From positions 18,912,501 to 18,976,500 of the forward strand of contig NC_135241.1 in the NCBI RefSeq assembly GCF_947623445.1: a DNA stretch of 64,000 nt, written 5' to 3'. This stretch comes from Clavelina lepadiformis (taxonomy: Eukaryota; Chordata; Ascidiacea; Aplousobranchia; Clavelinidae). Made by a program: the position numbers and the translations under genes. The notes under the pieces were generated by a model that was not told the DNA's origin, searched no databases, and worked only from the letters and a program-made list of their open reading frames with translations. Below are positions 1 to 64,000 of this stretch, one piece after another. The stretch's first letter is position 1. Each line of letters begins with the position of its first letter.

Positions 1-66
1 AATTTAAATGGGTATTTGTGATGCACTTCCCTAAGGTTGTAGCAGTAACCCTCACTTTTTTGTCAG

Positions 67-135
67 CGTGGTTATCGTGGGGGATACAACAATCGTGGCA
101 GGGGTGGATTCGGAAGAGGTCGAGGTAGATGGTAA
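67..135 (+). CDS. 3' terminal exon of an RGG-box protein (partial)
   Basis: A splice acceptor (T-rich tract ending in CAG at 64-66) is followed by 22 codons and a TAA stop at 133-135. The peptide is Arg/Gly-rich with RGGY, NNRGRGG and GRGRGRW steps, the kind of tail found at the C-terminus of many RNA-binding proteins (LSM14, hnRNP and FUS-like families). Arginines in such tails usually bind RNA and are methylated. The rest of the gene lies left of the window, so the protein cannot be named. The gene is convergent with KLHDC9. The reading frame is the only one that is open and biased, but one short exon is limited evidence. Confidence 0.55.
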   Translation, partial: RGYRGGYNNRGRGGFGRGRGRW

Positions 136-382
136 GAAAGCTTACCATCAAAATACTGCCAAGTTTTGTGTCTTAGAAGATATATGTTGTCTGTGAAGCC
201 CTTTCCATTTATGAAGCATTTCAATTGCCGTAAAGAAGACCATACTTGTGCTGGCAAATTCATGCTGCATGAAATTGTTTGTTACTTGCAACAGTTTATA
301 TTTTTGTACCAAAGTAAAACTTAAGTTTATTTTCAATCGCATGCTTTTCGTCAACTTACTGTAAAACCATTGGTATCCATTT

Positions 383-1883
383 TTAAATAGAAAAGGTTAT
401 TTCCACAATCTTGCTTGGCACAATGCTTTTTTGTTGTACTCCGCCTATCAGGTAAAGTTTTGGTGCGTACCAAATCATTGTGTGGCCCATTTTCTTAAGC
501 AAAGCACAGTCATCGGCTGGTAAAGTAACTTGCCAGCACTTGGTACCGGAAGAATCATAAACTAGCAGATTGTGAGTTATAGTATCTCTCACTTTACCAA
601 ACATTTCACCCCCTTGAACTAGGCAAAAATTTCCTGCAGATACAGCAGCATGGTGACGCAATCTGTGTGATTTACCTGCAACAGGTAGCAGCAGTTTGTT
701 CTTTATCAACTGCAACAAATAACAATCGTTACATCTTCATAACTTATTTAAGCAATGCTTACAAAATTCCGCTTCCTTACTTGATGTATAATATTTCCCA
801 AATCTTCATTAAGAGGTTTGACAGAAGCAGAGATCCTAACTACATCAGTATTCTCAGCATCTCTCCCGCCAACAATTACCAGATTCGCTTGATCTTTCTG
901 TTTTGTATCATGCGATAATTTGTTGAAAGTTAAGCAAGTTGTGTGTCCAGATCTAAGATAAATCATGTTCTTCAATTTTATTTGATAACTTGGAAAATGA
1001 CATTTATTTAACTTCTGACCTGGATGAAATGTGCATAGGAAGCTCAGCATACGTATATTGTCCTTTTTGCAAATTTAGTGTAAGTTTGAAGACACTACCA
1101 AATCTACGTTGCATATGGACACCACCCTCTCTTCCAGTTATTATCATTTCGGTATCTTGCACAACTGTACAGGTATGACTGCTCAGACCTACAAACGCAA
1201 TGTCAGTGAAAACTAACTATACTAAAATTGCCTATCAACGTCAGCAATTGCTGGTTATGATCAAGTATACCAGCTGGAGGATTGGAAGAAGGCATTGCTT
1301 TTAGTAGTGTCCATTGGTAAACATGCATATCAAAGAGCCATACATCAGCTGTCCTTTTCTTCCCATCCCAACCGCCGACTACACAAATATATCGATCCTT
1401 TAATGTAACTGCTGTGTGGTGTGACCTGTTGGAAAAAATATTCTATGCTTTATATTCAACATACAAAACCTAGCATTTATTTATATCCATGGTTTCGTTT
1501 TTTAATAAGACCATAAAAATGTCTCTACATTGCCTATGGCAGTATGAAATAAGAATTGAATATGAACCTTGCAGGACCAACAGTTTTGGTTGGAATTGCA
1601 GATATTTCACCCTTTAATACGTCAAGGAGAACAATGTCGTTTAAAGGATTTTTTGACTGGTATTTGTTAAGACCACCATGAAGATAAACCTGCCACAAAG
1701 CATTCTTATGTAAAACTTATGTCCAATTTTTGACATATGCATCTTTATCTGTATTGTGTATCCACTCCACAGGTATATATGTCAAAAAATATATCCAATT
1801 ACTTTGCCTTGGCAAATGACAGAAGCATGAAAGCAACGAGCAGCAAGTGCATTTAACTCAATATCTTTTACAACGAAGCACAT
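383..1883 (-). CDS. KLHDC9: Kelch domain-containing protein 9
   Basis: Six exons on the minus strand: 1883-1803, 1689-1568, 1425-1271, 1188-1020, 952-781 and 709-383; 1026 nt, 341 aa, close to the roughly 350 aa of human KLHDC9. The kelch propeller is clear: ARCFHA in exon 1, HGG in exon 2, SHHTAV and VVGGWDG in exon 3, GREGGVHMQRR in exon 4, VGGRDA in exon 5, RLRHH and MGHT followed by LIGG in exon 6. GREGGxHxQRR and RLRHH with QGGE are specific signatures of this family. All introns are GT-AG and phases match. Human KLHDC9 is reported to bind cyclin A1; the role here is not shown by the sequence. The start at 1883 is the first ATG before the conserved ARCFH block, and an alternative upstream exon cannot be excluded. 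Confidence 0.88.
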
Positions 1884-4304
1884 TATGAGTGAAGTTTCTC
1901 CTAAAAACTGTACAACTGTGCCTACAAACAGTTCATTTAAGTAAAGTATGATATGACAAGGCAGGAGCTAATTATTATCAATAGTGATTTGATATTAATC
2001 TTCATTATATTTTGTCAAAGATGTTTTATAGAAACAACTGGAAAAAATATAAACTGATTTTAAGTTAAGACTGCATGATAAAGAAAAATTAAATTTTTTA
2101 AATTTCGATGGAATATTTTACAGACTCTCATTCAAAAATTGAAATGAGCATGCTATACAACTTTGACAAACATAATTTTTTCTAAAAAATTTTAGGATAT
2201 GCAACATATTTGGTATGATAGGCAGTCTTAAATCAATAACAATGTACCAAGTCTCACAAACACATTTTGACCAATGTACCAATAGATAATATGTTCTTCT
2301 ATTCTACCATAGTATACTAAAGCATATGTTTAAGTATATTATGAATGTTCCATCCGTCCAACAAATGTTATGGACTTTACTTTAAGTGATTTCTTATGTT
2401 TTGTTTTAAGATTTCCATGTCATCGGTAAAAACTTGTACGCTAGAATTAAGTGTGTAAATGTAACTTTTAATCCAATAAACTTAAACGATATGTTCCAAT
2501 AAAATATTTGTGTTAAACTTAATTTAATATAACTTTTTTTTTACACAATAGTTTTATATCTTTGTTTTCGTATGGTTATCCTTAATTTAATTATGAAGAA
2601 AACCACAGGTAACCAATCATTATGACTCTTATCTCCATGACAACAACATTGCAGAAAAACTTTTTGAAGGGGGCTAATTGGTTTTACCGCAATTCCTGTA
2701 AAGCGGTTGTTATCTATCAGCTTCATCGCGCATTTGTGAGTTTTTTTCTGAAAAAGTAGCTACAGTTTCTATATTAGTATAGTTACTGGTTTGTTTTAGC
2801 AAGAGCTAGCCTAGTTGGACTTTCGTAAACTAGCTTTTTAATCTACCAAATCAAACTGCTTCTTTGACAAGATTTAGCGTGTGCAAAAGATCGAAAGGCA
2901 CAATTCGAGTCCGCACGCACTGGCCGACAGGTGCATATTTTGATGTTTTAACAAGTCTCTGTACAGCTTTTTTGCCATAAAATTTGCAAAAATGCCTATA
3001 AATTTTACCAAAGTGCATAATCTGAAAATTATGCGCATTAATGCACCTGAAATGCGCTACTGAGTCTCAGGAAAACAGCACTTGAGTGTGCCTTTGCCAA
3101 ACTCTGCAAACTGGTCTATCCTATATGCCAAGAAAATGGCTTGCAAAACACGAACAGTTTTGCATAGATGAGATATATTTTTAACAACAATTACAACTCA
3201 CGCCAAAATAATGCAAATTAAGTAAAAATTGTGGTTGACTATTTCTACGTAGGAGAATATTGTACTCCAAAAATGGCATTTGCATTATCCACTAGCCGAG
3301 CCTAATTGCAGGAGTACAGTATTGCAGCAGACGTATTATACCATAGCTCCAGATATAAAATATTGTTTTTTGTATGGGTAGCAAGAATTCAGATGGGAAA
3401 ATTTGCTGGTTTCGGGTGAAAAATCCCCTGCGCTACAAGATGAAACAATAGGTATTATACGCACAATTAGTTTTTATCACCCACGCATTTAGCAAAGTTT
3501 CCAATCTGGGCAAGAATCATACATATTTAATGAAGCAGTTCTCAGATCTTAACTCTCATTTGCATGATGGGGTCATTTGCATGAGGTTTAAAAGAGTTGA
3601 CAATTGGACAAATTGACCAGTGTTGAACTGGCATTGAACCTAATTAAAATCACACTTTTTAAGGGTAATAGTAAGATAGTCTACGGCAGGGTTGTAACCA
3701 AGTCATTTTTTTCTCACTTGAGTCAAGTCAAGCCAGTGCCTTCACAACACTATTCTGAGATCACACTATGCGTTGCATTAAAGTGATTAGTATAATGTTA
3801 TGGCTGTCTAACACGGTGGAAAGCATGGCAACTGCATCCTCAAGATTTTTTTTGGTGCACCCGAATGTCTCCTTTTTTACCGCCAAAAAATAAGGCCCTT
3901 GGGCATTGTGTTTAGTCTATTGTTCATTGCAGACTGAAAATTGCACCTAGTCAACCATTTTGCACCAGGTCACCCTTATTTAGGTCGTTCTGCACCCCCG
4001 AGATCTTGTCAAAAAGTTCCATGCTTTTCAGCGTAGGCTGTCTAAAAACTAATCTGGTTGATACTTATGACAGAGATTTGTAATTGTTTAGAAAAACATA
4101 CGATTTTGTAACCTAAACTTGTCTTTCTTGTCCTCACTGTTGCCATAATGTGATTTGAGTAATTTTGGACGTTGACTCAATTCATCAAAAAACGTGACTC
4201 AAGTCACTACAACACTGGTCTATTGTACTTTATACTAATACAATTTTTAATTGAAGACTTGATTGCAGAGTTGATGTTTTAAAAGCATGCATGATTTAGG
4301 CAAT
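1884..4304. other. Intergenic region between KLHDC9 and calaxin
   Basis: This AT-rich spacer separates two divergently transcribed genes, so it should carry both promoters. Only short random-looking open frames were seen (for example 2541-2726 and 3604-3786), none resembling a known protein. The only structured part is the hAT-type element at 3687-4217. Confidence 0.6.
3687..4217. mobile_element. Non-autonomous hAT-type element (MITE)
   Basis: The left end begins CAGGGTTGTAACCAAGTCA and the right end, read inward on the other strand, begins CAGTGTTGTAGTGACTTGAG, giving imperfect terminal inverted repeats. Flanking 8-mers are GTCTACGG (3679-3686) and GTCTATTG (4218-4225), a 6/8 match as expected for an old 8-bp hAT target duplication. 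There is no coding capacity. A related copy lies at about 13379-13731, sharing an internal stretch around TAATTGTTTA and the CAACACT right end. Confidence 0.7.
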
Positions 4305-5934
4305 ATGAACAAAAAGAATCATAAAATAGCAGAAGAGTTATTTAAAACATCATCACAAAAGCACTGTGAGTACCTTTAATTTTTTATTACAACCATAAAC
4401 TCTTAATTAAATTTCTACAGTGAAAAGTAATAGTTTACTACACAAGAAGTTATGCACGGAATATTGTTAATAGTGTGAAGTTAATATGTAACAGTGTTCT
4501 ATTAACTGATATTTAAGAGTATCAATTTGAATCTAGTTAATAAAAATGAAGTGGAAGCCCTCATACATACATACTTCAGCCTTTTTGAAGGGGTAAAGAT
4601 GGATCGCAATCAGTTTCGTGACATTCTGCATGGAACATTCAACATGACAGAAGATTTATTAATGGACAGAGGTGAAATGGCATTGCTATTACAATTTCCT
4701 CATTAATAAAATATCTTTTAACTTAGTTAAAATTAGCAATGTTGAATCTTTAATATTTATAAGCTTGAGGGTTGTCAATTCATAGGGTCTTGGTTACATA
4801 TCTATAGTTTAACTTTTTAAATTTTTAGTGTTCAGAGCGTTTGACAAAGATAGTGATTCCTATATATGTCTTTCTGAATGGGTGGAAGGTCTTTCAACAT
4901 TTATAAGAGGCACCTTGGACGAGCGTATTGAATGTAAGATTGACTTATAAATTGCACTGATAACTAGGGAAAACTAAAGCCAATATTTATTTACAAACCA
5001 AACTGGTATCAGTACAACAAAACTTTTAATTTTAGATAGTTGTAAAGAACTTTTAAACCAATTTAATATATTAACCCAAAGAATGGTCAAATTTTTCTCC
5101 AGGTTTTTCCATTGTTAAGTGTATAATTTTCTTTAATGCTGCAGGATATATGCAGTATATTCGCTGCCCCAAAATACTTTTTACTTGTGTAATTTAGATT
5201 GTGTTCTACTGTTCTTACATCCTATCTTCCGAATTTGATTTAGTTAAAAAGTACTGGAATAAATGAAGGTACTCCTTTGAATTATCGTGCTTGTTAATTC
5301 AATACATAGCAGATGCACACATTTAATGATATTGTGAAGATAGAAAAGTGGTTGCTCAACTGAAAACATCTACATATTGTAACTTGTGGTACATAAAGAT
5401 TTTGAGTCCTGTAAAGGGAATCAAATTTAGAATATTGCTTATATTTTTTTTTCTATTCTGATTGAAGATGCATTCACTGTTTATGATTTGAATGGTGATG
5501 GTTATATTTCACGAGAAGAAATGTTTCAAATGTTGAAAAATTCTCTCGTAAAACAACCTACAGAGGAGGACCCAGATGAAGGAATAAAAGACTTGGTGGA
5601 GTTAACATTGAAGAAAATGGTTTGACTAAAGTTTTTTTTTCTTTCTGAGATGGATGATTAGGCACTACAACTAATGACATGCAATGATGTTACTTCAATA
5701 ATGCTCTCTTTCTTTCACTGGACTTTGTTTCTGTGCAGAAGCTGTTACAAAAATTAGCACTATTGTAATATTTTTTAACAGGATATTGACCATGATAGCC
5801 GCCTTTCTAAAGCTGACTTCGAAACTGCTGTGAAAACAGAACCTTTATTGCTGGAAGTATTTGGTCCTTGCCTTCCAGATGAAAAATGTGCAACTCTGTT
5901 TGAAGAACAAGTTTTCCATTCCAAAAAATTTTAA
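4305..5934 (+). CDS. CLXN: Calaxin (EF-hand protein, EFCAB1)
   Basis: Five exons: 4305-4365, 4537-4671, 4829-4933, 5468-5619 and 5782-5934; 606 nt, 201 aa (human 211). Three EF-hands are visible: [24 protein letters not shown] and [12 protein letters not shown], the last ending in Asp instead of Glu. The block [13 protein letters not shown] and the tail FGPCLPDEK are family hallmarks. Calaxin is a Ca2+ sensor of axonemal outer-arm dynein, studied in Ciona sperm, where it controls flagellar bending during chemotaxis; it also acts in motile cilia. The short first exon is placed by ATG at 4305 and a T|TT split Phe codon across the first intron. An AATAAG-like signal near 6020 may serve polyadenylation. 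Confidence 0.93.
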
Positions 5935-8900
5935 ATTGTAATACAGTACCGTAAAAGTGCACTTACTTCCATGTGTTTCGTGATGTTATATTTGTTGTTA
6001 TATGTTGTATTAATACAAAAATAAGGAAAAAACATTAAATTTGTTCTCAAAGGCTTAATGGTTCTTGAGACAACTTTTTATATAGCTTAAACCAACTTCA
6101 TCTTTATTGCAAAAGTTGTCAAAATTTATTGCGCCAAAATGGAAAATATTATCATTGTGACTTGATCATTAAATAGTGGGATAATATTGTAGTTTTACAA
6201 CATTTTGAAAACAAAGACTTGGATAGAACCATTCATTTGTGAAGATACGATCTGCTTTACCGAAAGAGCTTGCCTAGTATTTTGCTCGTATCACCTAAAA
6301 TGATGTGGTTATGTGACGTTTCTATAGGTGATAAGAGATTTGAGTGTTTATATATTACTGAGATGTGAAATATTTTGCGTTTGTACTGTTTAGAGTAAAA
6401 GTGTCAGCCGGCAAGCAAGCAATGTTTTTTTCACACAATACATTTGTGGTACTGTACCAATCATCATTGCTAAGTCCAGCGATCCATCAGGCGGTTTTGT
6501 ATTCGACAGTATTTCTTTACAGCTGTAGCCTGAACTTGGTAATATGACAAATTTTTTTGTTCGTTTGTGTATTACTTGTGTGAAGTATTACACAACAACC
6601 ATATCCGCCATAAAGACCGCGTACACTGGCGGCTGTTGTTAGGGATGAGCGAGGACGATTGATGGTTGATGACTTGTTTTACTTCTGCTTCGATGATATG
6701 AGTTCTCATTTCTCAAACGGCGTGACAATGCTGTTAGTTGCTTGATTCTGTCTATACAAATTACTAATTGATAAAGTTCCCATATTGTTTATTATAAGAC
6801 ACAAAGGTTTTCACCTTCGGGCAAAGCTTACTGAATGTTGCATTGCGCAGTAGTAACCAGTGAAATCGATCACGTAAAGGAAGGATTGCAAACATTACAT
6901 CGGTATATATATGGCACACCAGTTCAAGCGAGGTAATTTATCTGAACGTCATTAAGGAGAATTCAAGTCCGGTCAACAATTGAATTGCAAGATCCCAAAA
7001 TAAAATTCAACCATTTACAAAACAAATCGTGACGTAACCGTCACAGTACTGCACAGCATAGGCTTCAGCAGAACCACTGAAAAGGAGCAAGTGCGGTTAA
7101 TGCCTGATCCGAATTGCAATGCCACAACAGTTGCCGGAAACGTACATTAGTGTAGCTTACAGTACTTCACAAACAATTGCAAACTTTTATATCGAGTTGC
7201 CAGTGGGCTTTCGCTTTCTCCCTTTATGGTTTTCATTTTGGTGTCTATTTTGAGAGCGACTGTTTCATCGAAAGTAGGTCACACAGTCTCAGCACCGGAT
7301 TGACATGGCTGAGTGCCCTGGGGCTCAGCATTGGTGGGGGCCAATAATAAAACTATAATTTAAGCGCGCATGTGCCAAGTTTAGCTTTATGAACTACAAC
7401 ACCTTTTTGTAGATCTAATTAGACCAGACAGCTGCTGTTATTGTTCAATCAATAAAGAATTGCGCACCTAGTCTATATTTAGAATAACAGCGTCAGCTTG
7501 AAAATATCAAAATACCGATAACCATCACTGTAATTTTGCGTTAGTAAGTAAAACCGTAGATAGTTAACATACAGTGGCGCGTTGAGGGGAAGCAAAAGCT
7601 TAAAAATTGGTTTTAAATCTCCTGAGCTTGTCTTCCCCCCAAAAAACTTGTGATTTTTCGCTTCAAATACCGCTTTAAAATGCCTTAAACGAAATGTATT
7701 TTCATATCTTTATGTGGACAATACAGTAACCAAATTATAATTCCACTTTTGAGACGCCGTGTAGATTACAACATGCAAGGCCGCCAACATTGATTTTGAA
7801 ATGCTGTAAACCCGCCTGTTAATCTTATACGTTTTTCTGTGTAGGTTGGAGCTGATAAGAAGAGGTAAACAAGGAAATGCAATAAACAAAAAAGATTGAA
7901 AGCGTAAAAAGGCCTATGGTTTAAAGACGTTAGGTCCGTGAGGTAGTATGGCCCAATACCCCTCCTTAAATACACTAGTGTTAGCATAAAATAGTATTTA
8001 GGAGGGTAAATGACAGATTCCCGGAAAATGTTTTAAGATTTTGATGTTTTTCTGAGCAACAATTTTACGCCAATCTGCTGATATAGATTTGTCCCAAAAA
8101 TATTTAGAAAAGACCTATACAATTCATTAGTAGGCTCCACCACGATAACGTTAGTAGTATCAACGAAATTTTTATACTTTCTTGACCAATTATATTTTAA
8201 CAAAAAAATCTGGGCATAACTCTCTACGAAGCTTATATTACAAAGATGGGCAAACTGAGGGTCGCCGACATGTTTTTTGTAGCTCTTCTAGCTGAATAGT
8301 AACATCCATTATTATTCATTATCCATGCATTGTTTACGGTATTTGTACTGACACTACCGATTTTGCGGCTCGCTGGTGTTTGTAGTTTTCTACAAGTGAC
8401 TCTTTCATTGAACAAGTTTACCCACCACTGTTATATTGGGTAGGGACCGTAGCCGTACTCAATTTACGATTTTTGTAATGCCATTTCTTTTTAACATCTA
8501 TACTTTGGACAACGTGGTAACCGTATTTTACTTTTACAACTCGATCAAACAGTGAAGAACTCCGTATCTGCAACTGCAACGCTCAATTTGCATTGTTGAA
8601 AGTAGGTTCTTCAGAAATTTTCTCTCGATGCTTGATAACCAGAACAGCAAGCAATCTGTCGTGTTTCACGATCAGCCAATTATGTTCTTGACTTTAGTCG
8701 TTGTTTTACAAAAATTGCTGTCTGAAGCCTTCATGTCATAGCATCGTACTTAATATACAGTATTGCAGTGGTTATAATAGCAATATAATAGCCTATAGCC
8801 GATGAGGAGTCGCAAAAAAAGCAATGAACTAAACGACTTGGAAACACCTATGATCCCCAAAAATTGAATCCGTTATAGAAGGTCAATGTCCCGATTAAGG

Positions 8901-10762
8901 TCCCCTCCGTAAATATGTTAGTCTTTAGCAAGTTCTTTTTCAATGATGACGAACTATTGCCGAATTTAAGTCGTGCAAAGACTTTTCTCAATCCGAGGAT
9001 GGAGATTGTGATACCATACCAATCCATTGTGTTAGTGTGCGCTAAATACGCGAGCCAATTAAAACTTAACTCAACTAAGTGCACACTAAGTCTAGTTTTT
9101 GGTCCTCTCTCAAGCTTGGCTGCTGACAACAACTCAGTGGAGTAGCGCTGCCGCTTGTCGCTCAAATAGTCAAGTCTTGTCTCATGTAAGTTGAGTTTTT
9201 GATCCCCACCCTAAAAGTCTTGCCAAGACATAAGCTCAAGGCTACGCAGCCCTATGGTTATCGAGAAAGACACGCTCGTATCACAGTCAAATAGCATTCA
9301 TTGTGAGGGACGCTTCAACCGATATGGATAAACTTTCCTAGAGGCGGAAGCCCACGTCAACGCAATTACTTCAGGGCCGTGCGATCGTGGTGTGGTGAGA
9401 AGGTTGTTTAACACTGGTATAAAAAAAGCCTTTAGAGAATCACCAATTCATTAAAAACTCGGAGGTGCCCATTTGATTTTTGTTCTGACGTCTTTGAACT
9501 AGAACCACGTGGCAACGCCTACCAATGCCACCAATCACTTCGTCCTAAAATACGTTGTGTAATTAGGGGAATCCCACATGTAAGTCGAGCAGTGATTATT
9601 ACTTAAAAGTTATTGCACTATGTGCTCACTCAGTATTTGAGTGGACCGACTTGAGTAGGACCGACAGCGTCTATATCACCAGGAAAAATTTTTCAATAAA
9701 ATTCAGAAAGTTTTTCGTGTTTCAAGGACCAGTACATTTAAAGATATCGTGTCAATCGTTAAATTGTCGTTTTAGCCAACTTTCAATTGCCACCATATAA
9801 ACTTTTCAGTAGGGTGTTGTATAGCGGAAGCCTAACTCTTATATATAACCCTGCACACCTGGTAAAAACGTTTGCAATTTGAACGTTGAATCGAAATAAG
9901 TCTCTTGTTCTGTTAACCAGTGTTAACTAATCAAAGACTGAATTAAAACAGTACACACATTTCGCAAAGACTTTGCAACTTCCCAAAAAATTGCTGGTGG
10001 TTGAAAACCATTGTGTTACCCTACTGGTAACCTAAAAGCCATAAAATACTAGTTCTAATCTACCTGCTAAACTTTTTTCTCATTTTTATATCTCAAACAA
10101 CGCAATCTGACATTGAAATCCAGGAGGTGTATTCTGTGCAAGGCATAGCCTACGCTTTAGGATAGTTTTGCATATATTGCAAGTATAACAATGATGGGCT
10201 ATGCCAAATATATCTCTCTAAAAAAATAAGTATTGTGAATCTGCTTTCTTTTTTAATGATCGTGGCTTTCCATGAGGATGCAGTTGCCATGGTTTCAATA
10301 TGATTGCGCCAAACCGTGAATTTGCTCTGTGCCATGCCAAGGTCAAACCAATTTTATGCTACTTGACTGTACATCACATCGTAAATCTTCAGCGTAACTC
10401 ACATGGAATGGAGTCTTAGATGAAATAAATACTTCCATTAAATTAAACCAATTCCATTAAAACCTAGATTAAAAGCAGGAGTTCCACTGTACTTCATAGT
10501 AAATACCGGCAATAGTGTATAAGATTTTTAATTCGAGACATAAATTTCTGTATTTGACAGTGGTCAGGTCAATTCTCTAATCATACTCTATCTGTGCTTA
10601 CCAATTAGGCTAGTAGTCTTCTCACGTTAATAGGAATACAATGATGGTGTAATCTAATAATGTAAACTAATTTTACCTTAAATTCTATAGATGTTAACCA
10701 CTTGATTTTTTTGTTTGCAGTACAACATAATTCTTTGTTAATTATACTGACATTTTAACACA
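5935..10762. other. Gene-free interval between calaxin and ACAD8
   Basis: No exon resembling a known protein was found over 4.8 kb. The longest open frame (8848-9165, minus) overlaps another open frame on the plus strand and shows no domain, splice or codon support. Around 7283-7345 a GC-rich stretch resembles a transposon end, and 7573-7764 belongs to a repeat shared with 18590-18888. The remainder is AT-rich and unremarkable. Confidence 0.55.
7573..7764 (+). repeat. Short interspersed repeat, copy 1
   Basis: It begins CAGTGGCGCGTTGAGGGG and ends near TTTTGAGACGCCGTG. Its reverse complement shares ACGGCGTCTCAAAAGTG, an AAAATACATT tract and a TTTGAARCGAAAAA motif with 18590-18888, in the same order. 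The ends look like those of a hAT-type MITE, but I found no convincing target duplication, so the class is tentative. Confidence 0.45.
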
Positions 10763-13206
10763 ATGCATTGCATAAAAAATTTGCAAAAGTTTGTAAGCGG
10801 TTCATCTTTAAAGTATATTTCCAGGAAATTTATTCCCAACTATTGTGTTACCTTTACCCGCCATCATGCTGCTTCATGCATAGATCGTAAGTTCAAGAAT
10901 GTGTGTTGCATTTACAATGTAGTATTGTTTATTATTAATATTCTTAAAGCCAATCAACGTGTTCACATTGTTGTAGCATCAATTGGATTAAGTGATGAAG
11001 AAAAAGAATTCCAAAGTGTTGCCTTAAATTTTGCTGAAAATGAGCTCTTTCCTAATATGCAGAAATGGGATAAAGAGGTGACTTAAATCTTGTAATGTCC
11101 TAACATTTGTATAATACCTTACTACGTGGTTATATAAAAAAATATGATGAAACCAAGGAATTATATGCAAAAATTAATCATGTATATATAGGAGCATTTT
11201 CCAGTTGATGTAATAAAGAAAACGGCTGAATTGGGTTTTGGGGGATTATATTGTGAAGAAAAATATGGTGGTACAGGATTATCTCGCCTTGCTACATCTG
11301 TTGTGTTTGAAGCTTTATCAACTGGATGTGTGACAACAACTGCATACATTAGTATTCACAAGTATAATATGAGCTTTAAAATTTTATCCAAACTGTAGAT
11401 TGACATCATCAAACACATTACTCAATTACACAAGATATGTTTTTACGAACACAAACTTCAGATACATAAAAGGTTGATGTTTCTAGTATGGTGGCATGGA
11501 TGATAAACAAATTTGGGAATGAAGAACAGAAGCAATCTCTTCTTCAAGAGCTCATTTCCATGAAAAAGTTGGCCTCATATTGCCTGACTGAACCAGGTGA
11601 CATAACTTTTTGTTTTGGATTTTTGCTTTGAACAAAGCAGTTTACAGCATTTAGCAGCATTATATTACTTATCATTTTGAAACTTGGTTGGAGTTAGTTT
11701 TGTTAAATGTTAAGCAATTTTTATGATATAGGCAGTGGGAGTGATGCTGCAGCTCTCTTGACATCAGCTGTTAAAGACGGCGATCAGTATGTTCTTAACG
11801 GTTCCAAGGTATTAACATGCTATTCACTCAACTAAATATATCACTTAACAGAATTTTATAACAAATTAAGTGAACAACTTATGTAGTAATTACTACACTA
11901 CACTAAAAGCTTTATGGTACAGTGACTGTATCTATTTGTTACTTAAGGCTTTCATCAGTGGTGCAAGTGCCACCGATGTTTATCTTGTTATGGTGAGGAC
12001 TGGTGATCATGGTCCAAAGGGTATATCAACTGTGATAGTGGAACGGGACACTCCTGGCCTAAGTTTTGGAAAAGTAGAAGATAAAGTATGTTTCCCTTGG
12101 ATCATTATATCAATCACGAACAGTTTTTGAAGTTGTTGTGGAAAATGTGAACTTGTTGTTCTAAACTTCTTGTATGCTTGGCTGACACCGAAATTATGTT
12201 TGACTAAAAATGTTGAGTGCTGTAATTTAACTTCACAGTTGCAAAAGAAATCTACCTAGTGGTGAGGTTTATTTGTTGTTCTGAAGATATGTTTTCATTT
12301 CTTCTATTATGTCCTGCAGCTTGGATGGAAAAGTCAGCCCACTCGTATTGTAAACTTTGAGGACTGTGTTATTCCCATAACCAATCAAATTGGACCTGAT
12401 GGGGTAGGATTTAACATCGCCATGGCTGGCCTTAATGGTGGAAGGATAAATATTGGTAAGAAAAAGCTATAAAAAGTAGATTGTTGTTAAAATACAGTAC
12501 AAGCCTAGAATAGATATGTTTTTTTTGTTCAGCATCCACTTCCCTGGGCGGTGCACAAAAATCATATGAACTTGCAAAGGATCATTTAGGTGTCAGAAAA
12601 GCATTTGGAAAAGAGCTCATTAATAATCAAGTCAAAAGTTTTTTAGATTCATATTGTTAAACAGCCTTTTTTCCGGTTGTATTTGATATAAATTGTAAAG
12701 AACTAATTAATTAAACATTTAATACAACCATGGAAACTTTCTGTTTTCAGTATTTGCAATTTAAAATGGCTGAAATGGCTACAAGGCTTGTATCATCTCG
12801 CTTAATTGTACGTGAGGCCGCAAGAGCTTTGGATAATCAACTGCCAAGTGCTCCAGCTCTGTGTGCTATGGCAAAACTTCATGCTACTGACAATTGTTTT
12901 GATGTAAGATTATGATTGTATTTTGCCCATACCAACTTCAGTCATATTGTGGAAAATCTTGACGTTAAATCGAGTTGTATTAGCTGTTTTGTTAAACTTT
13001 GTCCAGATTTGTTTTATGCTGTAGTCTGTGAAATATATACAATTTTAAAGGTCTGCAATGATGCGTTACAAATGTTTGGTGGATATGGATACCTCAGGGA
13101 TTACCCAGTTCAACAATTTGTCAGAGATGTCCGGGTCAATCAAATTCTTGAAGGAACAAATGAAATCATGAGAATGCTTGTTGCTAGAAATGCTTTAAAA
13201 TCATAG
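10763..13206 (+). CDS. ACAD8: Isobutyryl-CoA dehydrogenase, mitochondrial
   Basis: Ten exons: 10763-10886, 10977-11077, 11192-11361, 11487-11596, 11732-11808, 11948-12085, 12320-12455, 12533-12630, 12751-12903 and 13051-13206; 1263 nt, 420 aa (human 415). The enzyme is an FAD-dependent flavoprotein of valine breakdown, oxidising isobutyryl-CoA to methacrylyl-CoA and passing electrons to ETF. The first 40 residues are basic and Asp/Glu-poor, as expected for a mitochondrial presequence. Landmarks: CIDPSIGLS at the mature start, TGLSRL, YCLTEPGSGSDAA (FAD/substrate signature), [21 protein letters not shown] and [11 protein letters not shown], where Glu403 is the expected catalytic base. Along the whole length it matches ACAD8 better than short-chain or 2-methylbutyryl paralogues, by recall. 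Nothing is broken. Confidence 0.93.
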
Positions 13207-14863
13207 GCAATCATGTTTTGTGTTGCTTTACGTATGATTGTTTCTTTCACTTCATTTCTCTCAACATTTCTGTTGCATTTATATTGCATTTTAGCAAATT
13301 GTTTTAAGATAAACCCAAGTTACACTCTTTTTCATTTTTTGATCAATGACAGGTATTTGTTCCTTTGCACCTCATTAGCAGTTTTGTAATTATTATCAAG
13401 TCATTATTTTTTGATTCAAGTCAAATGGTTGTTTGATTGAGTCTGTTTAAGTTGAGACTCGTGTCCAGTCTGGTCAATGTAAATTGTGAATAGGATCAAG
13501 TTAAGTCAATCATATTTAGCTTCGACACGTTTGCTGGTGTCACACTGAACGTCGTGTTAAGTTATCATATGTCACAGCTTTCTAAAATTTGGGCTGATTG
13601 AAATTTGTTTTCTGAAAATCATAATTGTTTATGAAATAACCATTTTTGTTACCTAAATGTTTATTTTTTCACATCTGTCATAACTTGATTCGAGTCATTT
13701 TGAACACGTTGCTTGAGTTATAGCAACACTACATATAAGTAATGTCTTATCCTGGATCATTTACAGCATATACTTTGCTTCTAACTTCAGCTCATAGTCA
13801 GCTGGACTTTAAAGAGTTGGTCTAAATGAAGCCAAGTTCATTTCCTTTTAGTTTATGCACAAGCTTTTGTAGGAACGTGGTCAATCTGTCTCATTCTAGA
13901 AACCATCACATACAGAAATGTACAAATAAAAATTTTCCCAATTTTAGTTACGCCAATCTATGAAAGCAAACTGGCAAAAAGAGCTAAAATCGTAAGATAA
14001 AAATCTTTCAAAACAACATACTGAAATGGCTTAACTTTGACAGTAGGATACTGACAACGAATATTTTGCTGGAATTAGGCTTTCCTACTTTTTTTTTGCT
14101 TTTGAACCTAATCAGACGATGTTTGAGAACACTTGAACAGTTGGCAAACAGTGGATTTTTTGAGAATTGCTGACGTTAGGTTGTTAGCAATGTACACTTC
14201 GTGTCAATGTAGTAAGTGTACAAACGTTGTAAAAAGTAGAGTACCAGCACCAAGCAGAGATGAACGTAATTGAATGTTGAATAAACTGTAGTGCCATAAC
14301 GACAGGTGGGATTTAGTTGCAGCTCTAGCTTACTAAACAAACGGTACCAGTATACGTTCAGCCTATTTAAAAATATGATAGCAGCTTGAGGGTCTAGTAT
14401 GCCAGTCGAACCAGATAACGTCACAATTTGAGTAGCTAGGGTCTGGTATACAAAGACATCCTATGGTTGTGCACTTGTACACTAGACCAGTGCTTGAACT
14501 GGTTAATAACATTTATGAGTAACACTATATAGCTTGGTCACAGAAACAATAATGCCATATCAACACACACCCTTAATCACTACGCACTTCTACGTGGTTG
14601 TGTAGCCAGCACCTAGAAACGAAACACAAATTTATTCCCTGCATTAGTCAAGCGGCATCCATTGAGGATTATTGCTCTAGCAATTGTGCAAAATGATTGA
14701 ACCTGATACAGAGATATGGATACTTGGATAGGCCCAGTGTGTCAGTGTCACCAACTGTAGATGACTTGTCAGTAGATTACTCTGACCGCTACAGTTTTTA
14801 TACCTAGAATTTGCCCGAATCGAGTTGCTACTATTTTGAGTGTCAACACCATTTAAAATAACA
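13207..14863. other. Spacer between ACAD8 and the first carrier gene
   Basis: It contains the ACAD8 3' region, the MITE copy at 13379-13731 and an AATAAA at 13925-13930. No further coding exon was recognised; the open frame at 14176-14424 (minus) has no supporting features. Confidence 0.55.
13379..13731. mobile_element. hAT-type MITE, relative of 3687-4217
   Basis: It starts CAGTTTTGTAATTATTATCAAGTCA and ends near TTGCTTGAGTTATAGCAACACT, matching the terminal structure of the element at 3687-4217. An internal TAATTGTTTATGAAAT and TTGTTACCTAAA region also matches. The flanking 8-mers CTCATTAG and CATATAAG agree at only 5 of 8 positions, so the insertion is old or the ends are misplaced by a base or two. 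Confidence 0.5.
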
Positions 14864-17234
14864 ATGATTGATGTTACGAAGAGGACGCCACTCTGGTATC
14901 ATGGAGGAGTTGCGTCTGCGCTAGCTGCCTGCTGCACCCATCCCCTTGATTTATTAAAGGTGATATAAACAGAGTTTTTTACAATGTTAAATTAATGCAA
15001 TAATGACTCTTTTGCCTATCTTTAATCATAGCTTAATGTAAGGCCAAACTTGTAGGAGTTTTTAGCACGGTTTCAAAATGAAAAAAATCTTGGCAACTGA
15101 ATTAAGGATTTCATTTACTTGTTGTGGAGCATAGAGCATTGCCTTCTTCAATACACTTGAAAAAAATGGTGTCATTTGACTTTAAATTTCTTGCAAGTCA
15201 CAGATGTAGTGTTGCTATGTATGATGCATAATGGAGTGCTGTAATGACTTGGCTTCCGTCCCGTTTTTAAATGGCTCTCAAAAATTTTGCGATTCGCAAC
15301 AATTTTCAGTTTTGCAGCACTCATTTTATCATTAAATATAAGCAAGAGAATCATTCCTACATCTAAACTAACATTGAAAATAGCATTTGATAAATGCCTT
15401 CACCGCATGGAAAATTGCATTAGCAAATCTTTTAAAAATTAGGTCCATCTGCAAACACAGCAAAGCGCAAGAATGCGAGGAACACAAATAGCTGTTAATA
15501 TTGTCAGAACACAGGGTGTTTTGGCATTGTACAATGGGCTTAGTGCTTCAGTTGGAAGACAGGTATTGTGCGAGAAGTGATGTTTGTAGTCATTGTTATT
15601 AATTTTCATTTATTGGTTTAATTATTATTTACTACAATTTTGATACTAAGTACTTGTGTTTTTTTTTATTTGCAGTTGTCATACTCTACAACACGATTTG
15701 CATTTTATGATATGATGAAACCAATTGTAGTCAAGGATGGCAATCCCACAATGCTGCAGAAGATGGTCATTGCATCTTGTGGTGGTATTTTGAGAAAAAG
15801 CTTTCATTGTTTTCTAGCTTTTCAAATTTCTTTAAGCATAACGTCAGGAACTAAGCATTACAGGAAATAAGATACGTTGAGTTCCATGCCTTCCTACGGT
15901 GACCATGGTATTGCACCTATGTGTAATTGCGCTCGTCGGCATAATTTATTTAGCCAAACCAAAGCCACCGACTTAGTTTCTAGTGATTACTTTATTTTGC
16001 AGGATTTTTTGGAGGAATTGTAGGGACACCGTGTGATATGGTTGATGTAAGAATGCAAAATGATATTAAACTTCCAAAGGAGCTTAGAAGAAAGTAAGTG
16101 ACATTTCAGCTTGTTCATTATTGTGTATGGTTGCAGAGATAAAATGTAAATAATTTTGTCATTGTTATTATCAGTTACAAACACGTTTTTGATGGACTCT
16201 ATCAAGTTTTAACAAAAGAAGGTTTTCTTACTCTATTTAATGGAGTTGGAATGGCATCTTTAAGGGCAGTTTTAATAACTAATGGACAAGTGAGTCTGTA
16301 AATTGGTGTATAGTGAGTCTGTTTCATAGTGAAAGGTCATGACTTGTTATAAGTCACCCCCCCCCCCCCCCCGTACTTGTTTTTTTGCAGATCGCATTCT
16401 ACGACCAAATCAAAGAAATGTTGCTCAGGACATCTTACTTTGATGATACAATATCCACACATTTCACAACAAGCTTTATGGCTGTATGTCTGACTTCAAT
16501 TTAAAGCTATAGTTGCATTTTAATGAAGCTGAGATGACATCTTATTTGTCTTGATGTAAGAAAATTACATTATGTTATAAATCTTGCAACTCATTTCTCT
16601 GTAGGGTGCAATTGCAACAGGAATGACACAGCCTGTTGATGTCATGAAAACTAGATTAATGAATGCAAAGCCTGGTGAATATCGGGTAGGTTTTGAAAAA
16701 TATTAGATTTATTATAATATCTCGTTCACTATTGCTTTAGTATTGAAATCATCATTATAAAGCTTTTGAGACCAAACTGTTTGCTGTAAAACTACAGGTC
16801 AAGAGATCAACTTCTGTGAAACTGTTTTTAGTACATTATGATTTATTCACTTTAATGCCTGCAATCCTCCAACTTTGCAACAACTATAGCTATTAAACCC
16901 TTGTGTACATTAAGCAATATCCGCCGATATGACATGTTACAGTAAAACTCATTACGGAGGAACTATCTTTTATATTTCTAGAATGTTTGGCACTGTGTTT
17001 TGGAGACTGGAAAACATGGACCTCTGAGCTATTTCAAAGTGAGTAACAAAAGGTCACCCTCAAGATTTGGCAAATTTATCTCTACATGATGTTAAAACCC
17101 TAAAAATTGACTTACACTTGCTTTTATTTTGGCAGGGTTTTGTTCCTGCATTTATACGATTAGGCCCACAGACTATTTTAATTTGGATCTTTAAGGAACA
17201 ATTAAGAATGAAATACGGAAAAGATCCAAAATAA
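14864..17234 (+). CDS. SLC25A10: Mitochondrial dicarboxylate carrier, copy 1
   Basis: Nine exons: 14864-14959, 15443-15562, 15676-15784, 16003-16093, 16175-16289, 16391-16483, 16605-16685, 16982-17038 and 17136-17234; 861 nt, 286 aa (human 287). It is an inner-membrane carrier exchanging malate or succinate for phosphate, sulfate or thiosulfate. The three carrier repeats each show their signature: HPLDLLKVHLQTQ, GTPCDMVDVRMQND and QPVDVMKTRLMN, together with NYKHVFDGLY and the C-terminal GFVPAFIRLGPQT. It forms a tandem pair with 20115-22660, sharing every intron position and phase. Differences from copy 2 include Asp for Asn in the second signature (VDVRMQ against INVRMQ) and MASLRA against MASSRA. 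Intron 5 carries a run of 16 C at 16357-16372. Confidence 0.93.
16357..16372. repeat. Poly-C run in carrier copy 1, intron 5
   Basis: Sixteen consecutive C residues lie 18 bp upstream of the exon 6 start. It is the only long C tract seen in this AT-rich window and sits where the polypyrimidine tract of the acceptor would be. Confidence 0.85.
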
Positions 17235-20114
17235 GAAACGCTCCAAAAAAACGTAGCAATTACGAAAAGGGAGACTGATATTCAACAGAACAAAAATTAT
17301 GAAAGATATTTTATTTAGGAATGTAGTTACAACTACCAAGACATTGTTACTCAGCATGTCGTTATATAAAGTTCAAAAATTGAATGCATAAACAAAGTTT
17401 TTTGTCAGTGCCAAAAGTTCAAAACAACATGTTTTGTATTGTCATCATGGGCAACTTGACATTGAGGTGGCTAATTTCAGCCTTGTGCTTTGATTGTTTT
17501 AATTGCGATAATTTTTTATTTAAAATTTAGTTTCATGTAATCATATTGCACTTTTTTTTAAATACACTACATAATTATATTTAGCGCCAGTTATGCTATC
17601 TAAATGCATTTGCGTTTTTTCGTTTCGTTTGTATTTTTCTTAAAGGGTAATATTTCTTCAGTTCTATCCAGTGGTGAATGTTGAATAATTTTTGAAAATG
17701 AAAGCTTTTATGTTGGCAGTGTAATTTTTAAATGACTTTTATTGTAAGTTTATTTACCAAAATTATATGCAGTTAGTGATTTCAGAGAAAGTTTGCCGCT
17801 CACACTAAGCTTTTACATATCTACAAGTTATTGGAGAAAAACATGATTTAAGTCTGAGTATTGATGTGTGAATGTGGGCTTTCTCCAGCTGGCCTGCTAA
17901 ATTTTGGTATTGCCTACCATACTGAAACAATGGGAACATGAAATTGTATATCCTACTAAAGGGGCAGGTGGGGTTGGGCCCCTCCACTTTTAAAAATAAA
18001 TGTGTGAGAAACATAGGATGAGCGCTATTGTGATAGCATAACTTTTTAGGCCAGGTCACAGACTACAAGGCCAACCTCCCAGCTTATTTGATGTAGGTGG
18101 AGTGCATTGGGCCATGCTTTCTCAAAAACCCATTTTTGGGCCCGAGGCGTTATTACTTATCCGTTTTTATTTCTTTTCTTCCATCGTATTTCCGATTCGT
18201 TAATTGTCGGCGCTTAGTTAACTTTTGTAATGTCAGGTGCTATGAAGCTTCCATATTGTCATAAAACAAATAGGCCTACCATACTGTCAAGAACATAATG
18301 AGCTCAGTCAGGGCTGGTTGCTTGTCGTTCTAGTTTTTAAGCATTGAAAGAAAGTTTTCGAGGCCCTATACTTCCAATCAAGCAGATCGTGCATTAACGT
18401 TGTTAATAAGAAGTGTTTACGGTTTATTTTAGTAGTGTAATTAGATGAATGTTGAGAGCAAGAACGTTACAAAACTCATTATGAATGATGTCAACATGGA
18501 TATGGGCCATATACCCAATACAAGCTCAGTTTGTCAAAAACTTAGCTGATTTTTGCAGTAAGTTGTATGGCGTTACAAATTGTTTTATACGGCGTCTCAA
18601 AAGTGTACGTCATAATTATTGACTACTGAGCGTAAAAATATAAATTTAAAATACATTGCATTTCGAGGCGTTTTGAAACGAAAAAACGCAAACATTTGCG
18701 CTCTGTGCATTTTGGGCGAGATAGACAGAGGCAAATAATTTGGATCAAACTTTTCAAAATTTTGGCCTCCTTTGACCTAGTCTTAAACAGGCCAGTTAGC
18801 AGACCTATTTTGAAATTGGTTCCATCAACGCTTGCCCCATTTAAAATCTTAGGCCCGGCCATTTTGACCCCCTGAACCCCTTCCACACTGGCTTGCCTAC
18901 ATGCGACTTCTTGAAAGGTTTGTGGTTTGTTTTATTAAAGCGAAATAGAGTGAACTGAATGAATTTCTGCACAAGACACGGGCGTTTATATAAGAAGCCT
19001 ATAGGCCAACTAGGCATTTAGCGGTACATACAAAAATGTGAAGAATGCTGGGTTTCAGAAAGAAGTGTCCAACTGGTACAATTGCAACTTGTGTGGCATG
19101 TGATTAACCGTCACGGTTTCATTTTACTTGGACAATCCTTGTTATGATCCCCTTTTTACAGCAACCGTCATACGTAATAACTTAGAACCAAGGTATTTAA
19201 CGCACTGCGCTACACCTGTTGAACAGGCATCACAACTTTACCATTACTGATGTTACGCAATGATATTCCTGATTTCGTTCTGGGATACGGTTGTTTCTGG
19301 GTCAAAAGGCAAGCACCTCTGTGATTTATAACGTTTCGCCACTTTTATCCTAATAATCGTTCAGGGTGATGCAGTTCTTGTGTGCCAAGAATTCAGAATA
19401 ACTATCTCTTCAAAAGTAATTTAAGTTTTTTTCTTTCAAACTCTTTATGTCTTTTGTGTGACGTCACACCTGTGAAATCGTAATCCTGTGAATCTCTTCA
19501 TGTTACTGATTTCTCTAATTCTTTGATGACAGCTTGAATGTTTGCTAGATTTCCTACATTGTTACGTCAAGTCACATTATTTTGTTGTGAGTCATCGTGC
19601 AAGTGCTGGATGAAGACATGTTTATTTTTTGCGATGTCTGTTGAGACGTGAGATAGCAATGAAGACGTGACTCGGATCTTGTGGCGGTTACGCTTGGCTG
19701 GCTATTTCACTTGTTTTTTAACCTTTCAATCCCATGCAAAGGTGAAGGGCATGAGAACGGTTGGTAAACAGAGTCGAACGGACACTGGCACGTTTTTGTG
19801 GAGGACTGTCTTACGATATTCATGTGGATCCACGAAGTATAGCAAGGATATCAGATGTAAAGAGGAACGTATAACTCTATTTGATTCAAATGGTAGCAGG
19901 CTAAACTGCCATACTGCTAAAGAAGATAAGGTTTAAGAACTGCAGCAGCTGTCGTGTTGCGAAATACTCCGTTTAACGTTTAGATAGCGGGCCTATACCA
20001 TTTCCGCTTACTGCAATACGTTGTCAGCAGATTAACTCAATTCTATCCTTGGTAAAACATATACAAAAAGCTTTGCCAGTCTGGGAATGCTGAGGCTTGT
20101 TCAACTATCAAACA
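17235..20114. other. Spacer between the two carrier genes
   Basis: It holds the 3' region of copy 1, the promoter of copy 2 and the repeat at 18590-18888. No third carrier copy or exon remnant was found here. The open frame at 19667-19936 (+) has no recognisable domain and is probably chance. Confidence 0.55.
18590..18888 (-). repeat. Short interspersed repeat, copy 2
   Basis: Inverted relative to 7573-7764. It starts with ACGGCGTCTCAAAAGTG and ends near TGAACCCCTTCCACACTG, which corresponds to the CAGTGGCGCGTTGAGGGG end of copy 1 on the other strand. It has no coding capacity. The similarity is patchy, so the two are old relatives rather than recent copies. Confidence 0.42.
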
Positions 20115-22660
20115 ATGGTTGATGTTACCAAAAGGACGCCAATATGGTATCAGGGAGGAGTCGCATCTGCGTTAGCGGCATGTTGCACTCATCCGCTTGA
20201 TCTATTAAAGGTATGTAAACTATAACTATGTGTTGTCTTTGCTGCAAATTTCAGGTTTAGTGCAGAAGTGCACAACCACGTGATGCATTTTTGTAATAGA
20301 CCACTGATACCTAAATTGTGACGTCAGTTGGTTGTGCACTCACGCAATGGACCACAAAATTCTTATTGCATTGTATATAGACCAGTTTGTATGATGTCGG
20401 TTGCAGTAAATAGCAAAGGTTGATTCAGTTGTTCCCAGACTTTGCAGACTAACAACGTACTAGCCTAGTCCGGTTTAAATGTCACATTTCTAACAAATTT
20501 ATGGAAATAACAGTTATGGAAATTGCAATTCATGAGTAACAGTTAATATGTAAATTTGATGTACAGACTTTGGCTTATTTGTTATGGCTATATAACTTAC
20601 TTATTTTTCATTTACTCTTAGAAAATTAATGTTGAACACCAGTTCACACACAAAGTCGCACTTTAATGTTTTGCTTGTGACAGATATGCTGGTTTTGTAA
20701 TGTACTTACTTGAGCCTAATCTTTCTATCCAGCTCTCAAAATCTAACTCTCTATCACCTCAATAAAAAAAGTCAAAACTTATTCTAACTCTTAATAACAA
20801 AATATTACTTCTTATGTGCTTTTTTGCCAACCCACCTATGCATTTTAAAGAATGCAACCTTTTGTAGAAATAGCCACTTTTCTAAGTTTAAGACCAGCTT
20901 TATGACATAGAATACTCGAGTGACATCCATTGAAAAATTAGGTCCATCTGCAAACACAACAAGGTGCAAGAATTCGAGGAACACAAATAGCTGTTAATAT
21001 TGTCAGAACACAGGGTGTTTTGGCATTGTACAATGGGCTTAGTGCTTCTGTTGGAAGACAGGTATTGTGCAAAAATTAATGTTTAAACATGTGTTTGTAA
21101 TATATTTATTTGCACTTTATTTTGTACAACTAATGGTATTTTTTTCTGTGAATTTGCAGTTGACATACTCCATGACGCGATTTGCATTTTATGATGTTAT
21201 GAAACCAATTGTGGTGAAAGATGGCAATCCAACAATGCTGCAGAAAATGGTTATTGCATCTTGTGGTGGTATTTTCAAACACTGTTTTAAATATTTTTTA
21301 TATGTAGCTTTGCAGACGATTTTTCAGTAGAAACAAGTGTTGAAGTAGAAACAAGTCACAAAATGTTTCTGATTGAAAGTGTTGCACATAATCTGGCTAT
21401 AGTTTACCACTTTCCTTTCGTTTCTAAACTTGCCCTTTTTGTTTACTTAACCACTTGATTGGGTCTTGTCTACTTGTTGGCAAGCAACAGATAAAACTTA
21501 ACTCATGGTGTTTATTTTATAGGGTTTGTTGGAGGAGTTGTAGGGACACCATGTGACATGATAAATGTGAGAATGCAAAATGATATCAAACTTCCAAAAG
21601 AACTAAGAAGAAAGTAAGTTACATTTGAACTGGTATGATAATGTGTATTTACATCTACTGCATTCATGAATTTTATATAATTTTGTTATTTTATAGTTAC
21701 AAACACGTTTTTGATGGACTATACCAAGTTTTTACAAAAGAAGGTTTTCTCACATTGTTTAGCGGAGTTGGAATGGCATCTTCAAGGGCAGTTTTGATAA
21801 CTAATGGACAAGTGAGTCAGTAAATTAATGTGTGATTGTTGTTGTCAAGGATTTACCTTGCTAAAAAGTTATCTATACATCTCAAAATTGTTAGATTGTA
21901 AGTTGCACAGTGCTGATTTTTGCAGATTGCATTCTACGATCAAATTAAAGAGATGTTGCTCGGGACATCTTCCTTTAATGATACAATATACACTCATTTT
22001 ACTGCAAGCTTTATTGCAGTAAGTGAATGCATTTTTATGGTTTTACAATTCTACTTGTATTGAAATTTGCCATGAAAACGTAATGAAGTCAATAACAATC
22101 TCACATTGAATTCATAAATCATGCAACTCTGTTCCCTGCAGGGTGCAGTTGCAACAGGAATAACTCAGCCTGTTGATGTTATGAAAACCAGATTAATGAA
22201 TGCAAAACCTGGTGAATATCGAGTGAGTTACAGTAGACAGAGTTAATTGTGCAATCTTCTTAAGACATTAGTCTTTTAAATATGTTGAAAAAGTAATTTT
22301 CACAAATCACAATATGAGCTAATGTGAAATATAGTATAAAATCAGTGACCTTTTTAGAATATGACATGATACAGTAAAACATAACTAATGGGTAATTATG
22401 TTGCATACTTCTAGAATGTTTGGCACTGTGTTGTTGAGACAGGAAAACATGGGCCACTGAGTTTTTTTAAAGTGAGTACTTCAGGTTTTGTCACTAACAA
22501 CAATTCCATGGGTAATTGAGAAAGCATTAAAATATGTCTCATTCATGCTTCAATTTTCCAGGGTTTTGTTCCTGCATTTGTACGTTTAGGCCCACAGACT
22601 ATTTTAACTTGGATATTTAAGGAGCAACTAAGAATGAGATATGGAAAAAATCCGAAATAA
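20115..22660 (+). CDS. SLC25A10: Mitochondrial dicarboxylate carrier, copy 2
   Basis: Nine exons: 20115-20210, 20942-21061, 21160-21268, 21523-21613, 21697-21811, 21926-22018, 22142-22222, 22415-22471 and 22562-22660; 861 nt, 286 aa. All nine exon lengths equal those of copy 1. Signatures: HPLDLLKVHLQTQ, GTPCDMINVRMQND (the usual Asn is kept) and QPVDVMKTRLMN. MASSRA is also retained, so this copy looks more like the ancestral carrier. Exons 1 and 3 differ from copy 1 at about 16% and 12% of bases by my hand count, but exon 2 at only 4%. Intron lengths and sequences are largely unalike except near exons. Both copies are open throughout, so both are probably functional. Confidence 0.93.
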
Positions 22661-25011
22661 GATTGGAAAGGGTGATAGATTGTAGAAAAGATCCGAGATA
22701 GCGTTGCTGAGGCTTCGGTACAAGTGATAAGAGCATTGTAATATTGCGCATGAAATTGTGTAAGCTGTGCGGTTCAAGAGCTTCATGCATGAACAAGGTG
22801 CTTTTTGTGAATGTCTCAAAACTTATACAAAAAGTCATGTTGTTTTGTATCGCTACAACAACAAAAACTGGATGTTACTTTACCTAATGTTAGTGTTGCG
22901 CTTTTTATTGCAATCGCTATGGTGATACTTTTAAGAATTCATGATCATGTAGTGCCCTACTTGTTTGGCAAAGTTACTTTCCAATCATGTTTTGTGCCCT
23001 CTGATCATATTTGCGTTAGGGTTTTCATTTCATGTTTTAATGGTAATATCACATTGTGACATAATATTCAATGATATGTCAAACTAATAGATTTGTTTTA
23101 GATTTGAAATATGATTTTGTATAAAATTTGTGTAAAAGATTGTTGTTGGTAGATCATTTTCAAATTTACATGCAATTGTGCTTTGGTACATGCTTCTTAC
23201 TAAACCATACACTGTTGCAATGAATATATTATGTATGAGAAATATATTCATGGGTGACATTTTTATATGCATTTGAATTTGATAGATTCATCTGATGTCT
23301 GGGGTTGTATTGCTAATAACCCTATTTGTGCGTGTTGTGACATAAAAAGACACATTATGCGTGAAGTATTATTTGAGATTGAAGCATGTTTGTATTATTG
23401 GTATCTAATAGTTTTCAAGTTTCCTAATTACACAGTGCCAATCTCACAGTTTACACAATTAATAACTTTTAATATTGATAACCCATATTTTGTAAGAACT
23501 CTGATGGATCCTGTGTGCTGTGTTTATGTTATTCTCCATGGCGTGTGACTTGCCATTACAATTTTTGTGTTTACATGCACTATTTCATGTTATCGTTTTT
23601 CTGTCTTGAATCCCCATTTCAAGCATTTGAACTTCTGGTTTTTATTGCCTTTCATTTTTCGATGCTGCATTTGCATGTTTGCTTCATTGGTGTAGTTTCT
23701 TGATTAATAACACTATGTTATCATCATCTATCAAGTTTACCTCATTAAGTTATGGAAAACACTAGATATTGCTATGCAGTATTGCTTTGTGAACATAATG
23801 AAATCACCATACTTGTGGTTGAGTTATGAAAATCAGTCAAATTTTAATATGAAGTTTATAGCATTGATTGTTGTTAAAAAATGTACTGTTTTGTTTTTGC
23901 TTCATGGCCTTTTTATACCATTAACTTAATTGAACCTTGAAAAGGATTTATCAAATACTTGCTAGCGATTATTCCTAAAAATGAAAGATATTTGAGTCTG
24001 TTTCATGGAACAAGCAGCACTTACTTAGTAAAACAAAATTTCCCAAAAAATAATTTCACAGTTGTACTACACTGAGTCTAGGTATGTTTTGATGTTCACT
24101 TGGTCGTAATGAATTAGGTAAAAGTTATTGGGTCTTTATCTTCAACGAAGGCAGTGAAGCTGAAGCATCACTGAAAAAAGTAGAGCCAGTATTGTTCATA
24201 AAAATTTCAACTCCATCTTAATAGCATTTGCTCACCAGTGACTGTTTCGTTATACAAACATAGTTTTCATTTAGGACTTTAATTATAAAGTTCCTATGCG
24301 TTTATAGTATCTTCGGTCAAAAACTTTTACTGCATATACTCACATAAAATAAGTAAGGGCATAACACTTCACACAATTTATGTGAAGCTTTCTGTACAGT
24401 ATATGAAATATCTCACAATGGAGCCAAAGGGCAGTTTCTGAATGAGCTTTTTTATAAAAGAACCTTATATATACATTTTAGTCAACTCGCAGCTCTGCTT
24501 ACAACTTGTTGTATTTCATTCTTTAATTCATCATGAGTATCATCATGTTCTCTACAAGCTTTAAATTAGACATAGGTCAGCAGTCAGCACCGTCACATCA
24601 AGAGCAAATGCCCCTCAAAGATGTCTTCATCATGACAATGACCCTGTCCGGTTGCTATAGCAAATATAATTAAATTGTTGATTATGGGCTGAGGTTGTTT
24701 CTCACCTGTCATACCTGATTCACGACATTTTCCCCGTAAAACTAGCCTAACATCGATAGCACAACTGGTATAAACGTACTGGGAATTTGGTATACTGATA
24801 CATAGCATTGGTTCTGGTTTGTATTTTGGTTACTATAAATCAGCTAGTAAGTACCCAATGTTTACTTAGACTGCATCAATAAAATTGCAGATAGAAGTCT
24901 GAGTGACTTAGATGCTAATGGACAAACACACAGTTCAAAATGGAAATAATAAACAACTTGGTAATTCACAACTTTTTAAACAACCATTCGCAGGGACAAA
25001 GAAAGCAACAT
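22661..25011. other. Spacer between carrier copy 2 and PRKRIP1
   Basis: The carrier (+) and PRKRIP1 (-) converge here, so the interval should be two 3' regions. Several open frames of 60-93 codons occur between 22811 and 23703 but lack domains, conserved motifs or splice partners. No repeat was recognised. Confidence 0.5.
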
Positions 25012-25557
25012 TTACTGGCTATTTGCACTTTCAACCTTTTCCAAAGAACATTCTTGGTTTTGTTCATCTTCATTTTCTGATGACTTACCAGAATCATCTT
25101 GGTCTTTAGAATTGTTTTTCTCGCCTTTCTTTTGTATTGCTTGCATTTTCTTCTTTCTACGAAGACGTTTTGCTCTTTTCTTGGCAGTAGCTTCTTCAGC
25201 AGCAATTTTGTTTTCCTCCCGCTTTTTCTGATATTCTTCGTCAAGTTTATGCTTTTTTTCTTGCTTATTAAGATAAGCTTGGCGGTTGTACTCTCTTCGT
25301 CTAATGTGTCGATACACGTGAAATTCTCCACTTCCAGCACCGGCACTCGAGCCCATTACATCACGAACAAACTCCGGCGCAGCCTTTGGTTTCCATTCTT
25401 TTTTTGGAGCAGGAATATAAGCTGGTTTGTCAGGATTACGCATAAGTTTCTCCACCTTCCATCTTTGTATGTCAGCAGCTGATTTGGGCACACTAACTTT
25501 TTTCTCCACTGCATTTGGGTCAACTTTTGCCTCATTTCGAATAGATGCATTATTCAT
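25012..25557 (-). CDS. PRKRIP1: PRKR-interacting protein 1 homologue
   Basis: A single uninterrupted exon, 546 nt, 181 aa (human 184). The family core is nearly intact: [19 protein letters not shown], then the invariant [20 protein letters not shown] and [10 protein letters not shown], followed by [12 protein letters not shown] and a long charged Lys/Glu-rich helix with a basic run that suits nuclear import. The protein is a component of the catalytic spliceosome, where its long helix contacts U2 snRNP; the name comes from inhibition of PKR. The start chosen is ATG at 25557, since the in-frame ATG at 25596 lies inside the coding end of the upstream gene. Only 10 bp separate this ATG from the stop of the MANBAL-like gene, so it has no promoter of its own in sight. 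Confidence 0.92.
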
Positions 25558-25567
25558 TGTTATTATA
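25558..25567 (-). promoter_or_regulatory. 10-bp intercistronic junction of an operon-like pair
   Basis: Between the TAG stop (25570-25568) of the MANBAL-like gene and the PRKRIP1 ATG (25557) there are only the bases TATAATAACA. In tunicates such spacing marks operons whose downstream message is made by spliced-leader trans-splicing. The AG of the TAG stop is itself a candidate acceptor. No separate promoter fits in the gap. Trans-splicing is inferred, not seen. Confidence 0.5.
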
Positions 25568-27026
25568 CTATCGCCTCTTTCGTAAAGACCTTGCACGTTT
25601 TGCAGAATTTGTCATTGAAATCGTTTCTTTTGAAGTCTCTTTCTCTTGTTTACAATTGCTCTCATTTACAGCTGTTGATGATTCGTGATGAAACGCAGCA
25701 CTGAGCAGACTAACAGCTACAGCAAGAATGCAAACAAATTGAAATATCCCACAGATTGACAAAACAAACGAAAGGATATTATCAGTTAATGTCTGTTCAT
25801 GTACATTAACAAACTCCGTATCAACCTTATTCATACCTGAAATAAACCTTGACAGTAATGACCAAAGCATATTACATAAATTAGAGATGAAATAATGCTA
25901 CGTAATCATAGTTTATATGCAAACTTTCCAATCAGGCCAAAGATCACTCAATTACACAACAAACAATCAGTCAACTGAACATGTATGACTTTTCACTTAT
26001 TTTTCTCAAACCTTAGATGTTCCATACAAATGTAATGTTTGACACATTGTATAAAGTGTCTGGAAAGTTTTGCATAACTAAGGATCAATAACCTAATCGG
26101 CCACAAAGAGCATAAAAAGTGTTACATACTGGTACAATAAAACAGATGTAGTTACTACATAAAATAAATAAACAACTTTTGTCAAGAGTGTATAAAAGAG
26201 CTCTATGTTAACATCTGTTTAAATCTCCTGCGTGCAGCTGCCACACTTTCAGCTGTGGCCTATGTTTCTTCTTTAAATTTTAATGGAGCTAGCTTTTCTG
26301 TAATTTAGTGGGTTTTTTTAGTAGTTTTTTTAACCACTTTTGCTTTTCACACTTGGGTCTGAATTATGTGGTGGAGCTAGTGCACAAAAAAGGTCTACTA
26401 TGGAAAAATGACTTGAACATTACTTGATGTCTATGAAAAAGTAGGCTACAGCCAGATTGAAGAGTATGGCAGTTTTTCTTAGAGATCTCGGGTGAGCAGA
26501 AGCAAAATGCTGGTGTGCACTGTGACTCGTAATCCAAGGCTGCCCGGAGTTTGTGGAGGCAAGGTGCGGCCCTATACAATAGAAATCCGGGAAAAAAACA
26601 GTGTCTCCCGTTTTTTTTTTTAGAGACGACACCGGTTTGCCCTGGAGTGCAATACCGTTTTGGAAAAATAATCTCGGGTGTGCTCTTGCCATACTCTGCA
26701 GTATGGAACTACAGTATAGGATACATTTGATATATATATTATATACCAATTATATAATACCTTTATGTACCAATTTAAATCAAATATATTAAAATAAAAT
26801 ACTTAACTAGCAATTTTCCACCCTACTGCTATTTACCTTTGCAATGAGAAATAAATTAAGACAATATGCATGGGACGTGACGACAATCTTTCTAATTTAA
26901 CTGCACGCAACAATAGAGTCAAATAATTCAACAGGTAAATTAAGTTAATATACCTTCACAAGTCAAAAGGGTCTCCTCAGAGCTTGGCTGCATCTCGTCA
27001 GTAAATTTACATTTTCGCTTAGCCAT
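25568..27026 (-). CDS. MANBAL-like (UPF0239) small membrane protein
   Basis: Two exons, 27026-26954 and 25836-25568; 342 nt, 113 aa. The join restores a Gly codon (G|GT). Exon 2 encodes a hydrophilic leader ending [11 protein letters not shown], a single hydrophobic segment rich in Ile, Val, Cys and Ala (about residues 44-70), then a polar tail ending SLRKRR. The pattern NxLxxxLxxxxIFQxxCxLAxxV followed by a basic C-terminus resembles MANBAL, a small membrane protein of unknown function; this match is from memory and modest. Human MANBAL is about 85 aa, and the first exon here adds 25 residues ([12 protein letters not shown]...). An internal Met at the start of exon 2 could be an alternative start. 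It is the upstream partner of PRKRIP1. Confidence 0.6.
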
Positions 27027-30000
27027 TTTCAACAGTAAAACAATAAAAAAGTTTAATTTTTGGCACTAAACAAATTCTTATTGTGAAAATATTGCCAGTT
27101 AAATTTCAGAAAATGCATTATTCAAAAACCAGGACATTTAAGCACTTTTTACATTTATTCATGACGCAGATTTGAACACTAAAATCCTGGACATGTCCAG
27201 GAAAACCCTGGCATATGGAAACCCTAGCCTAGACACAGTTATTTTGTTTGGCTTGTTTAAAATATCAGGCAACTTCCTGGCACACCGCTCATTTTTACTT
27301 AAGCTATGCAGAAGAGATCAAGTCTTCAAACACTATGATACATGACTGAAATAATTTTTGTTTGATTTTACCTGACATTTCTAGGTGATGCTTGAAGAAA
27401 AGCTTTGCAGAATAGTGCTGAATTTACAAGGCAATTATGCCTATATTTACAAAACCAACCAATCAGAAAACGGCAAAAATACATGTGAAACTGAAAAAGT
27501 TTGTTTTCGTACACTGGCGGTAATTCCGTAGACTGGTTCCGTTCGAATAAAAACTGAGTCCACAGTAAAAAAGTTACAATTACTTGTAAAATTATTATTG
27601 GCTACACCTTGCAGTTCACAAGTATAATATGTTATGCAGGAAAAAATTTGCATGTGATGAAATAAATTTTGTTGTTGTAGGGTCTATCGGCGGTATTGTG
27701 GCCACATTTTTTCTTTGCGATTTGAAGCTCATGTTAAATACGTTTGCCTGGGGCTAGAGAAAAATTTTTTTCACCATTTTGTGCAGAATTTAATTTACTT
27801 TTTTACTATAATTTTATATTAATTTCAACTGATGCAAAAACTGAGCAAAACGATTTCTCCCAAGACTACTTTTTCCGAGTTATTGCGGACACTCCTTTCA
27901 AATGCGGCCACACATCCCCATAAATGCGTCCGCATGTCCCTGTTTTTGCGGACGTACTTTTATGAAGAATTTAGCCTTTTACAGTATTGCAGTTTGTTGT
28001 GTGCAAGACTGAAGAAGAACACTGGAGTTAAGAGCAATGCAAGATCAATTGTTTTTATTCATTGATTTGCAAATAATTGTGTAAGGAATGTGTATGTATA
28101 GATATTGTAATAATCAGGGAGAAGAATATTCAGGTAACTTGGTTTGTGTAAAACAATGCGCAACCACTAAGATTCGTTTTTACTTTTGAATTTATCCATT
28201 GGACGTACCAAGTTTTAAAATTTTTTTAGTATACCTTGCATATCCGGTAGGCGTGACTTAACCATAACGATTATTGTATTTTTACAGTGTAATGCAAAAT
28301 TAAAAGTGAGTCATTACGCTTTGAGTATTAAAAGCCACATTTTGCCGTCTTTAATAGCTGAAAGAGCTGGGTTTAGCGTTACTTGATCGTAAGACTTCCT
28401 TGAATTCTTACTTGGTAACTCCATATTGCTCAAATAGACCGAACTAAGCAAATAATCGCGTGCAAACAATACACTTGATAAACGAGAATGCCCACGTTTT
28501 GCTGTCCGCACTTTGGGGGTTGTTTTGTAATTGTGATGCCACACAGAAAAAAAAAAGAAAACATTGAAAAAATACACATAGACGTCTAAAATTGTGTACA
28601 TACACAGAAGAAGAATACAGTTACGTGTGCGAAAAAGAATGAAAAAAGAGCAACATTTGCTGGAGAAATAACAGTTTAGTTTACAGAGTGAAAAAATTTT
28701 TTTTGCTGTTTTTCATATTGTTCTTTGTTTGTGATAGCCACGTTCTAAGGGTAATAACAAACTTTTTACTTGGAGTAGCTCCCTGAAAGTTGCTAGAGTT
28801 GCTTTTAAGGAATATTAGATGAGGTTAATTAAAAAAAAATTTTTTCGTTGTAAATTTTTTCGGTAATTTTAGAGAAAATTTTACCAGCCGCAATAGCACC
28901 GATTGACCCTCTGTTGAGTTAGAGTAGAACTGGTTTGGAACTATTTGCTTGCTTTACGCTGCATCAGTGTCCAAATTAAACTGTAAAACATATTTCTTTC
29001 GTTTGTTTTATTGTTATTTGCCCGTTGACTTTAGTTTAGCTTTGCTGCTTTTTCCCATGATTGTCTGCTGGCTGAATTACATCGCGTGACTTTACATCGC
29101 CTGAATTCGTATCGAACTAATCCAGTGCATAGGATTTAAACCACTTTAAAATAAGAAATTAAAAAAAAAGAAATTTTTTATTGCGCAAAGGAAAACATAT
29201 GCAAATCACCTGAGCGAAATCTTTACAATCCAATGGTCAGAAAGCCTGTTATTTAAAAAAGAATCAAAATGGGTCGATATTTTCCATTGTTCAGTAGGCT
29301 ATAGGCGATCGAAAAAATCTTGCCACCCCGACAGGAACTCGAAAAGGGTTAGGTTTGAATCAGTAGCATTGCCTAACATATTTCTTGTACACTGGCTACT
29401 TGACTCCAAACCTATTATGGCTGAGAGCGTTAGCCGCTAAGCAGTTATTAGCAAGTTAAATTTTCTCAGCTCTAATCTATGCTACCGCTAGATCACTCTT
29501 ACTACCTGACTTCATGGTGCTACATGCCATTGCGTCTTGCCAGATTTTCTACGACATGCTTGATTTGGGATGTGCTAGCAGAAACCTTCTGGTAAACAAT
29601 TTTTAGTGACAGTATTATCTGATGTCAGTAGTCAATACACCGTTCAACTTCCCAAATGTAGATCGTGCTACCTAATTTTGCTATTGGATTTTTTCTTTAT
29701 AGAATAATCAGTGTTGTTTACTGGATATTAAAAGATTTTTACACAAAAGCAGACGCAAAGCAATCACGTTTTAACACTTGAGAAACAAAGTCTATCTATA
29801 AACTCTATGAGGTTTCTATGATCTTTGTTGAGAAATTTTCTTCCCTCATGCAATCATAAAAAAATTTTAAAACTCATTTTAAAACATTTCAAAAATTTTA
29901 ATTTGAAGGCGGAGTAATGGCCAAAGTTGGCAATGAATTTAAAGTGAGGGAAAAGTCCAAAAACAAGTTGCTTTAAATTAGAGTACTGTAGTTGTCAGTA

Positions 30001-32107
30001 AATATACTTGTGGAAGGATTTGTACTAATATGTAGTGGTTATGCAGTTATTGCTATTAATAAGTGGCAAAAAACACAAATTCATCGCTGAATTATGACGA
30101 GGATGGCGGTTCTTATTACTGCATATTAAGTGAAACAATAGGGATAACTCAGATACAGATGAAAACTCTTTCTTTATATTCTTTATAATTTTGTTGAACG
30201 ATAACAGTCAAAATTAAATTATGATCAGGCAACAGCAGCATTTTTTTAATCATTTCAGCAAAGAAAATTTTTGTGAAAAATGGTCCAGATCTTTTCCGCT
30301 AAGTGGCAGTATTAAACCAGTTAACAAAAACTTTTACCGCGCTTTGATCAGCATTGAAAACCTGCTGAGTAGTGCTTGCTGTGCTCACCCAACCGAGCGC
30401 AATGCAGACCGTTATGTAACTCGCGGTTGCTATTTGCAAGCTATTTGCGTGTGGTAAAAACTAAGTCAAGGCGCAACCAGGTTTTTAAGGATATTTTGTG
30501 TTTGTTATCTGCCAAATCGTAAATTTTCTTCCACATCTGTAGCTTATAGGGCAAAAGGTATTTGGGGATCGGTTTGACAATGGTGTTTTATCTTTTGGCG
30601 GTTCAATGCAAACTTTTGCAAATTTTGACTTCATTGCAAACTTTATTTACACACTGCATTGCAACCGATTTAAAAATTATGATTTTGCCTAAACGATGCT
30701 TTTAAGGCACATTGCCATAAAAGGAAGGCCACGTAGCCTATATCCTACTGATTTTTATTATGCCTATAAAAATGTTTATGACTTAAAACTAATAAAATGG
30801 CATAATGCGATTGCTTTATATGATGGCCTGTTATATATGAATAGCCGAAAGTTCTATGGCCTTAAACCCAACGACCACGTATGACAAGGCGTACTTTGAA
30901 ATGTAGGTCACTGAACAATCAGGCCATGATGTTAAGCAGATCGGCAAACAACGCTAATGTCATTGAAAGTTGGCATAAACTTAATGTCACGTTGGACACA
31001 TATAGTAAAATGTTGACGCCGGGGTGACAGTTGACCTATGACCAATTTTAACCATCAGCCAACCAAACTCGGCTGTTTGATATAGATTTTGTAATGCAGA
31101 TCATCCATCCTATGGTTATTATTATGACGATATACAGACGATTTATTATTTTAATAGTTTAACGATGATCAATTTCAAAACATATCAAGAATGAAGAACA
31201 GCAAACAGTTTGTTTATATAAGCGTTTATTTTAAAGAATCAAGTTATTTTATCCACACTTGAAAATATTCCGTGCCTTAGCTAAAGCCGCGATTTCGTCA
31301 TAGGCTCGCTAACGGAGTCTTTATGGAAAAGTTTTGGCAAATCTGAGGACGCACTGGTACACGCGCTATGCGCATGATCAACGCGTGTTCATTACATGTC
31401 AGCATATAATAAAGAATCCGCTGAACGGTTGCTGCAAATCAGTTTTAACCCCGCTTTCAGAGGAAGGTGTCCAAACTTGTTTTAAAGAGTTTTCTGGGCG
31501 AAATCCTTGACTTTATATCAATTTAATTCATATAATTCACTTGTGTGGTGTTAATTTCAGTAAATGAGACGCATGCTATTACATGGAAAAAGAATGAGGA
31601 GAACGGCTTTCACCCGGTTGTGTGAATGACGTGAGTAAACACAGCTGATTCTAGGCGCGTGCTGCTTCGAAGAATGTCGCAACACGTAATCGTAATTAAC
31701 TTCATAATACATGTGCTTTCGCACTGAAAAATATAACGTTCAGTTACATACTACCACGTTTAGTATGAAATGTAGAAAGTAAGAGTTAGTGTAGTATTTT
31801 ACATTAATTGGTCGCATTCATTAGCGTCTGGAGCTGTTCGTTTGATAGGGGAAAGGTAATCTTTCTGCTTGTTGAGAAAAGGGAAAATGTTTGAGATAGG
31901 AATGACTATGAGATCGCTTGGAGCCTTGTATATCTGTAGAGTTTGCATGCACCTTTTCCTTGGTAGTGTAATCGGTCTCAAGGTAGATATTTTTGAGACC
32001 ACTCAGTTACAGTAGTATAACAACATGAACCTTGTTTTGTTTTATTGTTTGTAGGCCCAATAGCTATCCTGTAGAATAATTTAAACTTACATTAATTTGT
32101 CACCATA
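27027..32107. other. Intergenic region between MANBAL-like and PSAT1
   Basis: The two flanking genes are divergent, so both promoters lie here. Over 5 kb I found only short, unsupported open frames (for example 27832-28065 and 30221-30457). The sequence has many A and T runs and no clear repeat boundary. A TTTGTAG acceptor at about 32048-32054 suggests that PSAT1 has an untranslated first exon upstream. Confidence 0.5.
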
Positions 32108-34539
32108 ATGGCTTTAATCAATGGACATGCCAATGGTATCACAGCAAGTGATATTAAGCTGGCAAGGAAAAATGGTGTAATGTCTAATGGTACACATAAT
32201 GGACTTGATAACAAGAAGCCTATCATTAATTTTAATCCTGGTCCAGCAAAGATTGACCCATCGGTGAGATTATATCCCAGTAATTTGATATTTGTCATAG
32301 TGTCATGGACTGCTAACAAAATACTCATGATATTTTCTGAACTTAATAGGTTTTGTTGAGGGCTCAAGCCGAAATCCTTAATTTTCAACAACTTGGGATC
32401 AGTGTTATGGGTAAATGTTTGCTGTATTGTTCTTAAGTATTATCTTCTACGGTTGTTTTTGATGCTGTTTTGCATCTCAAGCCTCAACATGTATTCATTT
32501 TGCAGAGATGAGTCATAGATCAGCTGATTTTGCTAAAATATTGAATGGAGCTAAAGCTACTTTGACACAACTTCTGTGAGTATTTAACTTTTACCAACTT
32601 TTTACAAAGTGAATTTTGACATGAATCCAAAACTCTTTATCAAACTATATGATGCACAAGTTCACTTTAAGGTTTGATTTTATTTCAAAAGTTTATATCA
32701 CTTTTCGTATTGTAAATGTTTACTGTTTTTTTGGCAGAAACATTCCTGAGAATTACAAGATCCTATTCCTGCAAGGTGGTGCAACAGCCCAGTTCAGTGC
32801 AGTGCCTTTGAACCTTCTTCAGAGGTCGCCAAACTGCTCAGCAGACTACATTGTTACTGGAACTTGGTCTGCTAAGGCTGTCAAGGAGGTAAGTTTCAGA
32901 CAATCATACTTGGCTTCCTGCAAATTTTGTATTAGTCATATGTAAATTCATGTTATATGGTTACATAATGTATGTGTTTCAACATTTTTTTTTACTTTGC
33001 AGGCACAGAAATATGGGAAAGTACATATTGTTCATCAACCACTTGAAAAATACTCAAGTAAATAAATTTTTACCAACATCACCTAGCTATGACTCAAAAA
33101 ATTTGTTGTTGTAATGAATGATGATGTAATATTTCATTGCAAACCTATGTTAGGGGTTCCTGAACAAGAAGAGTTTGATCTTGATCCTGACGCAGCTTAT
33201 GTGTACTACTGTGACAATGAGACTGTGAATGGTGTTGAGTTTTCCTACGTGCCTGACACAGGAAATGTTCCTCTTGTAGCAGATATGTCTTCAAACATTC
33301 TATCGAAACCAGTGGATGTGTCTAAGGTAAACAATAAGTTACATTAGTACCAATCAGAACAACTGTAATTGTAAGCCTTTGGCCTTTGATGACCAATACA
33401 ATAGTGTAGTAATAATGCGATACAATATTTACCTATTTTTGTGAGAGTTTCCTTTTTTATAAGTACAGTATATACCAGTACTTAGGTTGACAAATTGCCA
33501 TAAAACCATTTTTTTCTTTATAACCAGTTTGGCATTATTCTTGCCGGAGCTCAAAAAAATATAGGATGTGCTGGTGTCACCTTAGCCATTATACGAGAAG
33601 ATTTGGTTGGTTACTGCATGAAACAGTGCCCTACAATTCTTGACTACAAAATTCAAATCGGCATGGATTCGCTTTACAACACACCACCAAGTTACAGGTA
33701 GTCTAACACTTCTTTTTCTTGACAAACATTTGATCAGCTTCTGTTTTGATACTCTAATTGTTATAAGAACAATACCTGTTACAACAAAAGACACTGACGT
33801 TGTTTTTTGTGTAGCATTTACCTCATGGGCTTGGTTCTGGAATGGATACAAAACACTGGTGGCCTTTTGTCGATGGCGAAGAAATGCGTATTGAAATCAC
33901 AGCTTGTTTACTCAGTCATTAATGAATCGAACGGATTTTATAGGTATATCCCACTTGGTTCTGTTCACCGATCGGTTAATTGTTTTAGCAAACTGCCGTC
34001 ATACCATGTATGTTTACATGCAGCATGTAACAGCTACGTCGTAGCAATGCGCTTCTGTCGTAACTTCACGATATATTTGTTTACGTTATAGTTGCGCAGT
34101 AGAAGATGGCAGCCGAAGTAGAATGAATGTCACATTTCGTATTGATGGTCCAGCTGGCGACTCCGAGCTTGAAAACGCTTTTATCGAAGAGAGCAAAGCA
34201 GCTAACATGATTGGTCTAAAGGGCCATAGGTAATAACTTTTTACGTTATTGTTCGGCTGGTTGTTACTAGTTTAGTTTAGAAGGAAGCTCGTTGTAAAAA
34301 TTAAGGTTCAGACGACTCCTCTTACGTTTTATTGCGTCATATACCTAATACTTTATTTCCTACTCAACGCACGCGTGACGAGAACGGCCACTTTGATATG
34401 TGCAATGTGTAAAATACTGTGTTTATTTTTCGACAGATCGGTAGGCGGTATTAGAGCTTCCCTGTACAATGCTGTCACTTTGGAAGAAACACAATTTCTT
34501 GTCAATTTGATGATGGATTTTCAACGGCGACATAGTTAG
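32108..34539 (+). CDS. PSAT1: Phosphoserine aminotransferase
   Basis: Ten exons: 32108-32263, 32350-32410, 32506-32575, 32738-32888, 33003-33057, 33154-33326, 33528-33697, 33815-33943, 34092-34229 and 34437-34539; 1206 nt, 401 aa (human 370). This PLP enzyme makes 3-phosphoserine from 3-phosphohydroxypyruvate and glutamate in cytosolic serine synthesis. Landmarks: [81 protein letters not shown] with the PLP lysine at about residue 232, YNTPPSYSIY and [19 protein letters not shown]. The first 38 residues form a Gly/Asn-rich extension absent from the human enzyme. AATAAA at 35075-35080 is a possible polyadenylation signal. Confidence 0.95.
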
Positions 34540-37500
34540 ACTGATATTTATTTTGCCAATCTACCGTTTTAGTTTTATTTTAAAACGATCATTAATTTTT
34601 TAGATTCGGTGTGCATTCTCTTTCTTTTTGCACTTTATAGGTAATATTCGTCTTTCTTTTATTACACAATCAATTGGATCGATCATGTGCTTTTAAAACC
34701 CCGTTTCGACCTCGCCCTAATTTTTCAGATGATTTTAGCCGAAATAAGCTTTACAACATAAAGGATATATCAAATTTAAAGTATTCTTTCACTGATAAAG
34801 ATATCTGCAAAGGTGTAGTGTTTTAAACAATCACGAACTATAACATTTGTGCTGCTTATTTCCACACCTTTTACTGTTAGTTGTTTCATTTAATCGATAC
34901 TTTAAATGTTGTCATGTATCATGTTTTTACTTAAGTGCTGTTTTCGACGCTTTATTAGCAAGACGCTGTTCCATGTATGGCTGTCATGTGTTCGATAGTG
35001 TTTCCCGTTTGATACATATTGTATATATCGCCATTTACAAGATGTTATTCCGCGCCGTGTCGCCTTTGCTGAAAAATAAAGAGTCAAATTGCATTGAAGC
35101 TTCTTTGGCCAAGTTTTTGCGCTCGCGAGTCGTCTAGCGGTAGGTTTATTTCATATCGGCTGGGCAAGCAGTTGTGATATTGCGCTTAGTAGTAAACAGT
35201 ATTTGTTGTGGCCAATACAGTCTGGTGTACAGAAGACAAGTGGTTTTACTGGTCGCAAATGGACAAACTGTAGATAAAATGCAAGCGTTGCCATAAGCAA
35301 ATTGAAATGCAAAGAGCTGCAGGTATTTTTGTCGTTTGCTTAACACCAATATAGTTAAAAGCACAGGTGGGAGAAACAACAGTTATAACGAAAGCATTTG
35401 TGTACGGTATTTTACAATAAACATCGGCCCATTTCGCATGCACAAATACCAAAAGAGCGCTACTTTTTAAAAAGCATAGGGCGTGTCAAAAAGATAAAGG
35501 TTTTAAGTTTTCAGAAAGAGAAAGTTTTCCACCAGTTAAGCATGGTTGACGAGACTTCTTGGAAAGTTCCAAGAATATAACCTCAAAAACAACTTTGAAG
35601 TCGCCGTGGACCTTTCTAGTCCTGCCAGCCCCCGCCACACACGTGCTAGCTTAAAACTCTGCAGTGGAAAATTTTAAGTTTTGCTTATGTAATACTGTAT
35701 AAGGCTTCGGCGGCCGTGCCATAAATAATCTCCTTGAATGTAAGAGCCTTAGAAGTTAAAGATATTTACCGAAGTTCTATATTTATATAAACTTCATACA
35801 ATTTCAATGGCCAATACTGGATTTCGTTGTTGGTTATGAGATCATTAAAGTTTATAAATTCATATACGTTGTTTTATTTTGGTATTTGTGTGTAGTAATG
35901 CACTGTATACAAATAATCGTACGTTATGATAACAAATATGTAAATCTTAGTACTCTAGTGTGGAAACAAAAATAATATTCTACTAAAAGTAATCGCTAAA
36001 TCCCTGTCATGTTAAAATATGGAGTACAAATGCATCTCTCTTCTGAAATATTACTGTATATATAGGCCTATTGAATAATTTGTAAAGACGTCACGCTTTA
36101 TGCTCGCAAAACATTTTACAAATATCAAATAATTAAGATAAGCGACAAAAATTAATTTCTTCAATCGAATTGGGTTAGCACCAGCAAGAGCATATGACAC
36201 ATTTCTGCGTTTTTGTGGCTACTCGTATCGGCATGTTTGCCTAGATACGCTTGTTATTATCACAACACCACAGGCAAGTTAAAATTTTCCATAGACTCTT
36301 TCTTTTGAGTCACGTGCTTGACCCAAGACTTCTGACAGCAACGCGACGGCCTGAAACTATTTCATCATTCAATGAGTTGTTTCGAATGGATTGTTTCCTC
36401 AATGTACAGCTTTTAAAGCTGTGGTTCATTGTTACTGTAACCTTTAACGATTTGAAATGACGATGACGTCACCCAGTATCATTTTTTCAAACTCACGCTG
36501 CACACGGAAGCTCAGCAATTTTTCTTAACAGGATTACGGCGAGAGTGAAATTAAAAATCTATTGTATCGATTGAATGAAGTGTGTCAAGCGGTTTACGAC
36601 TCAAGATAATTCATAAGATCCTAAGACATCAAACAGCATAACACGTTCATGATGAACGCTTTGTTTTGCCACAGATATTTTACAACCGCCACCAAGATGC
36701 TGTTTGTAATCAAACTAATAAGTCCTTGTAGAAAAGCGAAAAGAAATGTTTTCGATATCTTAATCAGTTGCTTAAGAATCAAACAACATGCAGCTGTTCC
36801 TTAAAAAGACAAAACTGCATGAGTTAGCTGTAACTTAGCGACTTTATGAACAAAACAGAAGCGTCTATGGAAGTGATCGTTTTATCTACCACTGGCTAAA
36901 CAATTGAAATAAAACACCCGAGAGATGGCGCTCTTGTACAAGGTGCACTAATCCAAACACATAGCAATCAAGCAATTAGTTATTGTTTCCAAAACAGTTG
37001 TAGTTTCGGCTTGCAAGATTGTTTGAAAATAGCAATTACTCGAAGTTTTCCGTAACGAAGCTGAAATGATTTCCAAAGGCCTAAGTTCAGCATTTTGTGA
37101 AGATCACAAAACTTGTGTTGTGTCATAGTGTAATAGAAATGATGAATTGTTGCATCATGCTTGCTCCTTCACTTTCTACGTCATTGGCTTGACACACACA
37201 CAAAAACAGCTACCTTCTAAGCTTTAGAAATCATCCTTAACCTAGGAGCTTTTTATTTCAGGATACAATTAACAGGTTGATATAACCTGCCCGTTTCGAT
37301 ACTTTGAAGTATGAGACAAGGTTAACCTAGATAAAAACAAAACTGCATATGAACCATTTGTGGCAACTTAAAAAACTCTTAACATCATTGGATAACTATG
37401 TTAAGTCAAAAGTGATTAAACACACCCTTCGGAATTTCCAATTGTTTTTATTTGATAATCAAAGGTAAATCACGTGACTTGAAATTTAAGTGGGCGTGAC

Positions 37501-40500
37501 TTTATTACAATAGAGTTGTTTTGGTCACTTTTACTGCCTAGTGCTTCATGACAAAGGTTAAAAGGTCGGAATGCGCGCAACTGCCAAGGATCAGAACATT
37601 TCCTCCGGGAAAGAGGTACTTCAAATGAAGAGAAGACACCATGCGTAATTTATCAATCGCACTCAACGAAAGATTCTGTCACTAGATTGGCATTCTTTAA
37701 ATAGTCTTCCACACAAATTTAACGCTGACGTAGTTGTGGCTTCTTGTATAAATCATGATGACATTTATGGGCGGCACTTCACACAAGAGTTATTTAAAAT
37801 ATTTTTTTCGGTAAAGCAGGTTTAACTACTATACAAATAAATGCAGTCGGTATAGCAAAAGGTCTCCATTTTATTTGGTTTTACCGTAGTCTGCAATATT
37901 GACCCAAAAGTGAACTAAAAGTGTAATAAAGATAAATAGTATAATGCAAGCCACCCTTAAAAGCTAGAGTCTATTTTCTTCATGTTACTCAATTGCGTTA
38001 CTCATTACTCAGTTACGTTCGTCATATATGTTATTTCTAAAAGCAACAACTTTTACGTGATATTTGGTGATGATGTTTGTGTTTGTCGGAAATGTTAAGT
38101 TTGATGAATGTTTATAGAAGCATGATGCTAAGTACGAATTCTCTCAGTATTTTGCTTCTTTTTTTCAATAAGTTTTAATAGTTTTTAATAAAAACCACAC
38201 AAAGCGTTCCTTGCACTCTCATGAAGTCATGTTTTGGTCTCCTTGCCTAATTTTTGGCTGATTTGAAACATTTTTGCTTTTAAACTGCAAAACTGAAATT
38301 TCATGTCAGACACTGCGCCTTAACGTGTTTTGTATTTACATCAGCATTAATAATATGTTTGGAAGACGTTTTTGGCAATATAAATGGTATAATGGAAAAC
38401 GCGCACGCAAAAACGTTCTCCGAAGTAGGAAGAAACTCGGAAGCTGAGATATATTTTCTCAATTAGATATCATATTTTTGCCAAAGAAAGAAAACAAACA
38501 CGAACGTGTAAATGATTGACTGGCTATTTCAAAACAATAGGCTAAAAATTAAACAAATAAACGTAAATATAGGAACAACCAAAAAGAAAAACTGCTCATG
38601 TAAAACCGTTTCCTACATAATCTGGTGGATTAGCACACAACCGAGTATGACACGCAAAAGCTATATTTGATACTGTACATACGAAAAACGTTGAATCTAC
38701 AAAAACTGAACTTGTGGTCAAGCAGGGTTACCACTGTGTTTAATTAAAATGAAAGCGCAGGTGGTCTGGCATGTTTGACAGATGACTGTACATGAAAATT
38801 TGACCTTTAGCTCAACCTTATTGCGTGACAGCATCAAGTTTTCAGAAGATTTTTAAGTAGGACTTTTACGACCAAAAATAAGCGTAACATACGCTTGGTG
38901 GGTTTTGCTTGCGTATTACCACACACTATTCTATTTTCAAGATTTATTTTTTACGTGTTTGATTCCAGGTATTGGTATATTTTGCTTCCGTCTCGTCGTT
39001 TTGCTAAACCAGAGATGGTTTTTGGCTAACCACTGCCATTTTGATCCCTTAAATTGGCTGAAATATCAAACTAAATTATCAAAGTAATTTTATTTAAACA
39101 ATAAATTATTTATAGCTGAATATTATTGTTCAGTGTTCTTTGATTCATAGTAGACATACAGGCGTACTTTTACAAGACCATAGATTTGATTGCTGTCGAA
39201 GAGATTTATCATTATACCGATCTCCTAAAAACACTCCATCAAAGAGTCATATTAGTTTTTTAATGAATACTTGGTTTTTATTAATTGTTTATCTAAGGCT
39301 AATAGCTTTACCTGTATTCTTAGAAGTTATTTTAGCTGTTGTACAAAACAATAAACAAATGTTGTAGATCACTTTTTTTTGTAACTTTTCTCTGTAAATT
39401 ACAACGCTTAAATTCATTCAAAATAAACTTTTGTTTTGTTTCCTTTTTTGTGCATGTCCTAATTCTCTCTACATTGTGCATAGTCACGTTGTCGTATTTC
39501 TAGTAAGAGGAGTGAACTCTAAAATAAAAAAAATAATCGTAAATGACCCCTGGTAGTTGCGTAGTAATTGTGGTGCCGTCTACAAATACTATGACGTAGG
39601 CGTTAAATTCATTACCATGAAACTAACATGGCCGCTTACGGTGGTCGTACAACTTATCTACCTGTAGGCGTTAAAATTTTCTATTTTTAATATTCCACGT
39701 ATAAGAAGTTGTCTGGTAATTCGCACGCAAAAATTTATCAGATTACATATGATAGTTGGTTTGTGAGACAATTTTCTTGTTATAATAACTACGTGTATAC
39801 AGACCAGTACGCGGGCATTTGGGTTTGTAGCAAATTTGTCTGAGTGCTTAATGTTGCCAGAAGATTTTCAGAGGTAAAATAGCCAACTATTAGCGGAAAT
39901 ATATTTGAATTTTTTATAACAAAACCGTCTATTATATCGAAAACGCTTACTTATGCGCTAGACTTATATGAGGTATACAAACGGGGCCTATTTAGCATAA
40001 AACCTTGATCGTTTAGAGTTTATTTGATGGTTTGGTGACGTGTCTACTTAACACCTGTCAGCAATTGGAAATAAGCAGTTTTATTATTTAAATATGAAAA
40101 TGTCAGGCAGAGTGACATTTTCAAAAAAGGGCTGTATTAATTTGTCAACGGAGTTCTGATTCAAGTCAGTTTTAGGATCAGTTGGTATGTTTTTATAAGA
40201 TATCAGGCCCTGATTGAAAAATGGTATAGACAGGAGGAATGGATGTCAAAATTCATGATTATATTGAGAGCGAAATAGACACATCAAAGCTTCGGAAAGC
40301 TTTAGATGTGGAATACTACTCCACAAAATGTAATGTTAGCTTCCTACAGTATAACTGTATCTGATTATAGGAAAAAATACAAATATCTTTAAATGTCTAA
40401 AACATTATTAACCACCACGTACCGTATATTGAGAACATACGTGATGAAGCATAATAGGGGGAATATTTTGCCGACTTTTTGTGGTAATAGTTTGAAAAGT

Positions 40501-42925
40501 GACTGGCCCAGGAATGTAAGAGCCTCTTAGCCGGAAAGGATTATTCATCAAAGATTATAATTATTATCGTTATCCGTATGAACACCATTTTCTTGAATTA
40601 TTTGGCAATTAAACAAGTCATAAAAAAATTTCCAAACTCTTTGCAACCTATAAATATCATACTCAGCTTTAAATAGTGTATTAATAATTATAATTTTAGA
40701 AAATTTTTTTCCAACCGTGCGCAACACTTGTGTAATTCAAGGGTGATAACAATAGTCGTCTTACTTCAATCGTTTAGGACTACAGCTTGGACAACACAAT
40801 AACGCAGTATCATGTGGAAGTGGAAGTGCACGTAAAACTTCAGTTTGTGATGTGAGCAGGAGCAAGCGGTTTTAGAAAGTCGACAAAGCAGCCTACGTGT
40901 GGGAACCAGCGATTGATTGAAATGTTTGTGATTTTGTCGGCAATTTTAAGCTGATTTTTGTTGAATGCGGTCGCGCTGAGATCGTGGGAACAAGGGCAGG
41001 CTTAAAAGAAAATTTTACTACGAGCAACTTAATGTGAGAGTGTCAAGGAATAACACGTTTGTTTGGAAAAAGCTTCCTAAAGCGCCCGTCAAGAAAAGAG
41101 CGAGAGGATTAGTCTAGACTACGAGACGAATGAACTTTTTATCCAGCGGGCAGATATGCTGAATAACAAATGTTTTGTGTAGCAAAGTAGATGACCACGG
41201 CACGAACTTTTTAAACGTTTCATGGCTTAGAGAAAAAATTTCTCAAAGCTGATTAGAAGTTACATAAATACAATTTCGACACCAAAGCTGCATAAAATGA
41301 TTATTAGAACAAGCTTGAAAAAATAATTAATAAATTCGTGGTCATGTTAGTGCCCATTTAAAAATCTTCTGGATGTCTTGCAGACAAATTATACAAAGGG
41401 TGTTTAAAACGTGACAAGGGATACTTTGATTAAAAAACTGTCTGTCTTCTTAAAATGTCCTTTTAACAATTGGGCCAGCTGGCTTTTGTCGCGGTTATAG
41501 AACATTTAATTGAAACGATTTTAGAATAACTAATTGTAATTTGACTAGACACAACATTTTGCTAAGTTAGTTGTAAGCAGCGTCGTACCGGAAAGTAGAG
41601 ACACGAGATAACTTTTATAAAAACAAGATACTAATGAATTGATGATGCAGACATGCCTGGTTTGACCCACTCAGAGAGTCAATAAAAATGCAAATATTTT
41701 CCAACTGCCGCCATTTTAAAAAGAAGAAAGTATGTTAACGGTTTGAAAAATCAATTTTGTTTGTTTTAAGAAGGTGAGGATTTTCAAAATATTCTTTTCT
41801 TCTAAATCACCGTGTTTGTTCATTGAGACGGAATAGTTTGCTTTACAGGATAAAGTTATTGCAGAGGCGAAACAATAAGGTTTAGATAGGATCTGTAAAT
41901 TTTGATCAGAGCCGTATTTCGGATCACAATCGTCTCTACTTTACGGATCAACATCACCTACGAGTTTGCCGCCAGCAAAAATCCAATAGAACAGGGTAAT
42001 GTTCTTTGGTAGGCCAAACACATGGATGGCGATTGCGTTAAAAATTCGCGCGTTCCAAGCGGTGGTAGGTTTATCCGGTCGAGATCAAAGCAAAACTGTA
42101 GTTGTTTGTCACGGTAGATAAGGACCTCACATGGCGCCCAAACTTTTTCCGATTGACATGACCCTAGGCTTTGATTCAGATAATTTATTACTCCCGCCTA
42201 ATGGTTATTCGCGTACTCCTACTCAGAGGATCAAAGCGACGCCACTTCATAGCAATTAGAGAAACACTTGGTGATAACTAAATTCCTTGTTGTAGGAAAA
42301 AAAATAGACAAAGTTGGTCACGTATTAATCGTCTGGTCTATTTAGGCCAATGAGCGCAAGCCTTAGGTCTAATCTATTAGTCTACCAACGACAGGAACGG
42401 AATTTTATCACTACATCAAACTCTATTACTCTCGGAAACAGAAAAGGATAAATACACAGGTGCCGCGCGTTGTTTGCGCAGTAGTGTCAAGGGTTATCGA
42501 CAAGTTAAAGTGCGGACTGCATTCGCAGAAATCACATCAGTGAAAAATTGCCATTCTCAGGATTCGTTGAAACGTGGAAAAACACGTATGTCCCATTGAC
42601 GGGCAAAGCGATAAACCCACGATGCCCGACCTTTTAACGAGAGAGAGTCGGAGTCCACAACGCGTAGTAAAACGCAATTATAGTAAAAAAAACATAACAA
42701 ACGTCTGTGAGAAAAACTCGATTGTTTTTAGAGTGGGCCTATAAAAGGGAGATTTTATGATATTCGGATTTTGTGATCCAGATTTGCGATGACAGCGCGA
42801 ACGTTTTTGAAGTATTTACCGGTGTTATAATTTACAGGAGTTTCGTTCACGTCAAGATCGTGCGGACTAAACAAAGAGTATTATACGCTGTGATAAATTT
42901 TTCAGAGTTAATTTGTGAAGTTAAA
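34540..42925. other. Long gene-free block between PSAT1 and the WFIKKN-like gene
   Basis: No exon resembling a known protein was found in 8.4 kb, the largest gap in the window. Open frames at 38905-39087 and 39140-39367 encode hydrophobic stretches but have no start context, splice partner or recognised family. The block precedes the first exon of a secreted developmental regulator, so distal enhancers are plausible, but I cannot point to a specific element. No transposon ends were identified. Confidence 0.5.
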
Positions 42926-45900
42926 ATGTCGATAATATGCAAATATCTTCTGTGTCATGTTTTGATTGCGATGATGATGATGATACACACCCTGGGTGGA
43001 GTGCTCTCGTCCCCGGCGTCTTCATCCAACTTACCCAGAACTAATGTTGTGGAAATAGACATCCCGGGGGTTGTAAGTAAAATTTTATCCATTTTTAACT
43101 ATATAAATATTTGGACCATGTCTAAATTCTTTAAATTGTTTAAACGATAAAAACGTTGAAAATGTTGCTTGTTTGAAAATACTTCTGTTTATGCAGTTTC
43201 ATATGCGGTGAATGTTATAATATAAGGTTTATTTATAGTTAGGTCTGAAATTTTATATAACAGATATATGTTCTATAAGGGTAAAAACATGAATTTTGAA
43301 ATTACATTTTGGTTAGACTTTATTGGCGATTTTTCAAGTTACTATTTCAATACAACAATTGTTTCCAACTCAAACTTCAAAAAATAATATTGAATTACTT
43401 CTGTATTAGATTATAGCGTTGTTACGGCAATAAAAAAAGATTTTTTTCATTTATAGGTAACGTTACCTGTTTTTGAACCTCAAATTTTCAAACTTTGATA
43501 CCAAGCATTCGACCCAAAATGACTGTTTGAAAACAAACGATTATTTCATTAATTACAAATGATTCAGGACAACCACAAAATTAGCTGGTCATAAAACAAA
43601 CTATAAATATTCAAACGATATAATCCGATTTAAATTTCCGATAAACTTTCACATATAGGTTTATTACGGCGTGTGCTCGGAGGTAATTGTAGGACCGCGA
43701 GACAAATGATCCACTCTGGCATATAAATTTTTGATAAATATTATCTTGAGTTGAAACTTTTCAAATATGCTTTGAACTATCAAGTAGATCTTCTCATATC
43801 CGGACTAATGACTAAGCGTTGAAGACCATATATGGGGTATGAACACCAAACTTTGTGTTGGTAAACAAACCTTGTCGGGTTAGGCACAAATGTTTGTTCC
43901 TGCTGTCTAGGAAAATAAATCGACAAATTTTAGTCTAAACCAATATTGCAGTAAACTGTCTTTGGAAAAAGCTTATTAAAAGCAAATAGCCTACACGTAA
44001 TGTTGGAATTATGTTGCCCACTGTCATTGCCTTTGAAGTAAAGTAGATGTAGCTTAAAATGCCGCCATCAAATCAGCAAACCTAAAACGCAAGTTATTTC
44101 ATCAATCCATGCGTGGTGTTCATTATTATATAGAAGCAAGAAACGTGATGCGGCAATCCATGTGAAAAATATAGCTTTATTCGTGATATTTTGGGAACGT
44201 TAGGTTTGTTCCATGACAAAACTGGCAATGTCGCAAGCTGTATAGGTAACAAAAATAACAGACATGTGAAAATTAATGTAATACTAGTTTTTATCCGATT
44301 GATGTGATCAGGACGTTGCCAGTAGATAAAATTCAATCATTGCCATCGTTTGTGTAATTGAAGGAAGCTTTGATATTTAAAATTTTGCTTGATCATTTGA
44401 CTAATTCAGAAAGCACAAAATGACTCAGAGAGTTGCGATTCACACAGGGCAAGGCGATAAGTGGTTTACTCCGACAGTCACTCCACGTGTGAGACGATGA
44501 CTGTTCGTAATTATCACAACAATACATTAAGATAACGGATATTAAAAACGGTAAGCCATCAAGAATCCTAAAAAATTCAAAAATCTGACACGTTCCGAGT
44601 GTACATGGCGTGTAGAGGACATGCCATAATCTCCTGACCACACCAACGAATGGGTTTAGTCAAGACGGAATTTTGTTATGTCATTCGTGTTCAGCTGCTT
44701 GGAATAGTGGTCGGAGAAATATCACTTCCGATGATCACAAACGTCATTGTTGAGATCAATGATAACAATCTAATTACAACTCGTCACTGATGGTTTTTGA
44801 AGTTGCGACTTTTAAGTTGCTTTAACAAGTAAACGCGTCTGTCAGCTTACCCTGTTACCGCAGTTGGACAAGTAGGATAAGCAGAATTAGTCATCATACA
44901 ACAGCAGGTGGTGGCCACAGTGAGCGGTTTTAGTTGGCCAGGAGAGTTATTTAGAATGTGTTTTTAGTGCTTGCTTGTATTTGTGTTAAATCTGGCAAAA
45001 TATCACATATGTTTTCTGTAAGTAAGTTGTAGATATTTTGTTTCACAGGATATACCAACCTGCAATGAAATACGATGCACAGGCCAGGGCTACGTTTGCC
45101 GAGATAATGATGGTGTGGCGTCTTGCATATGCATTCCTGACTGTCCGTTACCTACTGTCCGTGGCGAATTTATTTGCGCTTCAGACAACCAAACTTACTT
45201 CAACCGTTGTACAATGAACAAGATGGCATGTGAAAAGGAGATTGAGCTTCACGAAGTGGAATGCAACATTGTTCACCACGCCGACACGTCTTCAGGCAAC
45301 CAGCAGCCGTATGCGCAATCCATAACCTTTCAGTTAACTGTGCAGGTCGGTATGCAAGCGCGCTTGCCGTGTGAGGTAGGCGGCGACCCAAGACCAACAA
45401 TTCTCTGGAAGCGAGAAGGAACCGATGACGACCACATGTCTGCAGGATTTGCTAGGGGCCGGAAATCGGTTACGGCCGACGGTACATTGGTGATATCCTC
45501 TGCCCTTGCCATGGATGCCGGAACGTACATTTGCCTTGCTTTTAATAGACTGGGATCAGTAAAGCTGCCTTTTACCCTTGTTGTGCGAGGTCAGTTATGT
45601 ATAAAGTTATCTTTAAACCCACTGTAGAAATGTTTCAAATTACAGATACTTCAAGACAGCAAATGTAAAAAAAACATAATTTACTAACGATATCGATGCT
45701 GTTTTTAAAAAGGTCACCATCATATCAGATCAGGGTTTGTCAACAAAGAACTAACTTACGACCAAAAGTGTGTCGAAAATATCACGTTTCAAGCCAAAAA
45801 TTGCCGAAAGAGGTGGAATCACCGTCGTGCGCTCGGCTACTGGATACATAACCCATCAAGCGGCCGATGCGAGGAAAATTATTTTAGGGACTGCGAAACC

Positions 45901-46918
45901 ATTTACAATAAGGTGATCAGAAATTACGTGACTGACAGCAGCTTATAAGTTACCGAGCGATTTCATTAACTTGTTTTTTGTTTTGTAGTACACAACCAAA
46001 AAAGAATGTGAAGAGACTTGTACAGATGAGTGTCAAATGCCACCTGCAACTGGCGGGTGCAACGATTTTAGTGCACGAATTTTTTACAATAAAACCTCAA
46101 TGGAGTGTGAGGTAAAGAAAAATTTTCCAGATTTTAACAATTATAAAAGATTTTCGCGTCTTCGTGGAAGTTATATGAGCAACGTAAGCTAAGATACACA
46201 AGCAAAACACAATATAGTTTTCCGACATGACCCAAAATACTTTGTTAACTTTTAGGCCTTCCCGTACAGTGGGTGTGGTGGAAATGGCAACAACTTTCTC
46301 TCAACTCAAGCTTGCAGACAGCGATGCAAAACACCTAGGATATCATCGGCACCAACGAAACCGGCATGCCCATTCTGCAGTCAACATATGACAAAGAAAT
46401 ACTGCAGGTCTGATTTTGTAATCCAAGCAAGGGTGTTGCGCATATTCACAAATGTTGTGGATGACACGCAGATGATGAAAGTGCGAATTACCTACGTTTT
46501 TAAAGACGACCTATTAAACCTAGGCTTGTCGTTATATGATCTTTCTGACCCAAGCGACTCAGAGCTTACGCTTGAGGTACACCTAGACAGCCAATGTCCA
46601 TGCCCGGACATTACAAATCACTTGCCAAGGCCTAGCGATACAAGTTTTAGTGGTACGCGTTCAAATAGCTATCATTGTAGTCTCGACTACCGTAGACACC
46701 CGGGGAGCAGAAGTTTGCATTTAGACGATTCCCATTGTGTTGAACTTATCATATCGGGTGTAATACGCAATGGATATGCTAGCATTGTGCAAGGAAGTCT
46801 CGTCGTTCCAGCATCGGACACGAATATCGCAAGAATGACATCAAATACAGTTTGTAGTGGTATTTGTAGTATTTTTCAAAAAAACGGTCCGACCATTGGG
46901 CCAATATGCGCGCATTAA
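42926..46918 (+). CDS. WFIKKN-like secreted multidomain protein
   Basis: Five exons: 42926-43072, 45049-45589, 45713-45912, 45989-46111 and 46256-46918; 1674 nt, 557 aa. Domain order: signal peptide (1 to about 27), follistatin/Kazal (about 52-121, with CASDNQTYFNRC), Ig (about 140-229, DAGTYICLAFN), Kunitz 1 (Cys249-Cys307), Kunitz 2 (Cys311-Cys361, SGCGGNGNNF), netrin-like NTR (from Cys375, YCRSDFVIQARV). This is the WFIKKN1/2 order, and those proteins bind myostatin and GDF11 and carry inhibitor domains. The N-terminal WAP domain is missing: exon 1 joins directly to the Kazal exon, and I saw no cysteine-rich WAP exon in the 2-kb intron. Kunitz 1 has a 21-residue second loop instead of 15; Kunitz 2 has canonical spacing but Asn at the P1 site. 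AATAAA at 47425-47430 lies downstream. Confidence 0.85.
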
Positions 46919-47916
46919 GACAACATAACTCATGCACTACTTGTCTTTAACATTCTTTTTGTCGTTAAAAAACTTGTGAAGCTATTTTGTGGTATACAGG
47001 CTTCAATTATTCATGGTCGTCAGTTTTAACTTATCCAATACCTAACATCCAACAAACTGACGTCATGGTATCAAATTTATCTGGGCGTTTTCGCGTGCGA
47101 CAACGTGATGTTTATCTGATCTCGAAATTTTCCGTCTTACAACAAGCATTTTTGCGCTGAGCGTTAAATTTGCCTATAATCTAACTTTTGCTTTTTTCTC
47201 TGTTGTATCATTTAACTTATACAATGCACATCGGCATTCACAGATAGCTGTACGTGAGCAGCCGTATGTTATTTACTGCGTATTTATTTTATTGAGTGGT
47301 CAAAACGCAAAACTGCTTTTTAAACAATTATTGCGTTTTTCTGTGCCCTGTACAGGCCCTATTTATTTTCAGTTCAATTTTTATTTTTGTGTTGTTCTGG
47401 TCACCTATCGCCCTCTATTTTGTAAATAAACAAGAGATAGCAAACGGTAGCCTTTGCTGAACTGTAAATAAGTTTGGTGCAAAGAGAGGAAATATATAAA
47501 ACACAGTGTGAAGGATGAAAAAAATAGATTCTTATAAAATAAAAAGAATCATCTTCAAGACACATCCATGGGATAAGAAAATGCACTTATACAACATACC
47601 CAGATACATAGGCTATAAAACATTGGGACACTTCAAGGCTGGAATAAGGATTGGGTTGAGTGACTTAAAACACAAGAAAACACTTCGAAAACATTTCGAT
47701 TCCTGAGCCTTCGCAAGTTCTTGTCTGATCACTTCGGTTGTAAAAACGTACAGTATCTAAGTATGAACTAAGATAAACATATCTAACCTAGCCAAAAATC
47801 GTAACATTCTAAAGCTGGTCTGAGCGAAACAGTCGCAGACCAGTTATCAACAAATCAATCGACCCTTTTGGCTGACTGATTTGACTTGGGAAAGAGCCAT
47901 GCCACCTACACCAAGT
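46919..47916. other. Convergent 3' region, WFIKKN-like and CSTPP1
   Basis: The two genes converge. AATAAA occurs on the plus strand at 47425-47430 and on the minus strand near 47283. The open frame at 47515-47706 (+) has no recognisable family. Confidence 0.5.
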
Positions 47917-50900
47917 TCAGTGACGTATGATGATGTCAGCATCATTTCCCTCCAACACGCTATCGCGATTGGGTAAGAAGCCTGAAATATAGAAACACGT
48001 GGTCGTCTTAATATTATGACGTAAAACATGAAGATTTCGACGATGAACTGGATCGTCCAGAGGTTAGTGATTAAATATTTCTTTGTTGCATTCATTCTGG
48101 AGACAGATATTTTCTGATTTGTCTAAGCCAAGCATGTCTAACCAGCAAGAGCTTTTGAATCACATTTATCATATTGGTCATGGTGGCATTATTTCAGATA
48201 ATTTAACCAACTAATAACGGTGGCAAAACGAATTTAGAATCAACGAAAAGAATCGCCCTTCTATGATTTAAAAGTTTTTATATCTCGTCAGTTCAATTCT
48301 TAAACAACATGAATTATCTCCATACACAAACATATAAATTTCGTAAAATGCTGTTTTCCTTTTATTACCTATTTCACCCACAGCCTAAATATGACCATAA
48401 ACGTGAGACTATTGCATGAGAAAACTGCTTGATAAAATCTACACCGTCTGAAACAGTTCCAGACAAGAACATGGGCTGCTTGGAATCGATTTATCTAGTG
48501 ATATTACCACAAGGGAAAGATTAAATTAGCCGCAAAAGCAAGAGGGAGCCCATACCAATTGTTATCAAGATTGAAAAACCCTAATGAGAAAATCAATTCC
48601 GAATGAAAAAATGTCATTTTGGACGTTCCCCACTCACTTAACCTGCGATCAGTTATCATTTACGTAATACATTATACCACCATGTGACATACACCAGAAT
48701 ACGACAAGCTTAAACCTAACGCGAAATAAAATATTACCAGGAAGGCAGACGTCAATCTAGTCACTGATAACAAACCACGTATCACCATAGACATCATTGT
48801 AAAGTTATTGGTGAAAACCACTTAGCTCTCCAGTTTGTTTGCAAATTGTACTCAAGAGTCACAAATAATAAATATCGGACTCTACAGACCCGACGTTGAC
48901 ATGCTTGGAGACTGTTCCAATTTCAACAATTTCAGAATACGTAATAAGGATTTCATTGTAAGTATCTCGATTACTGACCTATTTCGTTGTTTATGTCATC
49001 ATTTTTGCTCATAGCCATAAGCAAGCTATAAAATGTGATCCTGGGCGGTTTACACAACTCGTCGTGTAGGTGCTGTAGGGAAGGTCTAGGAGTGTTTGAG
49101 CTCAGCTTCAAGCAAGTTTTCTCCATAGCGTCGTATAGCGACTGGCTGTTCACGCCTGTAGGAAAATACCACCATGAACTTGGGCAATCTACGTCTTGGC
49201 TTTGCAATGATCCAAATAATTCTTAATTTGCAAAGAGAGTTGAAAATACAAGACTAACGACCTCGGTTTACCCCTGCAAGACAAATGAAATCAGATTTTC
49301 CCAGAAACCAAAGAGTGTCTTAACAAAACATCCTATAATCAACCATTGTGTCCACGTGTAGGCATGCAAATATGAAACTTTGTGTGAACGTGCGCGTTCA
49401 CATGTATGTTAACAGAAATACTTGTTTGTTCTATTAATCCTAGCTTGTTTGATCAACGTTAGTTAAAATGTCGAAATGATATCCTTGCTTGATGCTAGCT
49501 GGTCTGAAGTTGACTGGTTACAGCTAAAAATAATTCTGCTCGCCGACTTACACTCCCTGCACTACCCGACTTCCTTCTAACTAAGAGGAAGCATGACCTA
49601 CTGTGTAAACGTCTGAAGAGCTGCATGAGCATCGTAAGAGCTTCTAAGAAGACAGCTAACTGGGAGGTATTGATGATCATTCATATTCAAGGAGGTACGA
49701 GACGGATGAACAAAGAAAACAACATGAGAGAATCTCAGTCTCTATTTATTTCAAGCAAAGATCACAACTGTAGCATTGTAGTTCTCGCCTACCGACTGAC
49801 ACTTTAGAAGTTGAAAGGAGCCGTTTCTGAAGCAGGTGTGGATTAAATTCTTCTTTGTAGCAAAAAACAAGGTTCTGAATATTGATTGTTGTAATTGATC
49901 TCTAGCTGTGCTCCCTGGTTTGATGTGGTACAGCATTCTGAGCTCTTGCGACTTAGTAAATGAGGTATAAAAACATGTACCCATAAATGTCTAATAATGA
50001 GAATCCATCGACTACTTTTCGCTAATAAACATATAGAAATGATCCCAGCGCACATTTCCTAAGTTGTGAGTATAGCGTAGGGTCGTTTACTGATTTTTGA
50101 TCTACATTTGTTGGTCTTGCTGCAGCTAGAAAGGGAACGTTAAATGGTCCCTCCTCATGTGTAACCGACGGTTCTCCAATCTCACAAAAAAAACTATCTC
50201 TGAAGATTTTGATCTTCACAATAACTAATAATCTGCATTCAGCATTTCTCTGTACTCAGCAGGCTTTTAGGGGCAAGCAAAGCAGTGAAATGTTTCTAGA
50301 AAAAACGTTGTCATTACCATTACCTTCATTGTGCTTTGAGTCATGATCAGTCTGCAAATTAGATGGCTGACTTTGTTGCCAATTGTCTGTTGAGGGAACA
50401 AACACAGTGACTCCACTGAGCAAATTATCGTAAGGTTCCTTACACGCGTTGATGTAATCTGTATCATTTTGGAAAATATATGATTTAGCAAAGAAAAAGA
50501 ACAGGAAATAAACAATATTATCTACGAGTCTCGTATATAATCAAACAAACATGAATTTGGTAACTTCAGAAACTGATAACTCTCCATCATGTCAATGTCA
50601 AATAGTTTTGACATGTTTCATATAAAATAAGTACTTATCGATTTAGGTGGAAGCACACGAATACAAATGATAAAGTCCAACTCGCCTTCATAATAAAACT
50701 GAATTTGAAAGGCATACAAGAAGTCAGTGAATGAAATGAGACAATCCAAAGCATCATCCATTAGCACAATCCGAGCCGTACGTTGAACCATATCCAAAGG
50801 AAAGTCGTGACACAATAGACACAACAGAGAATGATATTCTTTAATGCTTAATAGTTCTGTAGAAGCAATAAGTAAGATATACCAGTTAAATCAAGGTAAC

Positions 50901-52175
50901 TGTAGAATATATCAAATGAGTTTCAAGTTTACTGCTACAAAGTAATAGAATGATAAAAACTCCTACCTCCATGATTAGCAATATGTCGAAAACAGTTCCA
51001 TACACATTTGATGAAGCATGATCTGTTATATGGTGTTGCCTGGATGAAATCATAATCTCTGAAGAGTATATGTGCTCCTTGGTGTACACTTCTAAAACTG
51101 AAATAGGAACAAAACTGTTTAAGCACCACAGGTATTAAGAAAAGTTGAAACAAAAAAAATTGATGAATGGATGGTATTGAATGGGGCAAATAACATCCTG
51201 ACACGTCCTATATATCTCAAACCAACATTAAAATAAGAAATACTTTTAAAAATGGATTTTCCCACTTTCTCTTTAAAGGCCGTGGTCTAATATAAAAAAA
51301 ATTTGATGTCTGAAATCAAAATGCACCGTTATTTAAATACACCACCCAAAAAAAATTCAAAAAAAAAGTTTAGTGATTAGGCAATCATTGCTGGAAATAT
51401 GTTGCAAGTTTAGCATTTATTGTGACACACTTGGCAGCAATTGTGATTAGAAAAATTATGGTACATTACAACAAGACACATGTCAACTTGTTAAGTATTT
51501 TGCTGAATTGTGTAACTTGAGATGTTATGCATAGATAGCAAGCATCAGTTGACGTTTTAATAAAATCAAAGAAGTATGTTGTTCTCCTCTTTCATTGATA
51601 TGCAGGGAGACTGCTTAACACCTTGTTTATTCAAAATTAATACATATTAATATTTCATAAAAATTATAGGCTATGTAAAATATATTCAGCATGCATAAAA
51701 TTAAATAGGTGGCAATTATTATTTTGTAAAATAATTTTTATTACAGTTAATGTTATGGTGTTTAGTCGAATTTATATTCATCCAAAACCATGCACCTTTA
51801 AACACATATGTATGTTTACTAAAAGCTCTTTGAAGGATACACGTAAAGAGTCAGAAAGACTATATTGGCCTAGCATACGCTTCCAATTTTAAAAAAATGT
51901 ACTCACTAATCTCCCAAGAATTTAGAACTGATAACTTTGGCATTTTCATCCTTATATTCAAGTAATTGACCTATTGCATCCTCCACGTACATTAAAACAT
52001 GATGTTTTTCTGCAAACATACACAAAAAATGTTGACACGTAAAGTATAGTAAAAGAGCTAACTTCATGCATAAATACATTGCAATACAATCAGCAGAATA
52101 AGCGATATCATACATACCTAAATATTCATCAGATGAAATCCCATCTGCAAGATCTTCAGAATTTGTTAATGCCAT
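47917..52175 (-). CDS. CSTPP1: Tubulin polyglutamylase complex regulator (C11orf49)
   Basis: Seven exons on the minus strand: 52175-52118, 52009-51907, 51097-50967, 50856-50686, 50458-50324, 49155-48979 and 47981-47917; 840 nt, 279 aa (human about 331). In human cells the protein sits at centriolar satellites and controls tubulin polyglutamylation with the TPGS1/TTLL1 complex. Matching blocks: HHVLMYVEDAIGQLLE, HQGAHILFRDYDFIQATPYN, HDFPLDMVQRTARIVLMDDA, FTDFLYAFQIQFYYE, PYDNLLSG and RITFYSLLMAMSK. Intron 4 (50685-50459) begins GC, not GT: GAAG|GCGAGT. The join to AT (Asp) is required to align the conserved FYY and NLLSG blocks at the same 20-residue spacing as human. The C-terminus is shorter than in vertebrates. 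The last, short exon is the least certain. Confidence 0.88.
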
Positions 52176-52361
52176 TTAATTTACTTCAAATTATCACTAA
52201 ATATCAAATAATTACATAGAAGTATTTTCAACAACCTAATACTGTACCAATACAGTAAAATAATCATGGTAGACAAAAAGGTGATTATTGTAGTCAATCC
52301 TAATTGTACCATTGAACATATTATTTGTAATAGAAACCAATACTATAGGCCACATGCATAC

Positions 52362-53971
52362 TAGGGTTATGACTTTAAAAAAAAATTCAAAATTCTGTGT
52401 GTCCTGTAGTCACAAATGATGAACTTTTATGTCCTGATTTGAAAACTCACAAAATTTAAGACTGTTTAAACAAAAATCTCCCGCACCAAATTTTTCCAGT
52501 TTTCGATGTATGAAGGATGGGCTTTCTTTTGTAGATATAGACTATATAATATATATATCGACTAATTTGAATTTGACTGACACAATTTCAATTGCGAAGA
52601 TTTGAAAATTTGTTTTGGTAAATTGTGATTGCACAGATTAAATTATTCATATCATGGCTTACCACCAGTCAAGTGAATCTGTTAAGAAGAATGTGGTATC
52701 CTGGACGAAAAATCTTGCTGTAAAGCCAGCAAGAAGAAACAATGATTGAAACCCTGAGTAATTATGTTCACATTCCCAAAAAGAAAGACATTATTGGGCG
52801 ATACCACTCACTTTTGGACCAAGCTAAGGACAAGACTACAAGAACGATTCTAATAGCTGATGAATTAATTATTCTCTGGGCAAAATTGAACTTTCCAGCG
52901 GTGACAAACAAACAATAATGTCAAAGCTACAGAAATTGATGGAGAAACAGGAGAAAAATAGAAAAAGAAAAATGGATCACAATCTGGTGTTTGGAGAGCA
53001 GTTATAAGAGATGGCAACAATGCAAAGCTAAAATTAAAATCAATTATGAAAGAGGAGAATAATTTCTGTTTACACTTTGATGGAAAAAAGATTGGCAAAC
53101 ATGAATATCAGGTAGTATGCTTGAAAAGTCCATCAAGAGAAATCAAACTGGGTGTTCTAAAATGCGAAAGTGGAACAGCTCAAGATATTTTCAGCAGTCT
53201 AGAAAACCTATTAGATGAATAAGATGCATGGAAAAATTTGAAAATGATCATATGTGACACAACATCTATTAATACTGGACGGCTGAATGGCGTTGTTGTG
53301 AAACTGCAAAATGCAAGGATCAGCAAGGGTTTTGATAAACCACAGTATATTGGTTGCCAACATCATATTCTTGATAGAGTCTTAAGGCAGGTATTAGAGT
53401 TCTTCAATCCAACGTCTTCAACAAAACCAACTCTCAACTTCCATCTCTACACAATGCTAGATGGAATTCAAGAGCCATTTATGCTATGATTGCCTACTTC
53501 CTCATCCCTAGATGGAGAGTAACTCTGGAGATATCATGCTCATTTATCGCAAATGCGTGGTAGGAAGCCTGGTTTTCTAACCAAAGGTTTAAAGATAGAA
53601 TATACCAAAGATTATTTGATGCTATCTTTGAGCTCGAATGTCCTGGAGCCTTAAAACCCATTGGAATTTGGATAAGTCCGTTGTACATGTCCCACACACT
53701 AACATAATTGCAGAAAGGGTAGTCAATTTGATGGAAGAACTTTACCAGAATTGCAAAAAGGACAAATATTTGAACATTAAATTTGTAGCAAAGAATAAGT
53801 TTTGAATTGTAAATTTTTTTTTACATTTGGACCAATGTCAAAAATTAAACTCAGTTTGTGCGGGACATTTTTTACGATTTGAACAAAATAATTATGATTT
53901 TCTAAATTTATACCAAAATGTTCATTGATTCCTGCTACAGGCAAAAAAAAAATTTCCTAGTCATAACCCTA
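52362..53971 (+). mobile_element. Decayed autonomous hAT-type DNA transposon
   Basis: Terminal inverted repeats are TAGGGTTATGACT (left) and AGTCATAACCCTA (right), with weaker similarity for about 80 bp inward. They are flanked by a perfect 8-bp target duplication ATGCATAC (52354-52361 and 53972-53979). The 1610-bp interior holds a transposase relic: about 52654-52746 begins MAYHQSSESVKK; about 53070-53490 contains HFDGKKIG, YQVVCLKS, ESGTAQDIFSSL, ICDTTSINTGRLNG and GCQHHILDRVLR. The TAGGG ends fit the hAT YARNG rule, and the CQHH motif suits the family. Several stops interrupt the frame, for example between LLDE and DAWKN at about 53220, so it is inactive. Superfamily rests on ends and duplication length. 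Confidence 0.8.
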
Positions 53972-54377
53972 ATGCATACACCAACCAAGATCAGAAGGCT
54001 GGTTGTTTTGATGGAAGCAGTAGTGTACAGGTTTTAAAACCTCAGCACAGTCTGCACACTTTTTAGTCTGTGAGGCCATAAAAATGAAGAAACTGGACCA
54101 ATTAACTGGGACAATTTTTAATACTTGGGAAACCTTATATGGCCCAAAAACAATACTGTAACAAGCTAATCATAACTCAAATCAAGTCATTCCTTAGATA
54201 TGTATTGAAATACTGTATCAGCTAGGAAAACTGACTTAAATTACAAGCTACCCATCCAAACACATACTATAAAAGTTACTTGGGTAATACTAATTCATTC
54301 TCGAAATGGAATGCTTTCATAGCATCAGTCAAAACAGTCAAAATTGAATTAACTAAACATGGATAATTAAGTTTGTT

Positions 54378-55369
54378 TTCATAATGGTGTAGGTGTGGGC
54401 CCAGGAGTGGGTAAAACTCAGTTTGGGCACCAGGGTAGGATCACTCTTTGTCTGACTTCTCATCTTTGGTCGTTCCAGCATAGTTGGACTTGGCTGGCAG
54501 CGCCCTTAGAATCCTTGAGGTACTCAAGCCCCGGCACGACGGCAACGTGGTGATGCTGAGCGCCAGGGACAGCAAACACACTGAAAATGTGGCGCAGAAA
54601 TTGAAAACCAGGAACTCGATCCTGAAGAAACTTACTGGAACAACTTGGGGTGCTCACCAAACCACACTCAGAACATCAGCCTTGGCACTCTGCTATAGCG
54701 TAGCAGAATACTGTGCGCCAGTATGGGAACGCAGCAAACACACAGATAAAATTGACATTCAACTCAATAATACTATGAGAATTCTCTCAGGCTCCTTACA
54801 ACCAACACCCAAGATCTGGCTTCCAACCATGGCAGCAATAGCTCCACCACACCTCCGAAGACAGGAAACCACCCAACGGATTCACGACCAAATTGATGAC
54901 CTGCTCGACGACATTCCACTCCGCCAAGTCACTCAAAATGCACCTACCACAAAGCGATTAAAAAGCCGCAAACCTTTCTATAACTCATACAACAGAAATT
55001 TCGATATGCAAACAGCCTGGAAAACCTACTGGCAAAAACACAAACCCGTTGGAGCAGATACGATAACCGATCCCACGAAAGCACTACCCGGTTTCTCAAC
55101 AGCCACACGAAAAATGTGGTCCACGACAAACAGAATACGATCAAGACAGGCAAAAACAGCTTCAAACCTAAATCGATGGGGCTTACTCGACTCCCCAACA
55201 TGCAACGAAGCCCCCCAAGATATCGACCACCTCGTGTTAAAATGCCCCAATACTAAGTTGACTGGAGGCTACAGCACCGTCAATCAATGTGGCCAAAACT
55301 TCAAAAACTGGATTGACAATATGATGGTGTACGTGTGAAGACTATACGACGATGATGATGATGATGATG
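54378..55369 (+). mobile_element. 5'-truncated LINE with (GAT)n tail
   Basis: An uninterrupted frame (about 54484-55338, 284 codons) encodes the C-terminal part of a non-LTR reverse-transcriptase polyprotein. It has the post-catalytic region (AEYCAPVWERSKHTDKID) and a terminal Cys-His motif, CNEAPQDIDHLVLKCP, typical of Jockey/I-like LINEs. The 3' end is a GAT repeat and not poly-A. A 12-bp duplication, ATTAAGTTTGTT, flanks the insertion at 54366-54377 and 55370-55381. The first 100 bp inside the duplication show no coding similarity and may be an inverted or foreign 5' piece. The open frame and perfect duplication mean a young but dead-on-arrival copy. Confidence 0.82.
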
Positions 55370-56307
55370 ATTAAGTTTGTTGTGATAAAGTTTAAACAAA
55401 ATGACATGCGGCTCGAGTCAAGCTGAGCTATATCCATAAAAAGACTCTTAAGAGGCAAGTAATTTTCAAATTTTCTAAAAAGAGTCAAGTTGGGTTAGCT
55501 CAAAAATGTCACCCAAGTTGTTATAAACTCTTCACATCTCTGCCCATAATTACCCACCCCTGCTCAAAGCAATTAAATATTCCAATAATTAATTAATCTA
55601 ACCATGCTGCCTAACAGCTTTGGGCAAATTAACACTCACTAATACCCCAACTGCATTAGTTAAAATGGGAATGTACAAACCCCAACCTGAGTAGATTTGC
55701 AAAAAGCAACCTACTGTAAGATTCACTTGAACATGAACATATGAACAAAATGGCACACTTCATTACATACATAAAATATGATCACAATTGAAAAGAAATT
55801 AATAAAAAATTAATAAGGAAAAATTAAAAATAGTCGAATGAAACATTTAACTTACTAAAATATTTAACTTTCTGGTTGTCATTTACCAAGAAAAGTCATG
55901 TTTTCAAAAGCTGATAAACTGTATCTAGTTCCAGTAAAATAAAAGTAATACAATTTTATGTTATCTTGCAGACCCATTTAAGTAAGGAATTGAAAACTTA
56001 TTTTCGTTGGGAATAACAGTTGATAGAATTGAGTTCATGTAGAGATGGTTAATATAAATTTTGTTTTCGTCAAAGTTTTTTTTTACATGTATATATGGAG
56101 ACTAAAGAATATAGTGTTCAGTATTTACAGAAAAGTTTACATTTAGGTCCAAGAAAAATTACAGCATATGATGTTCAAATAACCCAAACTACAGTATACG
56201 GCATTTTTTGACACGATTCCTAGCGTGCAGAGGCAGTTGCAAGGATGTGTAAAAAAGTATGCTGCTGCAGAACAATCTTTAAATGATAGACTTCGTATAG
56301 CCTAGTA

Positions 56308-56760
56308 CATACGTGTCAAACTCCCGGCCTGCGGGCCACATCCGGCCCGCTTTACAATAAAACTTGGCCCGCAATGTTATTGTACAGTATAACTTACTTT
56401 TTTCAAGCAAGGAACAAAATTATAACAAATCGCACAATACAGCAGTTGCCCCACCATATGATAGAATAAACAGATTTATTCTAACGTTTGTAATCTTGGC
56501 TGCTTTTTTCTTTATTGTTTGTTAATTCTTTAATGCTTTTGCAAGGAGGTAAATGAAACATAATGACGTAAGAGAAGAATAATAAAAAATAGCCCAGTTA
56601 AAAATCGTCAAAACCATCAAAAATTTGGAGTTGTTTTGCTGCCTGTTCTAATTCATGTACTCGTGTCACAAAACGTTCAATCAAGTTTTATCTTTACAGC
56701 CCGCGGCGTTAAATAAGTTTTGAGTTTTGGCCCCTGGTGCGATTGAGTTTGACACCCCTG
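56308..56760. mobile_element. hAT MITE with CAGGGGTGTCAAAC-type ends
   Basis: The left end reads CATACGTGTCAAACTCCCGG and the right end, reversed, CAGGGGTGTCAAACTCAATCG. GC-rich blocks (GGCCCGC) lie just inside both ends. Flanking 8-mers are GCCTAGTA (56300-56307) and GCCTTGTA (56761-56768), a 7/8 match. This end sequence is widespread among animal hAT MITEs. No coding capacity. Confidence 0.85.
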
Positions 56761-58124
56761 GCCTTGTAGAATACTGGTAAGGTCGATTAGGCTAAATAAA
56801 TTCCAGGATAGGTCCACAACTTTTTGATTGAATTTAAAGATTATAGCCACCAAGTACGCTATCTTGCTTGGCGATGTTAACCAAATTGGTTTTGCTGTGT
56901 GCCAACTTAGAAATTTACTGTTTTTGAATAAAAAGTCCAAGTACGTACAGGGTATAGCCTGCAGTCTAGCAAATAACTGCTTGATACGATGGAAATGGCA
57001 TTTTAAAATAACACCTGACTGCTGGGTTCGTTCAAATGAATGCTGATATTGACAGTCATTTTTGAGCCAAATGCATCATTTTTTGTTAATCTAGCCACTA
57101 AGGCTATTTCCATAACATAGCCAAGTCCTATTGTTTATTTTTCTCGGCTGACCGCGAAAAGTATCTAGCGCAGCTGCTAACATTGTTACTGCACAATAAA
57201 ACTGAAATACCTGCTCACAAACAGACAATGAATGGGATAAATTCGGATGGGATTAAACACACACAATACGCAAGATGGTAACTAGTGTTAAACAGCAGCG
57301 ATGCTATAGGCCTAATAACAATATAGATTAGGCCAATAGAACAATACATGGTTAAGCTTGGACTGCTGTAATAGTGAGGCTAGCATGAGATTTGATGTAG
57401 TCAATTTCACTATTTTTCTTCGTTTCTATTAAATTAAATCTATTATTAAAATATTTCTTCAAGTACAGTGTGATGGATTTCGGCAAATGAATTACCGGAC
57501 TTCGGGCCCTTTCATCTGCTTCTGCTTTGGCTGATAGCTCTTAGCAACAGCCAACATATGCAATGAATAATTTTTTAAATGTTTCTTGTAAGGGGAATTC
57601 CCTTCTAAATTTACTTGTTCACAGGCTAGCGCTAGATAATAAGTTGTTTCAAAACGACAAATAAACGTTTTAAGGTGTTTTCAACTTAGTTTCGGGTTAT
57701 GTTGGTCGTATTCTAACCTTCATCCACGAAAGCTTTTCATTCTTGTAATTAGTCACTTTAAAGGTTCTTGCTGACTAACGTAATTGTCACACTTTAATCC
57801 TGACATTGTAATTAGACGCTCGCTTAAATGTTGATGATCAAAGCTGTAATCTGAAATTGATTCGCTGAACTCTGTATTTCACAGCTAATATTGGTGGACG
57901 AGCAAGACGAGTAGCCAAAGTAAATCTTATATGTAAACTAAGACGCAAGTGAATCTTTCATTTAAACTAAGACGCAAGTAGCCAAAAATAAGAACTTCCA
58001 GTCAATATACTTAACATCTGTAGTGGCCTGGGTGGCATATTTAATACGCACATCTGGGTGGCATAAATCGCACATCGTTATTTTTATTTTTGTCAAGGTA
58101 TTTTTAGTTGGCCCAAGTATTGCA

Positions 58125-61100
58125 ATGAAGCTGATAGTGTATTTCATTGCATCAGTGGTCCTAAGTGTGGCTAGCACTCAAGGTAAGCGATTAGTATCTT
58201 TTTTGCTAAGTAAATTCAAACTGAAGATGTTTGCACACGACGATGTTTGAATGCTGGAAAAAGTTAAAAGCCTAAAAGAGTCCAACTGAACTGGCATCAC
58301 TTTGTGTTTAGAATCGCATCTAATTAAAGCAGTTTTAGAAGACATAGAATTTAAATCAAAGAAAGTGACAGGACACATTCCTAATTTTCATCAATATGAA
58401 TACGACGATTTTATTTCACCCCCTACTACCATTGTTAACGGCAGATTCGACATGTATTCAGTTGGAAATGAGGTACATTTAAAATTTTGAAAACTATTAA
58501 AACTGCTGTATGTAGGCTAAATGTTGTTAAATTTACAATTTGTAGGTAGCATTCTGGCAAGGAAATTCCCGCCCAACAGTCTTGATATACGGAGAAACAT
58601 ATTCGTAAGCGGCTGTTTGATTGTTTTCTAAATATTTCTTTCATGTGAGACCTCTAACTAACTAACTAGGCTAATTATCCTATAGTCTACTGACAACAAG
58701 TTGCTGCATTCAAATTGGCTTTGTTTCAGTTCCGATGATTATACATTAGCAAGCGCGGCAATTTATCCTTTTACTGTATTAACATGGATCAATAATCTCA
58801 GACGAGACAATCCTTACATTCTTCAGGTTGGTGCAAATAGATCGCAAGTTGCGACTTTATTGACCAGCAATCTGAGTCGTTATATTTGTAACAGACAAGG
58901 TCATTTACTGGGTATAACCATGAGGCCACAGACGAAACATTTCGGGGGATGCTCGCCGTTGAAAATTATCAACTTACATATCAAGTCTATCAGATATCAG
59001 GCGCCATTCCAAATCCTTCAATATGCGAAGTCTTTTTCTTGATAGAAAATCGAAAGGTACACTCGCAATACATGGCCCATTTGTTAATAAATACCAAAGT
59101 TATACGCTGCTGTTTATTTTGTCTATTAGTATGTTTAGTATAGCCTATAGTGCAGGACTGGTCAACCCGCGGCTCGCGAGCCGCATGCGGCTCTTTGCCT
59201 GGTATTATGCGGCTCTTTCGTTCATATTGAACCTTCGAAAGAGAGCACATTTTACCCATTTTAGGCAGATAAACAGAAAAGTAATCTCTACTGGCTAATG
59301 TTCAATTGATATTTGCTAAATAATGACTGATTACATCAGATTTCGACCCAGAATAAAGATGATGCAACTGAAACAATATTTCATGCACTATTATGACGTA
59401 ATAAGAAAAAAACGTCATAAATGATAATGTGTATGATGTGGCTCTTTGCGGTTAAAACAGTATAGAATGAGGCTCTTAGTCTCTGACTGGTTGGCCACCC
59501 CTGCTATAGTGTCTACTATCGTTTTTTAAATTACAAACGTGGGCTACAATAAAAGACAATATGTGTATTGTAAGTATAGGCTTGGAATTCAGTTTCTATC
59601 GACACGTTTACTCTACTGCCCACTGGTTATCCGCCATTCACAATTACCAACACAGTCAAGTTGGAGTCAGACCAGCAAAACGTCATGCTCGGCTATACTT
59701 TATATTCAAAGTAATAACGCACTTAGTCGATTAACATGAATATCTAAAGGATATATTTAAAGATACCTTTAGCCAATTAATACAATCTTAGGCTGCTATT
59801 AAACTGATGTAAGTTAGATATTAATAAAATGTTAATAACATTGTCGGCATATAATTATATGTAAATATATGATAATGATTAATAATTATAATTATTACTC
59901 ACACAGGGCCAACGGTCTGGGTGTGACACAATCCGAAGTGTGGGCAGCTTTAAACGAAACTCTTGCTATTATCTCATTAAGTGATTCGCCAAATCGTGAG
60001 TGTTAATCATGTTTAAAATTATTTATAACTTTTATATATATTTTGTTACTTTGTTTATGTAGACATCAAATTCAGACTTCACCTTTCTGCCTTTAATCGT
60101 ACAACCAGACCCACCATGAATTAGCCTCATTAAATTCCTTTTACAAGCTTTAATGAAAAGGTTTTTTTCTTCAATTAAAGTTGAAATTCTTTTGTGATGA
60201 TTATCTAGGTCGCCCAACTCCATCACCGACTCCACGCTACAGACCGGCCAAAAGTTAGTAATTTCCATGGTGGTGTCTCTTTGCCTTCGTCCATGTATAA
60301 ACATATCACTCTCTACACTCATACATCCCAAATAGAATATACTACCGTATATAGAAAAATTTTTGCATTTTTTTACTTTTGAAGCATTAAGGGTGGAAGA
60401 AATTATGGCACAAATTGATAACGTGGCAAAAAATATCATTGCGGTAATACCGTTCTGGTACAGTTACGAGTACGATACAGAGAATAGTGAAATAGAAGAC
60501 GGTGGGAATGACCTATATGATTTTGGAAACAGGGTATAATTGTATGTAATAGATATACTGTAAAGCGAAAACAGCTCATAAAACCATTGTACAACAGCGT
60601 ATTTGCTTTTTAAGGTGCGTTTCAAGAAGAATCAAGAATTATATTTGCGAGCAGTTTACAACCAAGTGTATTAGTAAGTTAAATATTCATCTATCAGAGT
60701 TTTGATTTGTATTGAACTTTTAAATTTGTAGTATACCTCATTTATGTAAGCTATAAATTTATAGTTTATAATTGAGGTATAAATATACCAAACCAATTCG
60801 CTATGATTTATACTGTACTGAACCAGTTTTATACTATAAACAATTAGCTTAAACTGTAATTATGCTAAACCACTGTGTTATAAGCTTTCCAGAATTTCAG
60901 TTTTTTACTCGTACCATTTATCCATTCACTGCGCTAATGTGGATAGAAAACGCAAACGGGACACAATCGTCATTCACCTTGCAGGTATAGAATAATTGAA
61001 TTATTCCTTTGAGAACTCTTGCTTTTCTCAATATATCTAAATTTGCCCAACTTTTAAGGTTGACGGCAACGTTGGGGCAGATCAAGATGGTGGAATAACA

Positions 61101-63976
61101 TTGTACAGTGCAACCAAATATGAAATCGGAAAATTTGTTCTTTCATACAAAGTTTTTCAAATACATTCTGCCGAAGATCCTAGCGTTTGTGAACTTTACT
61201 TCACTGTCTCCTCAGAACAGGTTTGTATATATATATATATAGGATTTATGGACACAACTTGTGTCTGCAATCTCAACGGGAGATAGGCCTATAATTACAG
61301 TACTTTCCATGACCAAAAAACTTGTGGATCTTAACTTAATGTTTGTTGGTATAGTCTATATAAAAGCAAAGCAGTTTGTACAACTACTGCGTGCAATTTA
61401 CTGCCATAGTTATATGCAAAATGAGCCCCTTCTGCAATTTCTTTTTGTGCAGACATGGCAATCTGGAGGAGAATATGCTTTTCAAGTCGTTTCTTTCAGC
61501 GATGAGACTGATGAAATTGTAAATAGCGTTAAACTGTCCGGTCGCCCTCAAAATATTTTGTTAGGGTATATGCTGTTGTCCAAGTAAGATTAATATATAT
61601 AACGCTGACTAATAAGCATTTTGTAACCATTATTCTCATAGAATAAATTGTCTTATTTGAACGTCATCAGGCTTGAAGGTGCCGTAATTACTGAAAAGGA
61701 AATTCGTCAAACTTTGGCTGCTATGGTATCGGGATTTGGTACGATTACATGCTTTTGCCAAATATGGATATTGTTATGTTCTTACTACAGTACTAAATAT
61801 CGAATCCATTTTTATTTTTTCAATCTCTAGATTTACGTTCAAACCTGTCTCCAACACGAAATACAGTAAATATTTTTTTGTAAATTATTTTACTTAAAGG
61901 GAGTGTTATTGTATTTCGAGCAATAGTTTACACGTTGATATGCTGGAAATGATTACCACCTATTCATATAAAATACCTATTGCTCCGCAAAAATTTCGGT
62001 ATAGGCCAACTCACCGTAAAAAGTATGCATATATTAATCACTGTAAAAATCTATAAATCGTATCAAAACGCAAAATAATTTTAGGTGGAAACGACGCCTA
62101 TCACCCGGATACCGGATCCGAGTATTACTGGACTCCTAAGCATGATGCATTATTATAACTCGTCAGGTACAGAATATGACGCATCTTTTTTCATCTCTCT
62201 TGACACTGCCAATTTAAGATAAAGAATATATTAAGATACAGTACTAGATATATCAAAACTCTTGTTACTATACATTTTAGGAGATTCTGCTTTGGAAGAA
62301 ATTGCTTTCCTGTACGAATTCGCCGCAGAACGTATTAGGAAATGGGTAATTCGATCATGGTATCAATATCAATACGACGACTTGGCTGACCCCGAAAATT
62401 CAATTGTCAATGGCGGTCATGACCTTTACAACATTGGAAATCAGGTTTCAAGTCCATGAATTCATTTAAAGTAATTATACAAAATAGATGTGTTAATCTG
62501 AGTTAATTTTTATTTTTTACTACGAAATATAAATAGAAACTATAAAATTTCATGTTTTAAAAAGATTTAAATCAAAAACTTTAGTTCATTTTCTTCGAAG
62601 ACAGCATGCCGCCCATACTCGCCCAATACGACTATATCTACAGGTGTGAACAAAGCTATCTTTTGAGCGTGTTTTACATTTGCTTACCACAACACGTAAT
62701 CGTGAGTTGCTTATGATTTCATAGCAGTTACAACAACCTGGTGGTATCACTTTCCCCAGATTTCGAAACTACGACGCGATTGCCAGAACTACTTATCCAT
62801 TTGTGGGCCTCATATGGATAGAAAACCCGGATGGATCCAACCATTCCTACACAATACAAGTGAATCAAGTTTTTTGATTCATGTGTAGCCTGTAGCCTAC
62901 AATTGTACATCTAATTTATCGTTGCCACGTATTTTACGATGAAGCTTTGTCGCATTTATGAAATACTTAGGTCAGAATCTGCGATCGTCATCATCATAAT
63001 CATTTCAAAGAAATGCATATTACAATAGATTTTTGAATACCTATATTGCTGACATAATTTGCAGGTCAACAGCATTTTCGCTGGAAGTGAAAGATCTTTG
63101 GCAATCATCAACGGCTCGCTTACACAGGACAAGTTTAGAATGAGATTCTGGAGTTATCAAATCTACTCAACTGCTGATGATTTAAAACCAAGTATATGCG
63201 AAGTCTACTTTACAATCCACCACAGACAAGTATAGGATGTGTTGTTACTATATAAGTTGTCACTATATTTCACCGGAGAAAAATCGTACGTTGAAAACTA
63301 TTTTTCATGATTTCTTGTTAACCCAACTTAAATGTTACAATTAAAACATAGTAACCTAAATTCTCATTCTAATCTAAATTTAATTAACTTCAGTTAAACC
63401 CTAGATAGCTTAAATCGACTTTTTACATATTCATTCTCCTAGCCCAGGGATTTCCAACCTGCGGCCCACCTGAGATTTTTGTGAGGCCCGCTAGTCATTT
63501 TCACTACAAAAGTATGTACTTCATGTACCCATTTTTCTTGAAATTTAATAGGTTTTGCGGCCCATTCAATTATTTCAAGTGACAATGCGGCCCACTATAA
63601 TAAAAGGTTGGACATCCCTGTCCTAGCCTAACCGGTAACAGCCTATCTATAACTATAGGCTGCGTGACCTATAGGCTACTGACGGTGAAATGGTCACTGC
63701 TCTATTATATACTGTATTATTATAATTGTAACTTGTGGGTTAATAGCTTGTAGCTCGGTGTAGGCCTATTTCTTTGCTCTATTGGACCAGTATTGCAAGG
63801 TTTTTCGGATGAACAGAAATGCTTTATTCTAGAAATTTATTTTACAAGATATGGAATACTAAAGGGCGCTATCGAACTGACTTCAAGTTTTCATCGTCCC
63901 CATTGTCTGCTTCTAACGTATTCATGGTGACCGGCAATCCACAAAACGTTTTGATGGGATACATGTTATTATCAAA
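58125..63976 (+). CDS. Modular secreted repeat protein (3' end outside window)
   Basis: Twenty-two exons joined by hand, giving at least 746 aa: 58125-58182, 58312-58472, 58546-58604, 58730-58826, 58895-59056, 59580-59710, 59907-59995, 60063-60098, 60209-60253, 60385-60533, 60615-60673, 60885-60984, 61059-61220, 61453-61583, 61671-61738, 61831-61865, 62085-62166, 62281-62444, 62585-62643, 62760-62859, 63065-63229 and 63849-63976. The 19-residue first exon is a signal peptide (MKLIVYFIASVVLSVAST). Three homologous modules follow, separated by Pro/Ser/Thr-containing linkers. I do not recognise the protein. The motif around DGGNDLYDFGN and DGNVGADQDGG recalls uncharacterised secreted proteins of marine invertebrates, from memory only. 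No membrane segment is seen, and N-glycosylation sites (NET, NGT, NHS) are present. The linker exons are the least certain. Confidence 0.72.
58312..59710 (+). repeat. Module 1 of the modular secreted protein
   Basis: Five exons of 161, 59, 97, 162 and 131 nt. Landmarks: YEYDDF, IVNGRFDMYSVGNE, VAFWQGN, IYPFTVLTWINN, NPSICEVFF and QQNVMLGYTLYSK. It contains one cysteine in the PSICEVFF motif. Intron 4 is only 68 bp. The last intron holds the MITE at 59153-59503. Confidence 0.75.
59153..59503. mobile_element. hAT MITE inside an intron
   Basis: It starts CAGGACTGGTCAACCCGCGG and ends TGGTTGGCCACCCCTG; the ends are inverted repeats with CGGCTCTTT-type blocks inside. It is flanked by a perfect 8-bp duplication, CTATAGTG (59145-59152 and 59504-59511). 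It lies in the intron between exons 5 and 6 of the modular gene. No coding capacity. Confidence 0.9.
60385..61583 (+). repeat. Module 2 of the modular secreted protein
   Basis: Five exons of 149, 59, 100, 162 and 131 nt. Landmarks: YSYEYDTENSE, DGGNDLYDFGNR, IYPFTALMWIENANG, VDGNVGADQDGG, DPSVCELYF and PQNILLGYMLLSK. The acceptor of its third exon was placed at 60885, because only this one keeps the frame and gives the same 15-residue spacing to TYPF/IYPF as in modules 1 and 3. Confidence 0.75.
62281..63976 (+). repeat. Module 3 of the modular secreted protein
   Basis: Five exons of 164, 59, 100, 165 and 128 nt. Landmarks: YQYQYDDLADPENSIVNGG, HDLYNIGNQ, TYPFVGLIWIENPDG, KPSICEVYFT and PQNVLMGYMLLSK. 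The gene continues past the right edge: the last exon ends at a GTAATG donor with no stop. A MITE (63445-63620) sits in its last intron. Confidence 0.75.
63445..63620. mobile_element. Small hAT MITE inside an intron
   Basis: It starts CAGGGATTTCCAACCTGCGG and ends AAGGTTGGACATCCCTG, near-perfect inverted ends with GCGGCCCA blocks inside. A perfect 8-bp duplication, TCCTAGCC, flanks it (63437-63444 and 63621-63628). At 176 bp it is the shortest element in the window and probably fairly recent. Confidence 0.92.
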
Positions 63977-64000
63977 GTAATGCAATACGTACCTTAGGCC

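Follow-up and report, generated by a model that had tools for sequence, protein, structure and literature searches.

The 64,000-nucleotide stretch of DNA analysed here (the window; Clavelina lepadiformis chromosome 2, positions 18912501-18976500) holds at its right-hand end a predicted spliced gene with three modules of a domain family of unexpectedly wide spread. The domain, of approximately 200-225 residues, is named here the DGG domain. Conserved loops and consistent fold models point to a single family across phages, nine bacterial groups and a chordate, a family without an entry in the copies of Pfam, NCBIfam and PHROGs that were searched. Judged from the sequence comparisons, it is very probable that the family is both absent from the searched libraries and homologous with phage and bacterial domains. 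A family definition would give names to proteins now uncharacterised, point to a possible adhesin both in phages and in the large secreted proteins of bacteria, and add a new case for extracellular domain exchange between microbes and animals.

Gene model and module structure

Twenty-one exons on the plus strand (58125-63976), all with GT-AG splice sites, join in frame without a stop into 734 codons (Table 1). A 22nd exon, the f exon of module 3 (incoming phase 2), lies 130 bp past the window end, at window coordinates 64130-64205 (chromosome 2: 18976630-18976705), and adds 25 residues and a TAA stop; the gene therefore closes with three modules and a predicted product of 759 residues, containing 3 cysteines and 6 N-x-S/T sites. 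The product is probably secreted, the signal-like N-terminus having been judged by eye. The preliminary description, made from the window sequence alone, had proposed extending to the right to count modules, and the total stays at three: within 23 kb downstream no further a, c, d or e exons were found, only two isolated weak b-like matches. For exon a of module 3 an alternative acceptor three bases on, in the same frame, scores slightly better (46.9 vs 44.8 bits).

Table 1. Predicted exons of the three-module gene in window coordinates.
Feature	Position	Strand	Length (nt)	Phase	Remarks
Exon 1	58125..58182	+			Start codon and signal-peptide-like sequence MKLIVYFIASVVLSVASTQ; hydrophobic stretch by eye
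Module 1 exon a	58312..58472	+	161	1-0	Degenerate DGG loop NGRFDMYSVGN; N-terminal helix inferred from relatives
Module 1 exon b	58546..58604	+	59	0-2	
Module 1 exon c	58730..58826	+	97	2-0	
Module 1 exon d	58895..59056	+	162	0-0	GADGxG loop lost
Module 1 exon e	59580..59710	+	131	0-2	
Module 1 exon f	59907..59995	+	89	2-1	C-terminal domain part (helix in phage/bacterial models)
Linker, modules 1 to 2	60209..60253	+			Pro/Arg-rich, RRPTPSPTPRYRPAK
Module 2 exon a	60385..60533	+	149	1-0	Intact loop IEDGGNDLYDFGN
Module 2 exon b	60615..60673	+	59		
Module 2 exon c	60885..60984	+	100		
Module 2 exon d	61059..61220	+	162		Acidic loop GADQDG kept
Module 2 exon e	61453..61583	+	131		
Module 2 exon f	61671..61738	+	68	2-1	C-terminal domain part
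First linker, modules 2 to 3	61831..61865	+			
Second linker, modules 2 to 3	62085..62166	+			
Module 3 exon a	62281..62444 (or from 62284)	+	164	1-0	Degenerate loop IVNGGHDLYNIGN
Module 3 exon b	62585..62643	+	59		
Module 3 exon c	62760..62859	+	100		
Module 3 exon d	63065..63229	+	165		GADGxG loop lost
Module 3 exon e	63849..63976	+	128		Module 3 f exon and stop just right of window

The lengths of exons b to e are as given before (59/59/59, 97/100/100, 162/162/165 and 131/131/128 nt), those of exon a being 161/149/164 nt, and the phases of a to e (1-0, 0-2, 2-0, 0-0, 0-2) are identical in all three modules, as had been claimed. Pairwise identity between the modules is 29, 35 and 29%, measured across 196-197 positions. 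Among the shared motifs first reported, YPFxxLxWIxN and PSxCExxF each occur three times; the strict forms DLYxxGN and QNVxLGYxLxSK occur only twice and once, and the relaxed forms D[LM]YxxGN and QN[VI][LM][LM]GYxLxS three times each.

The five-exon module of the preliminary description has to be enlarged. Each module comprises six exons, since the f exon matches the stretch that follows the LLS motif in phage and bacterial members and raises profile scores; this stretch forms a helix in both structure models (see below). With the f exon added, scores against a phage-only profile rise from 19.2, 51.5 and 26.8 to 28.5, 65.2 and 37.8 bits for modules 1, 2 and 3, a gain of 9-14 bits per module that each time exceeds 20 of 20 shuffled exons. 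A bacteria-only profile gains 3.5 bits for module 1, 6.5 for module 2 and none for module 3. By eye, f-like segments follow e exons at other loci too. Of the exons previously regarded as linkers of varying number and length, the first after modules 1 and 2 thus belongs to the domain and the others remain short linkers.

Exon scores were compared with those of splice-bounded candidates of the right phase and length from both strands of window positions 1-56000 (357 for a, 851 for b, 493 for c, 252 for d and 307 for e), using profiles built from other loci only, with the window gene left out. The best controls reached 4.6, 5.9, 5.2, 3.9 and 5.7 bits for a to e. For the window gene the ranges were 44.8-59.4 (a), 7.2-11.8 (b), 18.5-47.6 (c) and 43.3-65.5 bits (d), with 29.0, 69.2 and 42.8 bits for the e exons of modules 1, 2 and 3. 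When the profiles included the window gene, the threshold for b was reached by 3 of 851 controls and those for the other exon types by none. Exon b is the weakest part of the gene model.

Several other features lie around the gene. Open reading frames at 45022-46915 (+) match successive Kazal, I-set Ig and Kunitz domains, an order that we take to recall WFIKKN-type protease inhibitors, and one at 25015-25611 (-) matches DUF1168 (E 2.6e-44) and is presumably PRKRIP1-like. A 284-aa open frame at 54484-55335 (+) has a zf-RVT match below cut-off (E 8e-4) and is possibly a decayed piece of a non-LTR retrotransposon. Stretches at 59150-59510 and 63440-63620, both within introns of the gene, and at 56310-56760 are by eye GC-rich and partly palindromic, e.g. 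GCGGCTCGCGAGCCGC; the intron stretches look like short DNA-transposon ends. Approximately 5 kb downstream (L033, chromosome 2 ~18982015) there is a long, apparently intronless ORF that by eye is like a tandem-SH2 tyrosine kinase.

Paralogous loci in the ascidian genome

The genome searched comprised 209.06 Mb in 95 contigs; the published assembly, kaClaLepa1, is described as 102 scaffolds totalling 210.1 Mb (PMC10884593). Three different modules, each used as a protein query, all led to one set of 11 loci on contigs 1, 2, 4 and 8; the numbers of matching exons were at least 65 (E up to 10), 53 (E up to 1) and 67 (E up to 1). When exons were searched for with their phases taken into account, at least 25 modules emerged at these 11 loci, 19 with all five exons a to e and 6 partial. 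Phases are imposed by this search, so that their constancy at the other loci is by design; the matches are nonetheless strong.

The exon pattern had been read as pointing to internal duplication of whole multi-exon blocks. The occurrence of multi-exon modules genome-wide supports block duplication within the family; an origin within this gene does not follow, as identity among the three window modules is no higher than 29-35% and the tree leaves them ungrouped. At other loci the tree pairs C1b with C2b and C8b with C4a, each module with its counterpart (SH-aLRT 89-99), and this pairing suggests that two-module blocks were duplicated together. At C1b and C2b (L043, L044) all four loop acids persist in the first module and acidic residues are missing from the second, which recalls the split within the window gene.

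Nine of ten pieces lying beside modules were matched by Pfam. CUB is found at C2a, C2b and C1b, where the CUB pieces sit between two same-strand modules; sushi at C2b and C4a; VWD, TIL and Mucin2_WxxW at C8b; and Fibrinogen_C at C4c (E 5.5e-5, with no single stretch passing alone). The C1a piece was without a Pfam match; C1a and C4b presumably share a likeness to intelectins. A Pfam scan of the window gene gave no CUB, sushi, VWD/TIL, WxxW or fibrinogen-like domain.

Database status of the domain

The preliminary description could not assign the domain to a named family, and no significant match was found in Pfam-A, NCBIfam, PHROGs or PDB sequences. In Pfam-A no family exceeded the curated cut-off for the 734-aa protein or for module 2; 16 modules searched singly gave five weak families (best E 0.024), and three phage proteins gave a single sub-threshold match (E 0.13). 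For seven bacterial proteins and the phage-contig ORF of L079, none of the Pfam-A stretches among those listed covers the domain region, nor does any NCBIfam model among the matches listed for the window gene and the scanned phage and bacterial relatives. PHROGs matches to the domain were at E 0.11 or worse, and the best E values of profile searches of PDB sequences were 0.81, 1.4 and 0.14. A strong match to a described family, named beforehand as evidence against novelty, thus did not appear in these four collections. Literature searches by the motif strings DGGNDMYD and DGGNDM found nothing, publication under another description being possible; a search for a metazoan domain family horizontally transferred with phage tails likewise found nothing, again with other wording possible. 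The suggestion that the domain may be undescribed therefore holds as to the libraries searched; the domain is not an orphan, because related domains occur in both phages and bacteria.

Relatives in phages and bacteria

Searching IMG/VR with an alignment of 16 modules identified 9 relatives among 164 candidate stretches. Alignment A2, with 7 of those relatives, gave 58 of 182 in IMG/VR (some contigs repeated) and 27 of 125 in bacterial genomes; a further scan gave 54 of 73, mostly on the same contigs. According to database labels the bacteria belong to Bacteroidota, Verrucomicrobiota, Planctomycetota, Gracilibacteria, Zixibacteria, Krumholzibacteria, Eisenbacteria, Chloroflexota and Cyanobacteria. 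The phage-only profile finds 17 of 19 ascidian modules and passes zero decoys. Homology at whole-profile length extends to all three window modules with the phage-only profile; the bacteria-only profile misses module 3.

Phage versions are intronless, many in ORFs of 265-390 residues and others in ORFs of up to 1,243. Six of ten ORFs neighbouring phage copies matched PHROGs, some only function-unknown families, and four had no match. Neighbours in L075 and L101 belong to head-tail adaptor, virion structural, baseplate wedge or tail fibre families, and a neighbour in L083 has one weak virion structural match (E 5e-4). From these we infer a tail location for phage copies, though not a general one, since the L058 copy adjoins genes that by eye are replication-like. 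Three queries of annotated phage records gave no match, so the phage context rests on environmental IMG/VR contigs. Two further arrangements were seen on phage contigs: the 1,243-aa ORF at L079:6471-10199 carries Laminin_G_3 together with a DGG domain, and a divergent DGG domain is present in each of two adjacent, slightly overlapping ORFs (L101:3287-4165 and 4144-6057).

In bacteria the domain occurs in ORFs of 464-4,051 residues, some of them truncated where the contig stops. Pfam searches of 7 of the 27 bacterial proteins matched Ig_7, HYR, HYDIN-like Ig, TIG and T9SS sorting domains.

Conserved loops and predicted fold

Two loops, IxDGGxDMxDxGN and GADGxG, with four acids in all, are conserved. 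The complete set of acids is found in 27 of 27 phage-type rows, 31 of 33 bacterial-type rows and 14 of 19 ascidian rows. In the window gene, module 2 has all four, with Leu replacing Met and the second loop reading GADQDG; one of the four Asp survives in each of modules 1 and 3, and the fourth place of module 3 is Glu. The paired D/G loops suggest a metal site, probably for calcium.

Structure models of a phage member (pTM 0.86) and a bacterial member (pTM 0.83) agree on the order helix, beta-sandwich, helix. The fold is weakly like that of domains of sugar-acting enzymes whose class we take to be the supersandwich (galactose mutarotase-like) domains. Foldseek against PDB gave no match below 1e-3 for either model, and the best 50 rows listed per model are mostly carbohydrate-active enzymes, with the E. 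coli YidC periplasmic domain in the same lists. In BFVD only two entries match the phage model below 0.001, neither with a given function or family: A0A8S0HZG8 (E 1.7e-16, 27% identity, TMq 0.77) and A0A6J5PYY2, an uncharacterised protein of an uncultured Caudovirales phage (E 1.0e-8, 19% identity).

Phylogenetic placement

The ascidian modules form one clade (SH-aLRT 100). A quick tree nested them within phage diversity; constraining the 27 phage-type rows to a single group improved the tree by 19.4 log units (p-AU 0.84), so the trees fix neither the root, nor the nearest group, nor the direction of transfer. The DPSxC state is present in 16 of 27 phage-type, 10 of 19 ascidian and 0 of 33 bacterial-type rows, and the LLS state in 21 of 27, 17 of 19 and 1 of 33, respectively. 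These shared states liken the ascidian modules to the phage type, but they may be of ancestral origin. DGGNDMYDGGN-type sequences probably also occur in other invertebrates.

A receptor-recognition domain of phage tails and bacterial surfaces could have been acquired by an ancestor of this ascidian, gained introns and multiplied into a family of 25 or more modules within secreted proteins of pattern recognition or mucus, animals and phages then reading the same glycan class with the same calcium-dependent domain; this scenario as a whole seems unlikely.

Proposed function and alternatives

The best explanation of the whole, and a reasonably probable one, is that the DGG domain is an extracellular recognition or adhesion domain, with an Asp/Gly-rich double loop that may bind calcium; its functional part, recognition or adhesion, is more tentative and falls a little short of an even chance. 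A sticking or recognition role outside cells is suggested by the occurrence of the domain in bacterial viruses and in large bacterial surface-type proteins as well. The domain would be a non-enzymatic unit, a beta-sandwich capped by one helix at each terminus, in which the two loops would form a metal site, most likely for calcium, that holds a ligand-facing surface, probably for glycans; the accompanying domains and the weak fold likeness suggest glycan binding. Module 2 would be the metal-binding copy in the window gene, and modules 1 and 3, with most acids lost, would serve as spacers or bind differently. The ascidian proteins may act in blood, gut mucus or tunic, given the CUB, sushi, VWD/TIL, WxxW and fibrinogen-like domains at paralogous loci.

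The predominance of carbohydrate-active enzymes among the best 50 rows per model, together with the conserved acids, could instead indicate that the domain is or was a sugar-acting enzyme, the acids being catalytic and the beta part that of a glycoside hydrolase, phosphorylase or polysaccharide lyase. However, the enzyme parts matched by fold are mostly sandwich domains without a catalytic role, the DGG domain has no catalytic helical barrel joined to it, and YidC appears in the same lists. The conserved residues, moreover, lie in D/G-rich loops of metal-site type, and 5 of 19 ascidian modules have a substitution at one or more of the four acid positions, leaving an enzyme improbable.

Loss of acids in modules 1 and 3 bears on two other explanations. 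A purely structural protein of the matrix or mucus of tunic, gut or egg coat, without a specific ligand and with repeats providing length and stiffness, would also accord with the tandem modules, the 3 cysteines in 759 residues and the VWD, TIL and mucin WxxW pieces at C8b; it is somewhat unlikely, since single-domain phage versions, many of ~265-390 residues, and strict loop conservation across phages and bacteria suggest a specific site. The same losses could reflect a decaying or unexpressed gene copy, but 22 exons with intact splice sites, an open frame of 759 codons and the retention of YPF, PSxCE and GYxLxS in all three modules make this very improbable.

Comparison with known systems

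Supersandwich domains (GH65, GH94, GH116, GH92, GH63 and lyases) and the YidC periplasmic domain share 3-11% identity with the DGG domain models; unlike the supersandwich enzymes, the DGG domain is without an attached catalytic domain and has distinct DGG and GADG loops. The CUB, sushi, VWD/TIL, WxxW and fibrinogen-like modules adjoin or interrupt DGG modules at paralogous loci and are unrelated to them in sequence.

Gene acquisition from bacteria or phages has been proposed in ascidians for cellulose synthase and for rusticalin (PMC6339383). By analogy such proposed precedents make transfer plausible; they are not evidence for it in the DGG domain. Rusticalin of Styela rustica is an ascidian protein with a C-terminal domain like bacterial and phage proteins, for which phage-mediated transfer was proposed; that domain resembles MD and L-alanyl-D-glutamate peptidases, and the DGG domain is another one (PMC6339383).
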